NCBI RefSeq assembly: GCF_023746595.1 | Contig: NZ_CP080572.1 | Span: 806,001 to 870,000 of the forward strand | From: Thermococcus argininiproducens | Lineage (GTDB): Archaea; Methanobacteriota_B; Thermococci; Thermococcales; Thermococcaceae | Length of the DNA: 64,000 nucleotides | Direction: 5' to 3' | In this document: one piece after another, positions 1-64,000 of the stretch | Layout of the letters: each line of letters begins with the position of its first letter | How positions within the stretch are numbered: position 1 is the stretch's first letter | Notes under the pieces: model-generated | Database searches by the model: none | Told to the model about the DNA's origin: nothing | What the model saw: only the letters and a program-made list of their open reading frames with translations | Made by a program: the position numbers and the translations under genes

Positions 1-407
1 TAGCTGAAACTAAAAACTTGAATGTTCAGAAGGAAGTTCTTAAAGTATCTAAACTCTTTGATATAGGAGGGTTTTTAAGACGTAGAATAGAGAGCTACTC
101 CTCTGGAATGTTCAAACGTCTAAGTCTTGCTCAGGCTTTTTTAGGTGAGCCGGAGGTGATATTCCTCGATGAACCGTTTGCTAACATAGATTTTGAAAGT
201 ATTGCTAAGATAATTTCAATTATCGCTGAGAAAAAGATAACTGGAACTGATTTTGTTATCATATCCCATATCTGGGAACCTCTTATAAACATGGCAGATT
301 ATATTGTTGTATTAAGTGCCGGAAAAGTGTATTTAGAAGGCAGAGCAGACAAAATAGAGGAAGACATTGAAAATCTCTTTAGACTTCCAAATTCTCTTCT
401 CCGATAA
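1..407 (+). CDS. ABC transporter ATP-binding protein, C-terminal part (cut by window edge)
   Basis: The reading frame is already open at the window edge (codons from base 3 read AETKNLNVQ), so the start lies upstream. The visible part holds the second half of an ABC nucleotide-binding domain: signature motif SYSSGMFKRLSLAQA, Walker B EVIFLDEPFANID and the switch histidine in VIISHIWEP. The Walker A is outside the window. The signature SSGM rather than LSGG resembles CcmA/NatA-type exporter ATPases. Partner membrane subunits would lie upstream, so the substrate cannot be named. The family is certain, the transported substrate unknown. Confidence 0.85.
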   Translation, partial: AETKNLNVQKEVLKVSKLFDIGGFLRRRIESYSSGMFKRLSLAQAFLGEPEVIFLDEPFANIDFESIAKIISIIAEKKITGTDFVIISHIWEPLINMADYIVVLSAGKVYLEGRADKIEEDIENLFRLPNSLLR

Positions 408-455
408 GCTATTGAAAAAATGTTTTACCTATGTTCTCGAACCATTTTCCATAAA

Positions 456-543
456 TGGTGCGGGGGACGGGATTTGAACCCGCGAACCCCTACGGGACGG
501 GACCCTGAATCCCGCGCCTTTGGCCAGGCTCGGCAACCCCCGC
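456..543 (-). tRNA. tRNA-Leu (anticodon CAG), CCA encoded
   Basis: Read on the minus strand, the 7-bp acceptor stem GCGGGGG/CCCCCGC closes an 88-nt class II tRNA with a long variable arm. The anticodon stem CGGGA/TCCCG encloses the loop TTCAGGG, giving anticodon CAG, which reads leucine codon CUG. The T-arm carries GGTTCAAATCC. The discriminator A is followed by a genomically encoded CCA (TGG on the plus strand at 456-458). No intron is seen in the anticodon loop. Confidence 0.96.
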
Positions 544-567
544 GCGTTATTAAGTGAATCTGATAGA

Positions 568-582
568 GCTTTTAAACCTTTC
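568..582 (-). promoter_or_regulatory. Promoter of tRNA-Leu (BRE/TATA)
   Basis: On the minus strand the sequence GAAAGGTTTAAAAGC lies about 30 bases upstream of the tRNA 5' end. AAAGG fits the archaeal BRE and TTTAAAA the TATA box. Spacing is right for a start at or just before the mature tRNA. Confidence 0.6.
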
Positions 583-609
583 TCCTTTTCATGAATAGAA
601 AGAGAAAAG

Positions 610-1251
610 TCATTCGAGCCAAATCTCTACTCTTTGGACGCCTTTGCCTATGCTAGAGCGTTTGAGCTTCCTTAGATGGCCGATTTCCTTAATGTCTCTT
701 ACATGAGTCCCGCCACAGGGGAGGATCTCAAAGTCTCTTATTTGGGTTAGTCTCTTCTCCCCTTCCCACCAAGTTTTTACTTCCCCACCTTCATCAACGT
801 AGTGATTAAATAGTTCGATTATTTTTTCTTTGTACTGGTTGATGTTTTCTGGATATCTTACGTCATAACGGCCCTTTTCAGGGTTCATTCCACTACCATG
901 TATTTGCCAGTTTTCTTTCCCAAGAACCTCATTGAAAACATGATCCAGAAGATGCAATGCTGTATGGATTCTCATTAGCTTGTACCTTCTTTCCCAATTA
1001 AGTTTGAGCTCTACTTTATCACCTACGTTAAATAGATTTGGCTCTTCGACTACATGCCATATGTTGCCTTCTTCATCTTTATACACATCTATGACTTTCA
1101 CATCATTTATATTCCCTGTATCGTGGGGTTGTCCACCTCCGGTTGGATAAAAGATTGTCTGGTCTAAAAGAAGTGCATTGTCTTTTACCTTGAGAATCTT
1201 TGCAGTGGCTTCTTTCAGATAGGAATCTTCATAATAAAGTTTCTTTGTCAC
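610..1251 (-). CDS. alaX: Alanyl-tRNA editing protein AlaX (AlaX-M type)
   Basis: A free-standing trans-editing protein that hydrolyses Ser-tRNA(Ala), and possibly Gly-tRNA(Ala). The zinc-binding pattern of the family is present: HTALH near residue 96 and CGGTH near residue 179, after an N-terminal beta-barrel region with YPTGGGQP. About 213 aa is the size of AlaX-M, which has the extra N-terminal domain missing from AlaX-S. The GTG at 1251 is chosen because AGGTG sits six bases upstream. A GTG three codons earlier falls inside that ribosome-binding site. It stands alone between tRNA-Leu and a secreted protein gene on the same strand. Confidence 0.93.
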   Translation of the reverse strand: MTKKLYYEDSYLKEATAKILKVKDNALLLDQTIFYPTGGGQPHDTGNINDVKVIDVYKDEEGNIWHVVEEPNLFNVGDKVELKLNWERRYKLMRIHTALHLLDHVFNEVLGKENWQIHGSGMNPEKGRYDVRYPENINQYKEKIIELFNHYVDEGGEVKTWWEGEKRLTQIRDFEILPCGGTHVRDIKEIGHLRKLKRSSIGKGVQRVEIWLE

Positions 1252-1299
1252 AAGCACCACCTATAACAAATAGAAAAAAGAGGTTAAAAATTTGCCTCT

Positions 1300-2733
1300 C
1301 TATTTTTTCTTCAAAATAAAGAGGGCAATCCCAATTAGAACCAATGCTCCAGCTATTCCTGCTATTTGTGTAGTTGTGAGGTTAATACCTCCGCTGTTTT
1401 CTGGCATAGTATAACGAATGTAAGCCCTTGTTACATTTCCGAGGAGGGCTTGAATATCCTCAAAAGGCGCCCCATACCTTACAAAGACATTTGCGGTAAT
1501 TACTATTTTGTTTTTCTCTATGGTTGTTATGAGAGTGTATTTGTTTCCGTTTATCTCTTTACTCATGTTTTTGGGAACTTCCACGATAGTGGCTGTTGGG
1601 GGTAATATAAACTCTATTTTCAAGCTTTGGTTAATCTCATTTTGGGCTCTATAACCTAGTTGAGATGGATTCAAGAGGGTTGGATCAAAGGAGTATTCGT
1701 AGGTTCCATTTATCATTTTTGTGAAGTTTTTCAAGACATAATTGGCTTCTATTGTTAGAGGCCCTTCTTTTTCCATCCCTAAAATCGTTGCATTGGCATC
1801 TTCAACTTGAATTCCTTGCATAATCATACCTTGTAGGTAGTTCTGAAGTATCATATTTGTTACATTTTGTACTCCTAATAGGTTTATTTGTTGTTTCATG
1901 AGTTCTATCTGATCTTTTGGTTCAAGGTACGTCTCTCTAACTAAAAGATTTGTAGTGCCATCTTCCTTAATTTCTGCCCGTATGTACTGTTCTGTTTTCA
2001 CTGGTTGGTAGGTTTCTTCCCCTTTGTATGGTGTTTTATAACGGATATAAAATGCATTGTAATTGGCGAAAAGTGCTCTAAATCCACTTGGAGAAAGATT
2101 CTCTTCCAGATATAAGTCAGAAGCAACGATTATTTTATTTCCTTCAACTTTTGAACGCACATAGAACTTGCTCTGGTTAAATTCTTGGGTATATGCTTGA
2201 GGATATTCAACGAGTTCTGCTCCTTCAGGTAGCTCTATTATGAACATGTTGTGGAGCTCTATTTTTTGTGGTAACCCTGTATCTGGAATTGGCATTGTAG
2301 CGTAGCCTCTTGTTGGATCAACTATTATCTCCCAGTAGTCATCATATGAATAATACTTAGCAAAATTCTCAGCATAGGCAGTAAAGACCACGGTGAAGTT
2401 GTCTTCTTTAATGCTCACCAATTCGAAGGTCTGGTTTTTTGTTCTAATTCCTGCATTGGCTAGACTTGCGATGTAATTGTCAAGTTGCTCTTTTTCAAAT
2501 TTTGCTATTGCTTCTTCTTTGCTCATGTTTGTTTGATTAAGAATACTGGCTATCTCTTCATTTATTCTGTCTTGGGGTCCTAATATTGAAGTTATTACAG
2601 TGATTTGAGCATCTCCGTTTTGCAGCATTTTGATCTTAAGAGTGAACTCTTCTTTATAATAATCCACAGCCTCTGCATGAACGAAAGAGAGGCTCAGAAG
2701 CAGAATTATTAAAATACTCCCTAACTTTTTCAT
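1300..2733 (-). CDS. Secreted, C-terminally anchored protein with two related halves
   Basis: Not recognised as a named family. The N-terminus is a clear signal peptide (MKKLGSILIILLLSLSFVHA). The C-terminus has a single hydrophobic helix ending in KKK (IAGIAGALVLIGIALFILKKK), so the body should lie outside the cell, anchored by its tail. The body appears to be an internal duplication: about residues 40-235 and 250-440 share the order of a helical segment with MSKEEAIAKF/VTNMILQNYL character, a beta-rich part and closing segments IRYKTPY and IRYTMPE. Several N-x-S/T sites would suit N-glycosylation. A role in surface binding or layer structure is possible but unproven. Confidence 0.8.
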   Translation of the reverse strand: MKKLGSILIILLLSLSFVHAEAVDYYKEEFTLKIKMLQNGDAQITVITSILGPQDRINEEIASILNQTNMSKEEAIAKFEKEQLDNYIASLANAGIRTKNQTFELVSIKEDNFTVVFTAYAENFAKYYSYDDYWEIIVDPTRGYATMPIPDTGLPQKIELHNMFIIELPEGAELVEYPQAYTQEFNQSKFYVRSKVEGNKIIVASDLYLEENLSPSGFRALFANYNAFYIRYKTPYKGEETYQPVKTEQYIRAEIKEDGTTNLLVRETYLEPKDQIELMKQQINLLGVQNVTNMILQNYLQGMIMQGIQVEDANATILGMEKEGPLTIEANYVLKNFTKMINGTYEYSFDPTLLNPSQLGYRAQNEINQSLKIEFILPPTATIVEVPKNMSKEINGNKYTLITTIEKNKIVITANVFVRYGAPFEDIQALLGNVTRAYIRYTMPENSGGINLTTTQIAGIAGALVLIGIALFILKKK

Positions 2734-2824
2734 CTCTATCCCCCAAATATTCTTGTTCTAAGAATCAGATGGTAAGTGAGTATTTAACTCTATCTATTCC
2801 ATAAAGAAAAAGGAAGAAAAAAGA

Positions 2825-4087
2825 TCACCACTTACTTTCGTCGAGCTCCCCTTCAGTTTTTGCAACGATCGTGGTTCCAGCCAAATCACCAGTGACGTTT
2901 ACCATTGTTCTTCCCATGTCCAATATAGCGTCAATTCCAAGGATCATTGCATACGCCAATGCCACCGCACTTCCAGGCTCCAGAGATAATCCAACACTTT
3001 CAAGGACCATTGCAAGCATTATTGCTCCAGCTCCGGGAACACCAGCAGTTCCAATTGAAGCCAAGACTGCTGTAAGAACTATTACTAACTGTTGGCTGAA
3101 TGGGAGGGATTGTCCAATTGCGAAAGCTATGAACATTGCACATACACCTTGGTATAGGGCAGTTCCATCCATGTTAATCGTTGCACCTAGTGGAAGGGTA
3201 AATGAGTAAATGCTCCTTGGGACCCCCATATTTTCGTCAGCAACACGCATAGTCACTGGTAGGGTACCACTTGAGCTTCTTGTGACGAATGCTGTAATCA
3301 TAGCGTCTTTGGCTTTATTGAGGAACTTAATTAGGTCCAGACCAAAGACCTTCAAGAGAATTCCATATACTAGCCCAATCTGAATTATAAGGCCTAAATA
3401 AACTGCTAACGTTACTTTGGCTAAAGGTCCAACAACTTTAGTTCCTTGGGTTCCCATAACGTAAGCTATTAAGGCAAATACACCTATTGGGGCATACTGC
3501 ATAACTCCCCACACTATTTTATACATTGCCTCGGCAAGTCCATCGAAGGCATTAAAGAGGGTCGTGGCAGAGTTTCTTATTCTCTCATTTTCACTATTCA
3601 TAAGGTAACTTAGGGCTATTCCTAAAACAATGGCAAAGAATATTGTGGGTAACACTTGGCCGTTTGACAATGCTGCAAATGGGTTCTTAGGTACGATATT
3701 CAGAAGAGTGTCTACTAGTGATGGTTTGGTTGCTTCAATAACTTTCCCTTCTCCAACTCCAAGTTCTAACCCTAGACCTGGTTTGAAAATATTGGCCATC
3801 AAAAGACCAAGGAACACTGCAAAAGCTGAAGTTACTAAGTAATAAACTACTATTTTTACACCAACTCTTCCAAGTCTTGCAGGGCTTATGCTAGCTGCAC
3901 CAACAACTAGAGAAGCTAGGATTATCGGCATTACTAACATTTTTAAGAGCCTGATGAATAGGTCTCCAAGCGGCTTTATGGTCGCTGCTTTGTCCCCTAT
4001 TATTAGTCCAACTATTGCACCAAGAATCAAACCTATCAAGATTTTTCTCAAAACGGGGTATTCAAGATAGCTCTTAAGGAGCCCCAT
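2825..4087 (-). CDS. gltP: Sodium-coupled dicarboxylate/amino acid symporter (DAACS family, GltPh-like)
   Basis: A trimeric elevator-type secondary transporter taking up aspartate or related acids with sodium. The start is set at [15 protein letters not shown], after GGAGGTG, giving 420 aa, close to GltPh (422 aa). An upstream in-frame ATG would add 21 residues not found in GltPh. Hallmarks: HP1 serine-rich SSSGTLPVT near residue 271, NMDGTALYQ near 305, HP2 GVPGAG near 349, and TM8 [16 protein letters not shown] with the substrate-binding Asp390, Arg393 and Asp401 equivalents. These match GltPh Asp394/Arg397/Asp405, which favours aspartate as substrate. Confidence 0.94.
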
Positions 4088-4189
4088 TGGCTCCCACCTC
4101 CGGGCATTGGTGTTATATATGGGATATGGCGGGAGAAAATTGGTCATCAAGGTATATAAATATTTTCTAATTAGGGAAAGAATAGAGAA

Positions 4190-4936
4190 TCACTTAAACC
4201 TTAATGACACATCTCCATAGAGAATTTTTTCCCTTTTTCCATCCTCAAGTTCAAGGATCAAAGCACCAAATTCGTCAATATCTAAGGCCTTTCCAGTTAA
4301 GGTTTTGTCTTCCGTTATTATTTTTACCTCTCTTCTTAAAATGGCCTTTTCTCTCCATTTTTGAAGTATGAGGGCATCTTTCTCTGCCAAAAATTCTCTA
4401 TACCAGTGTTCTAGGCGTTCTACAAGAATCTTAAAAACTTCTATAATGGGTATTTCCACTCCCAATACCTCTCTTAACGAGGTGGAAGTACTCACAAGCT
4501 CTTGGGGTAAGGAATTGTTAACATTCATACCTATGCCTAGAATAATGTAGTAAACCTCCTTCTCGGAGAAGCTTCCTTCTACTAGGATTCCACATATTTT
4601 CTTTTCATTAACAAGTACATCATTAGGCCATTTTATTTTTCCTTCAATTCCAAGCTGTTCAAGGGTTTCAACCACTGCTAGGGCTCCAAGAAAAACGAGT
4701 TTTGTCATATGTTCTGGGGTTGTATTTGGCTTTAGAATAACACTCATCCAAAGTCCCCCTTGAGGGGATGCCCACGTTCTAAATTTTCTTCCATATCCTG
4801 TCTCTTGGACATCCGCCACTATTATTGTGCCTTCTTCCTCATGAGCAGCAATTCTCTTTGCGTATTCGTTAGTTGAGTCTATTTTCTTAAAGTAAACAAT
4901 CTTTCTGCCGATCTTCTTTGTGTTAAGTCCCAACAT
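4190..4936 (-). CDS. birA: Biotin-[carboxyl carrier protein] ligase
   Basis: Attaches biotin to a lysine of carboxyl-carrier domains via biotinyl-AMP. The N-terminus closely resembles the Pyrococcus enzyme (MLGLNTKKIGRKIVYFKKID), with DSTNEYAK, the adenylate-binding GYGRKFRTWASPQGGLW loop, KWPNDVLV and a C-terminal SH3-like domain ending GDVSLRF. No N-terminal DNA-binding domain is present, so it is a ligase only. ATG 4936 is preferred over GTG 4945 because GGTG lies six bases before it. Its probable client, a carboxyltransferase with a fused biotinyl domain, lies two genes away at 6041-7816. Confidence 0.93.
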   Translation of the reverse strand: MLGLNTKKIGRKIVYFKKIDSTNEYAKRIAAHEEEGTIIVADVQETGYGRKFRTWASPQGGLWMSVILKPNTTPEHMTKLVFLGALAVVETLEQLGIEGKIKWPNDVLVNEKKICGILVEGSFSEKEVYYIILGIGMNVNNSLPQELVSTSTSLREVLGVEIPIIEVFKILVERLEHWYREFLAEKDALILQKWREKAILRREVKIITEDKTLTGKALDIDEFGALILELEDGKREKILYGDVSLRFK

Positions 4937-4987
4937 GGTTTTCACCAGAAATCTTTGGGGTTAAAGGGTTATTTAAGTTAACGATAA

Positions 4988-5021
4988 GGTTTAAATTCTA
5001 AAAAGGTTTAAATTCTAAAAA
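4988..5021 (+). repeat. Perfect 17-bp tandem duplication carrying two TATA boxes
   Basis: GGTTTAAATTCTAAAAA occurs twice head to tail with no mismatch, directly upstream of the aldolase gene. Each copy holds a TTTAAATT TATA-like box, at 4990-4997 and 5007-5014. The proximal copy is placed correctly for a start near 5035, the distal copy would start 17 bases earlier. Confidence 0.9.
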
Positions 5022-5028
5022 GGCAATG

Positions 5029-5045
5029 TATCACTAGAGGTGATT
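5029..5045. promoter_or_regulatory. Putative Thermococcales glycolytic motif (Tgr/TrmBL1 operator)
   Basis: TATCAC-TAGAG-GTGATT matches the known TGM consensus TATCAC-N5-GTGATA at 11 of 12 positions. It lies downstream of the TATA boxes and overlaps the expected start and ribosome-binding site of the aldolase gene. In the known system a TGM downstream of TATA gives repression by Tgr/TrmBL1 when sugars are absent. The right half also serves as Shine-Dalgarno sequence, so only the left half is independent evidence. Confidence 0.55.
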
Positions 5046-5048
5046 AGC

Positions 5049-5897
5049 ATGGAATCTTACAACAATATTGGCATAAAGAGGAGACTGAGGAGATTCTTTA
5101 GAAAAGATGGAAGGGCCTTGATTTTTGCGATGGATCATGGATTTGAACATGGTCCGACAGATTTTGAAGAAACTTGGGAGCACATTAATCCAAGGGTCAT
5201 TATTAGAAAGGTCGTAAGGGCGGGGATCGATGGTGTTATGATGCTTCCAGGAATAGCTAGGATTGCTGGAGACGAGCTCATTGGGAAAGAGGTAGGTTTA
5301 ATGGTGAAGCTTACTAGCAAGACCGAACTTAGACCAAAAGAGGAGTGGCTCATGCAAGACCAACTTGGTTTTGTAGAGGACGCAATTAAGCTTGGTGCTG
5401 ATGCTGTGGCTGCAACAGTTTATTGGGGAAGTCCGTATGAAGGAGCTATGATGAGACAGTTTGCAGAGATAGCTAGTTATGCTCATGATTTAGGGTATCC
5501 TGTTGTTCAATTTGCATATCCAAGAGGTCCCTACATTAATGAAAAGTACGGAAAAAAGGAAGATTATCGAGTGGTAATGTATGGAGCAAGGGCTGCTGCA
5601 GAGATGGGAGCAGACATGATTAAAACTTACTGGACAGGTTCAAGAGAAACATTTGCTAAGGTTGTGGAAGCAGCTTCAGGAGTTCCAGTTCTTCTAAGCG
5701 GAGGCGCGAAGACAAGTAATCCACTTGATTTCTTAAACCTTGTGTGGGAAGTAATTGAAGCTGGGGGAAGTGGAGCTGTTGTAGGTAGAAATATTTTCCA
5801 AAGAAAGAACCCAGAAACTCTTATAAGGGCCCTTTTGAGGGTGATACATAGGAATGAAGGTCCTGAAGAGGCAGCTAAAGCTGAAGGCTTGGTTTGA
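5049..5897 (+). CDS. fba: Fructose-1,6-bisphosphate aldolase, archaeal class I (FbaA/DhnA type)
   Basis: Reversibly cleaves fructose-1,6-bisphosphate to dihydroxyacetone phosphate and glyceraldehyde-3-phosphate through a Schiff base. Signs are the N-terminal [14 protein letters not shown] (residues 23-36) with the family Asp, and [11 protein letters not shown] with the probable Schiff-base Lys192. The 282-aa length is normal for the Pyrococcus/Thermococcus enzyme. ATG 5049 follows GAGGTG, while the in-frame GTG at 5040 lies within it. It sits between biotin ligase and a biotin-dependent carboxyltransferase, a grouping that fits C3/C4 and hexose interconversion. Control by the upstream TGM-like site is likely. 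Confidence 0.94.
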
Positions 5898-6040
5898 TAC
5901 ACATATTTCCTTTTTCTGGTTGCAATGTATAATCACGTTCATAATTTTTCTTTTTTGAGCTTTGATGGCCAATAAAATCTTAATTTGCTAAAGACAAGGA
6001 TTATAAAGGCCAATTTTAAATGGGGCTTGAGGTGAGGAGG

Positions 6041-7816
6041 ATGGTTAGGATAATAGATACTACTCTTAGAGACGCTCATCAGTCACTTATTGCAACAAGG
6101 CTCTCAACAACTGATATGCTCCCAATAGCCGAGAAAATGGATAAGATAGGGTTCTATTCAATGGAAGTCTGGGGAGGGGCAACTTTTGATGCTGCCCTAC
6201 GCTTTTTGAGAGAAGATCCTTGGGAAAGATTAAGAGTCTTAAGAGAGTATGTAAGGAAAACAAAGCTCCAGATGTTGCTTAGAGGGCAGAATGTTGTAGG
6301 GTATAAGCACTATCCCGATGATGTTGTGGAAAAGTTTGTTGAGCTTGCACACAAAAATGGGATTGATATTTTTAGAGTCTTTGATGCTCTCAATGATGTT
6401 AGAAACATGAAAACTGCAATTAAAAAAGCCAAAGAAGTTGGAGCCGAAGTTCAGGGGGCAATAAGCTATACTACCGGAAAAGTTTTTACTCTGGAGTACT
6501 ACATGAAGAAAGTTGATGAGTTAATAGAGTTGGATGTGGATTATATCACAATCAAAGACATGGCTGCTCTTTTAGATCCTCAAACAGCTTATGATCTTGT
6601 GAGGGAGATTAAAGAACGTTATGGGATAAAAGTTAATGTTCATACTCACGCAACCAGCGGCTTAGCTTCGGCTACCTATTTAAAAGCAGTGGAAGCTGGG
6701 GCTGATTTCATAGATACTGCTATTTATCCATTGGCAAATGGAACTGCTCAACCAGCAATTCAAAGTATCTATTACTCATTAAGAAATGGGGACAAACCCA
6801 AACTTGATATGAAGCTTATTTTCCAAATTTCTCGCTATTTAAGGAGAATTCTTGAGGAAAAGTATGAACATCTAATGAACAAAAGAGCACTTCATGGCGA
6901 TCCAAATGTTTTGATTCATCAAATCCCAGGGGGAATGTATTCAAACTTAATTTCACAGCTCAGAGAAATGAAGGCCCTTGATAAGTTAGAAACGGTTCTT
7001 GAAGAAGTTCCAAAGGTTAGAGAAGAACTTGGCTATCCTCCTTTGGTAACTCCGACTTCTCAGATAGTAGGAACTCAGGCTGTTTTTAATGTTCTCTTTG
7101 GAAGGTATAAAATGATCACAGAAGAAACTAAAAACTATGTTAAGGGACTTTATGGCATACCGCCAGCTCAGATAAAAGAAGAAATTAAGCAGCTTATTCT
7201 TGGAGATGAGGAACCTATAGCCGTTAGACCTGCGGATCTGCTTGAACCTCTGCTTGAGAAAGCAAGAAGAGAACTTGAAGAAAAGGGTTATTTAGAAAAA
7301 GAGGAAGACATACTAACATATGCATTATTCCCACAAGTAGCGTTAGAATTCTTTGAATTAAGAAAACAAGGAAAGCTCAAACCCGTTGAGGAAAAACCCA
7401 AAGGCAGAATAATAAAGGTCTATGTGGCGGGTAGGGAATATGAAGTTGGAATAGAAGGAGTTAGTCTTGAAGCTTTAGTCATACCATCCTATACTCCCTC
7501 AGAAATTCCTATGCAAGCAGTACCGCAAGTGTCCATGGCACAAGTTTCTACTCCCGCAGCTCCAATTGAAGTGCCTAGTGTTTCTGCACCTTCTGTTAGT
7601 GGGGAAGGCGTAGTCACTGCTCCAATGCCTGGTAAGATTCTTCGGGTTCTTGTTAAAGAGGGCGATGAGGTTAAGATTGGTGAGGGGCTTCTTGTGTTAG
7701 AGGCAATGAAAATGGAAAATGAGATACCTTCACCCGTAAATGGTGTTGTTAAGAGAATCCTTGTTAAGGAGGGTGACACAGTCGATACAGGCCAACCACT
7801 AATAGAACTAGGGTGA
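6041..7816 (+). CDS. Pyruvate/oxaloacetate carboxyltransferase with fused biotinyl domain (OadA/PycB type)
   Basis: The N-terminal half is an HMGL-like carboxyltransferase barrel: DTTLRDAHQSLIATR at residues 5-19, LRGQN, a KDMAALL segment with the carbamylated-Lys context, and HTHATSG metal ligands. A PycB/OadA conserved region follows, then a flexible Pro/Ala/Ser linker near residues 490-530, then a biotinyl domain with EAMKMEN and biotin Lys557. It moves carboxyl groups between oxaloacetate/pyruvate and biotin. No biotin carboxylase or membrane decarboxylase subunit is beside it, so direction cannot be decided here. ATG 6041 is taken because GAGGTG precedes it by six bases, ATG 6020 has no such site. 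Confidence 0.9.
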   Translation: MVRIIDTTLRDAHQSLIATRLSTTDMLPIAEKMDKIGFYSMEVWGGATFDAALRFLREDPWERLRVLREYVRKTKLQMLLRGQNVVGYKHYPDDVVEKFVELAHKNGIDIFRVFDALNDVRNMKTAIKKAKEVGAEVQGAISYTTGKVFTLEYYMKKVDELIELDVDYITIKDMAALLDPQTAYDLVREIKERYGIKVNVHTHATSGLASATYLKAVEAGADFIDTAIYPLANGTAQPAIQSIYYSLRNGDKPKLDMKLIFQISRYLRRILEEKYEHLMNKRALHGDPNVLIHQIPGGMYSNLISQLREMKALDKLETVLEEVPKVREELGYPPLVTPTSQIVGTQAVFNVLFGRYKMITEETKNYVKGLYGIPPAQIKEEIKQLILGDEEPIAVRPADLLEPLLEKARRELEEKGYLEKEEDILTYALFPQVALEFFELRKQGKLKPVEEKPKGRIIKVYVAGREYEVGIEGVSLEALVIPSYTPSEIPMQAVPQVSMAQVSTPAAPIEVPSVSAPSVSGEGVVTAPMPGKILRVLVKEGDEVKIGEGLLVLEAMKMENEIPSPVNGVVKRILVKEGDTVDTGQPLIELG

Positions 7817-7940
7817 GTTTTACTGTTTCTTTGCGTTAGGTCTTCTTCTTTGTTTTTGACTCAACCTGTGGATTAAATACTTTATTTTTACTTCTATATG
7901 GTACACTTCTCGAAATTTATTTGTGAAAACGCCCGGATTT

Positions 7941-7957
7941 CCGAAAGGCATATATAT
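7941..7957 (+). promoter_or_regulatory. Promoter of cstA (BRE/TATA)
   Basis: CCGAAAGGCATATATAT combines a BRE-like CGAAAGG with a strong TATA box. It lies about 50-65 bases before the cstA start codon, giving a short leader that carries GGGGGTG at 7994-8000. Confidence 0.65.
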
Positions 7958-8006
7958 TTTACCATAGAATAAGTTTATGATGGATTTTCCTTTGGGGGTG
8001 TTTTAG

Positions 8007-9740
8007 ATGAACTCTGCAGTGATTATATTGGCCGCTGCAATAATATATGTGGCTATGTATTTTACTTATGGAAAGAGTCTTCAAAACAAAGTAGTCAAAG
8101 CAGATGCAAACAGACCAACACCAGCCCACAAGCTTTATGATGGTGTAGATTACGTCCCTGCACATCCAGTTGTTCTCTATGGACACCATTTTGCTAGTAT
8201 TGCAGGAGCTGGGCCAATAGTAGGTCCAGCAGTGGCAATGGCATGGGGATGGATACCCTCATTGCTTTGGGTATGGTTTGGTAACGTCTTTATTGGGGCA
8301 GTACATGACTATTTGGCATTAATGGCTTCAGTTAGATACGATGGAAAATCTGTACAGTGGATCGCTGGAAAGATAATGAGCAGAAGAACAGGTATTTCAT
8401 TTGAGGTGTATATATGGTTTACTTTGCTATTGGTTGTTGCAGCATTCGTAGCTGTTACTGCAAGACTGCTCGTTTTAACTCCACAAGCAGCAACAGCAAC
8501 GTTACTGTTCCTTTTAGTGGCAATACTCCTAGGATGGATGATGTACAAGATGAACGTTAACTTCTACGTTGCAACAGCAATAGGATTGATACTCCTTGTG
8601 ATAGCAGTGTGGATTGGATTTAAGAACCCCTTGATATTTGTTCCAGGGCAAACAGATGCTACCAGTGCTGCTTATACTCAAGCATACCACTACTGGAATA
8701 TTATATTGATGGTTTATATCATCATTGCATCGTCATTACCAGTATGGGTACTTCTCCAACCCAGAGATTACTTAAACGCTTACATTCTATGGTTTGGTCT
8801 CCTCATTGGAGGTATTGCATTTATAGCCCTTGCGAAGCCATTTGAGGCTCCAGGGTTTACGATGTGGTCAGCAAATGTTGTTGGAGGACAACCCTCGCCC
8901 TTCTGGCCAACAGTACCGTTGGTAATTGCATGTGGTGCCTTAAGTGGTTTCCACTCCATAGTTGGTTCTGGAACATCATCAAAGCAACTTGACAAAGAAA
9001 TTCACGGATTACTTGTTGGCTATGGTGGAATGTTCACTGAAGGATTCCTTTCTACAATCGTTATCACTGCTATAGCAGTTTATGGTGTCAAATTAACTGG
9101 ACTTAATGTTGCTGAATGGGGAACCCAGTATATTACCAAGGGTGGACTTGGAACATTTATCGGTGGTTATGCACAAGGATTGGCCGATTTCTATGGAATA
9201 GACATTACACTAGGTAAGACATTTGCAACTCTTTGGATTGCAGCATTCACATTGACTTCACTTGACACTGCTACAAGGCTTGGAAGATTTGCATGGCAGG
9301 AGTTATTTGGAATGGTAACTGATACCAGCCAGGGAATCTGGAATACTCTCACAAACAAGTGGATTGCTTCTATAATAATTGCAGGTCTCGGAACTTGGAT
9401 GGCATGGGGCGCTGGATATAAGGTACTATGGCCAGCATTTGCAGGTATGAACCAGTTGTTGGCTTCAATTGCTATGATGACAGCAGCTTTGTGGGCATAC
9501 AAGGTACAAAACGCTGGAAAATGGAGTTATGCAGTACTAATTCCTGCACTCTTCTTATGGATTACAGTTACGGTAGCTATTGTCTGGTATCTCATAGTGA
9601 TTCCATTGCCCAACATGAGTACAACTATAGCAGTAAAAGGTGCTCTCTCAGTAGGTCTATTACTCAACTTCCTACTTGGATACGACTTCTATCTTGCATG
9701 GAAGAGGCCGACAGAAGAGTATGAGGTTGCTCCAGCGTGA
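8007..9740 (+). CDS. cstA: Carbon starvation protein CstA family membrane transporter
   Basis: A polytopic inner-membrane protein of about 577 aa with at least 14 hydrophobic segments. CstA landmarks are visible: an early DGVDYVPAHPVVLYGHHFAS segment with GAGPIVGPA, a central GFHSIVGSGTSSKQ, and TSLDTATRLGRFAWQELF towards the end. Bacterial relatives import peptides or pyruvate. The archaeal substrate is not known. It has its own promoter and a GGGGGTG ribosome-binding site. A same-strand operon of small proteins and an ArsA-type ATPase starts 58 bases after it and may be linked functionally. Confidence 0.92.
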   Translation: MNSAVIILAAAIIYVAMYFTYGKSLQNKVVKADANRPTPAHKLYDGVDYVPAHPVVLYGHHFASIAGAGPIVGPAVAMAWGWIPSLLWVWFGNVFIGAVHDYLALMASVRYDGKSVQWIAGKIMSRRTGISFEVYIWFTLLLVVAAFVAVTARLLVLTPQAATATLLFLLVAILLGWMMYKMNVNFYVATAIGLILLVIAVWIGFKNPLIFVPGQTDATSAAYTQAYHYWNIILMVYIIIASSLPVWVLLQPRDYLNAYILWFGLLIGGIAFIALAKPFEAPGFTMWSANVVGGQPSPFWPTVPLVIACGALSGFHSIVGSGTSSKQLDKEIHGLLVGYGGMFTEGFLSTIVITAIAVYGVKLTGLNVAEWGTQYITKGGLGTFIGGYAQGLADFYGIDITLGKTFATLWIAAFTLTSLDTATRLGRFAWQELFGMVTDTSQGIWNTLTNKWIASIIIAGLGTWMAWGAGYKVLWPAFAGMNQLLASIAMMTAALWAYKVQNAGKWSYAVLIPALFLWITVTVAIVWYLIVIPLPNMSTTIAVKGALSVGLLLNFLLGYDFYLAWKRPTEEYEVAPA

Positions 9741-9798
9741 GCCTTCTTTCTTTAATTTTTAAATTTTCCGTATTTTAAATAATTTTTGAGGTGATGAC

Positions 9799-10089
9799 AT
9801 GGCGAAAAAACTTTTAAGAAAGATCTTATATTGGGTTTTAATGCCTGTTCGTGTTCTTTGGGAGTTTAATAAGGGGTTCAAGCTTTATTATCTTAGGGGG
9901 ATCCAGTGGGAACTTGAAGAGTTAGAGAATGTTTTTGCTCTTCTTTTGTTGGGTAGTTATGTGGGGATCCCAAATCCTCCTGTAGATATTAGCTACCGGC
10001 TTCTTCCCCATATGGTTAGGGAAATCTATATTATGCAAAAGAAATCTGTTAATTCATTAACCATAAAGACGGGGTGGTTAAATGTTTGA
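9799..10089 (+). CDS. Small conserved protein A, paralogue of the next gene
   Basis: 96 aa, function unknown. The middle part ELENVFALLLLGSYVGIPN, then PP and RLLPHMVREIYIMQ, is repeated almost exactly in the following gene, showing an ancient tandem duplication. The N-terminus is basic and amphipathic (MAKKLLRKILYWVLMPVRVL), suggestive of membrane association, and there are no cysteines. GAGGTG precedes the start. The gene overlaps the next by eight bases, so the two are translationally coupled, which favours a heteromeric pair. First gene of the operon with the ArsA-type ATPase. Confidence 0.8.
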   Translation: MAKKLLRKILYWVLMPVRVLWEFNKGFKLYYLRGIQWELEELENVFALLLLGSYVGIPNPPVDISYRLLPHMVREIYIMQKKSVNSLTIKTGWLNV

Positions 10090-10351
10090 GAATATAAAAG
10101 CATTTTTTAAAGGTTTTTTCAGGTCATTCAAAGCACGCTCAACAGAGTATATTGAATTTGAAGAGAGAGAACTTGAAAATGTCTTTGCCTTGGTACTTAT
10201 GGGGTCATTCGTAGGGGTCCCATCCCCTCCAACGACACTTGTTATGAGGTTAATGCCTCATATGATTAGGGAAATTTATGTCATGCAAAGAAGAGCTGGT
10301 GAGATGGATGATATATTTGGAGAAATTGCCGCAATGTTTGAAATTACATGA
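10082..10351 (+). CDS. Small conserved protein B, paralogue of the preceding gene
   Basis: 89 aa, function unknown. It shares with its neighbour the core ELENVFAL-x-L-x-GS-x-VG-x-P-x-PP followed by RL-x-PHM-x-REIY-x-MQ at about residues 30-66. It has an amphipathic basic N-terminus (IKAFFKGFFRSFKAR) and an acidic C-terminus. Its stop is nine bases before the ATPase start, with GAGGTGATAAA between. The tight layout suggests both small proteins act with that ATPase, as clients, adaptors or a membrane docking unit. That role is inferred only from context. Confidence 0.8.
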   Translation: MFENIKAFFKGFFRSFKARSTEYIEFEERELENVFALVLMGSFVGVPSPPTTLVMRLMPHMIREIYVMQRRAGEMDDIFGEIAAMFEIT

Positions 10352-10360
10352 GGTGATAAA

Positions 10361-11353
10361 ATGAAAGAGTATTTATTTCCACAAGAAGGTTTTAGAGTTT
10401 TATTTTTCATAGGGAAGGGAGGAGTTGGTAAAACAACTACTTCGGCAGCCGTTTCAGTTGCTTTAGCTAGGAAGGGTTATAAAACTCTGATAGTGTCAAT
10501 AGATCCTGCTCACAACCTTGGTGATGTATTTGAAGTTAAACTAGAGGATAAGCCTAAACAGATAACTGAAAACCTTTATGCAATGGAACTTGATATGGAG
10601 AAGTTAATCAAGAATTATTTGAAACATTTAGAGGAAAATCTAAAGCATATGTACCGTTACCTTACAGTAATAAATCTAGAGAAATACTTTGAAGTCCTCA
10701 GCTTTTCCCCGGGTATAGAGGAGTATGCTACACTTGAGGCGATTAGAGAAATATTGCAAGAAGGGAATAGGTGGGACATTATAATCTTTGACACACCACC
10801 TACGGGATTAACCCTTAGAGTGTTAGCTCTTCCAGAAATTGCACTTATATGGACAAAAAAGCTCATAGAAATTAGGAAAAAGATTTTAGAAAAGAGAAGA
10901 GCTATAGAAAATATCCAAGGAGAACGAAAGTTTGTAATTGAAGGTGAAAAGTATAAACTTCCGAGTAGGGAGGAAGAAGATCCTGTTATGAGGGAACTGA
11001 GAAGTTATGAGGGAGAAATAAAACTCGTTCGTGAAACTATCACTAATTCTAAAAGAACCAGTGTAATTGCAGTGATGAATCCAGAAATGCTTCCTTTATA
11101 CGAGACAGAAAGGGCTCATGAAGCATTAAGAAAGTTTAAGATTCCTTTTAATTTGGTAGTCATAAACAAGATTATTGAACTTGAGGAGGATATTCCAAGG
11201 ATAAGAGTAAAAATAGAGGCTCAGAAAAAAGTATTAAGGGAAATAGAAGGAATATTCAGGGGAATTGACATTGTAATGGTACCTATGTTTGAAGAGGAGC
11301 CCAGAGGTATAGAATGGCTGGAAAAAATTGGAGGGTTAATAGTTGGAGATTGA
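10361..11353 (+). CDS. ArsA/Get3 (TRC40)-family P-loop ATPase
   Basis: A 330-aa single-unit ATPase of the SIMIBI class. The deviant Walker A GKGGVGKTT (residues 18-26) has the signature lysine, followed by IVSIDPAHNLGDVF (switch I, with the A-loop Asp) and DTPPTGLTLRVLALPE (switch II, 144-159). These are the Get3/ArsA landmarks. No arsenite-binding cysteine triad and no Get3 CxxC motif are seen, so arsenite pumping is unlikely. The charged helical insert around residues 165-225 occupies the position of the Get3 client-binding region but is strongly charged rather than hydrophobic. It lies inside an operon of small and membrane-linked proteins. Confidence 0.9.
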   Translation: MKEYLFPQEGFRVLFFIGKGGVGKTTTSAAVSVALARKGYKTLIVSIDPAHNLGDVFEVKLEDKPKQITENLYAMELDMEKLIKNYLKHLEENLKHMYRYLTVINLEKYFEVLSFSPGIEEYATLEAIREILQEGNRWDIIIFDTPPTGLTLRVLALPEIALIWTKKLIEIRKKILEKRRAIENIQGERKFVIEGEKYKLPSREEEDPVMRELRSYEGEIKLVRETITNSKRTSVIAVMNPEMLPLYETERAHEALRKFKIPFNLVVINKIIELEEDIPRIRVKIEAQKKVLREIEGIFRGIDIVMVPMFEEEPRGIEWLEKIGGLIVGD

Positions 11354-11633
11354 GGAAATCTATGAAGAACTCAAAAAAGTTAGAGAGCCAATAAGTGGGG
11401 AGGATATAGTGAGCCTTGGCATTGTGAGTTTAATAAGAAAGGAGGATGATAAAGTAGTTATCTTTTTGGGTCTTGCTCGTAGGACTCCTAGACATCCTTT
11501 TGAAATGGCTCTTAACTGGGCAGTGCATGCACGGATTGTTAAGGATATAGTAAAGGTTTTAGAGGGCAAAGTTAACTTTGAGATAATTGATGATATGACA
11601 TTTCAGAGATATTATCCAATAAAGGAGGTTTAA
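11343..11633 (+). CDS. MIP18/DUF59-like small protein
   Basis: 96 aa, beginning at a TTG that overlaps the end of the ATPase gene by 11 bases, with GGAGGG upstream. The layout ELKKVREPISGEDIVSLGIV, a strand with KVVIFLGL, a helix and a final strand resembles the MIP18 (DUF59) fold used in iron-sulfur maturation. The usual Cys of that family is absent: the loop reads ARRTPRHPF. It could be a diverged adaptor of the ATPase, since other SIMIBI ATPases (Mrp/Nbp35) also pair with DUF59 proteins. The family call is moderate, the function unknown. Confidence 0.65.
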   Translation: MEIEEIYEELKKVREPISGEDIVSLGIVSLIRKEDDKVVIFLGLARRTPRHPFEMALNWAVHARIVKDIVKVLEGKVNFEIIDDMTFQRYYPIKEV

Positions 11634-11635
11634 TA

Positions 11636-12292
11636 ATGAAGGTTACTCCTGAGATGTTGCTTTTGATAATGGTTTTGGGTGCAGTGGCAGCTTTACAGTT
11701 CTATAAAGGCAGAAGATTGAACTTAAGCATAATGGAATACTACTTACGGACAATAGAAAGTATAGTAAAACCGAAAGACAAAGAATACGTGTGGATAGGT
11801 GGATATGTAGGATTTAGGGCATTTTATAAGGTCAATGAGGGCAATTTGGATAAGTTTGAATATACTTTGACACTTCTACCAAGACAAAGCATTCTCTATT
11901 TCCCAATTTCAAAGATAGTTAATAGGCATGACAAGATATATTTTGTTATAAAACCTTACACCACAATTAGACGTGAAGTACACTTGATTCAGAGGGGCTA
12001 TTATAGGTTTAAACCGAAGATTGAGGATGAAGAACTTCTTCAGAGGGAAGTGATTGAAGTGAATGGAAAACAGTACGAGGTGCTCTTTGAGAAAAGACGC
12101 GATGTAGAGCTACTTAGAGACTTCATTCAAGGATTTTCTAAAGCTGAAAATGTTAAGCATGTATCACTTACTCCAAAAACCAACGTACTATATGTCTTCA
12201 TGAAGCCAGAGGTTGAAACCATAGAGCAGGACGTGAGACATATAATCCGTTTTGTTAATGAAAGTTTAAAAGAGAGCCCCTTCGAGAGATGA
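11636..12292 (+). CDS. Membrane-anchored protein of the ArsA-type operon, unknown function
   Basis: 218 aa. One N-terminal hydrophobic helix (MLLLIMVLGAVAALQFY) is followed by a basic stretch KGRRLNLS, predicting an N-out, C-in anchor with a soluble cytoplasmic domain. The domain mixes strands and helices with YVWIGGYVGFRAFYKV and KHVSLTPKTNVLYVFM. I recognise no catalytic motif. GGAGGTT precedes the start by a few bases and it follows the MIP18-like gene directly. It is probably the membrane component of this operon. The next gene has a different role, so the operon likely ends here. Confidence 0.75.
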   Translation: MKVTPEMLLLIMVLGAVAALQFYKGRRLNLSIMEYYLRTIESIVKPKDKEYVWIGGYVGFRAFYKVNEGNLDKFEYTLTLLPRQSILYFPISKIVNRHDKIYFVIKPYTTIRREVHLIQRGYYRFKPKIEDEELLQREVIEVNGKQYEVLFEKRRDVELLRDFIQGFSKAENVKHVSLTPKTNVLYVFMKPEVETIEQDVRHIIRFVNESLKESPFER

Positions 12293-12331
12293 AGACAAAA
12301 ACCTAATAAATTTCTTTTTAAATTTTTACTC

Positions 12332-13264
12332 ATGATAGAAAGACTTTTTGCCCTTGGCTATTCAAAAGAGTTTGCAGAGCGTTATTATCAACTTTGGGGC
12401 GAGAGGGCTTTAAGAATAGCTGAAGCAATGGAAAAATCTCTTCCAAGATGCTTTCGAGTCAATACCCTTCGTGTTGGTGTATCAAAGCTTACTAAGATGT
12501 TAAACAAAAAAGGGTTTCAATTTAAGCGCGTCCCCTGGGCTAGAGAAGGCTTTTGTTTAACTAGAGAGCCTTTTTCTATCACCTCGACTCCAGAATATCT
12601 GGGAGGGTTAATTTATATCCAAGAAGCCTCTTCAATGTATCCACCAGTGGCCCTTGAGCCAAAGCCTGGAGAAATTGTAGCAGACATGGCTGCAGCTCCA
12701 GGAGGAAAGACATCTTATATGGCCCAACTGATGGAAAACAAGGGAGTAATATATGCTTTTGATGTAGGGGGAGACCGACTAAAAGAGACCAGACTTAATC
12801 TTTCAAGACTTGGAGTGACAAATACCATCCTCGTTCATAAAAGTTCTCTGTATATGGGAGAACTTGGCATGGAGTTTGATAAAATTCTTTTGGACGCTCC
12901 CTGTACTGGTAGTGGTACAATTCATAAAAATCCAGAAAGAAAAGCAAATAGAACAATTAAAGATATTAAATTCTGTCAAAACCTGCAAATACAAATGATT
13001 AAGGTTGCATTAGAGAATCTAAAGGTTGGGGGAGTGTTGGTATATTCTACATGTTCATTGGAACCAGAGGAGAATGAATTTGTGATTCAGTGGGTGCTCG
13101 ATAACTTTGATGTTACACTTTTACCTCTTCGATTTGGCGAACCGGCCTTGACCTCTCCATTTGACATAGAGCTTAGTTCTGAACTCTCTAAAGCAAGACG
13201 ATTCTATCCGGATGAACATAATACTAGTGGTTTTTTTGTGGCGAAGGTACAGAAAAAATTCTAA
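12332..13264 (+). CDS. trm4: RNA (cytosine-5) methyltransferase, archaeal Trm4/NSUN type
   Basis: Methylates C5 of cytosines in tRNA using S-adenosylmethionine. The SAM site is ADMAAAPGGKTSYMAQ (residues 117-132) and the two family cysteines are in LDAPCTGSG (Cys191, motif IV) and YSTCSLEPEENE (Cys241, motif VI). The N-terminal extension CFRVNTLR is the usual NSUN substrate part. At 310 aa without a PUA domain it is closest to the Pyrococcus Trm4 enzyme rather than the NSUN6-like one. It stands just after the ArsA-type operon with its own AT-rich leader. Confidence 0.93.
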   Translation: MIERLFALGYSKEFAERYYQLWGERALRIAEAMEKSLPRCFRVNTLRVGVSKLTKMLNKKGFQFKRVPWAREGFCLTREPFSITSTPEYLGGLIYIQEASSMYPPVALEPKPGEIVADMAAAPGGKTSYMAQLMENKGVIYAFDVGGDRLKETRLNLSRLGVTNTILVHKSSLYMGELGMEFDKILLDAPCTGSGTIHKNPERKANRTIKDIKFCQNLQIQMIKVALENLKVGGVLVYSTCSLEPEENEFVIQWVLDNFDVTLLPLRFGEPALTSPFDIELSSELSKARRFYPDEHNTSGFFVAKVQKKF

Positions 13265-13321
13265 AATAGAAAGAAAAACATTTAATAACATGCTAATAAC
13301 AATAATTTTAGGTGAATTCCA

Positions 13322-13960
13322 ATGAGGTTGCAATTGGGGGACTTTTTAAATGATATCTGTGAGGGAGAGAGAATATTCATTGAGTATGAATCCACGTCGC
13401 ATCCAGAACTTTTTCTTGATGGATTGGTGAAATGGAGCAATGAAGAGGGGATACCACTCTTAATAGTTGACATGCTGGATACATTTCATCTCTTTGTCCA
13501 GCAGCTTAGATTTTTGGGATATGGCACTCATCATTTGGAAAATCTCTGTGTTATTAAAGGAGGAGGCAAGGTTGAACTTGGAGAGGTAATTGGAAGGGTT
13601 AGAATAATGGAAGAGTTCTACGTGCAACTTAAAGAGTATAATGATGCAGTAAGGTTATTCTTCGAAAAGGTCAAATCTGATAAGGCCGTTATTGTGTTTT
13701 TGGGCACGGAAAAGTTCATGTACTCCTTCCAGGAATCTTCCTATAGGGTCGAGGAGTATTTTGATAAAGTTGTAAGAAGGCCATTGTTTAAGGGAAACAT
13801 GATCTTTGTTTTTGCTCTGAAGGGTCTCATGAGTGCTCAGGTCAAGGCCCTATGGTATGAGAGCTCCACAAGAGTTCTTGAGATTAATGGTAGAGGAGAC
13901 AGATTTTTTATTAAAAAAGCACCTAAACTTGATCATTTGGGTGGGGTGATAGAATTATGA
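13322..13960 (+). CDS. DUF257 family protein, first of a tandem pair
   Basis: 212 aa, belonging to the DUF257 family, which is found in Thermococcales. Recognisable parts are GERIFIEYESTSHPELFLDG, the strand LLIVDMLDTFHLFVQQL, IKGGGKVELGEVIGRV and ATP-synthase-like IVFLGTEKFMYSF. The fold looks like a RecA/KaiC-type core without an obvious Walker A. It is coupled by a four-base ATGA overlap to a paralogue. Function unknown. Confidence 0.82.
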   Translation: MRLQLGDFLNDICEGERIFIEYESTSHPELFLDGLVKWSNEEGIPLLIVDMLDTFHLFVQQLRFLGYGTHHLENLCVIKGGGKVELGEVIGRVRIMEEFYVQLKEYNDAVRLFFEKVKSDKAVIVFLGTEKFMYSFQESSYRVEEYFDKVVRRPLFKGNMIFVFALKGLMSAQVKALWYESSTRVLEINGRGDRFFIKKAPKLDHLGGVIEL

Positions 13961-14634
13961 CTTCCACAGTGGATGAAATCCTGGAATATACAAAATCGGT
14001 GATGTGGAGAGAAGGAATTGTCATAGAATATTCTTCTAGTGAGCCCATTCATTTAATTTTTAAATGGCTGGTAGAAATCTCTAAGAAAAATGCTGACAAT
14101 ATGCTTGTCTTGGATGTTCTGGATATTTTATCAATGTTAAAATTAAATCTTGATGTGGCCGGAGAGGATACATCTTTCATACATGAGCTTGATGTAATAA
14201 AAATAGGAGGGAACATAAAGCTTGGTAAAATAATAGGCTATGTTGATCCCCACCAAGATATTACAGTATACGCATCTAAGTATTCCAAAATTCTTCGGGA
14301 ATATTATGAAACCCATAAAAATATAGTGTATTTCATCTTCGGAATGGAAAAGCTTGTGCATCTGCAGGAAAGGAAAGAGGCATTTGAATTATACGCTACA
14401 AATTACACACGGTATGTTTTTGGCGATGAAGAGAGGGTGGGAATTTATTTCATAAACAGGGATATAGCAACAAGGGCACTGCTTTTACAAGTAGAAGAGG
14501 CAGCTTCTAGAGTGGTAGAAGTTATCCACGAAGAAGGAACATTAAAAATTAAAATTAGAAAGTCTCCACGTTTGGATGATTATGGAAAGGAATTCAAGAT
14601 TCCCCTTGAAGATCTTCGTCATTTAAAATTTTAG
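13957..14634 (+). CDS. DUF257 family protein, second of a tandem pair
   Basis: 225 aa. It parallels the preceding gene segment by segment: GIVIEYSSSEPIHLIF, MLVLDVLDILSMLKL, IKIGGNIKLGKIIGYV and YFIFGMEKLVHLQER. Both end in the same basic finish, IKIRKSPRLDDYG here and FIKKAPKLDHLGG in the first copy. Its 3' end overlaps the convergent gene on the other strand by 41 bases. The two proteins probably form a heteromer, which is an inference from coupling. Confidence 0.82.
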   Translation: MTSTVDEILEYTKSVMWREGIVIEYSSSEPIHLIFKWLVEISKKNADNMLVLDVLDILSMLKLNLDVAGEDTSFIHELDVIKIGGNIKLGKIIGYVDPHQDITVYASKYSKILREYYETHKNIVYFIFGMEKLVHLQERKEAFELYATNYTRYVFGDEERVGIYFINRDIATRALLLQVEEAASRVVEVIHEEGTLKIKIRKSPRLDDYGKEFKIPLEDLRHLKF

Positions 14635-15592
14635 TTTCAATTTCGTGAAGTATTTTTCTAGTTTCTTCACTTAACAAACTTTCAAGCTCATCTCGTGCTG
14701 CCTTAGCAACATCAAATTTTGAGGAATATTCTCTGGAAACTTCTATCCAAGGAATTTTCTTCTTTTCCACAAACACATCGATATCTGCAAATCGTTGATA
14801 TCCTCTATATTCTAGTCCCTTGAGAAGGAATTTTATCCTGAGGGGATCTTCCCAAGTTATGAGTTTTATCTTGTAAACTCTAATTCTCATAAAAGGCCTT
14901 GGATAGTCCCAGTCCCATCCTTCGCTTACAACGTATCCTAGATCGAGATCTTCAAGAACTAAAAGCACACGCTCAATATTTTCTTCGTATCTCTTTTTTG
15001 TGTCATATATTCTTATGGTTATTTCTCGCCATCCCTCTGGAAGTAACTTAAAAAGCAGGATTGGTAAGTCTATTCTGAGGGCTCTATATACATCTATGAA
15101 GTTTTTCTTGATTAAAAAGGCTCCTTTTAAATCTCCTACACTGAGATGTTCGACAAGCTTTTTGTCCGTTACTAAAAGAAGAGTATCTTTCTCCTCTCCT
15201 TCGTTTACTCCTCGGGCAAAGCTAGTCTCAATTGCATTGTATCTTTGAGGGATTATTTCCGAGATTTTTTCTGCTTCTTTAGGAACTCTCAACAATATTA
15301 TTTGTGGTCCGAGATTTGCTCTGTCAAAAGGGGCTTTTGCATTTAAAAGTTCTTTTAATACGCTATCGCTTCTCATTTTTATCAAAAAGGCTCCTCTCGT
15401 TAGGTCAAGTATAGTTTTCCATTCTTCGGCCGGTGTTACAAAAACAATAGTATCAAGTTCACCACTTTGGTTCCATGCTTCCTCAACGGATGTCTTTGGA
15501 ACTCCAAAAAGGTTGGTGATGAAATTCTCTCCAACTTCAACGTTAGAGGTTCTTAAAAATAACATTGAAGGTCCAAAACGCATTAATCTCAT
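14594..15592 (-). CDS. Conserved archaeal protein of unknown function, coupled to a phosphoesterase-like gene
   Basis: 332 aa, no named family recognised. The N-terminal half contains three apparently related units with a hydrophobic strand, a charged helix and a phrase of the type GAFLIK (TRGAFLIKMRSD, LKGAFLIKKNF, ANLGPQIILLRVP), suggesting an internal repeat. The C-terminal half has VYKIKLITWEDPLR and ends in acidic helices. There is no signal or membrane segment. Its start overlaps the stop of the upstream gene (TAATG), so it is translated together with the metallophosphoesterase-like protein. Confidence 0.75.
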   Translation of the reverse strand: MRLMRFGPSMLFLRTSNVEVGENFITNLFGVPKTSVEEAWNQSGELDTIVFVTPAEEWKTILDLTRGAFLIKMRSDSVLKELLNAKAPFDRANLGPQIILLRVPKEAEKISEIIPQRYNAIETSFARGVNEGEEKDTLLLVTDKKLVEHLSVGDLKGAFLIKKNFIDVYRALRIDLPILLFKLLPEGWREITIRIYDTKKRYEENIERVLLVLEDLDLGYVVSEGWDWDYPRPFMRIRVYKIKLITWEDPLRIKFLLKGLEYRGYQRFADIDVFVEKKKIPWIEVSREYSSKFDVAKAARDELESLLSEETRKILHEIETKILNDEDLQGES

Positions 15593-16182
15593 TATAATCC
15601 CCTCATCACTCTATAACCTCTTTCAAAATTTGTTCCATCTGGGTATTTGACCTTAATAACACGTTTGCTTTGTGGGAGAATGAAATTAATGTTTAGGATT
15701 CCATTTAAGCCTTTCTCGATAACTTTAAAGTTATGCCCATACAATGCAAAATCAATGGGTTCATTGTTTTTTAACTCACAAGGTTCGTGGGCCAAAGCCA
15801 GTCTAATTCCTTCTATTTCTATGATGCCACCAGGCTTTACTATTTTTGCCTTTCTAGAAAATTTTTTGAGTATTTCTGGATCATCTTCATTTCCAGGCAC
15901 TATATATACTGTGGCGTTAGAGTTTTCGAGAATATCTAAAAGTTCTTGAACTCTCTTTTTATATCTATCCTTAAGTTCGGGCCGTCTTTCGAGTTTTATA
16001 TTGTCTACGAGATCTCCGGTATGAATTATGTACTTTGGCCTACTCTTTTCTATTAAGTTGAGAATGAATGAGTATATGTTATCTGGTGTATCACTTATGT
16101 GCATGATCTTTGATTCTGAAGTCTCAAGTAATTCCTCTGGAAGACCTCTTCTTCTTAGAAAACTTGGAAGGCTAAATCTCAT
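15592..16182 (-). CDS. Metallophosphoesterase-fold protein with degenerate metal site
   Basis: 196 aa, similar in layout to YfcE/MJ0936 phosphodiesterases. The usual five metal motifs are D-x-H, GDxxD, GNH(D/E), H and GHxH. Here they read SDTPDN (His lost), HTGDLVD (kept), PGNEDD (His replaced by Glu), LAHEP (kept) and YGHNF (last His lost). At least three ligands are changed, so activity or metal content should differ from the family norm. Translational coupling to the next gene and a short divergent promoter region shared with the lysine-dehydrogenase-like gene are visible. Confidence 0.85.
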   Translation of the reverse strand: MRFSLPSFLRRRGLPEELLETSESKIMHISDTPDNIYSFILNLIEKSRPKYIIHTGDLVDNIKLERRPELKDRYKKRVQELLDILENSNATVYIVPGNEDDPEILKKFSRKAKIVKPGGIIEIEGIRLALAHEPCELKNNEPIDFALYGHNFKVIEKGLNGILNINFILPQSKRVIKVKYPDGTNFERGYRVMRGL

Positions 16183-16245
16183 CTTAAATATTTTTTCGAT
16201 AGCATTTTATATAATTTTGGCTTAAGAAAGAAGAGGTGGTTTATA

Positions 16246-18010
<1,765 letters not shown>

Positions 18011-18088
18011 AAAAAGTAAATCTTCTTCAAAAATTTTTTAAATGAGTAAAATAAACCACATCAAGAACATTTGTGGGAGGTAAAGAAA

Positions 18089-18505
18089 ATGGGAGACAAA
18101 ACCAGAGTTCAGGTTAGTAAGCTCAAACCTGGGAGATATATCCTTATTGATAATGAACCGTGCAGAATAGGCAACATTACAGTTTCATCCCCTGGAAAAC
18201 ACGGTTCAGCAAAGGCAAGAATCGAGGCAGTTGGAATCTTCGATGGCAAAGTTAGGAGCATTGTAAAGCCAACAAGCGCAGAGGTTGATGTTCCAATTAT
18301 CGACAAGAGAACCGGGCAAATCATAGCCATCACCCCTGATACAATCCAACTTATGGACATGGAAACTTACGATCTCTTTGATGTTCCAATAGCTACAGGG
18401 GTTAACGAGGACATCAAAGATAAACTTAAAGAGGGAATCAACGTTGAGTACTGGGAAACTCTTGGAAGAATAAAGATCATGAAGCTTAAGGGAGAAAGCG
18501 AGTGA
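18089..18505 (+). CDS. eif5a: Translation initiation factor aIF5A
   Basis: Binds the ribosome E site and relieves stalling at proline-rich stretches. The hypusination loop [10 protein letters not shown] with target Lys37 is intact in the N-terminal SH3-like domain, and the C-terminal OB-fold contains [19 protein letters not shown]. At 138 aa it has standard archaeal length. ATG 18089 is preferred as GGGAGGT lies just upstream; the ATG six codons earlier lies in that leader. A TATA-like TTTTTTAAAT near 18036 gives it its own promoter. Confidence 0.97.
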
Positions 18506-18506
18506 A

Positions 18507-18530
18507 CTTTTTTCTTATTTTTGTTTAAAA
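18507..18530 (+). terminator. T-rich transcription end after aIF5A
   Basis: Immediately after the stop codon there are runs of six and five T residues separated by short spacers (TTTTTTCTTATTTTTG). Oligo-T tracts act as terminators in Thermococcales. The convergent PfkB gene ends inside the same stretch, so the site lies between two opposing transcripts. Confidence 0.5.
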
Positions 18531-19387
18531 TTCTGTGTTATTCTTACAAGATTCTTCGGGTTTTTTATAACTTGAGTTGCTACGTTGATTCCTTCTTGTA
18601 TAGCTTCATTGAGAGAATATCCCTTTGCTATATTTGCCATCACTGTTCCAAAAAGTGAATCTCCAGCTCCTGTGAGCTCCACAATGTTAGTTTTCTTTGC
18701 GGGTACTTTAATAACCTCGTTGTCTTCAGTAAGTGCAATAACTCCTCTTTCTCCCATACTTAATATAATATTCTTCGCTCCTGCGTTTTTAAAGGCCTTT
18801 AATGCTTCTTCTGGAGTTTTTACTCCAAAGAGTTCTTTAGCATCTTCAAATGAGGGTTTAACATAATCTGCCATTGCGAGGGCCTGTAGTAGATTTTCTT
18901 TTTTAGCATTCCATTTCTTCCATATTTCTTTACGATAATTGGGGTCTATTGAGATCAATACTCCTTCTTCCTTTGCTTTTTTTAATGCTTTAAGAATGGC
19001 CTCACTAGCAGGCTTCAGAGAGAGTGCAAATGCAGAGGTATGTACAATATCTGCTTTTTTCCAATTTCTCTCAATTGTATCATAGGTTAAGAACCTGTCA
19101 GCTCCTCTATAGATTATAAAATCTTTTCCAGCTTCTTTTATTAAAACTAGGGTTGTGTTTTGGCCTATACGAAGTGGCTTTATGTTTGAATTCAAGTATC
19201 TGAGTTCACTTTCTATGTGGTCTGCTAAAAAGTCATTTCCTATAGTGCCAATAAATTTCACTTTTGTCCCAGCTTGTTCAGCATAATAAGAAAAGTTAAG
19301 GACAGAGCCACCAGCGTGCATACTTATTTGATTATTTATGAGTTTTAAGTCAACTAATGCTTCTCCTAATGCCAAAATATCAGTCAT
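18515..19387 (-). CDS. PfkB-family sugar kinase
   Basis: A 290-aa ribokinase-fold kinase. The N-terminal glycine pair motif lies in MHAGGSVLNFSYYAEQAG and the C-terminal PfkB signature in VELTGAGDSLFGTVMANI, whose Asp is the catalytic base. The residue after GAGD is Ser, a small variation. In this regulon it most likely phosphorylates the free sugar released from an imported disaccharide, for example fructose, but the substrate cannot be read from sequence. It is the last gene of the minus-strand sugar operon, starting ten bases after the GT4 gene with AGGTGA as ribosome-binding site. Confidence 0.88.
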   Translation of the reverse strand: MTDILALGEALVDLKLINNQISMHAGGSVLNFSYYAEQAGTKVKFIGTIGNDFLADHIESELRYLNSNIKPLRIGQNTTLVLIKEAGKDFIIYRGADRFLTYDTIERNWKKADIVHTSAFALSLKPASEAILKALKKAKEEGVLISIDPNYRKEIWKKWNAKKENLLQALAMADYVKPSFEDAKELFGVKTPEEALKAFKNAGAKNIILSMGERGVIALTEDNEVIKVPAKKTNIVELTGAGDSLFGTVMANIAKGYSLNEAIQEGINVATQVIKNPKNLVRITQNFKQK

Positions 19388-19396
19388 GTTGTCACC

Positions 19397-20599
19397 TCAT
19401 AATCCTTTAAAGAGTTGGAGTACTTGTTCGGCCACACTATGCCAGGAGTATCTTTCGAGAACTTTCTGATATGCTCTCTCCGCAAAGGTATCTCTCTTCT
19501 CCTTATTCTTTAACAGCTCTGCAATCTTGGTTCCCATTTCTTCAGAATTTTTCGGGTCTACTAAGAATCCATCGTAACCATCTTCTAGAACTTCTGCGGG
19601 ACCTCCAAACTTTGTTCCCACCATAGCAGTTTTACATGCCATTGCTTCAAGCATGACTATTCCAAATGGCTCGTATGGAGAGGGAAGAACAAAGACATCT
19701 GCTGCTGAATAGTATTTTGGAACTAGTTCTCTCGGCTCTATTGCGGGAATTATCTTTACACGATCCTCAACTTTCAATTCTTTAATTAAACGTAAAAGCT
19801 TCTGTTTTTCTGGTTCTTCTTCCTTTGCTCCAGTTCCGGTACTTATTAGAACTAGAAAATCTCCCTCGTAATGCTCTTTAATATAGGGAACACTCTTTAT
19901 GAGCAAGTCTAAACCCTTTCTTGGGTCAAGTCTTGCTAGAGTGAAGACCAATGGTACTTTTGGAAGTTTAAGCTCCTTTTTTAACTTCTCTTTCTCTCCT
20001 ATTGGTTTATAAAAGCTCGTATCAACCCCTATGGGGATCACGTGGATTTTATTCTCGTCAATTTCATAAAGGGTAGCTATGTCTTTCTTTTCAATGTTTG
20101 TAGTTGCTATTACAGCATCACTCTTATCGTAAATCTCTTTTTCGAGAGCAATCCTATCTTTGTATGGTTCAAAGTCCCCTAGAGCTTTTGCTTTCAGAAT
20201 TCCAAGAGAATGGGAAGTATGTACCATTTTAACTTCAAATATTTCCTTGAGTTTTAATCCTACAAAACCACCATCCCAGTAGTGAGTATGGAGAATTTCA
20301 TAATTTCTTTCTTTCATGTATATGGCAATCTTTTCAGTGAATTCTGGTAAATATGGTATTAGCTTCTCCTTCGGAATGAAGCCTTCAGGGCCACATTCTA
20401 TCCTAATTACCCTAACATTTTCGTTAATGTGTTCTATAGGGGGTTTTCCACCCCTCTGCCTGGTGAACATATCTACTTCTACTCCCAACTCTCCTAGATG
20501 CTTACTTAGTTCTTTAATGTAGACACACTGACCTCCGGTGTCTGGTTCACCCAATTTCCCCAATGGATCTCCATGAGGAGTTATCATTGCTATTCTCAT
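19397..20599 (-). CDS. GT4 glycosyltransferase resembling sucrose-phosphate/mannosylfructose-phosphate synthases
   Basis: 400 aa, GT-B fold. The donor-side start MITPHGDPLGKLGEPDTGGQ resembles sucrose synthase/SPS proteins (DTGGQ-x-x-Y), and the C-terminal nucleotide-sugar site is PSPYEPFGIVMLEAMACKTA with the GT4 E-x7-E pair. It should join an NDP-sugar to a second sugar or sugar phosphate, or run in reverse as TreT does, releasing an NDP-sugar from a disaccharide. There is no phosphatase domain. The position between a kinase and transporter genes suits a catabolic or reversible role. Confidence 0.85.
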   Translation of the reverse strand: MRIAMITPHGDPLGKLGEPDTGGQCVYIKELSKHLGELGVEVDMFTRQRGGKPPIEHINENVRVIRIECGPEGFIPKEKLIPYLPEFTEKIAIYMKERNYEILHTHYWDGGFVGLKLKEIFEVKMVHTSHSLGILKAKALGDFEPYKDRIALEKEIYDKSDAVIATTNIEKKDIATLYEIDENKIHVIPIGVDTSFYKPIGEKEKLKKELKLPKVPLVFTLARLDPRKGLDLLIKSVPYIKEHYEGDFLVLISTGTGAKEEEPEKQKLLRLIKELKVEDRVKIIPAIEPRELVPKYYSAADVFVLPSPYEPFGIVMLEAMACKTAMVGTKFGGPAEVLEDGYDGFLVDPKNSEEMGTKIAELLKNKEKRDTFAERAYQKVLERYSWHSVAEQVLQLFKGL

Positions 20600-20672
20600 T
20601 TTATCACCCCTCTAACACTCTTGTGGCAATATTCTCAGGATTGAGTAACAAAGATCTAGATTTTGCCTTGAT

Positions 20673-21710
20673 TTATGGGTAATTTTCTCCATATAATCTC
20701 CAGAAGACCTTGTTAAGCCACTCATTAAACCATGCGATTTTGATTTCTTTTCCATAGAAGCTAAATCTACATGCTGGTGCTGTGATAGCTCCAATGTACT
20801 TATCCGCTGCTCCATAGTACATGATCCACTTCCCCTTGTAACTTACTAGAGCTTCAGCAAAAACCACATTTGGAACATTCCCCACTTTTTCCCAAAGTAA
20901 TTGTGGTTCAAATATAGGCTCATCAGACCTTGCGATAACCCTATAGGGATTAGAGGGATCGAGTAGAACCCACCCAATACTATAGCCTTTTTCCCAGCTT
21001 GCTCCGTTATAAAATAGCAAAATACCTCTGTCTGTGAGTATTGGGGGTGGTCCTGGTTCTACGAGACGTTCGTCAAACATTTTTAACCTTGCCTCTAGTA
21101 TTGGATTTTTCCAGTCTGCTTTCCAATGAATTAAATCTTTGCTGTATGCAATCCAGATTTTCCAATCTCCAAAAAACATTATATAAGTTCCATTTATTTC
21201 AACTGGGAGTATTGCACCACTTTTTGTCCATGGCCATTCAGGGAACACTATTCCATGTTTTTCCCAGTGTATTAGATCTTTACTTGAAGCTATTGCAAGT
21301 CTTGCAGTGGAACCATCAAAAGCTGTATATGTCATGTAGTAGGTATCGTTGATTTTTACAATTCTTGGATCTTCACACCCCATTCTTTCTTCTGGGAGAG
21401 TGGGATATATTACGGGTTGAGGATACTTTTTGAAGTTTATCCCATCTTTACTAGTTGCTAAAGCTATATAAGATCTAAATTTATTGTCTTGGGCCCTGTA
21501 GAATAGATAAATTGTATCGTTAACAACAATTGCTGCGGGATTAAACGTTGCTTTGCTTTCGAAAGGATACTCTCCTGGAGATAAAATTGGTTTGTCTGAA
21601 ACTCGTGTGTATCCATTTATTGGAGGAGTACAATCGTACCTGAATCCATAAGTTAGAAACAGAATTGTAAATATGAATAAAAAAATAATAGCCGCATATT
21701 TCTTTTTCAA
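20673..21710 (-). CDS. Exported GH130/GH43-like five-bladed propeller protein
   Basis: 345 aa. A hydrophobic N-terminus (YAAIIFLFIFTILFLTYGF) acts as signal or anchor, placing the rest outside. The propeller has repeated units of the kind YIALATSKDGINFKKY, LAIASSKDLIHWEKH and WIAYSKDLIHWKAD. GCEDPRIVKI (Asp114), VEPGPPP and YYGAADKYIGAI match GH130 landmarks. GH130 enzymes act on mannosides as phosphorylases or hydrolases. Outside the cell a hydrolase or a binding protein is more plausible. The start is a TTG behind GGAGGG. It is co-directional with the ABC transporter. Confidence 0.8.
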   Translation of the reverse strand: MKKKYAAIIFLFIFTILFLTYGFRYDCTPPINGYTRVSDKPILSPGEYPFESKATFNPAAIVVNDTIYLFYRAQDNKFRSYIALATSKDGINFKKYPQPVIYPTLPEERMGCEDPRIVKINDTYYMTYTAFDGSTARLAIASSKDLIHWEKHGIVFPEWPWTKSGAILPVEINGTYIMFFGDWKIWIAYSKDLIHWKADWKNPILEARLKMFDERLVEPGPPPILTDRGILLFYNGASWEKGYSIGWVLLDPSNPYRVIARSDEPIFEPQLLWEKVGNVPNVVFAEALVSYKGKWIMYYGAADKYIGAITAPACRFSFYGKEIKIAWFNEWLNKVFWRLYGENYP

Positions 21711-21722
21711 AAAGTTCCCTCC

Positions 21723-22796
21723 TTATCCATAAATGAGTTCTCTTGTTTTAGCATCGAATATGTATATCCTGTCTGCCCTTGGTTTCCAGTAAACCTCTTT
21801 CACACTGGTTCCCATACTTTCTGGAAGTTGAACAACTATCTCTAAGTTGCCATAGGGAATATGGCCATAACTTTCTACCCCTAGTTTTTCGATACCTAGG
21901 AGCTTTCCTTTAACAAACCCTTCCTTTGCGTCTTTGCTTACTTCTACATGTTGGGGTCTGAAGCCTAGAATCACTTTCTCTCTGGCTTCCATTTCCATTG
22001 GAAGCTCTAACAAAAATTCACCAGCATTAAAGAGTGTCTTGTTGTCTTTTACAATTATTTCTCCTTCAATTAGATTCATAGGGGGGCTCCCTACAAACGT
22101 ACCGACGAAAGTGTTCGCGGGTTTGTAAAAGATTTCATTTGGAGTTCCAACTTGTTGGAGAACTCCTTTATTCATAACGGCTATTCTATCGGCCATTGTC
22201 ATAGCCTCGACCTGATCGTGAGTTACGTAAATTGTTGTTATTCCTAAGTCATAGCTTAGGAGTTTTTTAAGCTCAAAACGCATTTGGGTTCTTATTTTTG
22301 CATCCAAGTTGCTTAAAGGTTCATCTAGTAAAAACACCTCGGGCTCTCTTACAAGGGCTCTTGCAAGTGCCACTCTTTGTTGTTGCCCACCACTTAACTC
22401 GCTTGGTTTTCTATTTAACAACTCACTTATTCCCAGGAACTCTGCAACTTCTTTTACCTTTTTGGCTCGTTCCTGTTTTGGAACACCAGCCATTCTTAGA
22501 GGAAATTCAATATTCCCAAAGACAGTCATATGGGGGTATAAAGCATAGCTCTGGAATACCATTGCTGTATTTCTCTTAGTAGGGTCTATTTCATTAACTA
22601 ATTGATCGCCAATCCATATCTCACCTTCTGTAGGTGTTTCCAATCCAGCAATCATTCTAAGAGTTGTTGATTTCCCACATCCACTTGGACCAAGTAGCAC
22701 CATGAACTCTCCATCTTTAATTTCAAGGTTTAGCCTACTAACAGCTATTACATTTCCAAATTTCTTTGTGACATTCTTCAGCAAAACCCTCGCCAT
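21723..22796 (-). CDS. Sugar ABC transporter ATP-binding protein (MalK/MsmX type)
   Basis: 357 aa. Walker A LLGPSGCGKSTT, Q-loop MVFQSYALYPHMTVFGN, signature ELSGGQQQRVALARALV, Walker B VFLLDEPLSNLDAK and the H-loop VTHDQVEAM are all intact. A C-terminal OB/TOBE regulatory domain of about 120 residues follows, as in MalK. It energises the two permeases encoded directly upstream. The ATG overlaps the permease stop (TAATG). The TOBE domain could bind a regulator or enzyme, as known for MalK. Confidence 0.93.
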   Translation of the reverse strand: MARVLLKNVTKKFGNVIAVSRLNLEIKDGEFMVLLGPSGCGKSTTLRMIAGLETPTEGEIWIGDQLVNEIDPTKRNTAMVFQSYALYPHMTVFGNIEFPLRMAGVPKQERAKKVKEVAEFLGISELLNRKPSELSGGQQQRVALARALVREPEVFLLDEPLSNLDAKIRTQMRFELKKLLSYDLGITTIYVTHDQVEAMTMADRIAVMNKGVLQQVGTPNEIFYKPANTFVGTFVGSPPMNLIEGEIIVKDNKTLFNAGEFLLELPMEMEAREKVILGFRPQHVEVSKDAKEGFVKGKLLGIEKLGVESYGHIPYGNLEIVVQLPESMGTSVKEVYWKPRADRIYIFDAKTRELIYG

Positions 22797-23644
22797 TAGC
22801 CTTTCCCTCCCGTAACTACTATGCCTCTAATCAGATACTTATTCAGCACAAGGAAGAGGATTATCGTGGGTGCGGATGCCACGAGTGAACCTGCGATTAT
22901 TGGAGTGTATTCAGTCCACATGCTTCGTTGGAAAGCAAAACTAAGTCCTACTGGGAGTGTGAAGTTCTCAGGAGATCTTAAGAAGATCAGTGGGCCTATA
23001 AATGCATTCCAAGAGCCTAAGAATTGATATACTGCCACTGCTCCAAGGGCAGGTCTTGCTAGAGGTAGAGCAATGTAGAAAAATGATTTTATCGGTCCGC
23101 ATCCATCCAAACGAGCAGCTTCAAATATTTCGGTGGAAAGGGACATGAAGTACTGTCTCATTAGGAATATACTCGAGACATTAGTGAGGCCCAGAAGGGC
23201 AAGTCCAAAGATGTTGTCTATTAGTCCAAGCTTATATATTATAATGTAATTTGGCACTAAGGTTACGAACATGGGAATCATCAAGAGTGAAAGTAGAGCT
23301 GAAAAGAGAACGTCTCTCCCTGGGAATTTCAATCTAGCAAATGCATAACCGGCCATGCTGGTAAACATTATATTACCTGCAACTATTAAACCCGCATAAA
23401 GAGCCGTGTTTCTAATCCATCTTGGGAATAATTCCAATCTAAAGAGTTTCTGATAATTCTCTAGGGTGAATGGACTAGGCATCCACTCTGGAGGGTATCT
23501 TGAAGCTTGAGCCCATGTCATAAAAGAAGCTACAAGAGATCGGATGAATGGCATTAGATAAACGAGTGCAAAGGTTAATAAGACTGCATAGGTTATTACA
23601 ACCCATATGCGACGTATTAATAGTTCCTTTTCTTTGGGTGTCAT
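22796..23644 (-). CDS. Sugar ABC transporter permease (MalG type)
   Basis: 282 aa, about six membrane helices, with the EAA loop EAARLDGCGPIKSFFYIALP that contacts the ATPase. The start MTPKEKELL is chosen because it overlaps the previous stop as ATGA. The longer reading frame upstream lies within the other permease gene. Typical of the CUT1 group that imports oligosaccharides. Confidence 0.93.
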   Translation of the reverse strand: MTPKEKELLIRRIWVVITYAVLLTFALVYLMPFIRSLVASFMTWAQASRYPPEWMPSPFTLENYQKLFRLELFPRWIRNTALYAGLIVAGNIMFTSMAGYAFARLKFPGRDVLFSALLSLLMIPMFVTLVPNYIIIYKLGLIDNIFGLALLGLTNVSSIFLMRQYFMSLSTEIFEAARLDGCGPIKSFFYIALPLARPALGAVAVYQFLGSWNAFIGPLIFLRSPENFTLPVGLSFAFQRSMWTEYTPIIAGSLVASAPTIILFLVLNKYLIRGIVVTGGKG

Positions 23645-24579
23645 CTCATAGCCCTCCCGTATTTTTTCTGGAAGATATATGTGGTTGTAAAGATTATAGC
23701 AAAGAGGAACCAACTTTTAGCTGCTGCAACCCCGGGGTTAATTCTTGTAAATGCCTCGTTATAGATGTCCAGTGCCACTGTGTATCCTGCCCCTCCTGGC
23801 CCGCCATTCGCCCCAGCCATTACCCAGGCTAGGTCAAACATCTGGAGGGCCCCAATAAGACCCATAACCACTACATACACTATCATGGGCCTTAACATTG
23901 GGATTGTTATGAAGAAGAATCTTCTTATGGGGCCTGCGCCATCTAGCATAGCTGCTTCGTATATTTCTTTGGGAATCGCTTGCATTGCTGCTAGGAAAGA
24001 CACCATAAAGTGCCCACTGGTTCCCCATATAGCAACAGTGGCTATTGCTAAGAGGAGGTAATTTCTATCGTTTATCCAGTCTATTGGTTGAAATCCTGGA
24101 ATTACATGGGAAAGTGCAAAATTAATAAAACCGTTTTTCATGAAGAGCCAAATGAAAATCAAGGCGACTATAACGGAAGATGTAGTTGCAGGAAGAAAGT
24201 AGGACACTTTAAAGAATTGTTGTCCCTTAATCTTTTGATTTGCGAAAGAGGCTAAAACTATAGCAAGAAACGTTTGTACGGGGACAACTATTGCAGTGTA
24301 AATAAGGATGTTTTTTAATCCTGTATAAAACGGAGAAAGTAAATATGAGGCTCCGTTGAGACCTCTCATTAGGTCTCTTAACACTATCTCAAAATTTTTT
24401 AACCCCACAAATTGCATTGTGCCTATATAATCCCACTTGAAAAAGCTCAAATAAAAGGCAAATCCCATTGCAAAATATCCAAAAACGAGATTTAGGATGA
24501 CAGCGATCGAGATGAGAGATAAACCAGCAACAATCTCCTTATTTCTAGCCTTCTCATAAAAAGAAGAAAAAGAAAACAT
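23641..24579 (-). CDS. Sugar ABC transporter permease (MalF type)
   Basis: 312 aa, about six to seven membrane helices and the EAA loop EAAMLDGAGPIRRFFFITIP. ATG 24579 has GAGGTG six bases before it. The GTG at 24597 would overlap the binding-protein gene and place that site inside the gene. It pairs with the MalG-type permease directly after it. Confidence 0.92.
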   Translation of the reverse strand: MFSFSSFYEKARNKEIVAGLSLISIAVILNLVFGYFAMGFAFYLSFFKWDYIGTMQFVGLKNFEIVLRDLMRGLNGASYLLSPFYTGLKNILIYTAIVVPVQTFLAIVLASFANQKIKGQQFFKVSYFLPATTSSVIVALIFIWLFMKNGFINFALSHVIPGFQPIDWINDRNYLLLAIATVAIWGTSGHFMVSFLAAMQAIPKEIYEAAMLDGAGPIRRFFFITIPMLRPMIVYVVVMGLIGALQMFDLAWVMAGANGGPGGAGYTVALDIYNEAFTRINPGVAAAKSWFLFAIIFTTTYIFQKKYGRAMR

Positions 24580-24589
24580 ATCAGTCACC

Positions 24590-25921
24590 TCAGCCACTTA
24601 ATTCTTCTTGAACAACCTGCTTCATAACGTCTATTGCTTCGTCAATTGTCATTTCTCCTCTCATTGCAGCAGCCATTGCGTCACTGAACTTACCTTCAAG
24701 TGGTCCTGATTTTGGACCCCAAAGGAACACTATCATTTCGTCGTACTCAAAGGAGAGTGTTTTCTTGTGTTGTGGCCACATGTCTGGGTCGTTCTCAAAG
24801 CCCTTTATGCTTGGTAGTGTGTGTCCTCCTTTGACAACAAGTTCTTTTTGTCCATCTGGACCTAATAAGAATTCTACAAATTTCCAAGCCTCTTGTGGGT
24901 GCTCACTCTTTGCGTTTATTCCTAAGATTACTGTATATGCCATTGTAACTCTGCCTTCTTTTCCAGCTGGAACTGGAGCAATGTCCCAGTCTTCTCCATA
25001 CTTGAAGTCAGGGAACTGATCCGCTAGGAATGGTATCATCCAGTTTCCACTTATTACCATAGCAACTTCTTGTTGACCAAAGGCATCTCCAAGCCATCCT
25101 GCTCCTACATCTCCGGGTTGTACAACATAAGGAGTTAATCCTTGTTCTTCTCTCTCAATCTTTCCTTTCTTGTAGAGGTTTATGTACCAAGTAAGGGTTT
25201 CTTTAACCACTGGATTGTCAAACCAAGCTGCATCTTCAGGTTTTTCAAACCAAGGCTTTGGAGCACCGTTACTCACAGCAACAGGTACGTATCTGTTGAA
25301 TCCACCAAGATAAATTGCCAAGCCAGGTTTTCCGGTTTTATCAGCTATTATCTTTGCGTATTGTTCAAGCTCCTCCCAAGTTTCAGGTGGTTTTGTTAAT
25401 CCTGCTTGCTCAAAGAGTTTCTTGTTATAGAAGAGAGCTAACATACTCCAGTCTTTTGGAAGACCATAAAGCTTTCCATCCTTCTTAAAGGGTTCTAAGA
25501 GGAATGGATAGAATTGATCAACAAAGCTTTGGTCTGCAAGTTCGGATATTGGATATAGAGCTCCTTTGTCAATGAATATTGGTGACCATGCGCTATCGAC
25601 GTAGAATATGTCTGGAGCAACACCAGCTCCAAATGAAGCTAGGATGTTTTCGTGGAACATTTGAGTAATGACCTCATATTTAACACCAATGTTCGGGTTT
25701 GCTTGCTCAAATTCAGCGATCATTTTTTGATAGTTTTTCATCTCAGTTTCTCCAGCGCTCCAACCTGCAAATCTTATGAAGACTTTTTCTTGGATCTGGG
25801 TCTCGGTTTCGGTCTTTGTTTCTGTTGTTGGGCTTGGAGTTTGGCCTCCAATACATCCTGAGGCTACTACTGCAAAAAGCAGGGCAAAAATCAAAAGACC
25901 TCCAAAGAGAACTTTCTTCAT
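24590..25921 (-). CDS. Sugar ABC transporter substrate-binding lipoprotein (CUT1, MalE-like)
   Basis: 443 aa. The signal peptide ends in VVASGCIGG, a lipobox-like site, followed by a Thr/Glu-rich tether (TPSPTTETKTETETQ). The extracellular lobe pattern of family 1 binding proteins is clear (FAGWSAGETEMKNYQKMI, YGLPKDWSMLALFYNKKLFE and GPDGQKEL). It delivers an oligosaccharide to the permeases encoded next. ATG 25921 is preceded by GGTGGGAGGGAG. It is first in the minus operon and divergent from the TrmB gene, with a shared control region. Substrate likely an alpha-glucoside, judged from the GH65 enzyme in the regulon. Confidence 0.92.
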   Translation of the reverse strand: MKKVLFGGLLIFALLFAVVASGCIGGQTPSPTTETKTETETQIQEKVFIRFAGWSAGETEMKNYQKMIAEFEQANPNIGVKYEVITQMFHENILASFGAGVAPDIFYVDSAWSPIFIDKGALYPISELADQSFVDQFYPFLLEPFKKDGKLYGLPKDWSMLALFYNKKLFEQAGLTKPPETWEELEQYAKIIADKTGKPGLAIYLGGFNRYVPVAVSNGAPKPWFEKPEDAAWFDNPVVKETLTWYINLYKKGKIEREEQGLTPYVVQPGDVGAGWLGDAFGQQEVAMVISGNWMIPFLADQFPDFKYGEDWDIAPVPAGKEGRVTMAYTVILGINAKSEHPQEAWKFVEFLLGPDGQKELVVKGGHTLPSIKGFENDPDMWPQHKKTLSFEYDEMIVFLWGPKSGPLEGKFSDAMAAAMRGEMTIDEAIDVMKQVVQEELSG

Positions 25922-25965
25922 TTTTCTCCCTCCCACCTAGGGTTAAGTAATATGGTCTTTCAATT

Positions 25966-26050
25966 TTTATACTACAATGATATTATATAAACCTTACTGA
26001 TATAGTATACAATATATTTAAATAGTATTAATGCAGAAAAAGTATAGTAG
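25966..26050. promoter_or_regulatory. Divergent control region with TATA boxes and repeated TATACTA half-sites
   Basis: The 150-base space between the binding-protein and TrmB genes contains a minus-strand box GGTTTATATAAT (25981-25993) and a plus-strand box TATATTTAAATA (26013-26024). TATACTAC occurs at 25968-25975, its inverse TAGTATAC at 26003-26010, and a variant GTATAGTAG at 26042-26050. They lie near both expected starts and are good candidates for binding by the neighbouring TrmB-family regulator. Confidence 0.45.
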
Positions 26051-26073
26051 CACGGGGCAGTGGGGGTGTAGCA

Positions 26074-27132
26074 ATGGAAAACTATGCGTTTTTGATTGAG
26101 AAGCTACAGGAACTAGGACTCACAAAAAGAGAAGCTGAAGTGTATCTTGCTATTCTTGTGAGGAATGGGGCCACCGTGAAGGATCTTCTTGAGTCATTGG
26201 ATATACATCAACCTCAATTATATAACATAATCCAAAGCCTCATCAGGAAGGGGTTTATTAGAGCTTCTGCGGGGAGGCCTAGAATATATACTGCAAGTGA
26301 TATAAGTGCTCTCATAGATATTCAAAAAATGAAATTTGATCTTCTAAAAACCACGCTTCAAGAAGAACTTACGAAAATAAAAAGCAGATCGGAAGAAGAG
26401 GGACCGTATATCTCTATGGTTAGGAGTTTAGAAGGTGTATTAGCTAGCATTATAGAGATAGTTAACTCTGCAGAAGTAGAAATTAGAGCAGAACTGCCAT
26501 CTCCTATTTTTAAAGAGCTCAAACATTATCTTTTAGGGGCTGCTCAGAGAGGAGTGAACTTATATCTTTTGGTATACCCTGGAACCGGGGGATTTGAGGA
26601 ATTTGAGAGATTCAAAGATCAAGTGAAAATAAAAACCTCTGAGCTTGGGAACTTTTTGCTTGTTATTGCAGATCTTTCAAGTGCAGTTTATGCAAAAAGA
26701 AGGTTCTTTAGTGTTCACAAGCTTCCCGTTTCAAATACGGAGATTTATGGGTATGTCATTCAAGAAAAGGATTTATTACTTAGGTTACTAAACATTCATA
26801 ATAATCTATGGATAAAGGCTAAGGAAGCTCTTTGTTGGGTTTCAAGGCCTGAATTGTATCCAAAGACCTTTATAGAATTTTCTATGGCGCTTAATGAACT
26901 AGAAACTCTCTTAAAGCTTGGTTACACTCCCATAGTTACAGTAGAAGGAAGAGACATTAAAAGTAGTTACCCCATAAAAACCAAAGGAAGAGTTCGTTCT
27001 GTAAACCGTTTTGGAATCGTAAGTAATTTTGTTCTTGAAAGTGAGGAAGGAACATTAACTATAGGAGGATTTGATGCAGAAGTGGAAGATATCGAGGCTC
27101 AGCGTATTATAATAGAGAAAATAGAAAGATGA
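26074..27132 (+). CDS. TrmB-family sugar-sensing transcription regulator
   Basis: 352 aa. A winged helix-turn-helix fills residues 1-80 (LGLTKREAEVYLAILVRNGA, HQPQLYNIIQSLIRKGFI), followed by a coiled linker and a C-terminal sugar-binding domain with the phospholipase-D-like TrmB region and a beta-rich end. TrmB proteins bind maltose, trehalose or related sugars and control neighbouring uptake genes. Its position, divergent from an ABC operon and upstream of phosphorylase genes, fits a local regulator. It is similar in plan to TrmB of T. litoralis, but is not the malE-region gene order. Confidence 0.9.
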   Translation: MENYAFLIEKLQELGLTKREAEVYLAILVRNGATVKDLLESLDIHQPQLYNIIQSLIRKGFIRASAGRPRIYTASDISALIDIQKMKFDLLKTTLQEELTKIKSRSEEEGPYISMVRSLEGVLASIIEIVNSAEVEIRAELPSPIFKELKHYLLGAAQRGVNLYLLVYPGTGGFEEFERFKDQVKIKTSELGNFLLVIADLSSAVYAKRRFFSVHKLPVSNTEIYGYVIQEKDLLLRLLNIHNNLWIKAKEALCWVSRPELYPKTFIEFSMALNELETLLKLGYTPIVTVEGRDIKSSYPIKTKGRVRSVNRFGIVSNFVLESEEGTLTIGGFDAEVEDIEAQRIIIEKIER

Positions 27133-27147
27133 ACTGGAGGGTACCAA

Positions 27148-27852
27148 ATGAAGGAGATAGCACTAATATGGGACTTTGATGGCGTGTTAGTCTTTACTCC
27201 CCACGAAGAAGCTTGGAAAAGAGCTGCAAGGCACTACGGAGCGGACATTGATCATGAGTTTTATGTGGCCTATGTTTCAGGGAAACCACGATATGAGGGA
27301 GCTCATAAGATATTAGAACTTAAAGGGATTTATGAAAAATATAACGCAAGAAGTGAAGAAGAGAGAAAGGAACTTCTACATGAATTTGCGGAGTTTAAGA
27401 ACAGGATAGTCAACGAGATGTTTGAAAGGGAGGAATACAAGGTTAATTGGAATGCAATACTCTTTTTACAGAATGCAAAAAAAGCTGGAATAAAGAATGC
27501 TCTTGCATCCGCATCTAAAAATGCTACAAAACTAGCGAAAAAAGTCAAGATTGGGGAGAAAACACTTGCTGATTTGTTTGATGTGAATGTTAGTGGAATG
27601 GCTCCAACTAAAAAAGAGGTTTTCAAATTGGCAATGGAAGAGTTGAGAAGAAATTTTTCAGATATCAAATTTTTCTTCGTAATTGAAGATGCTCCAGCAG
27701 GTATTCAGGCTGGAAAAGAACTTGGGGCCTTTACTTTGGGTTATGAAAGGGAAGCGAAGTTGAATAGTGCTGATTTGACTTTTGATGATTTTGCCAAATT
27801 GACTACTAAGAACCTTCAGCAGCTTATAGAAATAAAGGAGGGTAAGGTATGA
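27148..27852 (+). CDS. HAD hydrolase, beta-phosphoglucomutase-like
   Basis: 234 aa. The HAD nucleophile motif is IWDFDGVLVF with Asp9 and Asp11. Motif II is NALASASKN and motif IV is FFVIEDAPAGIQAGKELGA. The cap with YVSGKPRYEGAHKIL resembles beta-phosphoglucomutase. Turning beta-glucose-1-phosphate into glucose-6-phosphate is the natural partner step for the GH65 phosphorylase whose gene overlaps its end (ATGA). A plain sugar phosphatase cannot be excluded. GGAGGG lies before the start. Confidence 0.85.
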   Translation: MKEIALIWDFDGVLVFTPHEEAWKRAARHYGADIDHEFYVAYVSGKPRYEGAHKILELKGIYEKYNARSEEERKELLHEFAEFKNRIVNEMFEREEYKVNWNAILFLQNAKKAGIKNALASASKNATKLAKKVKIGEKTLADLFDVNVSGMAPTKKEVFKLAMEELRRNFSDIKFFFVIEDAPAGIQAGKELGAFTLGYEREAKLNSADLTFDDFAKLTTKNLQQLIEIKEGKV

Positions 27853-30092
27853 AGTTCAATTTCGAGTTTAACCGATACTCGCCAAGAGAAGAGGAGCTTT
27901 ATGGTACGATATTAACATTGGGAAATGGCCATATTGGATTAAGGGGAGAAATTGAACTTGAACCCACAATATATGGTACAACTGTTGCAGGGATTTATGA
28001 CTATGCTCCATACTTTTATAGAGAAATAGTGAATGCTCCTCGGGTAATTGGGCTACAGATGATGTTTAGTGGAGAACCCCTTAATTTGAGCACACACAAG
28101 CTTTCAAGATATGAAAGAGAACTTAATATTGAGGAAGGAACATTAAAGACCTGGGTTCACATGGAGACTCACAAAGGAGTGAAAATTCAATATGAGAGTT
28201 TAAGGATTGTTCATGGAAAACGAAAGAACCTTATTATATTAAAGTTTAAATTTCAAGCGAGTAAAGGTGGTTTATTAACTTTGGTAAATCCAATTGAAAC
28301 AGATGTTGCAAACCCTTCTTACCGCCCAGAAATTATGGTAAAACATTGCTCACTTAAGGAACTTTATTTTGATGAAAAATCAATATATGCTGAGGTTAGA
28401 ACACTGGATGAGAGATATAACATTGGGATTGGAAGTTCCCTTATCACGGAGGAAAAGGTGGAGAGAAGTGTTATAAAGAGTAGTAGAGGTATAGCAGAGG
28501 TTCTAAGTCTACAAGTTCGGCCTAACAAGGTTTATGAATTTGTTAAATACGTGGTTATATCCTCTAAAAACGATGAGAATTTAAAGGAAGAAGTTTTAGG
28601 AGAACTCAAAGAAGCTGTAGGATTGGGTTTTGGGAAGCTTTATGAAGAGCACAGAGAGTACTGGAATGATATTTGGAAAAAGGCCAAGATTGAGATTGAA
28701 GGTGATGATGAGGCAGAAAAGGGGCTTAACTTTAGTCTCTTCCATTTGATTCAGTCACTTCCAAGAGATAGCAATATTTCTCTAACAGCCAGGGGAATAC
28801 ACGGTTTTGGTTATAGGGGACATGTGTTCTGGGATACTGAGATCTATGCGCTCCCGTTTTTTATAGCAGTTTTTCCAGAGGATGCCAGGAGGATGCTGAT
28901 GTATAGGTACAGGAATCTAGAATCTGCTAAAGAAAATGCTAAGCTCAATGGTTATGATGGTGCTCAATTCCCTTGGGAGTCTGCTGACGATGGATACGAG
29001 GCTACTCCTTCTCTTGTTCCTCTTGACATGGCTGGTAAGGAAGTTGTGAGAATTTACACAGGAGAGGAAGAGCACCATATAACCGCAGATATAGCTTATA
29101 CTGTGGACTTGTACTATAAGTTTACTAGAGATGAAGAGTTCATGTCAAAATATGGGCTTGAGATAATTCTTGAAACGGCTCGTTTTTGGGCCAGTAGGGT
29201 AGAACTTGATGAGAAGAGAGGGTACGTAATACGAAGGGTCATAGGTCCAGATGAGTACCATGAGCACGTAGATAATAGCTTTTTCACAAATTTAATGGCA
29301 AAGCATAACCTTCTTTTAGGAGTTGCTTATTTTAAAAAAGCTCTGGAGCTTGGCGGTGAGTGGATGGAGACTATTAAAAGAGCAGGAGTCGATGAGGAAG
29401 AAGTTCGTGGATGGTTCCAGGTAGCAGAGAGAATATATATTCCAAGACAAGTGGAAGGGGTATTTGAGGAATTTGATGGGTATTTTGAGTTAGAAGACTA
29501 CAACCTTGATCCATATGGCATTGGAGAAGCAAGATTGCCTGAAGAGATAAGAAAAAGGATAGGAAAAACAAGACTCATAAAGCAAGCAGATGTTATAGCA
29601 GCTCAATATCTGTTAAAGGAACAGTTTGATCTTGAGACAATTAAAAAGAACTTTGATTACTATATTGTCCGAACAACCCATGCCTCTTCGCTTTCAATGC
29701 CGGCCTACAGTATAGTAGCTTCTTGGTTAGATTATGGAGACTTGGCATATGACTATTTCATGAAATGTGCTTATATAGATCTTAAAAACATTTATGGAAA
29801 TACTCATGATGGCTTCCATCTTGCAACCGCAGGCGGGGTATGGCAAGCACTCTTCAGAGGATTCTGTGGGATTGATATAAAGGAAGACATGATAGAAATC
29901 TCACCAAAGTTGCCTCAAAAGTGGAAATCAGTGAAACTTAGGTTCTTTTTTAGAGGTGCTTGGATTGATCTTGTTATCAAAAATAACGAGATAAAGGTGA
30001 AACTCCTCAATGAATTGAAGAGTGTAAGAGTTTATGCTTTCGGAAAAGAGGTTGTCCTAGGCCCAGGAGAGGAGGTAACTTTGGAGAAGTAG
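27849..30092 (+). CDS. GH65 family inverting disaccharide phosphorylase (kojibiose/trehalose phosphorylase type)
   Basis: 747 aa, the usual size for GH65. It has an N-terminal beta-sandwich, a linker, then an (alpha/alpha)6 barrel with HVFWDTEIYALPFF, the general acid Glu469 in IGPDEYHEHVDNS and the phosphate-binding THASSLSMPAYS (His611-Ser613-Ser614), then a C-terminal beta sheet. The phosphate-binding residues argue for phosphorolysis, not hydrolysis, giving beta-glucose-1-phosphate. Kojibiose, trehalose, maltose or nigerose cannot be told apart from motifs. Known archaeal relatives include a Pyrococcus kojibiose phosphorylase. Coupled to the beta-phosphoglucomutase-like gene. Confidence 0.9.
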   Translation: MKFNFEFNRYSPREEELYGTILTLGNGHIGLRGEIELEPTIYGTTVAGIYDYAPYFYREIVNAPRVIGLQMMFSGEPLNLSTHKLSRYERELNIEEGTLKTWVHMETHKGVKIQYESLRIVHGKRKNLIILKFKFQASKGGLLTLVNPIETDVANPSYRPEIMVKHCSLKELYFDEKSIYAEVRTLDERYNIGIGSSLITEEKVERSVIKSSRGIAEVLSLQVRPNKVYEFVKYVVISSKNDENLKEEVLGELKEAVGLGFGKLYEEHREYWNDIWKKAKIEIEGDDEAEKGLNFSLFHLIQSLPRDSNISLTARGIHGFGYRGHVFWDTEIYALPFFIAVFPEDARRMLMYRYRNLESAKENAKLNGYDGAQFPWESADDGYEATPSLVPLDMAGKEVVRIYTGEEEHHITADIAYTVDLYYKFTRDEEFMSKYGLEIILETARFWASRVELDEKRGYVIRRVIGPDEYHEHVDNSFFTNLMAKHNLLLGVAYFKKALELGGEWMETIKRAGVDEEEVRGWFQVAERIYIPRQVEGVFEEFDGYFELEDYNLDPYGIGEARLPEEIRKRIGKTRLIKQADVIAAQYLLKEQFDLETIKKNFDYYIVRTTHASSLSMPAYSIVASWLDYGDLAYDYFMKCAYIDLKNIYGNTHDGFHLATAGGVWQALFRGFCGIDIKEDMIEISPKLPQKWKSVKLRFFFRGAWIDLVIKNNEIKVKLLNELKSVRVYAFGKEVVLGPGEEVTLEK

Positions 30093-30149
30093 TTCTCTTT
30101 TTGCAAACCTTTTTAACTTATTTTCTAAATTTTCTCTCGGTGGGGGTCA

Positions 30150-31010
30150 ATGGAATTGCTTTACACTTATGAAACCTTGAAACTTGAATTTCCTATGACT
30201 GAGATAGAAAAAGCAGATTTTGTAATTTTAGGGATTCCCTTTGATGGAACAACTTCTTATAAGCCTGGAACAAGGTTTGGTCCCACATTAATAAGGCAAG
30301 CTACTCTTAACTTAGAGAGTTATATTCTCGATTATGATATTGACTTGGCTGAGGTTAGAATAGCAGATGTTGGAGATTTAGCAATAGTGGCAGGTAATCC
30401 AGTTGAGACAATAAAACGTGGTATTAAAACAATTGAGGAGATAAGAAAACTGAATCCAAAAGCAATCCCAATAGTTCTCGGTGGAGAGCATTCAATGACT
30501 TATGCACCTGTTAAAGCTTTAATGCCAAAGAGCTACATTGTTTTCGATGCTCATTTGGATTTAAGGGAGCAATATGAAGAAAACCCGTGGAATCATGCTT
30601 GTGTAGCTAGACGCATATCCGAGTTGGGTATAGAAATAGCCGAATTTGGGATAAGAAGTGGAACTAAAGAGGAAGTAAAATACACAAAAGAAAGAGGTAT
30701 TCATTGGGTTCATGCGAGACATTATAGCTTTGAGAGGTTCAAGGAAATTGTAAGAGAGTTGCCAGATCCGATATATATATCAATAGATATAGATGTCTTT
30801 GATCTTTCAATGGTGCCTTCTACGGGGACCCCCGAAGCAGGCGGCTTAGGATTTTGGGAAGTAGTAGAGGCATTAGAGTGGCTTGTACGTAATAAAGAAG
30901 TAGTTGGTTTTGATATAATGGAAGTGGCTGGGATGGAGCTTGGGGATGTCACAGCTTTAACAGCAGCAAAGCTTCTTTTTTACCTAATGGGAATGATTTC
31001 AATGAGATAA
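30150..31010 (+). CDS. speB: Agmatinase/ureohydrolase (arginase family)
   Basis: 286 aa, dimanganese hydrolase. Metal ligands appear in order: LGGEHSM (His), FDAHLDLR (Asp, His, Asp) and SIDIDVFDLS (two Asp). The final PEAGGLGFWEV is typical. In Thermococcales such enzymes remove urea from agmatine or N1-aminopropylagmatine in polyamine synthesis. Which of the two is used cannot be decided here. GTGGGGGT precedes the ATG. It ends two bases from the convergent ClC gene. Confidence 0.92.
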   Translation: MELLYTYETLKLEFPMTEIEKADFVILGIPFDGTTSYKPGTRFGPTLIRQATLNLESYILDYDIDLAEVRIADVGDLAIVAGNPVETIKRGIKTIEEIRKLNPKAIPIVLGGEHSMTYAPVKALMPKSYIVFDAHLDLREQYEENPWNHACVARRISELGIEIAEFGIRSGTKEEVKYTKERGIHWVHARHYSFERFKEIVRELPDPIYISIDIDVFDLSMVPSTGTPEAGGLGFWEVVEALEWLVRNKEVVGFDIMEVAGMELGDVTALTAAKLLFYLMGMISMR

Positions 31011-31011
31011 T

Positions 31012-32733
31012 TCACTCTTCTTCTATATACATTTCTTGTAATGCTCTGTAATATGCTTTGTAGATATCTCTTTTTGTCACGACTCCGATCAGCTTTTTGC
31101 ATTCAGGAGACTCTACTATAGGAAGTAGATTTTGATCATATTTTATTAATTTTTCAAAGGCATCATGAGCGGTTTCATTAAGGTATCCAACTGCATAGTT
31201 CTTTCTAAGAAATCTTTCAATAGGAAGACTTTTTACTTTTTGAGGTTTGTTCAGAAAATCCTTTATTCCTACAATTCCGAGTACTTCTAGTTTCTCGTTA
31301 ACCACTGGGAAGCAATCATGTCCTGTGTGTGCCACAAGGTGTTCTATATCTATTAGTCTATCTTGGGGGTTCACAAAGATGGGGTTAGTTGTCATGATAT
31401 CTTTTACGGGGATTGTCTCTAAAACTACGGGACGACCAGTCTTTATACGGAAACCTCTGCGTTCGAGTTTTAATGTATATACCGAGGAGCCTCTAAGAAT
31501 GAATCTCGCTGTCAGAAAACTTGTGGTAGTGGACGTTATAACGCAAGGAAGAAGTGCATACCCTCTTGTGAGTTCTGCTACCATTAGTATCTGATTTATG
31601 GGGGCTTGGGTTAGTCCACTGAAAAACGCTGCCATTCCAGCAAGAGCATAAACAGCAGTATTGATCCCAAGCGTGGGGAATAAGATACTTAACATTTTCC
31701 CATAGGCTGCTCCAAGTAGAGCTCCCGTGTAGAGGCTAGGTGCGAAGATACCTCCACTATGTCCAGTAGATATCATAAGGGATGTAGCAAGCATTTTTCC
31801 TATTCCTAAGAAGATTAAAACAGTAAGTGGGAGCAATCCAGCAATGGCAAGTTCTATTCCTTCATAACCTACACCCAAGATTCCATATTTTGGGAAGAAC
31901 ATTCCAATAACTCCAACCCCTAACCCACCGATGAACAATTTAAAGGGAAGCGGTGCTCTTGACTTTTCAAATTTATCAGTAAGCCAGAAGATAAATTTTG
32001 CCCAATATGCAGCTAAGAGACCAAATATAAGCCCCATGAGGAATAGAAGAGGAAGTTCTACATGGTTATATGTTATTTGAGAAGAGAGAGTGACTTCAAA
32101 ACCCTCCCCTAATAATATTAATGTCACAGCATTCCCAACAACCGCAGAAAGAAAAATGGGGACGAGGTTTATAGAAAATACTCCCATATAGACTACTTCG
32201 AGGGCAAACATCGCTCCGGCAAATGGGGTGTTAAAAGTCCCAGCTATTCCAGCAGCAAGTCCACATGTGGTTAGCAACTTTTTCGTTTCTGGAGAGAGCT
32301 TAAAAGCCTGTGTTAATGCTGAGGCCAGAGAAGCTCCAATAAATCCAATTGGCCCTTCTCTTCCCACACTTCCTCCACTTCCTATGGTTATTGAGGTTGC
32401 CAAGGCTTTTAGAAATGCTAATTTTCCTTTTATCTCTCCTTTTTTGAATATTACTGCTTCTATAACCTCAGGTATGCCATTTCCCTTTAATTCGGGATAA
32501 TTTCTAATTATTGCTACTATCAGTAGGCTGCCAATTGCAGGAAGAAAAATGTATCCGAAATTGTATCCATGGTAATAAAAAGATATACGTGGAAGGAGAG
32601 AACCGAAGAAGAGCATTCTTACGATTGCAACCATCTTTCTAAAAACAACGGCCCCGAGCCCCCCAATTACTCCGGTAATGATAGATAGAAGTAATATTGT
32701 GGACCATTTCTTGATATACTTCTCGGTTCTCAT
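31012..32733 (-). CDS. ClC-family chloride transport protein with C-terminal CBS pair
   Basis: 573 aa. ClC motifs: GNGIPEVIEAVI (helix D), GSGGSVGREGPIGFIGAS with the gating Glu, GTFNTPFAGAMFALEVV, and GHSGGIFAPSLYTGA. Two CBS domains follow (VKDIMTTNPIFVNPQ, then LIKYDQNLLPIVES), able to bind nucleotides. The residue at the position of the E. coli inner proton glutamate (Glu203) is Val, as in channel-type ClC proteins. ATG 32733 is chosen because a TATA box lies only 26 bases upstream, so the longer frame would start inside the promoter. The mRNA is probably leaderless. Confidence 0.9.
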   Translation of the reverse strand: MRTEKYIKKWSTILLLSIITGVIGGLGAVVFRKMVAIVRMLFFGSLLPRISFYYHGYNFGYIFLPAIGSLLIVAIIRNYPELKGNGIPEVIEAVIFKKGEIKGKLAFLKALATSITIGSGGSVGREGPIGFIGASLASALTQAFKLSPETKKLLTTCGLAAGIAGTFNTPFAGAMFALEVVYMGVFSINLVPIFLSAVVGNAVTLILLGEGFEVTLSSQITYNHVELPLLFLMGLIFGLLAAYWAKFIFWLTDKFEKSRAPLPFKLFIGGLGVGVIGMFFPKYGILGVGYEGIELAIAGLLPLTVLIFLGIGKMLATSLMISTGHSGGIFAPSLYTGALLGAAYGKMLSILFPTLGINTAVYALAGMAAFFSGLTQAPINQILMVAELTRGYALLPCVITSTTTSFLTARFILRGSSVYTLKLERRGFRIKTGRPVVLETIPVKDIMTTNPIFVNPQDRLIDIEHLVAHTGHDCFPVVNEKLEVLGIVGIKDFLNKPQKVKSLPIERFLRKNYAVGYLNETAHDAFEKLIKYDQNLLPIVESPECKKLIGVVTKRDIYKAYYRALQEMYIEEE

Positions 32734-32752
32734 CACGTTGGAGTATGTGCAA

Positions 32753-32766
32753 TGGTATTTAAAGAT
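32753..32766 (-). promoter_or_regulatory. Promoter of the ClC gene, placed for a leaderless transcript
   Basis: Minus-strand TCTTTAAATACC is a TATA-like box whose centre lies about 26 bases before ATG 32733. Transcription would start at or next to the start codon, consistent with the lack of a clear Shine-Dalgarno site. Confidence 0.5.
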
Positions 32767-32817
32767 TGAAGAAACCAAAGGTTCCTATAGAAAAGTTAAA
32801 AGTGAGGGAAGAAGAAT

Positions 32818-34191
32818 TTAATCGTTTAATACTTTTTCTAATAGGTCCAGTCCTAAGTTGAGGTATTCTCTTACTTTTTCTTCGCTTTTTGCTTCGGCAA
32901 AGATTCTTATTATGGGTTCAGTTCCACTCGCTCTCACAAGAACCCAACCATCTTTGAAGAGTATCTTTGTTCCGTCGGTTGTATCAATAGTTAGCCCTTC
33001 TTTCTTTGCGAATTCTGCTACTTTTGCGACAATTATTTTTCTATCTCCTTCGACATGTTTTTTAGTTTTAAGTTGGTAGAATTTTGGAAGTGTGCCTATT
33101 AACTCACTGAATTTCTTGCCGCTCTTTGCAAAGATCTCAACTATCTTTGCTACGGTCATTGCACCATCTCTACCAAGGACATGATCTGGAAAGATAACTC
33201 CACCATTTTCTTCTCCTCCGACTAGGCCATTATGCTCCAGAAGGGTCCTCGATACTATTAGGTCCCCTACCTTGGTTTTGATGACCTTTCCATTATACAT
33301 CTTGGCGAGTTCATCGATTATATGAGAAGTGGCAATGGTTGTCACCACCAGACCACCTTTGTTTTCTTCGAGCATGTCTTTGACTACAAGGGCAAAGGTC
33401 TTATCTCCTTGGACAAAGTTTCCGTTTTCGTCTATGAATACTGAACGATCTGCATCTCCATCTTGAGCAACTCCAAAGTCAGCACCAAGCGCTTTAACGA
33501 TTTTCATGAATCCTTGAAGGTTTTCCTCATTTGGTTCTGGATTTCTTGCTGGAAAGTGACCATCTGGCTGGGCATTTACGCTCACAACTTTACACCCGAG
33601 TTCTCTTAGGAGATATGGGAGCACAAGGGAGCCAGCACCGTTTGATGTGTCAACGACTACAAATGGTCTTCTCTTTTTTATGACTTCAATGTCCACTTTA
33701 GACTTTATTGCGTCTATATACGGTCTTATTATATCTCTTTCTAGAAGTTGGCCAATTTCATGCCATTTTGCCTTATGAAATTCCTCATTAAAGAAAAGTT
33801 CCTCAACTATACTTTCTCTCTCTTTTTTAAGTCCTAATCCATTTGGTTCAAGAAGTTTTATTCCATTGTATTCTGGAGGATTGTGAGATGCCGTGATAAC
33901 AGCTCCTCCGTCCACTTTGAAATATTTACATGCGAACTGAATCGCTGGTGTTGGAGCTATACCTACATCTATAACATTAATGCCAGTGCTTAGTAGGCCA
34001 CTTATTAAGGCATTCTTCAACATTTCTCCACTTACTCTAGTGTCTCTTCCCACAACTACCCAAAGCTCTTTGGTTGGTTCTTCTCTTTTTAAAAGTGTTC
34101 CAAAGGCTAGGCCCATTTTTAAAGCAAATTCCGGGGTTATTTTCTCATTTGCTATGCCCCTAACGCCGAATGTCCCAAATATCTTGCTCAT
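32818..34191 (-). CDS. manB: Phosphomannomutase/phosphoglucomutase
   Basis: 457 aa alpha-D-phosphohexomutase. Four family motifs are intact: ITASHNPPEYNG with phosphoserine Ser102, DGDADRSVF (magnesium site), GGEENGGVIFP (sugar specificity) and RASGTEPIIRIF (phosphate). In this operon it interconverts mannose-6-phosphate and mannose-1-phosphate for GDP-mannose. It could also accept glucose phosphates. ATG 34191 follows AGGTG by six bases; the GTG and ATG just upstream lie in or next to that site. Last gene of the mannosylglycerate operon. Confidence 0.92.
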   Translation of the reverse strand: MSKIFGTFGVRGIANEKITPEFALKMGLAFGTLLKREEPTKELWVVVGRDTRVSGEMLKNALISGLLSTGINVIDVGIAPTPAIQFACKYFKVDGGAVITASHNPPEYNGIKLLEPNGLGLKKERESIVEELFFNEEFHKAKWHEIGQLLERDIIRPYIDAIKSKVDIEVIKKRRPFVVVDTSNGAGSLVLPYLLRELGCKVVSVNAQPDGHFPARNPEPNEENLQGFMKIVKALGADFGVAQDGDADRSVFIDENGNFVQGDKTFALVVKDMLEENKGGLVVTTIATSHIIDELAKMYNGKVIKTKVGDLIVSRTLLEHNGLVGGEENGGVIFPDHVLGRDGAMTVAKIVEIFAKSGKKFSELIGTLPKFYQLKTKKHVEGDRKIIVAKVAEFAKKEGLTIDTTDGTKILFKDGWVLVRASGTEPIIRIFAEAKSEEKVREYLNLGLDLLEKVLND

Positions 34192-34227
34192 CCTCATCAC
34201 CTGTGCTCTATTATTAGGCTTTTTGTT

Positions 34228-35610
34228 TCAACCTCTCCCAAAATCGTCTTGGAAACGTTCAATGTCATCTTCACCTAGGTATTCTCCTATTTGTGTTTCT
34301 ATGACCTCAAGCACAACTTTCCCGGGGTTTTCAAGTCTGTGTACTGCCCCTGCAGGTATGAAAGTACTTTCTCCAGGCCTTAATAGGAGTTCTTTATCTT
34401 CTATCTTCACTTTTGCAGTCCCCCTGACTACAACCCAATGTTCTGAGCGATGATAGTGTCGTTGGAGGGAGAGTCTGTTTCCAGGTAAAACCGTTAGGCG
34501 CTTTATTTTGTATCTCTCTCCTTCTTCTAGTACGGTATAAGAGCCCCATGGTCTGTATGCCGTCTTGTGCACTATAGCCCTCTCGTCATTGCTCTCTACA
34601 AGCTTTCTGTAAACTTCCTTAACTTTCTGACTTTCTCCTTTTTTCGCAACGAGTAATGCGTCTCCAGTATCGATTATTATCAGATCTTCAATACCAACGG
34701 TTGCTGTTAATCTTTCAGTTATTACAAGATTGTTTTTGGAGTCTATGTTTATGTACTCTCCTTTAAATCCACTGATCTTGACAGCATTCCCCGTTTTATC
34801 TTTTTCAAAGGCTTCATATATGGCATCAAAACTCCCCAAATCATTCCAGTATGTATTTAGGGGTACTACAGCGGCCTTGTCTGTTTTCTCCATAACGCCA
34901 TAATCGACTGAGATATCTGGTACTTTTTCATATGCTTCCTCTATATTCTTTGCTTCTTCGAAAGCAGTGTAAACTTTAGGAGCGACTCTTTTTACTTCTT
35001 CGATGAAAAGAGTACTGTCGAATAGGAACATTCCACTGTTCCAGTAATACCCATTTTCTACATATTGTTTCGCAGTCTCGTAGTCTGGCTTCTCTTTAAA
35101 TTCATCTACCTTGTATCCCCCTTCAAGCTTTTCGCCAGGTTTTATGTATCCATAGCCTGTGTGAGGTTTTGTAGGTCTAATTCCAAATGTTATGAAATAA
35201 TTATCAGCAAGCTGTTCAGCTTTTTCAAATGCCGTAATATAGTTTTCATCAACTTTTATCAAGTGATCTGAGGGTAACACGGCAACTTTCGATCTACCAT
35301 AATTTTCCTCTATAGTCTTCATCCCCCAGTAAATAGCTGGAAGAGTGTTCTTTCCTATAGGCTCTAGGAGGATATTTTCTTCTGGAATTTCAAGGCCAAG
35401 TTCTTTAAGGTCATCAAGAACCCTGAACTTGTATTCTTTATTTGTCACGACAAAAATTTCCTTTGGTTTTGAGAATTTTAGTGCTCTTTCTATGGTTTTT
35501 TGGAATAATGAAGTGTCGTTAAATATTCTTATAAACTGCTTTGGCATAAGTTCTCTACTCAGGGGCCAGAGCCGAGTACCTTTTCCCCCAGCTAGGATTA
35601 AGGTTTTCAT
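34228..35610 (-). CDS. manC: Mannose-1-phosphate guanylyltransferase / mannose-6-phosphate isomerase
   Basis: 460 aa bifunctional type II protein. The N-terminal nucleotidyltransferase has LILAGGKGTRLWPLSRE and PSDHLI. The C-terminal cupin isomerase domain has LQRHYHRSEHWVVVRGTA with the metal-binding histidines, then IPAGAVHRLEN. It makes GDP-mannose, the donor for mannosyl-3-phosphoglycerate synthase. The start overlaps the preceding stop as ATGA. Confidence 0.95.
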   Translation of the reverse strand: MKTLILAGGKGTRLWPLSRELMPKQFIRIFNDTSLFQKTIERALKFSKPKEIFVVTNKEYKFRVLDDLKELGLEIPEENILLEPIGKNTLPAIYWGMKTIEENYGRSKVAVLPSDHLIKVDENYITAFEKAEQLADNYFITFGIRPTKPHTGYGYIKPGEKLEGGYKVDEFKEKPDYETAKQYVENGYYWNSGMFLFDSTLFIEEVKRVAPKVYTAFEEAKNIEEAYEKVPDISVDYGVMEKTDKAAVVPLNTYWNDLGSFDAIYEAFEKDKTGNAVKISGFKGEYINIDSKNNLVITERLTATVGIEDLIIIDTGDALLVAKKGESQKVKEVYRKLVESNDERAIVHKTAYRPWGSYTVLEEGERYKIKRLTVLPGNRLSLQRHYHRSEHWVVVRGTAKVKIEDKELLLRPGESTFIPAGAVHRLENPGKVVLEVIETQIGEYLGEDDIERFQDDFGRG

Positions 35611-36338
35611 TTTATCACCTCCATTAATTTAGTTATTTCCCTTATATCCTTAGCCCCCGAATAGGATAAACCGATTGTGAACGGATAATCAACGACTTTG
35701 AGCATAGGAATGTCGTTTTGGCCGTCCCCGACGGCGTAGCTCTCAATTTTTTCAACCTGTGAATACAAATTTAAAATAAGTTTAGCAGCTTTTCCTTTGT
35801 CGGTGTTTCCGGTTACGTTGTAGAACCTGCTCCCCTTTGAGATTTTTAATTCTCTTTTTGTCAGTTCTTTTTCGAAACCTGGTGTACTCCAAGTGAATAT
35901 GGTTTCTGAATACTCCCTTTGCATGGCTAATTTTGCTAGATCCCCTGGAAGATTGGTATATCTAATTACTTCTTCTAGGCTTGAGTTACCATAGTATTTT
36001 AATCCAAATTTGTCTTTTATCTCATCCAGAGCCTTTTTTATTATAGTATAGTTAACTCCAAGCTCAATTACTAAATAATTTCTCTCTTTCCGTGTAAAAG
36101 GGAAGTTAAAAGGCAGATCATCTTTTGGAATGTACACTGCACTTCCAGTTTCCACAATAAATGGATCATTAATATCAAGGGCCCTCCGGTAGTACTCCTG
36201 TTCAGCCTTAGTTTTTGATGAGTTAAATATTATTTTAAATCCTCTCTCCTTTAGAAATTCCACTATTTTTTTGGCTGGTTCTGGGGAATAGTCCTCTCCT
36301 ATGAGGGTTTTGTCAAGATCGAGGAATATTATCTTCAT
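35607..36338 (-). CDS. mpgP: Mannosyl-3-phosphoglycerate phosphatase
   Basis: 243 aa HAD phosphatase of the MPGP subfamily. The nucleophile motif is [14 protein letters not shown] (Asp7, Asp9), motif II is [10 protein letters not shown] and motif IV is [16 protein letters not shown]. It removes phosphate from mannosyl-3-phosphoglycerate to give mannosylglycerate, a heat and salt solute. The ATG at 36338 overlaps the synthase stop (ATGA); a longer frame upstream lies inside that gene. Confidence 0.95.
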
Positions 36339-37519
36339 AGATCGAACCTCAATAATGTCTCTTGATTGGCGTCCAATGCGTCCATCCATTTTTTAATGTC
36401 TATCTCTTTTATCGGCTTCATGACTCTTGGTTTTGGAGGCTCTTCATTTTCTTTTATTATATTGTGCATTCTAAGATCATTTAGGATTTGTCGTTTTAGA
36501 CTCTCTGATGAGAGTTTTGAGTGGTATATAGTGGTCAATGAAAGCAGAACCATCTCCTTTACGTGTTCTTGGCCTTTATCCTCATGAAAATGTGGGTTTA
36601 AGGTTTCTATCTGGAAAATTTCTATTCCTTGATCAAATACCTCTTGGAGTTCTTTTGCATTCTCCCAAGTGCCAAAGCGTTCAAGGAGATAAACTATCTC
36701 GTAGGGTTCGATTGAATAACCTGTGGAAAATGGTAAGATTTCTGCAAGCTTCATTGTCATAGCGTGCTCTCCAGCATTTCCAGTCACCATGATAGTGGTC
36801 TCAAATGTGGTTTTCTCACTTATGAGTTGATTTAGATATCGATTTGTTATCTCACTTACCCTTCCCCATTTTTTGAAGTAGAGTGTTCCTTTACTTACTT
36901 TTGGTTTGTGTCGCCAGTGGAGTCTTACCATCGCATAGTCGCTTTCACTCATCAGAAAACCAGCAGCATAGTCTTTAACATACTCATTAACGGCTCCAGG
37001 AATATAATTATCAGCATCAACAAAGCCAACGTACTTGGCACCTATGGCTTTTGCAAGTAATATTCCTAGGAGCATCCCTTCGCCCTTTCCACTTCTTACA
37101 AGTCCTTTTTCATCAAGAATATCCTCATATCCGACCTCTTTAAAAGCTTCTCCTAGTCCAGGGTCTTTTTGGTGAATCATCAAGACCCTTGAGTGTGTTA
37201 GATTGCAAAAGTGCTTAACTAAGTCTACTTCTTGCTTGAATCTGTTGGGACCTTTCCTTTTGCTATTAGAAACGATGATAATAGGGGATTTGTGGGGTAT
37301 TGCCTTTAATACACCATCAACAAGGTGAAGCTTCTCATTTTTCATAGGCACAACTATTGCCATTTCCCCAATTACTTTGTAAATATCCCCTCTAGGAATA
37401 TTCTGCACCGTAAACATTGGAACATCCTCGGTTTCAGTATCCATCTTGATGACTTTTTGTAACTCGTAAATTTTCACCGCTCCAAAGATTTCCTTATAAA
37501 CTGGGGCCTCTAAAAGCAT
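36335..37519 (-). CDS. mpgS: Mannosyl-3-phosphoglycerate synthase
   Basis: 394 aa GT55 enzyme joining mannose from GDP-mannose to D-3-phosphoglycerate. The start [17 protein letters not shown] and long blocks such as [38 protein letters not shown] (with the DAD metal motif) and [20 protein letters not shown] are those of the Pyrococcus enzyme. First gene of mpgS-mpgP-manC-manB. It has its own TATA box upstream, so salt or heat control separate from glkA is likely. Confidence 0.97.
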
Positions 37520-37589
37520 GTTCTCACCTCCTAAGTGATTATAGCAAGCAGAATAATCAAAAACACTCTGCCAAATACTCTTTGTTTTC

Positions 37590-37604
37590 TCCTATATATA
37601 AATT
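37590..37604 (-). promoter_or_regulatory. Promoter of the mannosylglycerate operon
   Basis: Minus-strand AAATTTATATATAGG is a strong TATA box about 75 bases before mpgS, leaving a leader of around 50 bases with AGGAGGTG directly before the start. Confidence 0.6.
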
Positions 37605-37616
37605 TTTACTTTATTT

Positions 37617-37655
37617 CTTTTGAAAGCCTCGCTGTTCACGGCGGGGAGGGGTCAG
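37617..37655 (+). mobile_element. Solo IS200/IS605-type transposon end (relic) behind glkA
   Basis: GAAAGCCTCGCTGTTCACGG then CGGGGAGGGGTCAG matches the right end of the complete tnpB element (GAATCCTCGCTACTCACGG then CGGGAGGAGGTCAG on the minus strand near 49045-49080) at most positions. It sits between the end of glkA and the mpgS promoter and may form a hairpin that ends the glkA transcript. Confidence 0.55.
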
Positions 37656-37680
37656 TACAAGTTAGAAAAATAGGAAAAGC

Positions 37681-39087
<1,407 letters not shown>

Positions 39088-39088
39088 T

Positions 39089-39105
39089 TATCACCTCCAG
39101 TGTTA
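39089..39105. promoter_or_regulatory. Putative Thermococcales glycolytic motif at glkA
   Basis: TATCAC-CTCCA-GTGTTA matches TATCAC-N5-GTGATA at 11 of 12 positions (read on the plus strand). It overlaps the glkA ribosome-binding site and lies downstream of the probable TATA box (minus-strand TTTATTAATTTT, about 39115-39128). This position fits repression by Tgr/TrmBL1 under gluconeogenic growth. The TATCAC half is also the Shine-Dalgarno complement, so the GTGTTA half carries the evidence. Confidence 0.55.
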
Positions 39106-39170
39106 TTATGCTCCCAAAATTAATAAACATTCCGAGGGCAAACCTCAAAAGGCTCTTTAATAATTCTTGA

Positions 39171-40037
39171 ATGATGATCATTAGAGGAATTGGTTTAGAC
39201 TCATCCGCTGAAATAGCATTTCAGAGCCATGCTCATACAGATCATTTCGTTAGTGGGAAAGTCATAGTTTCAACAAAGGCCACGAAATTTCTCAGCCATC
39301 TCAAAAAAGGAGGGTTTTACAAAACTTACGACTTTGGTAAAGCCTTCTACATAGGGGATTATAAGGCCAAGCTTTATCCTGCAGGACATATGCTTGGCTC
39401 TGCTCAAATCTATATTAAGCTTGATGAATTTTCACTTCTTTACACTGGTGACGTTAAATGGTTCAAACTTAGAACTGCAGAAAAGGCTAAATTTAGACGA
39501 GCGGATGTGCTTGTTATCGAGTCAACATATGGATTACCCATGTATAATTTCCCAACTCCAAGAGAAGCTGAGAAAAAACTTATAGCATTTGTGGAGCAGT
39601 CATTAGATAAAGGAAAGACTCCTATGTTATACGCAAATCAGATGGGAAAGGCCCAGGAGCTTCTTAAAATCTTGGACCTCCATGGGTACTCTGTTAGAGT
39701 TTCACGAGAAATACTGAAAGTTGCCAAAGTCTATGAGAAATTTGGGATAAAGTTCCGCAATATCTCAAAAGAGGGAGAGGTTTTAATTAGTGGCTTTAAG
39801 AATCAAATATCGTTTAATGGAGTCCATTCATCAGGACTTTTTGTTTCTGGGTTTGGAGATTTGAAATTAAGCAATCATGCGGACTTTTGGGAGCTTATAA
39901 GAATAATTGAGACAGTTAAACCTGAGAAGATCTATACTCGTTATGGATATGCTAGAGAATTCGCTAGAATCCTGAGAGGTTTGGAATACGATGCTAAACC
40001 ATTGGAAGATGTTCTTTTTTCGGGAGAATTAATTTAA
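39171..40037 (+). CDS. Metallo-beta-lactamase-fold nuclease, mRNA 3'-end-processing/exonuclease type
   Basis: 288 aa. Motif QSHAHTDHFVSGK gives His20, His22, Asp24, His25. PAGHMLGSAQIYI and LLYTGDVKWF follow, and a late SNHADFWEL supplies a further histidine. VIESTYGLP and the spacing resemble the CPSF/Artemis-like short exonucleases. There is no KH domain or full beta-CASP cap, so it differs from the archaeal CPSF proteins. It shares a short divergent promoter region with glkA. Confidence 0.82.
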   Translation: MMIIRGIGLDSSAEIAFQSHAHTDHFVSGKVIVSTKATKFLSHLKKGGFYKTYDFGKAFYIGDYKAKLYPAGHMLGSAQIYIKLDEFSLLYTGDVKWFKLRTAEKAKFRRADVLVIESTYGLPMYNFPTPREAEKKLIAFVEQSLDKGKTPMLYANQMGKAQELLKILDLHGYSVRVSREILKVAKVYEKFGIKFRNISKEGEVLISGFKNQISFNGVHSSGLFVSGFGDLKLSNHADFWELIRIIETVKPEKIYTRYGYAREFARILRGLEYDAKPLEDVLFSGELI

Positions 40038-40048
40038 AGAGAAGAAAA

Positions 40049-40453
40049 TCAGAGAGATTCTAAATATTCAGCATACTTTTCAGCTGGCATGAGTTCTTTT
40101 AGTTCCTCTTCTAAGTTGCTTGGTTTTATCTTAGCAATCCATGCTTCATAGGGATCTTCGTTGATTTTTTCTGGGGCCTCTTCGAGTTCTTCATTAACTT
40201 CAACGATTTCTCCACTAACAGGTGCATAAACTTCGCTTACTGCTTTGACGCTCTCTACTTCACAGAGAACATCGCCCTTTGAAACCTCTTTTCCAATTTC
40301 GGGGAGTTCTACATAGGCCAAATCGCCAAGCTCTTTTTGTGCATAATCACTTATTCCTATCAAAACAGTTCCATCCTCCATTACCTGAGCCCATTCGTGG
40401 TCCTTGGTGTAGTAAAGCCCTTCTTTAACCTTGTATTCACCGACCTCAATCAT
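40049..40453 (-). CDS. gcvH: Glycine cleavage system H protein
   Basis: 134 aa. A lipoyl-carrier domain with GLYYTKDHEWAQV, IGISDYAQKELGDLAYVELP and the lipoylation site CEVESVKAVSEVYAP (Lys70), ending in LMPAEKYAEYLES. It shuttles the aminomethyl group in glycine cleavage; the P, T and L proteins are not in this window. ATG 40453 has GGTG six bases upstream; ATG 40465 is part of that site. Confidence 0.95.
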   Translation of the reverse strand: MIEVGEYKVKEGLYYTKDHEWAQVMEDGTVLIGISDYAQKELGDLAYVELPEIGKEVSKGDVLCEVESVKAVSEVYAPVSGEIVEVNEELEEAPEKINEDPYEAWIAKIKPSNLEEELKELMPAEKYAEYLESL

Positions 40454-40570
40454 AGCAATCACCATAGCGTTTTATAGCTGAAAAACATTTAAATCTTTTC
40501 CTAATTGTGATCACTTTTGAGCAAAATGCATTATTGGAGTGACCAGATAAATTAATCTTGGTGAGGTTAA

Positions 40571-41851
40571 ATGAGGGATAACAGAAACTTCTGGCTCTAC
40601 GCAATGGGACGTTTTGTTTCTCTAGTAGGAAGTGGTGTGCAGGATGTGGCATTGCCATTATTTATACTGGATTTAACAGGGTCTGGTATAATCATGGGGA
40701 CTTTTATGATAGTTTCAATGCTTCCTCGCTTACTTCTCTATCCAATAGCTGGCGTTTTGGGAGATAGGCTCAATAGGAAGTGGATAATGGTTTGGATGGA
40801 TTTTGGAAGAGGTGCAGTCATATTAGTCTTGGCACTTCTAGCTTTGAGAAACTTGATTACTATACCTCTTCTTTTTGGGGCCCAGTTTGTTATTTCAATT
40901 ATGAATGCCCTCTTTGGGCCAGCAACAAGTGCAATGCTCCCAGATATAGTAGAAAAAGATGAATTGATGAGGGCGAATTCCATCTTAATGAGTCTTAATA
41001 GCACAGCTTATATAGTTGGGCCTGCTCTTGGGGGAATAATCTATGGAACTGGAGGGATAATGGCGGCATTTCTAATAAATGGAGTATCATTTATAGCTTC
41101 AGGGATAAGTGAGTTATTCATAAAATATGAGCAAAAAGTGAAGAATATAACGAACGTTGGGGAGATCGTTGAAGGCTTAAAAGAAGGCTTGGCATATATA
41201 AAGACACAAAAGGGGATCTTAACCCTGATGAGCTTTGCATTGGTAGTAAATTTTCTCGCGGCTCCTATATTTGCTGTCCTTTACCCATACGTGATGAGAG
41301 TGGTTATTAAATTCACCGCAGAGCAATATGGGCTTTTAGAGACATCGTTTATGGGAGGTATACTTCTTGGGAATATTATTCTTGGGGCTTTCTTTGCTAA
41401 TAAAAAGGCAGAGAACCTTTTGATTAAGGGCCTAGTTTTTGGAACTATTCTCCTCTTTGTGTTCGCTTTGCTGATATCTCCCCAGAGTATAGCCTTTTTC
41501 TCAGGCCCAAGCTGGGAAATGTTTGTTGCTATTGCCCTTGTTTCTGTCTTTATGGGAGCTTCAAATGCCTTTGTAAACACTCCAATAAATGTGGAGTTTC
41601 AGCAGTTAGTTCCAACAGAATATAGAGCAAGGGTATTTTCTGTTATTGAGGTTATGGGACAGGGGATAGTTCCTATAGGTTATGGTTTGGTGGGTATACT
41701 ACTTGATAATGCACCAGCTCATGAAATAGCTTTGGCCTTGACGTTTTTAACTTTCGTTTCCGTTGTGCTTTTCGTAACAAAGTATTCAAAAACTGTCTTT
41801 GAAGACTTTGAGAACAGGAAAAAAGAACCTGAAGTGGAGATTTCCCCCTAA
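40571..41851 (+). CDS. MFS permease (MFS_3/enterobactin-exporter-like group)
   Basis: 426 aa with 12 probable membrane helices. FVSLVGSGVQDVALPLFILD starts helix 1, and the A-motif-like loop AGVLGDRLNRKWIMVWMD lies between helices 2 and 3. This group exports drugs, siderophores or metabolites; substrate unknown here. GGTGAGG precedes the start. The ORF ends with a short charged tail. Confidence 0.87.
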   Translation: MRDNRNFWLYAMGRFVSLVGSGVQDVALPLFILDLTGSGIIMGTFMIVSMLPRLLLYPIAGVLGDRLNRKWIMVWMDFGRGAVILVLALLALRNLITIPLLFGAQFVISIMNALFGPATSAMLPDIVEKDELMRANSILMSLNSTAYIVGPALGGIIYGTGGIMAAFLINGVSFIASGISELFIKYEQKVKNITNVGEIVEGLKEGLAYIKTQKGILTLMSFALVVNFLAAPIFAVLYPYVMRVVIKFTAEQYGLLETSFMGGILLGNIILGAFFANKKAENLLIKGLVFGTILLFVFALLISPQSIAFFSGPSWEMFVAIALVSVFMGASNAFVNTPINVEFQQLVPTEYRARVFSVIEVMGQGIVPIGYGLVGILLDNAPAHEIALALTFLTFVSVVLFVTKYSKTVFEDFENRKKEPEVEISP

Positions 41852-41955
41852 GGTGCTTTTCTTTGATCTATAAATAATTTACAAAATTGTTTGGTACAGA
41901 TATAAAATCAAAAAATTTAATTAGAAAACCGCTTTGATACATTAGGGGATGTTGA

Positions 41956-42807
41956 ATGGAAACATCTGCTAAGAGGCCTCTTATTATGGGTCTAAGGGCT
42001 ATGTTTCTTTCCATTAAGCAACGAGCATTAGAAGTGGAAAAAGAATATGCAGAATTGTTAGATAAATTGACCGCTGATAATTTACGAAGAGCTGATTTTA
42101 AAATTTTCTTTGAGTTTGTAAATGCTACAAACTCTCTCCCGAAAGACATTGATTTCCCAGAGATTATTAATAAGATACAGAAAATCAAGGGGATCTTGGA
42201 CAGTTACAACAGAGCTGTTAGTTTTTTCCAATCTTCGATTCAAGATGGGCCTCCTCTGAGATACATAAGCTATACTGTACCACATTTAGTAATAGCTCCA
42301 AGCAATTACCTACAAGAAGTGGTTACCTACTGTGAGCTTGCTTTAGGGATCTTGGAAGGATATCTTCTTTCTGAACAAATAACCCCTCAAGAGCGGGATA
42401 GATTGGAAAGAACTAGAGAAAAAATTGAAACCTTGTATGAGTGCAATCCTGCTCTTGTCGAACACCTAAAAGAAGCGATCAAAGAGTTTGAAATGGGGCA
42501 TGACCTTGCTTCGGCACTTATAGCAGGAAAGTGCTTTATTTATATAGAAGAGCAGCTTTGTTCTTCTTTTGGATTAAATAAAAACAAACACGAAGAAAGA
42601 GCTAAATTACCAAAAATGCTTGGCGAAAGGTTAGGGTTACCCAGAAATATGGTGGAAAAAATTGTTAAAGCAAGTGTTCTTGCGAGAAATACTTTTACTC
42701 ACAACATAAATTCTCGACCGTCACATGAAAACGCCCTGAGTTTATTAGCTGATACAGTGACTTTTGCAGAGTACCTTTGCAAGATTATGGGAAATTCAGA
42801 AGGATGA
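41956..42807 (+). CDS. Alpha-helical protein with C-terminal HEPN-like motif
   Basis: 283 aa, not recognised as a named family. It is nearly all helical. The N-terminal half contains EVEKEYAELLDKLTADNLRR, a likely coiled coil. The last 110 residues show the HEPN pattern: an ALIAGKCFIYIEEQL helix, then VKASVLARNTFTHNINS with R-x4-H (Arg244 and His249), the catalytic signature of HEPN RNases. No nucleotidyltransferase or other antitoxin gene is adjacent. GGGGATG precedes the start. The RNase role is inferred from the motif alone. Confidence 0.75.
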   Translation: METSAKRPLIMGLRAMFLSIKQRALEVEKEYAELLDKLTADNLRRADFKIFFEFVNATNSLPKDIDFPEIINKIQKIKGILDSYNRAVSFFQSSIQDGPPLRYISYTVPHLVIAPSNYLQEVVTYCELALGILEGYLLSEQITPQERDRLERTREKIETLYECNPALVEHLKEAIKEFEMGHDLASALIAGKCFIYIEEQLCSSFGLNKNKHEERAKLPKMLGERLGLPRNMVEKIVKASVLARNTFTHNINSRPSHENALSLLADTVTFAEYLCKIMGNSEG

Positions 42808-42887
42808 AGAGGTGGGGATATTTATCGCTTGCCCTCCAGTATAATCTTTCTCCAAAAGATTTAAATATCCTAATGTCAAGATAAAGC

Positions 42888-42986
42888 CCGATGCTTATGA
42901 GGGGGGATCGAGTTCTCCATAACCTGGCATTCCTTTTATGCTGACTCTATTAGCTTACCCCCTAGCTTTAAATCCAAGTCTTTTTG
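42888..42986 (+). ncRNA. Candidate small structured RNA upstream of leuS
   Basis: A promoter-like CCAAAAGATTTAAATATCC (42853-42870) would start a transcript near 42888. The following sequence folds into nested stems: AGGGGGG (42900-42906) with CCCCCCT (42958-42964), GAGT (42910-42913) with ACTC (42944-42947), and GCAT (42927-42930) with ATGC (42938-42941) closing a 7-base loop. A T-run (CTTTTTGG, about 42981-42988) follows. leuS seems to have a separate promoter at about 42999-43010, so this may be an independent RNA of around 95 nt or a relic leader. No C/D box pair or ACA box was found. Confidence 0.35.
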
Positions 42987-42997
42987 GTGCGGGCAAA

Positions 42998-43011
42998 CTC
43001 TTTTAAGAGGT
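42998..43011 (+). promoter_or_regulatory. Probable leuS promoter
   Basis: AACTCTTTTAAGAG is TATA-like and lies about 30-40 bases before the leuS start codon, leaving a short leader with GGAGGTTAGGG. The sequence is also a 12-base palindrome-like CTCTTTTAAGAG. Confidence 0.4.
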
Positions 43012-43039
43012 ATTTTTAACAACCCAAGGAGGTTAGGGT

Positions 43040-45928
43040 ATGGTGGATTTCAAAGCTATTGAGGAAAAATGGCAAAGTAAATGGCTAGAAGATAAGGCAT
43101 TTGAGCCACAAATAGATGAAAAGAAGCCAAAGTTCTACATAACAGTTGCATTTCCCTACTTATCTGGCCATCTGCATGTTGGACACGCAAGAACCTACAC
43201 AATTCCAGATGTAATCGCAAGGTTCAAGAGGATGCAAGGATACAACGTCTTATTTCCAATGGCATGGCACATAACTGGATCTCCAATAGTCGGAATAGCC
43301 GAGAGGATAAAGCACAGAGATCCCCAAACAATCTACGTATACAGGGATGTTTATAAAGTTCCGGAGGAGATTCTGTGGACCTTTGAAGACCCAATAAATA
43401 TAGTTAAGTACTTTATGAAAGCCGCAAGAGAGACGTTTATTAGGGCAGGTTTCAGTGTCGACTGGAGCAGAGAGTTCCACACTACATCTCTTTTCCCGCC
43501 CTTTAGCAAATTCATTGAATGGCAATTCTTGAGATTAAAGGAGAAGGGTTTGGTGGTTAAGGGAACTCACTATGTTAGGTGGGATCCGGTTGTTGGGACA
43601 CCACTAGGGGACCACGACTTAATTGAGGGTGAAGACGTTCAAATATTGGATTATGTCCTGATAAAGTTCATCCTCGAGGAGAATGGTGAAGTTGTTTACT
43701 TACCGGCGGCAACATTGAGGCCCGAAACGGTCTATGGAGTAACGAACATGTGGTTAAATCCAGAGGCAATATATGTGAAAGTGAAAATTAGAAACAAGGA
43801 TAAGGAGGAAGTTTGGGTAGTAAGCAAAGAAGCTGCTTACAAGCTGAGTTTCCAAGATAAAGAAATTGAGATCTTAGAGGAATTCAAGGGTGAGAAGCTA
43901 ATTGGAAAATGGGTTAAAAATCCAATTACTGAGGATGAGGTAATTATCCTGCCGGCAGACTTTGTTGATCCAGATAATGCTACTGGAGTTGTTATGAGTG
44001 TTCCGGCACATGCCCCCTTTGATCATGCAGCCTTGGAGGACATAAAGAAGAACACAGATCTGCTAGTAAGATATGAGATAGACCCAAGGATTGTTGAAAA
44101 CATAAGCTACATCTCCCTGATAGAGTTAGAGGGCTATGGGGAATTCCCTGCAGTTGAAGAGGCCCAGAAACTTGGTGTTAAAGGTCAAAAAGATGTAGAA
44201 AAGCTTGAACAAGCCACAAAGAATGTTTATAAGGCCGAATATCACAGAGGAGTCTTTAAAATTGAGCCTTATAAAGGAAAGCCGGTTAGTGAAGTAAAAG
44301 ACTTAGTAGCTAAGGCTATGGCCGAAAGAGGAATAGCTGACAGAATGTACGAGTTTTCTGATAAGAACGTTATCTCAAGATTTGGAAATCGAGCAGTAGT
44401 GAAAATAATCCATGATCAGTGGTTCATTGATTATGGTAATCCAGAATGGAAAGAGAAGGCAAGAGAGGCCTTGGCAAATATGAAAATCTTCCCAGAATCA
44501 AGAAGAACACAATTTGAGGCCATTTTAGAGTGGCTTGATAAGAAGGCCTGTGCGAGAAAAGTTGGTTTGGGTACTCCTCTACCATGGGATCCCGAGTGGG
44601 TCATAGAGAGCTTAAGCGATTCGACGATTTACATGGCATACTACACCATAAGCAGACACATCAACAAGCTAAGGGAAGAAGGCAAGCTCGATCCAGAGAA
44701 ACTAAACAGGGAGTTCTTTGATTACATCTTCCTCGAAGAATTCAGCGAGGAAAAAGAGAAAGCCCTTGCAGAGAAAACTGGCATCCCAACAGAGGTAATT
44801 CATGAAATGAAGGAGGAGTTTGAGTACTGGTATCCACTCGACTGGAGATGCTCCGCCAAAGACCTGATTCCAAACCACCTGACGTTCTTCATATTCAACC
44901 ACGTGGCCATCTTTAGGAAGGAACACTGGCCAAAGGGCATAGCGGTGAACGGCTTTGGAACCCTTGAAGGAACCAAGATGAGTAAGAGCAAGGGCAACGT
45001 GCTCAACTTCATAGATGCAATAGAGGAGAACGGAGCTGATGTGGTGAGACTTTACATCATGAGTCTGGCGGAACACGATAGCGACTTTGACTGGAAGAGA
45101 GCAGAGGTTGGAAAGCTGAGAAAGCAGATAGAGAGATTCTACGACCTAATAAGTGAATTTGCAGGTTATGAAGAGAGCGAAGCTGAGCTAATGGACATTG
45201 ACAAATGGCTGCTTCACAGGTTAAATAAAGCCATTGAAGGTGCAACCAAGGCATTGGAGGAGTTTAGAACAAGAACCGCTGTCCAATGGGCCTTCTACAA
45301 CGTTTTGAATGACCTAAGATGGTACATGAGGAGGACCGAAGGAAGGGACGATGAGGCAAAGCGCTCAACACTAAGAAAGCTGGCTGATGTATGGGTTAGG
45401 CTAATGGCTCCGTTTACACCTCACATTGCTGAGGAGTTATGGAAGAAGCTCGGAGGAGAAGGCTTCATAAGCTTAGCCAAATGGCCCGAGCCAGTGGAAG
45501 AATGGTGGAACGAAACAATAGAACTTGAGGAAGATTACATTAAGAATCTAATCGACGACATAAAGGAAATCATAAAGGTTGCAAAGCTAGAGAATGCAAA
45601 GAGGGCGTACATCTATACCGCAGAGGAGTGGAAGTGGAAAGTAGCAGAAATAGTTGCAGAGAAGAGGGATTTCAAAGCCTCAATGAGCGAAGTCATGAAA
45701 GATCCTGACATGAGAAAGCGCGGTAAAGAGGTCTCAAAGCTGATCCAGAGGTTAATTAAGGACAGAGTTTTTGACTTTAAGCGCATTGATGAGGAAAAGG
45801 CCCTAACACAATCCAAAGACTTCATTGAAAAGGAACTTGGCCTCGAGATTATCATAAACGCAGAGGAAGACAAAGGTGGAAAGAAGAAACAAGCGATGCC
45901 CATGAAGCCGGCTGTTTATATTGAGTGA
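43040..45928 (+). CDS. leuS: Leucyl-tRNA synthetase (archaeal type)
   Basis: 962 aa class I synthetase. The ATP site motif HIGH is HLHVGH (residues 44-49) and KMSKS is intact at 646-650 (TKMSKSKGN). The long CP1 editing insertion is present ([16 protein letters not shown]), as are the anticodon-binding helical domain and the charged archaeal C-terminal part ending [20 protein letters not shown]. It charges tRNA-Leu, one of which lies at the start of this window. The second half is visibly richer in G+C than neighbouring genes, hinting at recombination with a different Thermococcus. Confidence 0.97.
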
Positions 45929-45937
45929 GTATTGCCC

Positions 45938-45956
45938 TTGTTTTTATTTTTTAACT
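45938..45956 (+). terminator. Oligo-T terminator after leuS
   Basis: TTGTTTTTATTTTTTAACTT, with runs of five and six T, lies ten bases after the leuS stop. This is the usual Thermococcales termination signal. Confidence 0.5.
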
Positions 45957-46017
45957 TCAACATATGTAGCCCCCTCATTGCAACACTTGTATAACACTAA
46001 CTGGAATTAGCATAATC

Positions 46018-46260
46018 GTGGTTAGCATAATGAGAATTATTGAACGTCATGAGGTTAGAGATGTTCTGGATGCAAAATGGGTGCTGGTTTATGGAGGGAG
46101 AATGTTAAAGAGATGGACATCAGAAAGATTGAGAGGAAATTTGAAGGGTTTGATGCCGAGAGCTCCAAAAACGCCGAAGTTCTTGACTGGAAGGATGTGA
46201 TAAGGCTTTGTAAGGCCCACCTTAGTCGCACTCTCTGTCGTATCTGTTGAGTGATTCTCC
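46018..46260 (+). pseudogene. Decayed gene, probably an archaeal P-loop ATPase remnant
   Basis: The first frame reads MRIIERHEVRDVLDAKWVLV then YGGR, which resembles the start of archaeal ATPases (Pfam archaeal ATPase type) just before the Walker A. The loop itself is missing. A second frame from about 46092 to a stop near 46248 reads ERKFEGFDAESSKNAEVLDW, protein-like. The two pieces suggest a gene with a large internal deletion and frameshift. This covers half of the 500-base space between leuS and the next gene; the remainder to 46431 is AT-rich without a recognised feature. Confidence 0.4.
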
Positions 46261-46431
46261 TCTCCACGGCTTTTCTTCTTGTTTTTGTTTCCAACTGTTC
46301 TCAACTTTGACAAAACTCTTAGTTTAATAACGCGATATTTAATATCATGATACTAAAATTCACCGATAGGAAGAAAAGAGGATCCTGCCTTTGGAAATCC
46401 TATCCAAAAGTTAAAATTAAAAAGGAAGCTT

Positions 46432-47550
46432 TCACTGGTATTGCCTAAGGATGTCATAGATGTGCTGTGCAGCATCAGTATAGATCGTGTATTTCTTACC
46501 CTTTGCTTTGAATTCAAGGTAATGGCCACCGAGTATTCCCTTTTTCAGCTCGAGCCAACTTATTTCTTTGAGGGAGATCTCTTCATCAATTTCACCAACA
46601 CCAGCTGCTCTAAGTGCGGCCTTGACAGCAACCGTTGCTACCATGCCCCTTAGTCTGTACTTGCCTTGGAGCCTGAGGCGTTTGTTGGTTATTACGAGGG
46701 TTCCAACCCTTTCTTGGCTCATTGCACCCATCTTAAAGCGTATCTCACCGCGGTAGAGCTCCCTCTCGGGCTCTTCCGCTGAAACGGGACCCTTCTCGAC
46801 CTGAGCTGGGACCTCAACGGGCTTAGCCTTGGCGAGGCGCTCCGCCTGCTCCTCGGTTGCCTTAGCAACCGCCCCCATCTCGGCCTCGTAGGCCTCAACG
46901 ACAGCCTTGAGCAGGAAGTAGTGAAACTCGAAGAGGTACTTGAAGAACTTGACGTCGCCGATGACGAATTTGTCGCGCTCATCGAGCATTTCATGGGCTT
47001 CATTGAGGAGTTCGTGCATCTTCTCCACATCACCGAGGTAGAGGGCGTCGCAGGCCCGGGCGGCGAAGGAGAGAGGATTTATAACATTCTTTGGCGGAAT
47101 GTACCAATCCCATCCTGGGGAGTGCGAATCAAAGGTTCGATGTTCAATTTTTGAGTGAGAAACTGCTTCTAGTGCAAATTTTGCAAATTTGAATTTCTCT
47201 GAAGCTTCTGAGAAGTTGCCCTCTGATAAGTGGTTTAGCCCCTGAATTAGAGGATGGTAAAGGTATTCTGTTATCGTAGATTTCTCCAATCTTTTGTACT
47301 CGCTTACACAATCCTCATAACTTAATCCATGTTGTTTTAAGATCTCGCTAGCGTACTCCTTGAAATTATCCCTTAGTTCTAAATATCTGTTTACTGAATC
47401 TTGATGTTCCCTTGCCTCTTTACATCTCACCTTGTAATTGCCCCATATAAATGGAATCACAAACCCTAGGAATACTAAAACAAAAACTAGGCCGGACAGT
47501 TTGTCATTAACTCCTATAAAACTAAATCCCAATGCAGAGATGGAGCCCAA
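46432..47550 (-). CDS. Membrane protein with C-terminal PH/GRAM-like domain (3' part of a frameshifted gene)
   Basis: The annotated start is a weak TTG, but the frame is open and protein-like upstream to about 47716 (YYREYGHREYCQKGILEG, then YGGAGGAIIILIFGGIILG), so the real protein is longer. Two hydrophobic helices (GGAGGAIIILIFGGIILGS, LVFVLVFLGFVIPFIW) precede a helical domain. From about residue 265 a PH/GRAM-like domain begins: RGEIRFKMGAMSQERVGTLV, ITNKRLRL, YTIYTDAAQHIYDILRQY. The reading frame connects to the gene piece at 47681-47836 through a dinucleotide run. The stretch at about 46660-47060 is strikingly richer in G+C than the rest. Confidence 0.7.
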   Translation of the reverse strand: MGSISALGFSFIGVNDKLSGLVFVLVFLGFVIPFIWGNYKVRCKEAREHQDSVNRYLELRDNFKEYASEILKQHGLSYEDCVSEYKRLEKSTITEYLYHPLIQGLNHLSEGNFSEASEKFKFAKFALEAVSHSKIEHRTFDSHSPGWDWYIPPKNVINPLSFAARACDALYLGDVEKMHELLNEAHEMLDERDKFVIGDVKFFKYLFEFHYFLLKAVVEAYEAEMGAVAKATEEQAERLAKAKPVEVPAQVEKGPVSAEEPERELYRGEIRFKMGAMSQERVGTLVITNKRLRLQGKYRLRGMVATVAVKAALRAAGVGEIDEEISLKEISWLELKKGILGGHYLEFKAKGKKYTIYTDAAQHIYDILRQYQ

Positions 47551-47680
47551 TATTATGCCGCCAAAGATGAGTATGATTATTGCTCCTCCTGCCCCTCCGT
47601 ATTTCTCTTGACCTGCTTCCTGTAGTGCTCCCCATATCCCCTCTAAAATACCTTTTTGACAATACTCTCTGTGTCCATAT

Positions 47681-47836
47681 TCACGATAGTAATCTCTTAG
47701 TCTCTCTCTCCTTAATCAGCGGTTTGATGGCTTCCGCGCACTTCAGGATTTTCTCCGCGTTCACAGGGTTCTTTACCCGCTCCAGCTCCGCCCTCATCTT
47801 CTCAAGAAGAGCATCGAGGTTTACATTGCTCTGCAA
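47681..47836 (-). pseudogene. 5' part of the frameshifted membrane-protein gene
   Basis: From TTG 47836, with GGTGGTGGTC upstream, the frame reads LQSNVNLDALLEKMRAELER and KNPVNAEKILKCAEAIKPLI, then leaves the other frame at KERETKRLLS-stop. Adding one AG unit to the GAGAGAGAGA run (about 47701-47715) would continue as KERERLRDYYREYGHREY into the downstream part. The full protein would have about 465 aa with this cytoplasmic helical N-terminus. Confidence 0.55.
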
Positions 47837-48055
47837 TGACCACCACCAAAGTAAAAATATGTTCACTAGTGTATTTATAAGTTTCGTATTTATATTGTAG
47901 AGAAGTTTTCTACTCTGCCAATTAAAACAATTAAAGCTTCCAAACTCTTCGATCTTAAAGATTTTTGACCTGCTATTAATTCAACACCATCTTATAAATC
48001 TTTTTCTCCGAAAAGGCCTTAAAGAGGAGCATTTTAGTTTAGTTTGGTGCTTTCC

Positions 48056-48862
48056 ATGACTTATAGCGAAGAAAAATTTAAAGAAGAAGTTCTTTCTAAA
48101 ATCCCGCTCCGAAACGAACTTCCCTTACCTGACGACTGGCTTCACATAGAGATGCTCGAACGCTTCCGCATCCTCCAATTTGCACCGATAAAGCCCGGAA
48201 TGAATGTCCTCGAAATCGGCTGTGGGGCTCACGCCCTAACTACCGTACCTTTGGCTTATTTAGTTGGAGAAACCGGCCGTGTTGTAGCGGTGGACATCTC
48301 AAGATGGCACTTTTTTGAGGAAATCACGTCTTCAGCAGGGCTAAGGCATCGAATAATTCCTTTAAGAGTGGATGCTAGAGAACTTCCGTTTCCTTTTAAG
48401 AGCTTTGACCTAGCTGTGCTTGTTCACGGCGTGAGAAGTCTGAAGAGCGAGGAAACGATGATTAAAGTCTTTGCCGAGATGCTCCGTGTGGCAGAGAGGA
48501 TTTTCATAGCAGAAACTTTACCAATAGCTAAAAACCAAGCACAGGAAGCTCATTTGGAGATGTACAATTTGAGAGAAGAAATTTTCGAGGCACTCTTTGG
48601 CGAGAAGGATGACCTTCACTACCTTCCTTTGGAGAGCCTGAAGGAGCTCATTGAAGAGGCAGGAGGAAGAATAATCGAAAGCGGAGTCTTTGAACCTAAA
48701 CTTCCACACTACCTCGCCTATATTCCCAGGAAATACGTGGAGCGGATAAAAAATGAGAAAAGGCGTGCCAATCTCTTGGAGAGATGGGACAGAGCGTATG
48801 AAAAGTGGAAGAGAGGAGCAGAACATCCTCCCGTAGGATGGGTCCTTGTGGAAAAAGAATAA
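48056..48862 (+). CDS. SAM-dependent methyltransferase (class I)
   Basis: 268 aa. Motif I is NVLEIGCGAHALTTVPLAYL, motif II has VVAVDISRW, and motif IV region is FDLAVLVHGVRSL, a UbiE/COQ5-like layout. The C-terminal part with YIPRKYVERIKNEK and PPVGWVLVEKE is extra. Substrate unknown. ATG 48056 is supported by GGTG about seven bases upstream; GTG 48047 overlaps that site. It stands alone after a 180-base AT-rich divergent promoter region. Confidence 0.82.
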   Translation: MTYSEEKFKEEVLSKIPLRNELPLPDDWLHIEMLERFRILQFAPIKPGMNVLEIGCGAHALTTVPLAYLVGETGRVVAVDISRWHFFEEITSSAGLRHRIIPLRVDARELPFPFKSFDLAVLVHGVRSLKSEETMIKVFAEMLRVAERIFIAETLPIAKNQAQEAHLEMYNLREEIFEALFGEKDDLHYLPLESLKELIEEAGGRIIESGVFEPKLPHYLAYIPRKYVERIKNEKRRANLLERWDRAYEKWKRGAEHPPVGWVLVEKE

Positions 48863-49040
48863 TCTGGCCTTCTATTCCTTTTGAAAACGGTTTATTGCAT
48901 CAATATAGAAGGGAAATGTTGCAAATATCGACACAAGCTCTGGAATGGCCGCTCCCTTGGGCATATCATACCTGAGATGGAGAATCCATGCGATGATAGA
49001 TATTCCTAAAGCTGGCAGGGGAAGATAGCTCTTGAAATAG

Positions 49041-49140
49041 GCTGCCTGACCTCCTCCCGCCGTGAGTAGCGAGGATTCCGACGAGTTAACTCCTCGCCAA
49101 TGACGGGAAGGTTTGAGGGGCTTCACTAAAGCCCACCTTA
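49041..49140 (-). ncRNA. Probable omega RNA (reRNA) scaffold at the tnpB 3' end
   Basis: Downstream of and overlapping the tnpB end, the minus strand has several GC-rich inverted repeats, for example GGCGAGGAG then ACTCGTCG and CCTCGC then GGCGGG. By analogy with ISDra2 and related elements, an RNA from this strand would carry the adjacent flank (minus-strand bases from 49040 down, in the DUF998 gene) as guide. Not shown by sequence alone. Confidence 0.4.
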
Positions 49141-50390
49141 ATGGGGCTTTTCAGCCCCTCGGGGACGGTCTTGCCCCCGTTACCCCTCCTCTGAGCATAA
49201 AGAGCGCTCAGACTCGGGGTTATCTTTTCAGCAACCTTCTTTAAAATGTTAAACGCTCCGACCAAGTCAGCGTTCATAACAAGCCCCTCCGCGGGACACT
49301 TAAACAAACCGCGAACAAAACGGGCCCCTTCATGGGGCTTCCCACAGAAGGGGCAAGTTTGAGAAGTAAAAGCCTCATCAACAACCACAACACTAATATC
49401 GTACTCTTCAGCAACTTCCTTAAGTCGTTTAATGACGTAATTAAAACGCCAAACGTGAGAAAGCATGAAATTCTGCTTTTTGCCCTTCTCAGAATTCCTT
49501 GCAATGCCTTTAGGATAACCAACCACAATTCTACTAACGCCTAATTGGTAAAGTTTCTCGACAGTTTGCCTTATTAAAGTGTTAATGTAGTGTCTCGCTT
49601 GGAGTTTTGCTTTTTCATGCATTCTCTTTAATTTTCTGCTTCTTTTGCCCCCGCTCTTGTTGAGTTTTGACTGGTACTCCGCTATTTTTTTCTGCCAGTA
49701 GAAAGCAATACTTTTTAGTGGTTTGCCATTAACTAAGAATGATTCGCCATTTTCAAGGTAAACGGCCATTAAGTTATTCACTCCCAAGTCAATTCCGGCT
49801 GTTAAATTGCTTAACGGTTTTCTTGGGAGTTTAACCCAACCATTTCCATCCAATCTTTCCTCAACTTTTGAAATGGTGACGTGAGCATACCACTTCCCCT
49901 TAACAGGATTGTAAATTAATTCTAACCTCCCTTGCTTGCCCTTCAAGTGAATCCTACCCTTGAATTGAACTTCCAACCGTTTAAATTTTCCAAGGCCTTT
50001 CAAAATCAGTTTGTTGTCTTCAATTTTATATTGAGTGTTCCTGAGGATTATGAGTGGTTTTTCCTTCCTTTTATAGCCTGGCGGTTTTGGCTTGAGCCAC
50101 TTTGGCAATTCCTTACTCTTCTTCATCCTAATTTGCGAGAAGAAATCCCTCCAGGCTTCAGCATTTTTTCTTGCTATTTGTTGGACTGTTGCAGAGCCGA
50201 TTTCACGCTTGTACTTTTCGTAAACGATTTTCTCAGTCTTGTTAAAATCCACTAGCTCGTGATTAAAAAAGAGTTGTCTCCTGAGGTAATTTACTTCATT
50301 CCAAACTTTCGCACTAATGCTGGCTAATTTGAGGAGTACTTTTTCTTGGGCTTTTGAGGGTTGAAGTTTTAGTGTTACTGTCCTTTTCAT
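49086..50390 (-). CDS. tnpB: TnpB RNA-guided nuclease (IS605 OrfB)
   Basis: 434 aa, apparently intact. The N-terminal OrfB helix-turn-helix/wedge region (KRTVTLKLQPSKAQEKVLLK) is followed by the split RuvC: first Asp in AGIDLGVNNLMAVY, Glu in VVVDEAFTSQTCPFCGKP and final Asp in MNADLVGAFNILKK. The zinc finger keeps CPFC but the second knuckle reads LFKCPAEGLV, with one of the usual Cys replaced by Glu. Known TnpB proteins cut DNA guided by the right-end RNA and protect the donor site. The gene lies within the disrupted DUF998 gene. Confidence 0.93.
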   Translation of the reverse strand: MKRTVTLKLQPSKAQEKVLLKLASISAKVWNEVNYLRRQLFFNHELVDFNKTEKIVYEKYKREIGSATVQQIARKNAEAWRDFFSQIRMKKSKELPKWLKPKPPGYKRKEKPLIILRNTQYKIEDNKLILKGLGKFKRLEVQFKGRIHLKGKQGRLELIYNPVKGKWYAHVTISKVEERLDGNGWVKLPRKPLSNLTAGIDLGVNNLMAVYLENGESFLVNGKPLKSIAFYWQKKIAEYQSKLNKSGGKRSRKLKRMHEKAKLQARHYINTLIRQTVEKLYQLGVSRIVVGYPKGIARNSEKGKKQNFMLSHVWRFNYVIKRLKEVAEEYDISVVVVDEAFTSQTCPFCGKPHEGARFVRGLFKCPAEGLVMNADLVGAFNILKKVAEKITPSLSALYAQRRGNGGKTVPEGLKSPIKVGFSEAPQTFPSLARS

Positions 50391-50956
50391 ATCAAATTAT
50401 AGTATGATTTTTAGGCTTTAAAAAAGTAACGCTTTCCAGCTCAAAAGCTTGTTTTAAAATTACTGCATCCACGCCCTGAAGGGCGAGGCTTTCGGAAGAA
50501 AAATGTAAGCGATTAGGAATATTGCTAATGAAAGGAAAAACGCTATAGAAACTTCTATGTGGAGCTTTCCATAGATCTCGTCAAAGACGGCTACTAGTAT
50601 TAACGTAAAGCCGGTTAGAAATCCAACAGCGGAGAGAAGTTTGCTAAACTGATAAATGCACAGTGCTGAAACGTATATGATAAGGGCTCCTCCGAGGCCT
50701 AGTCCAAAATTGAATATGGAGCTACAGGGCTCATTATGGCATGTCCAAGGTCGCTTAGTGCATTGTTTGTTATGCTAAACCATCCAGAGAGCATTATTGC
50801 TATTGCTATTGAAAGTAGAGGGACAGCCACAGAGAGATACGCAATATACAGACAAAGTTTTTCCTCTTTTGAGCAAATTTTTTCCATATATATCTCCAAT
50901 TAAGAATGAGACTCTAACTACATAAACCTTTTTTATACGAATTTAAAAGTAAAAAA

Positions 50957-52279
50957 TCAGAACTTCAAAACTCTCGCCAGAATCACCAATGGATCCCATA
51001 CTGGAGCAAATGGTGGTGCGTAGGCCAAATCAGCAAAGAACAAGTCCTTGGTGGTAAATCCTGCCTGTAATGCAACAGCAAAGGCATCTACTCTTGGAAG
51101 GATCTCTGCACCAACTGCTTGAAGTCCTAAAAGCTTTCCGCTCTCTTTGTCTGCTATTGCCTTAAGCCAGATTTTCTTTCCTCCAGGATAGTAATGGGGC
51201 TTTGTTCTTGCTTCTATGAAGGCAGTTTTTACATCATAACCCTCTTTTAAGGCCTCCTGCTCTGTAAGCCCGGTCTTTCCAATCTCTAAATCCATGAACT
51301 TTGTTATCGCCGTGCCTAAAACTCCGGGGAATGTTATATCAACACCAGCTATGTTGCTTCCAGCTATATAGCCCATCTTGTTGCCCGGTGGAGCTAATGG
51401 AACCCAAACCCTTTTTCCTGTGATCAGATGCTTTGTCTCAGCAACATCTCCGGCTGCGTAAACATTTTCTACACTCGTTTGCATCCTTTCATTAGTCCAT
51501 ATTGCTCCGGTCTCTCCTATTTTGACTCCTAACTGTTGAGCTAGCTCGATGTTAGGCTTTATACCCGTAGCAATGATAACTAAGTCTGCTTTATACTCAC
51601 TAGCATCTGTAATAACTTTCTCTACTCTCTCTTTTCCTTCGATTCTAAGTGTTTGCTCTCCAAGACGTAGGTTAATGTGTTCCCTAAGCTTTTGCTCAAC
51701 GATGTCAGTAACCTCTTTGTCAAAGGTCTTTCTCAGTACTCGTTCACTCCTTCCAATTAGAGTTACATTCTTTCCTTGAACAACAAAGGCTTCTGCCATC
51801 TCCAGAGCGATATACCCAGTCCCAATAACGACAACATTTCTAACATCAGTTTTTTCCATGTAGTTCCTTATCGCTACAGCATCGGGAGGTAGATCTGCTG
51901 TGAAAACTCCTTTGAGACTAATCCCTTCTATATTTAGCTTCTGAGGGGAGGCACCATTTGCAAAGACTAAGTAGTCCCATTCGTAGCTTTTTTCTTTATC
52001 TTTTTCACGAACCCTGATCTTGCCTTGTTCCACTTCAACAACCTCTGCATTCAAATGGAGGTCAATCCCTCTCTTCTTAATGAAAAACTCTGGTGGATAG
52101 TGCATCAATTTTTCTTTGGGTGAAATGCCCTCTACCACGTAAGGAATGCCACATGGTGCATGGCTTACCCATTCTGTGGCTTCAAAAACTTTTACATCCC
52201 AATCGGGTTTTAATCTCTTCACTCGTGAGGCGGTACTCATCCCTGCTGCGCCGGCACCTATGATAACTATGCGCTTCAT
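50957..52279 (-). CDS. cdr: CoA-disulfide reductase / NAD(P)H oxidase
   Basis: 440 aa flavoprotein. FAD site [17 protein letters not shown] at the N-terminus, redox Cys43 in [16 protein letters not shown] site [17 protein letters not shown], second FAD motif [10 protein letters not shown] and the C-terminal dimer domain ending [11 protein letters not shown]. It reduces CoA disulfide and can pass electrons to oxygen or sulfur, as in P. horikoshii. ATG 52279 has GGTG six bases upstream; the earlier ATG is part of the spacer. Confidence 0.93.
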
Positions 52280-52402
52280 TTTCATCACCAAAGAAAGGTT
52301 GTAAACCTGAGGTTAAAAAGATTAGTGAAGAAATGTATCACTGGAAAACTCTTAATAAGTCTGGGGACTACGTCTTATTGAGCGGTAAGAAAAATAGGGA
52401 GA

Positions 52403-53569
52403 TTAGTCTGTTTTCTTTTTCTCTTCTACATAATACCTTCCTTTGACCTTAATAAGCTTATAAACTTTGCCTTCTTCTATTTTGACTTTGGGTTTTTCGA
52501 TTTCAAAAGTTTCATAGCTCTGCATATCCATAAGGTGCACTTCTCTTGGTGTTAGACTTGTCACCATTGCTTCAATTTCCTCATGGTCTATTGTGTCAAT
52601 TTCATCTCTTTTTGCGCTTTTCCAATCTTTATGTTCATTCTCATGAGTATAGAGGTTTTTCAGGGAGAGGCCCTTTCCAGTGACCTCTTCAACTTTGTAC
52701 ACATTTCCCTTTTTATCTCCGACGATATCTCCCCTTCTGAATTTTGGAAGCCTTATACTGACACTTGTCCTATAAACTTCTTTACTTGTCACTCTATCTT
52801 GTCCTATTAGTTGATATGCCTCACTTATATTTCCACCGTATTTATCCCGTATAAACTGGGCAAGCTTCCTTGCAGCTGAAGTGGATCCCATATAGAAATC
52901 TATACCCTCTTCTTTTTCCACAGTATCTTGGATAAAGCCCATTCTGTCGCGTTTCATAATCTCATCAACTTTCTCTTCAACGAGCTTTGAGATTTTGTCT
53001 CGCTCTTCTTTTGTAAGCTTCCTATCTTCTGCTCTAACTTGTAAAATCGCCTCAAAGTAGCCTCCCAAGAACTTTTGACATCTTGGGCATACAGTTTGCC
53101 TCACATAGACTATTACTTTCTTTTTCTCGTGGTGGAGTTCTCGCTGGAGCTCGTGAATTCTGGCCTTGATCTCTACCTCATATGTTATTATAGCTGGAAA
53201 ATACTCTATGTGCCAATCGATTGGTTCAAAGCTCACATACGCTTCTCCTGTAAATAAATCTCCAATCTCTTCAAGTTCCTCTTTTGGGACTATTTTTATC
53301 TCTTTTATTCTTTCATCAACTGAAAGATTTTCCACAAGCGCATTATCTGAAACTTCGAAGATGAGATCCTCCAGCTTATAGGTTTTTGGATCAACCCATG
53401 TTCCCCTAACCTTATAGCTCCCACAGTTTTGGCAGAGTTCTGTGTTTATTTCATCCTCTACAAGGAGAACAGGGTTCTCTTTCCTAAAGCAAACCTGACA
53501 AAGTCCATCTATTAGAGGACCTCCTTCACTCTCGCTTATTCCACATCTGTAGCAGAATCTCTCACTCAT
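52403..53569 (-). CDS. NMD3-family protein (archaeal homologue of the 60S export adaptor)
   Basis: 388 aa. Two N-terminal zinc fingers have CYRCG then CQVCF, and CQNCG, with a later CPRCQKF in the NMD3 core, then an OB-like C-terminal domain (DKKGNVYKVEEVTGKGLSLKNL, MDMQSYETFEIEKP). In archaea there is no nucleus; a role in large-subunit maturation is likely. GGTGAG precedes ATG 53569. Confidence 0.9.
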   Translation of the reverse strand: MSERFCYRCGISESEGGPLIDGLCQVCFRKENPVLLVEDEINTELCQNCGSYKVRGTWVDPKTYKLEDLIFEVSDNALVENLSVDERIKEIKIVPKEELEEIGDLFTGEAYVSFEPIDWHIEYFPAIITYEVEIKARIHELQRELHHEKKKVIVYVRQTVCPRCQKFLGGYFEAILQVRAEDRKLTKEERDKISKLVEEKVDEIMKRDRMGFIQDTVEKEEGIDFYMGSTSAARKLAQFIRDKYGGNISEAYQLIGQDRVTSKEVYRTSVSIRLPKFRRGDIVGDKKGNVYKVEEVTGKGLSLKNLYTHENEHKDWKSAKRDEIDTIDHEEIEAMVTSLTPREVHLMDMQSYETFEIEKPKVKIEEGKVYKLIKVKGRYYVEEKKKTD

Positions 53570-53631
53570 TTTTCTCACCACTACACTCTGCTTACCGCTT
53601 AATAAAAACTTAACCTTTGCTCTATAGTGAA

Positions 53632-53766
53632 CTACCCCGCCCTGAGAGCCGGGGCTTTGTGAGAGTTCATTCGGCGTTCCGTTGCCGGTAGTCTCACTCT
53701 CACCGGCCGGTTCACGCGGCCACTACCGACTATCCTCCCAACGGAGGAATCGCCGGCTACTTTTCA
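53632..53766 (-). pseudogene. Relic of a tnpB 3' end (solo right end)
   Basis: A GC-rich block in AT-rich surroundings. The minus-strand frame reads AGDSSVGRIVGSGRVNRPVR, later MNSHKAPALRAG-stop, a form typical of archaeal IS605 OrfB C-termini, and CAAAGCCCCGGCTCTCAGGG then CGGGGTAGTTCAC is the hairpin end. Nothing of the nuclease remains upstream. The rest of the 350-base space up to 53919 holds a hairpin-forming stretch (53838-53862) and an AT-rich promoter (TTTTAAAGA at 53882) for the next gene. Confidence 0.5.
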
Positions 53767-53919
53767 AATTGTTGAAGCACTTATTACTATCAGCAAGAGT
53801 ATTAAAACTTTTCGGTGCTTGCTTTTAGAGTGTTTTCATCCCCTCCCTCTCGGAAGGAGTCTTCACTAAAAGATAAAAAACTTTTAAAGAGTTTTTGGCG
53901 TAACTCATGAAAGGGTACC

Positions 53920-54597
53920 ATGAACAGAAAATTACTTGTGGTATTTGCTATAATTGTTCTAGGTTCTACACTTCTTTTCTATCACTATTATCTGTCTTTG
54001 AGTCCTTCACATAATAGTTCTACCTCATGGGAGGAGTACAAGTATTATATTGATGAAATTCCTCCGAGAAAAAGTGTCTCTCTCTTGAGACTGCCTCCTC
54101 TAAACTATAAACGGATAATGAGTTATACGATAGAAACATTAGAGGCTAACCAGGGTATTTCATGCGCTGAGGGAGAATTTATTGAAGTCCAGTTTAAAAA
54201 TAACACAGAATCAGAATTTGTTTGTCTTAGTGGTATATTTGGGAGAATTGTGGATGTTCCTATTGAAGAGCTTTGGAATCTTCCACAGAATTCTACAGTT
54301 TATTATTCTCCTTTGGTAATTGTACGGACACCTCCGCCAATTGAGATTAATGGGACAGAATACGTAATTGGAGTTAGTGCTTTGTACTACTGTGATCCAG
54401 CTAGAAAAGAGAGGAGAACCTGGGAAATGGCATTTTACTATCCTACAATTAACAAAATTTTGCGGTTCGCAATCCCTGTTAATTCATCTATTATCGGAGA
54501 ATTTAAGGGAAGAGAAGTGGTTTATGTTCTGGATGTTGCAGATATTGAAAATGATACTCTTGTCGCTGAGTATTCTCCCTATTGCATTTCCTCATAA
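53920..54597 (+). CDS. Exported or membrane-anchored hypothetical protein
   Basis: 225 aa, not recognised. An N-terminal hydrophobic segment (LLVVFAIIVLGSTLLFYHYY) anchors or exports it. The rest is beta-rich with several N-x-S/T sites (NNTESEF, NSSII) and two likely disulfide cysteines (ISCAEGEF and EFVCLSG). Product probably extracellular. Its end overlaps the convergent DUF424 gene by six bases. Confidence 0.72.
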   Translation: MNRKLLVVFAIIVLGSTLLFYHYYLSLSPSHNSSTSWEEYKYYIDEIPPRKSVSLLRLPPLNYKRIMSYTIETLEANQGISCAEGEFIEVQFKNNTESEFVCLSGIFGRIVDVPIEELWNLPQNSTVYYSPLVIVRTPPPIEINGTEYVIGVSALYYCDPARKERRTWEMAFYYPTINKILRFAIPVNSSIIGEFKGREVVYVLDVADIENDTLVAEYSPYCISS

Positions 54598-54891
54598 CAA
54601 CTTTGCCATCTGGGCGTGAGGAACACCTTGAATATGGAGAACTCTCTTTTCGTCAATATAGCCAAGCTCAATTGCTTTTTTGACACATCTTTCTCCAGTC
54701 AAGTTGGCAATGGTGGCTTCTTCCAGAAATCTAGCAAGTTCTTCTGGATCCTTGAGTTCTCCTTTGTAGAACCTCTCCTTTACCTCTAATTTTAGCTCTC
54801 CCTCTGTGAAGGTTTTTCCTAAGAGCTCTTCATCGCAAGCTGCAACAAGAATTTCTCCTTGGACACGGTATACTTTAACGTAGATTTTCAT
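54592..54891 (-). CDS. DUF424 family protein
   Basis: 99 aa. MKIYVKVYRVQGEILVAACD followed by LLGKTFTEGELKLEVKERFY and NLTGERCVKKAIELGYID is the archaeal DUF424 pattern. Proteins of this family are small, cytoplasmic and widespread in Euryarchaeota; function not established. It is monocistronic between two unrelated genes. Confidence 0.85.
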   Translation of the reverse strand: MKIYVKVYRVQGEILVAACDEELLGKTFTEGELKLEVKERFYKGELKDPEELARFLEEATIANLTGERCVKKAIELGYIDEKRVLHIQGVPHAQMAKLL

Positions 54892-55020
54892 AGTATCACG
54901 AGCATAAAGGGAAAAGGAAGTTTAAAAAGTTAATCACTGGGCGGACTAATTCCCTCTAAGATCTAAAGTGGCCAAATAGAATAGGTGAATAATTAAAAGA
55001 TAATAAAAGATTAAAAGATT

Positions 55021-58000
55021 TTAAGAGCTTTCTATCTCACGTATGGCTTCTTCAAGGAGTTTTATGGCGTTTCTTATGTTTAAGTATGCGTTCCTTAAAG
55101 GTATTATTAATCTCATGTCTCCTAGGTATGGAGGTATGCGATAGTCACTCATTTCTATTGCGGAGTTGTAGTATTCAGCAGCGGTTTGGTTAAGTGCTAA
55201 TGCTTGTTGTAGTGTTTCATTGCTAACTCCCAGTTCTAGGGCCTCCTTATAGAGCTTGTTAAACTTGAATATTTGTACCCGATAGGAGAGGTAATAGAAG
55301 TAGTTTAATTGGAGTATACGTTCTTGTCCTGTGAGTGGATATAACACTAGGATTTGTGTTCTATTGGCAGGGGAGGTTATCTGGACTTGTACCTTAAGGG
55401 CCCTTGTTTCTGGTAGTTCTATGAGGGTTCTTGATAGTTCCTTTCCTCCAGTGATTCTTATGTAGTATCCTGGTCTGTCTTTAGGAATGTCAATGAATAC
55501 TGTTACTATAGCACCGTTTTCGCCTTCTACAGTTGTTCTTACTTTCTTTCCACCAGCAGTATTTATCTGGGTTATCTCTGCGACTCCTATACTCTCACTG
55601 AATAGTGCCTTTCTGCTCGTGAGTTCTTGTCCAAATGTATCCTCTTCATAAGCTTGAGCATAAACTAGTTTTTCGTTATTCTCCATGTTTATGTCTTGAG
55701 GAGCATTTACAGTGAACTTGTACTCATGTAGCAGAGCATCTCCCACGGGGATAGTAAAGGTTACATTGTATATTTCTCCTGGGGCAATGGTTGCTATTGA
55801 TACTTGAATGTCAGTTGGAATATTGTCTCTTATGAGCATTACCTCGACATCTGTAGCATTGCTGAGTCCTTCATTTGTCACGTAGATAGTTACATTGTAA
55901 ATCCCATCTACGTATGGTACACCACTAGTTTCAATTCCTGCGATTTTGACATCATAGGGCGAAGGTGTTAACACAACTGGTACTTGGAAGAGAAGTGGAT
56001 TCTTGTTTGTTCCGATGAGTATTATACCGTTAAGTGGCAATGTAGCATTCATATGGTCATCTGTTAGATTATAAGCAGCAGTTATGGTATAGGTTCCATT
56101 AGATTCTGTGATATTCTTGATCTGAAGCTCTGTTCCATCTATTGTTGTAATCTTCAAGTCGTAAGTAGCACTTCCCGGAGCGGGATTAGACCATGAGTAA
56201 ACTTCGATAACGTATTGACCAGGATTGGGGAAGTTAAGTGTGACCGTTTCATCTGAAGTCGCGGTTGTTGAGCTTCCTACTTCGATGAGAGTACCACTGG
56301 CGTTGTAGTATACATAAAGATCCAAGTCAAGGCCTACGAGATCGTCCCAGATACTATTGAGTTCTACATCAAGAATTGGTGAGGTAGTTACATTTACAGT
56401 ATAATAGTGGGAGTCTCCAGTAGATGGTGCTATTACGTTACTGTAAGCCATTGGAGTACTAAATCCAAAAGCTGTCGCTGTAATATTTCCGGCCCATGCT
56501 GGGAGTTCAACCATGAATGTATTTTGTCCAGTTTGTGAGTCGAGAGTCTCTACCCATCTCTCGGGATATATTTTAGCAAGACCTACCTTTCCGAAGAATG
56601 TCTCATAGTTCTTAGTGCCGTTGAGGAGTACATTGTGTAACAATATGGCATTTAGTCCATTGATGGCTTTTGCTCCTATTAGCTCTTCCGTATCTCCACT
56701 GGTAGTTTGGTATAGGAATAATCCAGCACTGACATAGCCATCATCACTTCTGCCTATTTCTTTTAGCGTATATGGGCCAAAGGTGTCTGGATATGTTGTG
56801 CTCCACTCATCTACAACAGGCCCGAGTAGATGTAGGTTTATGTCTGTCATTTCATTTTCCCAGTCCAAATCAACTAGTACATAGCTTCCTTCTTCACTTT
56901 CTGGAATATTGAAGTGGAAGACTCTCCAATCTCCGCTTTCGTATCTCCATCCCCAATCGAAGAATCCGTATACATTGCTGTTATCATAGAGGCCACTGGC
57001 AGTAGTATTGCCTCCAAATTCAAAGTTAGCAGTGGGTGAAGCTACAGCTACGCTTATGGGGATAGTGGTCTCTTCTCCGTTATATTTGAGATAAATGGCT
57101 CCTCCATAGACTCCATATGATGTGTTCTCTGGAACTGTTACTGTTGCTTCAAACGTTACACTTCCATTAGCGGGTACTGTTAAGGAATTGGTTTCTAAGC
57201 TTATCCAGTCCCAAGGCACTCGTTTATAGAATTCTAGTTTGAGTTTTGCCGGGTATGTATCGGTTTTTCCATAATAATACCATAGGTCTCTAACTTGGAT
57301 CCACATTTCATCATGGAACTTCGTGAGGGGATCTCCTAGGGAGGCTGATACCGAATTACCTTCATTTAACCCTTGTGTGAGTAAGTTTAGAGTAGAGGTA
57401 TTGCCGACGTATGTAACATCCCATACCCTGAACCATGGATATGCATCAGAGGAATAATCTCCATTACTGTCAAAGTATTTGTATTCTGTGTATAGAGTAA
57501 TTTTCATTAGATCAGTTCCATTTGGTATGTACTGATCCACTCTATAATATGCCCATGAGTTTCCTATAACATCCAACTCTACCTCTCCGATCTTTTCAAA
57601 TCTCTCAGCTGAAATTTCAATGGTTTTAGGTTCGGTGGAATTCATATTTCTAACTTCAAATGTCTTTGAAACGCTTTCTCCGGGATAGATAACATTTGCA
57701 AATGCTGGATAGTCTGTGTGGCCGGCCTGCCATTTAGTTGGAGAAACTAAGATTCCATCTAATTCCATGGCGGCTTGAACTGCTTTGTATGCGTTCAAGA
57801 ATCCAGCTCCTTGACTGAATACATCATGATTGACATTCTTTGCTGTACTCATTAGTATTTCTTTTACCTCTTGAGCGGTTGGCCACCTTCCATGGCTTTC
57901 ATAGAAAGCTTCGTAAACTAAAGCTGCGATACCAGCAGCCATTGGCGTAGCTAAGCTTGTTCCGCTCCATAAGTCACTAGACCAGTATCCATCTCCTACG

Positions 58001-60660
58001 TAATTAACAGGTAGGCTTCCAAGAGCATATGCGCCTACAGCCAGCACATCTGGTTTTACTCTACCTAATGCACTGGGTCCTCTGTCTGAGAACCATACAA
58101 CATCTCCATAGTTGGCTAATTCAAAGCCCCATGGACCATCGTCATAACCAAATAATGCTCTATAACCAAACTCCACCGCTCCACCTACACCTATTACTCC
58201 GGGGGATGAGGCATACCTATGGTTGGTACCATATCCTGGTCCTCCATTACCCATAGCAAACAAGAACACTGTGTTTGGAGCATACATTTCGGTCATGTAA
58301 TAGAGGAATCTCTCATACCAGCTGAATCCTTTTTGGGTATCAGAGGATACGGAATAGCTGTTGCTTGCTACAAGGGCCTCATCTCCTGTACCAACTATTC
58401 CATCATACCCCTCAACTGCGAAGTAAAGGTAATCTAACCAACTACCCCCTTGGTACAATGAACCTTCTGCAATTATCTTTGCTCCAATTGCGTTACCAAA
58501 TGTTAATCCTAGGAAAGTTCTACCTCTCGCACCCACAGCAGCAGCACAAAGTGTTCCGTGGTCTCCTCCTGCAATGTAAACGTTACCTATCATGAATGCT
58601 ACAAGATCACCATTTCCAGGTATTCTGAGTGAAAGTCCCCATCTCTCAGCAACTTTGTCAGAATATGGTATTGGAGTTACTCCATCTGCTATGAAGTAGA
58701 TTAATCCTCCTGACAGGTCTGCATATCCGTCTTGACCAAACCAATTATCGAAGGTGTCCCAGAAGTCTAATTGGATCACGGGATTATCCTTAGTGTGCCC
58801 ACTATCTTTGTTAAAGTCAATAACTACTGAGGGAGCTAGGTCAACATATACGGTATCGTATGTTTGATTTGCATTTGGATCTGTTACGAGGACGAATCCT
58901 CCATACCAGTCATTCCAGAGCGCCATATCTGGGTGAAGCCCAAGTTTCATATTTCCGCTTTGTGTTGGAATGTTCAAGGTTTTGTCAAGAGGTAGTTTAA
59001 TATCATAGTAGAAACCTCCAAGTTGAGGATCATATGCATAGACTGTATACCCAGTAAGGAGAACTGTTGCATTAGCATCTGGATAAAGGTAATCTGCATT
59101 TATATCAGTTGGGCTTTCCCATAGGCCTTGATAGATTTCTCCTCCATAATAGGCATCTCCTGTGTGGTCATATATGACAGTGGGTACTGGGTAGTCCTCT
59201 ATGGCATCCAGAATGTGGAGGTAATTTACAGTGAAATTATACTTGATGGTTGTGTTATCTAAACCTCCATCAGATAAGTAGTCACCACTTATTAGCCAAA
59301 GTTTTCCTCCATTTTCGAGATACTGAGTAAGGTTCCCAATGTCGGCATTTGTGAGAGTGTTGTTGTAAGCAGCTCCTGTAAACCATATGATAAGGCTGTA
59401 ATTACTTAATATTGTAACATTTGGTCCGTTAGCAGTCTCATTTGGAATTTCATAGTAGGTGTAATTAGCACCTAGAGAATCTAGGGCACTGACATAGAAC
59501 AATTCTAGAAGATCTCCTCCATCATCATCCACAAGAAGAATATTACTCACGTTTCCAATCCACGTGAGAGTGTTGTTGATAAGTTGGGCTCTTTCACTAT
59601 CATCTGGAACATTTGCTAAATCAAAGCTAGTGAAGACCGTAGTGTAGTTTCCTTTGTATCCAATTCCAAAGTATCCATATACAGGATATGGTTCAATTGG
59701 GTAGCTTGTGTTGGCATACCATGAGGATAGATATCCTGAGAATGTGGCAAAGTCTGCAAATGTATATCCAAAAAGCAGATAATTGATCATGGAGTTTCCG
59801 TCAAAAGCTATTGGCCACCCATAGTATGTAGAGTTCGGATTTGTATCAACTGCATAAGCATCCTGAAGATCAGGGTTTCCAAAATCGACACCACTATCTA
59901 TTACTGCTACATTTACTCCTTCTCCAGTGATCCCTAGATCAAACCAGGTATTCCAAGAACCATGATGGTATATAGCGAAATAATCAGTAGGTTGTGATGG
60001 AGGTTTGACTTTGGCACTTGAGATAGCTAATTTGGCTTCTCCCCGATTTGCAGGACTGTTTTCTCTAAGCTTTCTGAGCTCTCCTGAGAGAATATCTTTG
60101 AAAGAAAGCACTTTCCCCTTATCTAAGCTTTCTTTTGGTCTCAATGTTTTAGCTCTTTCAGCGAATTTTGAGCGAGGTAGTTTCATGAATGTTAAAGAAT
60201 TTTCTTCATTTTTATTGATTTCAATAGGTTCTACTGGGTTTATACGTGTGATTGCTTCTACTTCTGGAAGAGATGCGATCTTTCTTAATGTGGTTTTGCT
60301 ATCTCTTTTTACTGGAATTTTTACGATGTAAATGTAATTATTTAGAACTTTTGTCTTTCCTAGAATTTCTGCACCGAGTATTTTAGAACTAATTTCTTCT
60401 GTTGTTATAATATGAAGTAGGATTATCTTTTGATTATTGAGTTCAAGAACTCCTTGTGTTTCTTTTCCATCTAGGATTTCAAGTAATTTAGGATCGATTT
60501 TTTCTGATGGGTCTATGAATGTCTCTTGGTTATTATTTGGGGAGGCGATTTTTGTTACTTTATATGAAATTTGAGGGGTCTTTGTAGAGCCTAAGGCAGT
60601 AGGAATTGCTGAAAGTACGATCAATATTACAATAAGAACACTCAATGTCCGTCTATCCAT
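55021..60660 (-). CDS. Giant secreted subtilisin-like serine protease (S8, pyrolysin-like)
   Basis: 1879 aa. Start ATG 60660 follows GGAGGG and begins a signal peptide (RRTLSVLIVILIVLSAIPTALG). A propeptide of about 200 residues precedes the catalytic part: Asp255 in VAVIDSGVDFG, His701 in GGDHGTLCAAAVGARG, the oxyanion Asn in FAMGNGGPG and Ser902 in LWSGTSLATPMAAGIAAL. The Asp-to-His gap of about 446 residues is far above the norm and includes a glutamine-amidotransferase-like unit near 370-470. The C-terminal half has beta-sandwich domains, a CARDB-like domain (about 1570-1655) and a helical tail without a membrane anchor. Role: extracellular protein breakdown. Confidence 0.93.
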   Translation of the reverse strand: MDRRTLSVLIVILIVLSAIPTALGSTKTPQISYKVTKIASPNNNQETFIDPSEKIDPKLLEILDGKETQGVLELNNQKIILLHIITTEEISSKILGAEILGKTKVLNNYIYIVKIPVKRDSKTTLRKIASLPEVEAITRINPVEPIEINKNEENSLTFMKLPRSKFAERAKTLRPKESLDKGKVLSFKDILSGELRKLRENSPANRGEAKLAISSAKVKPPSQPTDYFAIYHHGSWNTWFDLGITGEGVNVAVIDSGVDFGNPDLQDAYAVDTNPNSTYYGWPIAFDGNSMINYLLFGYTFADFATFSGYLSSWYANTSYPIEPYPVYGYFGIGYKGNYTTVFTSFDLANVPDDSERAQLINNTLTWIGNVSNILLVDDDGGDLLELFYVSALDSLGANYTYYEIPNETANGPNVTILSNYSLIIWFTGAAYNNTLTNADIGNLTQYLENGGKLWLISGDYLSDGGLDNTTIKYNFTVNYLHILDAIEDYPVPTVIYDHTGDAYYGGEIYQGLWESPTDINADYLYPDANATVLLTGYTVYAYDPQLGGFYYDIKLPLDKTLNIPTQSGNMKLGLHPDMALWNDWYGGFVLVTDPNANQTYDTVYVDLAPSVVIDFNKDSGHTKDNPVIQLDFWDTFDNWFGQDGYADLSGGLIYFIADGVTPIPYSDKVAERWGLSLRIPGNGDLVAFMIGNVYIAGGDHGTLCAAAVGARGRTFLGLTFGNAIGAKIIAEGSLYQGGSWLDYLYFAVEGYDGIVGTGDEALVASNSYSVSSDTQKGFSWYERFLYYMTEMYAPNTVFLFAMGNGGPGYGTNHRYASSPGVIGVGGAVEFGYRALFGYDDGPWGFELANYGDVVWFSDRGPSALGRVKPDVLAVGAYALGSLPVNYVGDGYWSSDLWSGTSLATPMAAGIAALVYEAFYESHGRWPTAQEVKEILMSTAKNVNHDVFSQGAGFLNAYKAVQAAMELDGILVSPTKWQAGHTDYPAFANVIYPGESVSKTFEVRNMNSTEPKTIEISAERFEKIGEVELDVIGNSWAYYRVDQYIPNGTDLMKITLYTEYKYFDSNGDYSSDAYPWFRVWDVTYVGNTSTLNLLTQGLNEGNSVSASLGDPLTKFHDEMWIQVRDLWYYYGKTDTYPAKLKLEFYKRVPWDWISLETNSLTVPANGSVTFEATVTVPENTSYGVYGGAIYLKYNGEETTIPISVAVASPTANFEFGGNTTASGLYDNSNVYGFFDWGWRYESGDWRVFHFNIPESEEGSYVLVDLDWENEMTDINLHLLGPVVDEWSTTYPDTFGPYTLKEIGRSDDGYVSAGLFLYQTTSGDTEELIGAKAINGLNAILLHNVLLNGTKNYETFFGKVGLAKIYPERWVETLDSQTGQNTFMVELPAWAGNITATAFGFSTPMAYSNVIAPSTGDSHYYTVNVTTSPILDVELNSIWDDLVGLDLDLYVYYNASGTLIEVGSSTTATSDETVTLNFPNPGQYVIEVYSWSNPAPGSATYDLKITTIDGTELQIKNITESNGTYTITAAYNLTDDHMNATLPLNGIILIGTNKNPLLFQVPVVLTPSPYDVKIAGIETSGVPYVDGIYNVTIYVTNEGLSNATDVEVMLIRDNIPTDIQVSIATIAPGEIYNVTFTIPVGDALLHEYKFTVNAPQDINMENNEKLVYAQAYEEDTFGQELTSRKALFSESIGVAEITQINTAGGKKVRTTVEGENGAIVTVFIDIPKDRPGYYIRITGGKELSRTLIELPETRALKVQVQITSPANRTQILVLYPLTGQERILQLNYFYYLSYRVQIFKFNKLYKEALELGVSNETLQQALALNQTAAEYYNSAIEMSDYRIPPYLGDMRLIIPLRNAYLNIRNAIKLLEEAIREIESS

Positions 60661-60710
60661 TTTCGTCCCTCCAGTAAAGTACTTCACCATCTCATTATGA
60701 TGTACATCGA

Positions 60711-60746
60711 TATAAGCATTTCGGCATTACGGTATAAATATGTCTT
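60711..60746 (-). promoter_or_regulatory. Promoter region of the giant protease
   Basis: The minus strand holds two TATA-like boxes, ACATATTTATACCG (distal) and ATGCTTATATCG (proximal). Further upstream at 60775-60789 is a 15-base inverted repeat CAACA-ATGGT-TGTTG, which could bind a regulator. The remaining bases to 60878 are AT-rich without a gene. Confidence 0.4.
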
Positions 60747-60878
60747 ATGAACACCATGATTATTCTTTAATAACCAACAATGGTTGTTGAGATGTTAACA
60801 ATAGAAAAAGAAATGGATTAGAAATTTTTCAATAAATAATCTAAATAAATGGAAAAATTTCAAAATTAAAAAATCGGA

Positions 60879-62021
60879 CTAAAGTGTCTCAAAAGCCAGT
60901 CCAACCTCTAAAGCTGTTCCTAGGTGCAATATCTCCTCATCTACATCAAATTTTGGATGATGATGGGGATGGATTATTCCCTTTGCTTCGTTCTTTGTTC
61001 CAAGGAAAATAAAGGCTCCTGGTACTTTTTGTAAATAGAATGCAAAATCTTCAGCTCCCATTGTTTTTTTGGCCTCGACAACATTTAACCCCATTCTCTT
61101 GGCAATTGTTTTTACTAATTCTGCCATCTTAGGGTCATTTATTGTCGGTGGTCCTATTTCTTCAACTTTCAATTCATAAGAGGCCCCATATGCAGAGGTT
61201 AGTCCCTTTAGAACTTCGTTAATTCTTTTTTCAATGAGATCTTTGGTTTCTGTATTGAAAAATCGATAGGTTCCACTCATCTCAACTTCTCCGGAGATTA
61301 TGTTAAATGCGTTTCCACCTTTTATAACTCCTACACTTATAACACCACTTTCTAATGGGTTTAGGTTTCTACTTATTATTGTTTGAAAGGCTAAAATTGC
61401 TTGGGCAGCTATTGGCATGGGATCAATAGTTTCGTGGGGTAAAGCACCATGTCCGCCTTTTCCAATAATCTTCACGTCAAATTTTCCAACCCCGGCCATG
61501 AGTGGTCCATCTCTAATTCCTATAACACCACTTGGAAGATTCCTCCATACATGAATGCCGAAAATAGCATTTACATTTTCTAGAGCACCGCCTTCAATCA
61601 TTTTGAGTGCTCCATTACCTCCTTCTTCTGCCGGTTGGAATACTAATCTGACTTTATTAGGGAGTTCGTCCACATGTTGAGCTATTATTTTTGCTGTTCC
61701 GAGGAGCATTGCCGTATGTGCATCATGACCGCAAGCGTGCATTTTTCCTGGAATTCTGGACTTGTAAGGGACATCATTCTCCTCCTGAATCGGCAACGCA
61801 TCCATATCAGCTCTTAATGCTATTGTTTTTGTTCCATTCCCAATTTCTGCTATTATTCCTGTTCCAACACGCTTAATTTTGTATCCCCATTCTTTCAAAT
61901 GCTCTTCAACTATTTGAGAGGTTCGTTCCTCTTCATAACCAAGCTCGGGGTGCATGTGAAAATCTCTACGCCAGGCAATTATCTGCTCTTTAATTTTAAG
62001 GGCTTCTTCAAGGGGGTTCAT
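60879..62021 (-). CDS. M20D-family carboxypeptidase/amidohydrolase
   Basis: 380 aa. Zinc-site motifs: ADMDALPI, MHACGHDAHTAMLLG with the family Cys-Gly-His, QPAEEGGNGALKMI (Glu-Glu) and IFGIHVW, with a late PHHHPKFDVDEE. It matches thermostable carboxypeptidases of Sulfolobus and Pyrococcus that also act as aminoacylases. It may finish peptides from the adjacent extracellular protease, which is inference from position. ATG 62021 is preceded by GGTG at six bases. Confidence 0.92.
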   Translation of the reverse strand: MNPLEEALKIKEQIIAWRRDFHMHPELGYEEERTSQIVEEHLKEWGYKIKRVGTGIIAEIGNGTKTIALRADMDALPIQEENDVPYKSRIPGKMHACGHDAHTAMLLGTAKIIAQHVDELPNKVRLVFQPAEEGGNGALKMIEGGALENVNAIFGIHVWRNLPSGVIGIRDGPLMAGVGKFDVKIIGKGGHGALPHETIDPMPIAAQAILAFQTIISRNLNPLESGVISVGVIKGGNAFNIISGEVEMSGTYRFFNTETKDLIEKRINEVLKGLTSAYGASYELKVEEIGPPTINDPKMAELVKTIAKRMGLNVVEAKKTMGAEDFAFYLQKVPGAFIFLGTKNEAKGIIHPHHHPKFDVDEEILHLGTALEVGLAFETL

Positions 62022-62057
62022 AGTAAGCACCAGAATTAAGTAAATTAAAGGCCTATT

Positions 62058-63092
62058 TTAGCCTTTCGATGAGTATTTGTAGTAAACACCACCAAAAAGC
62101 AACAACACAGAGAGCAAAAACGCATCAATTCCACTTTCAAGGGCATAGATTAAAGTTGCTAAAACAACACTTGCAGTTGTTTTATTCTTTTCTGAGAACC
62201 TTAACAGGGTCCCAAGAAGATAAGCTTCTAATGCCCCGAAGATCCCAAAGTCTGCTATTGGCTGGCCAAAGAGAGAGTATGTGTATCTCCCATTAAGAGT
62301 GAACATAAATGCAATTCTCCATCTTGGATCGCTGTGAAGCAAAAGTTTTCCATGGAAAAATCCAAATGGAAGTGAAACTGAGACTATGTTGTGGAATACT
62401 AAGAAGGTAAAGCCCATTCTTGTTAAAAGACCCTCAAGGTTTCCGCTTAAATATATCACAAACAAGAATACAGGAAGGGCAATAAGAATTCTCTCAAAAC
62501 TCAGCTTGTTATCGTAATAGTAAGGCAGAAAATAGAATAGAAATGCCAGAAGCATCAGAGACCTAAAAGTCCCAACAAAGAATAAGATTTCAAAGAGTAC
62601 AAAGACTAATGTTTTGAGTTTCCAGTTTAATGTGCAGTATGTCAGAGAGATCCCTCCCAAAAATGCAAAAAGGACAAGTGGTTTGACAAGTTTGAATCTT
62701 AGTTCCCAATGGAAAAGGGGTATCCCTTCAATGGCATAGAGGGAAATTATGGAGAGAATCGAGCCTAAGAGCACAAATTTCGCATATTTCTCAAAAACAT
62801 TGTGTTCTTTAGAAAGGAAGAACATGATTAAAACAGCAAGTTGTCCATAACCGGGAAGTGCAAAAGAGAGAATAAATAGCATGAGCCAGTATACTGATTT
62901 TGGTAGCTTTATTGGTTTTAAATATCCAAAAACGAGAACTCCAAAGAAGGCCAGTGAGATAAATATGGCAATGAGAATCTTGTGAAAAGGAAACTCGGCT
63001 GCATAAAGTTTTTCACTTAGAAAAGTGTTAGCATAAACCATTAAAAGTAGATGGGTAAAGAACGCAAGACTGAAAAGCTTTAGGGCCTTCAT
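62058..63092 (-). CDS. Polytopic membrane protein, oligosaccharide-polymerase-like
   Basis: 344 aa, around ten membrane helices. GTFRSLMLLAFLFYFLPYYY and a long external loop with LTRMGFTFLVFHN and NGRYTYSLFGQPIADFG resemble oligosaccharide repeat-unit polymerases and ligases. The divergent neighbour is a GT-C glycosyltransferase, which supports a role in surface glycan assembly. The family call is tentative. Confidence 0.65.
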   Translation of the reverse strand: MKALKLFSLAFFTHLLLMVYANTFLSEKLYAAEFPFHKILIAIFISLAFFGVLVFGYLKPIKLPKSVYWLMLFILSFALPGYGQLAVLIMFFLSKEHNVFEKYAKFVLLGSILSIISLYAIEGIPLFHWELRFKLVKPLVLFAFLGGISLTYCTLNWKLKTLVFVLFEILFFVGTFRSLMLLAFLFYFLPYYYDNKLSFERILIALPVFLFVIYLSGNLEGLLTRMGFTFLVFHNIVSVSLPFGFFHGKLLLHSDPRWRIAFMFTLNGRYTYSLFGQPIADFGIFGALEAYLLGTLLRFSEKNKTTASVVLATLIYALESGIDAFLLSVLLLFGGVYYKYSSKG

Positions 63093-63149
63093 TGAACCAC
63101 CAACTTTAATAAAGTGAAAAGGATATTAAAAGAGTTAGGGGTGAAAAAG

Positions 63150-64000
63150 ATGAAAAGGTCCAAATTTGCATTGTTACTTATAACATCTTTCATTGTGAGA
63201 CTGATTCCTCATAGAACTTTGTTACTTGCTGTTTATGATGAATATCTTCACAGAGATCTTACTTTGAGAATAGTAAACAACGGAATAGGTGTACTTTCAA
63301 AGGATGTGGGTTCTCTTTTAGGGCTTAAAGCCTATAGTTATCCTCCATTATTCCATGTAATAGGTGCGTTCATATATTCCATTTTCGAGACTGATTATGT
63401 CTTTTTCATCCTGCCAGCTATCTATGGGATTTTATCTCTAGTTGCATTTTATTATCTATCCAAGGAGATTTTAGAAGATGAGAAAAAGGCTTTTCTAGCA
63501 ACTCTTTTAGTGGGTTTTGCTCCAAATTTTGTTTACAGGACAAGCCTCTACATTCCAGAAAATCTGGGAATATTGTTATTTGTAATTGGCTTATGGCTCT
63601 TAGTGCGGTTTTTTAAAACTGGAGAACCAAAGTATATAGCATCCTTAATAGTTTTACTACCTATTTACATGGTTACACACAGGGGATGGGTATTTTTTGT
63701 TGGTGTGGGAATTCTAATGGCATTTATATATTTCATTCCTTGGGTTAAGAAACATCTTCATTATTTAGTAGGGTTGGCCTTTATTGGTGTGTTACTTTAC
63801 TATGCTCCTGTTAGTGGTGAGTTTATAAGAGGTCTCATCTCAAGAATGCCAAGGGAAGAGGTTACAGCTTTAGGATACCTCAAGTGGATTGGTATTATCC
63901 AACTAATCTTTGGAGTTCTAGCCACTAAAAGATACTTTGAAGGGGGGCCAATCAGGCAAGGGCTAGCTTTATGGGCTTGGTCTTTCATGATTTTTGGGAG
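63150..64000 (+). CDS. GT-C type glycosyltransferase, N-terminal part (cut by window edge)
   Basis: The frame is open from ATG 63150, with GGGGTG six bases upstream, to the window end (283 codons). The first helix is followed by the external loop AVYDEYLHRDLTLRIV with an acidic motif of the kind that binds metal and lipid-phosphate sugar in PMT/STT3-like enzymes. Further helices alternate with short loops (FAPNFVYRTSLYIPENLGI, THRGWVFFVG). A dolichyl-phosphate-sugar transferase for protein or lipid glycosylation is the best guess. The C-terminal domain is outside the window. Confidence 0.75.
   Translation, partial: MKRSKFALLLITSFIVRLIPHRTLLLAVYDEYLHRDLTLRIVNNGIGVLSKDVGSLLGLKAYSYPPLFHVIGAFIYSIFETDYVFFILPAIYGILSLVAFYYLSKEILEDEKKAFLATLLVGFAPNFVYRTSLYIPENLGILLFVIGLWLLVRFFKTGEPKYIASLIVLLPIYMVTHRGWVFFVGVGILMAFIYFIPWVKKHLHYLVGLAFIGVLLYYAPVSGEFIRGLISRMPREEVTALGYLKWIGIIQLIFGVLATKRYFEGGPIRQGLALWAWSFMIFG

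Follow-up and report, generated by a model that had tools for sequence, protein, structure and literature searches.

The window analysed here, a stretch of 64,000 nt of the forward strand of Thermococcus argininiproducens (NZ_CP080572.1, 806,001–870,000), holds on its minus strand an intact open reading frame with an ATG start, spanning exactly 19397–20599, which encodes a glycosyltransferase of family GT4 (hereafter GT4). Together with the kinase gene that follows it, it ends a sugar-uptake operon, in which the following genes could be assigned:

18515–19387, minus strand: PfkB-family sugar kinase, 290 aa, directly downstream of GT4, predicted fructokinase or disaccharide kinase
19397–20599, minus strand: GT4 glycosyltransferase, 400 aa, assigned from GT4/GT1 Pfam domains, solved relatives and conserved residues
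20673–21710, minus strand: GH130 beta-mannosidase/phosphorylase-like protein with an N-terminal hydrophobic stretch
21723–22796, minus strand: sugar ABC transporter ATPase of the UgpC/MalK type (NF008653, 441 bits, cut-off 432)
22796–23713, minus strand: sugar ABC transporter permease 2, whose listed TTG start overlaps permease 1
23641–24597, minus strand: sugar ABC transporter permease 1 (Pfam/NCBIfam)
24590–25936, minus strand: extracellular sugar-binding protein (SBP), type A, found in 22 of 94 genomes
26074–27132, plus strand, divergent: TrmB-family sugar-sensing regulator (Pfam/NCBIfam)
27148–27852, plus strand: HAD/beta-phosphoglucomutase-like protein, GH65 companion (Pfam/NCBIfam)
27849–30092, plus strand: GH65 alpha-glucoside phosphorylase, closest solved relative kojibiose phosphorylase 3wiq (496 bits)

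The GT4 frame is not a chance one, since eight further genomes carry it at 75–97% identity to the window copy. The permease frames overlap by 73 bases (23641–23713), and permease 2 more probably starts at an internal ATG (MTPKEKELL), as it does in L029. Elsewhere in the window, mannosylglycerate genes are located at 32818–37519 (MPG synthase, MPG phosphatase and GMP/PMI, all over cut-off) together with a hexose-phosphate mutase that scores as archaeal GlmM, and an ADP-specific glucokinase over cut-off lies at 37681–39084, close to sugar and solute genes. The TrmB motif TACTN3AGTA is matched once in the window, which equals chance expectation, and nowhere near the operon.

GT4 carries the Pfam domains PF13439 (residues 22–195) and PF00534 (residues 204–378). 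The sequence-only reading had described a DTGGQ start; the motif is present at residues 20–24, near the N-terminus and not at it. Among solved structures, 6kih (Tll1590, the sucrose-phosphate synthase (SPS) of T. elongatus) is the top relative with 221.6 bits, followed by 3c4q/3c48, which we take to be C. glutamicum MshA, with 196 bits and 2r60 (H. orenii SPS) with 166.7 bits, all near full length, and a profile of the nine family members keeps the same order (233, 213 and 202 bits). The MshA identity of 3c4q/3c48 also rests on the accessible part of PMC7264703. GT4 stays under every NCBIfam cut-off among the matches listed, of which MshA is the top model (TIGR03449, 250.8 bits, cut-off 462.5); the SPS model TIGR02472 gives 186.3 bits (cut-off 576) and the sucrose synthase (SuSy) model TIGR02470 101.2 bits (cut-off 810.4). 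The TreT model NF041139 is absent from the best 25 of the 49 NCBIfam matches. The genome's own TreT is encoded elsewhere (L006; NF041139, 837 bits, cut-off 775) and matches GT4 over only 215 residues (28% identity, 56 bits), which bears out the earlier statement that the enzyme is unlike TreT. The likeness to SPS claimed in the same place stands in so far as GT4 is placed with SPS, SuSy and MshA rather than with TreT, and falls as regards membership of the SPS family. Judged by these scores, GT4 belongs to the broad SPS/SuSy/MshA superfamily as a separate Thermococcaceae lineage, and is not an SPS, SuSy or MshA as these are defined.

Two trees were built, one of 22 rows without distant rows and a larger one of 25 rows with TreT. 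Both leave out G079, a near copy, and four other GT4s of the genome, the smaller one also L003, L004 and TreT, and L067 and L068, near copies of L066, are in neither. In the 22-row tree the eight Thermococcaceae GT4 rows form one clade (support 100/99). Trees holding this clade with SuSy (p-AU 0.00015, with a single SuSy row that contains a stretch of X), with the H. orenii SPS type (p-AU 0.0004), with the row L066 from the phylum of genome G119 (p-AU 0.0019) or with the T. elongatus SPS group (p-AU 0.0034) were rejected. Grouping with MshA was rejected weakly (p-AU 0.041), and grouping with the whole SPS+SuSy clade is compatible (p-AU 0.50). In the 25-row tree, where the TreT branch is very long, the grouping with TreT that the sequence-only reading had named as its counter-case was rejected (p-AU 0.0165). 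In these trees the GT4 clade is a lineage of its own, whose placement with respect to the SPS+SuSy clade on one side and the MshA/T. elongatus group on the other is ambiguous. We ruled out TreT identity on the genome's own TreT, the short match and the AU test, and plain SPS, SuSy or MshA membership on the NCBIfam cut-offs and the AU tests.

According to the accessible part of PMC7264703, R105 and R178 of T. elongatus SPS are ligands of the phosphate group in sucrose-6-phosphate, H158 and E331 are indispensable, and the variants R105A and R178A retain some activity. By alignment (numbering offset 3), the corresponding residues of GT4 are K77, R149, H130 and E310, and all four are unchanged in 9/9 GT4s. 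Position 149 is Arg in all eight SPS or phosphatase-paired rows, in both MshA rows and in all three near rows whose acceptor is unknown; Arabidopsis SuSy and, by pairwise alignment, N. europaea SuSy have Gln instead. R149 pairs with R174 of H. orenii SPS by HMMER and with R180 by MAFFT. K77 does not discriminate, because SuSy carries Arg there. As read, these residues favour a phosphorylated fructose moiety, and the presence of R149 in all nine proteins speaks against plain free-fructose chemistry, leaving either a pre-phosphorylated disaccharide or synthesis.

GT4 therefore resembles SPS (6kih, 2r60) in its GT-B fold family, the GGQ motif, the catalytic His/Glu and the acceptor-phosphate Lys/Arg, and differs in its sub-threshold scores, its separate branch and its pairing with a kinase and an ABC transporter. 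With SuSy (3s27, 4rbn) it shares DTGGQ, GGPAE, the EPFG/EAFG motif region and, as proposed below, a reversible NDP-dependent cleavage, whereas it has Arg instead of Gln at 149, is kept apart by the AU test and lacks the N-terminal SSN domains (described in the accessible part of PMC11046441), for which a protein of 400 aa offers no room.

MshA has equivalents of K77 and R149 as well, and the acceptors of both SPS and MshA are phosphorylated. Together with the full-length similarity to MshA (3c4q) and its first place among the NCBIfam matches listed (251 bits), this would be in line with GT4 moving a sugar onto inositol phosphate, which Thermococcales hold in quantity. We consider this highly improbable: the model's cut-off of 462.5 is far above the score, the grouping is rejected, if weakly, GT4 shares with SPS and SuSy a Gln at residue 24, where MshA has Met, the gene context is unrelated, and the kinase and the sugar transporter would have no role.

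GT4 is found in 9 of 94 Thermococcaceae genomes (E 1e-40), in 4 of 6 genera, and the count for the whole phylum, 9 of 115, consists of the same nine. Outside the family, the A1 profile (E 1e-60) detected relatives in 3 of 398 genomes of the phylum of G119, which is recorded as a Thaumarchaeota archaeon (270–271 bits), and in none of 294 genomes of the phylum of G120, the latter in a search without a positive control. The closest full-length relatives outside the family, at 35% identity by the A1 profile, are the GT4s of G393, G195 and G246 (L066–L068), which differ in having an SPP-like phosphatase beside them and no matching PfkB or ABC genes, in addition to the AU rejection given above. The phosphatase of L066 reaches neither SPP model (142 bits, cut-off 210; 129 bits, cut-off 184). 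As an observation in its own right, L066 7399–9372, also present in L067 and L068, is a candidate archaeal sucrose synthesis cassette.

A contig scan with a single GT4 sequence returned one true relative and otherwise mostly distant GT4s. Plasmid matches are about 26–32% identical and were used as reference rows, and a search for mannosylfructose-type relatives on plasmids returned its own query only. One plasmid, from Acidithiobacillus (L051, NZ_CP118751, 10.8 kb), carries what amounts to a compact sucrose cassette: an MFS transporter, PfkB, GH100 and an SPS with a phosphatase-like domain fused to it. No sucrose-type GT4 of Thermococcales appears in open-access titles among the matches listed, a coverage that takes in few subscription journals, so that a prior description is possible.

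In all nine carriers, PfkB directly follows GT4 on the same strand, and strong matches to the PfkB profile occur in precisely these 9 of 94 genomes and none besides. The kinase has a PF00294 domain (1.2e-45) with the catalytic TGAGD and an invariant D243, and its top solved relative is the fructokinase 3hj6, which we take to be the H. orenii structure (146 bits; next 84). It holds the motifs GE...D, GG..N, DP.YR and GAGD, which, mapped by motif, would carry the fructose-site residues listed in the accessible part of the review PMC5864856, where an H. orenii fructokinase homologue serves as a model for plant enzymes. Against NCBIfam, the fructokinase model NF006957 is not reached (119.6 bits, cut-off 450) and IolC scores 118.7 bits, scores that leave the substrate of the kinase unsettled.

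Sugar-uptake ABC genes stand beside GT4-PfkB in 8 of the 9 carriers, and TrmB-type regulators are present. The pair occurs in two operon contexts, ending a GH65 operon (type A) in three carriers, the window included, and lying within an operon resembling the trehalose/maltose (TM) operon (type B) in five. The ninth, G001, has GT4-PfkB-TrmB' without a transporter beside it; its type A operon (L100) looks degraded, with one internal TGA in the SBP and GH65 in two separate pieces.

The type B SBP is found in 5 of 94 genomes (G027, G020, G073, G093 and G075), always beside GT4-PfkB. Four of these loci read SBP-permease-permease-GT4-PfkB-TrmB'-MalK, and in the fifth (G093, L030) the run stops at TrmB' and eIF5A, without MalK. 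In T. litoralis the TM operon runs malE malF malG treT trmB malK (accessible part of PMC4158304), and that of the window's genome (L104) likewise consists of SBP, two permeases, TreT, TrmB and MalK. The type B layout is hence the TM operon order with treT swapped for GT4-pfkB. Against the genome's own TM counterparts, identity is 76% for type B MalK, 35% for TrmB', 31–32% for the permeases and 32% over 204 residues for the SBP. Since the type B permeases and SBP stand no nearer to TM than to type A, type B has the same layout without being a recent copy of the TM operon.

An exchange with TreT was also observed in type A operons, for which 21 of the 22 SBP loci were read (G081 was left out). 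MalK is followed by GT4-PfkB in three (window, G079 and G002) and by TreT in another three (G072, G031 and G001), where two of the TreTs are over the NCBIfam cut-off and the third is 74% identical to the TreT of the window's genome. One further locus shows a deletion of GT4-PfkB (G084), one has GH130 without GT4 (G093), ten have no match to the query proteins, and the slot is not judgeable in G091, G003 and G053, whose contigs stop at MalK or shortly behind it. eIF5A adjoins TreT in all three TreT loci and PfkB in the window and G079, and the type B cluster of G093 sits between agmatinase and eIF5A. Taking this shared neighbour into account, TreT and GT4-PfkB substitute for one another at one chromosomal site. 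The deletion in G084, of the same genus, is a natural one (L095 7663–7701): window positions 18543–21451 (2,909 bp) are missing and replaced by 39 bp, a loss that takes away the whole of GT4, almost the entire PfkB gene and the greater part of GH130 and leaves stubs of GH130 and PfkB.

The rest of the window's operon is that of the GH65 (kojibiose) operon of Thermococcales, with SBP, permeases, ATPase, TrmB, HAD and GH65, a pathway that PMC8537180 credits to Jung et al. (2014) for Pyrococcus sp. ST04. It differs in that 18 of the 21 loci, three of them at contig ends, have no GT4-PfkB after MalK. GH65 and HAD were consequently ruled out as parts of the GT4 module, being type A operon genes that mostly occur without GT4.

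GH130 was ruled out as well, since it adjoins GT4 only in the window and G079, stands without GT4 in G093 (L099) and is truncated in G084; it is probably a passenger. Its top models are beta-1,2-mannobiose phosphorylase and the BT3780 mannosidase, both under cut-off, and its hydrophobic N-terminus suggests an extracellular role, for which a hydrolase is more sensible than a phosphorylase. GH130 proteins are also found near Thermococcales sugar operons in L099 and in L104 (14590–15558).

The regulators provide a further view of the ligand. The accessible part of PMC4158304 reports sucrose binding by P. furiosus TrmB and crystals of the protein with this sugar, which weakens the earlier statement that sucrose-type sugars are unexpected in Thermococcales; S229 contacts the second sugar of maltose. 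The glucosyl contacts N305, G320 and E326 of this protein are kept in 6/6 type B TrmB', M321 is replaced by Pro and S229 by Ile in 6/6, and V324 also differs. The contact set is not strict, because the genome's own TM TrmB has Ser at 305. As far as these residues can be read, the pattern is in line with an effector that has glucose at its end and a different sugar in second place.

We propose, at a probability of about 0.5, that GT4 and PfkB jointly break down an alpha-glucosyl-fructoside, with sucrose as the likeliest candidate, in a catabolic module equivalent to TreT for trehalose. The ABC transporter would import the glucoside, and GT4, working in reverse, would transfer the glucosyl unit to a nucleoside diphosphate, releasing NDP-glucose and fructose or fructose-6-phosphate. 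PfkB would phosphorylate the fructose part at one of two points, after cleavage as a conventional fructokinase or earlier, while it is still in the disaccharide, with NDP-glucose and fructose-6-phosphate as end products in both cases. We infer the substrate, the donor nucleotide, the direction and the order of kinase and GT4. TreT enzymes yield NDP-glucose and glucose and accept several NDP-glucoses (accessible part of PMC11046441). TreT needs no kinase partner, because the general ADP-glucokinase handles glucose, whereas a fructoside releases fructose and requires a kinase of its own, hence PfkB; sucrose, as the simplest such fructoside, is our best guess. The module would resemble the TreT/TM system in operon order, slot and proposed NDP-dependent cleavage of an imported disaccharide, and would differ from it in the GT4 lineage and in needing a dedicated kinase. 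Counted against it are the fructokinase score under cut-off and tied with IolC, the distance of the type B permeases and SBP from TM, and the carrier without a transporter beside the pair. So are the Arg at 149 in all nine proteins, its differing partners in H. orenii SPS, the altered TrmB' contacts along with Ser at 305 in the genome's own TM TrmB, and the single, chance-level TrmB motif away from the operon.

The same module might serve another substrate: GT4 would cleave or make a different alpha-glycoside whose aglycone is a ketose or polyol (such as mannosylfructose, a glucosyl-ketose or a glucosyl-polyol), with PfkB acting on that aglycone. The separation of the GT4 lineage from all SPS/SuSy rows in the AU tests, the altered aglycone-side residues of TrmB' and a kinase specificity that profile scores do not fix agree with this, and the type A SBP also serves GH65-only genomes, so its ligand need not be sucrose. 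However, the closest relatives of known function (6kih, 2r60) act on fructose-6-phosphate, and PfkB is nearest to fructokinase. We regard this reading as unlikely; a new acceptor for GT4, as the sequence-only reading had supposed, is possible.

On a strict reading of R149, PfkB would come before GT4: with R149 and K77 as in SPS, it would phosphorylate the fructose part of imported sucrose, and GT4, an SPS-like enzyme working backwards, would split sucrose-6F-phosphate with NDP to NDP-glucose and fructose-6-phosphate. We hold this version of the module to be unlikely. To our knowledge, such a nucleotide-dependent 'phospho-sucrose lysis' would be new as a pathway in hyperthermophilic archaea, and no precedent was found in open-access titles among the matches listed. 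Gut bacteria are known to have sucrose-phosphorylating kinases and sucrose-6F-phosphate phosphorylases, which belong to other families (accessible part of PMC6521584).

R149 would equally suit synthesis, in which PfkB makes fructose-6-phosphate and GT4 sucrose-6-phosphate or a similar compatible solute. The match of K77 and R149 to the acceptor-phosphate ligands of SPS, the mannosylglycerate genes nearby (32818–37519), the SPP-like phosphatase adjoining the L066 relative, and the sps-spp-frk operons that exist in bacteria (accessible part of PMC11046441) all speak for it. On the other hand, a search without a positive control (E 0.001) returned a sucrose-phosphate phosphatase in 0/9 carriers, and the window's HAD protein resembles beta-phosphoglucomutase and is a GH65 companion. 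Fructose-6-phosphate is, moreover, available in cells without a kinase, and the pair sits with sugar-uptake genes and TrmB-type regulators. Synthesis is therefore considered quite unlikely.

The kinase, the transporter and the exchange at the TreT slot, on which the sequence-only reading was silent, are the bulk of the functional evidence, and the chief value of the analysis is the GT4-PfkB pairing and its exchange with TreT. The findings make the cargo of the second, TM-like transporter a directly testable question, and suggest that some Thermococcaceae feed on sucrose or a close relative. If the catabolic module is confirmed, an enzyme interconverting sucrose (or sucrose-6F-phosphate) and NDP-glucose in hyperthermophiles would help NDP-sugar production. 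Thermococcales would then be able to use sucrose, or a sugar like it, while conserving the glycosidic bond energy in NDP-glucose, and the place of treT in archaeal sugar operons would be an exchangeable slot for enzymes that split disaccharides in an NDP-dependent way.
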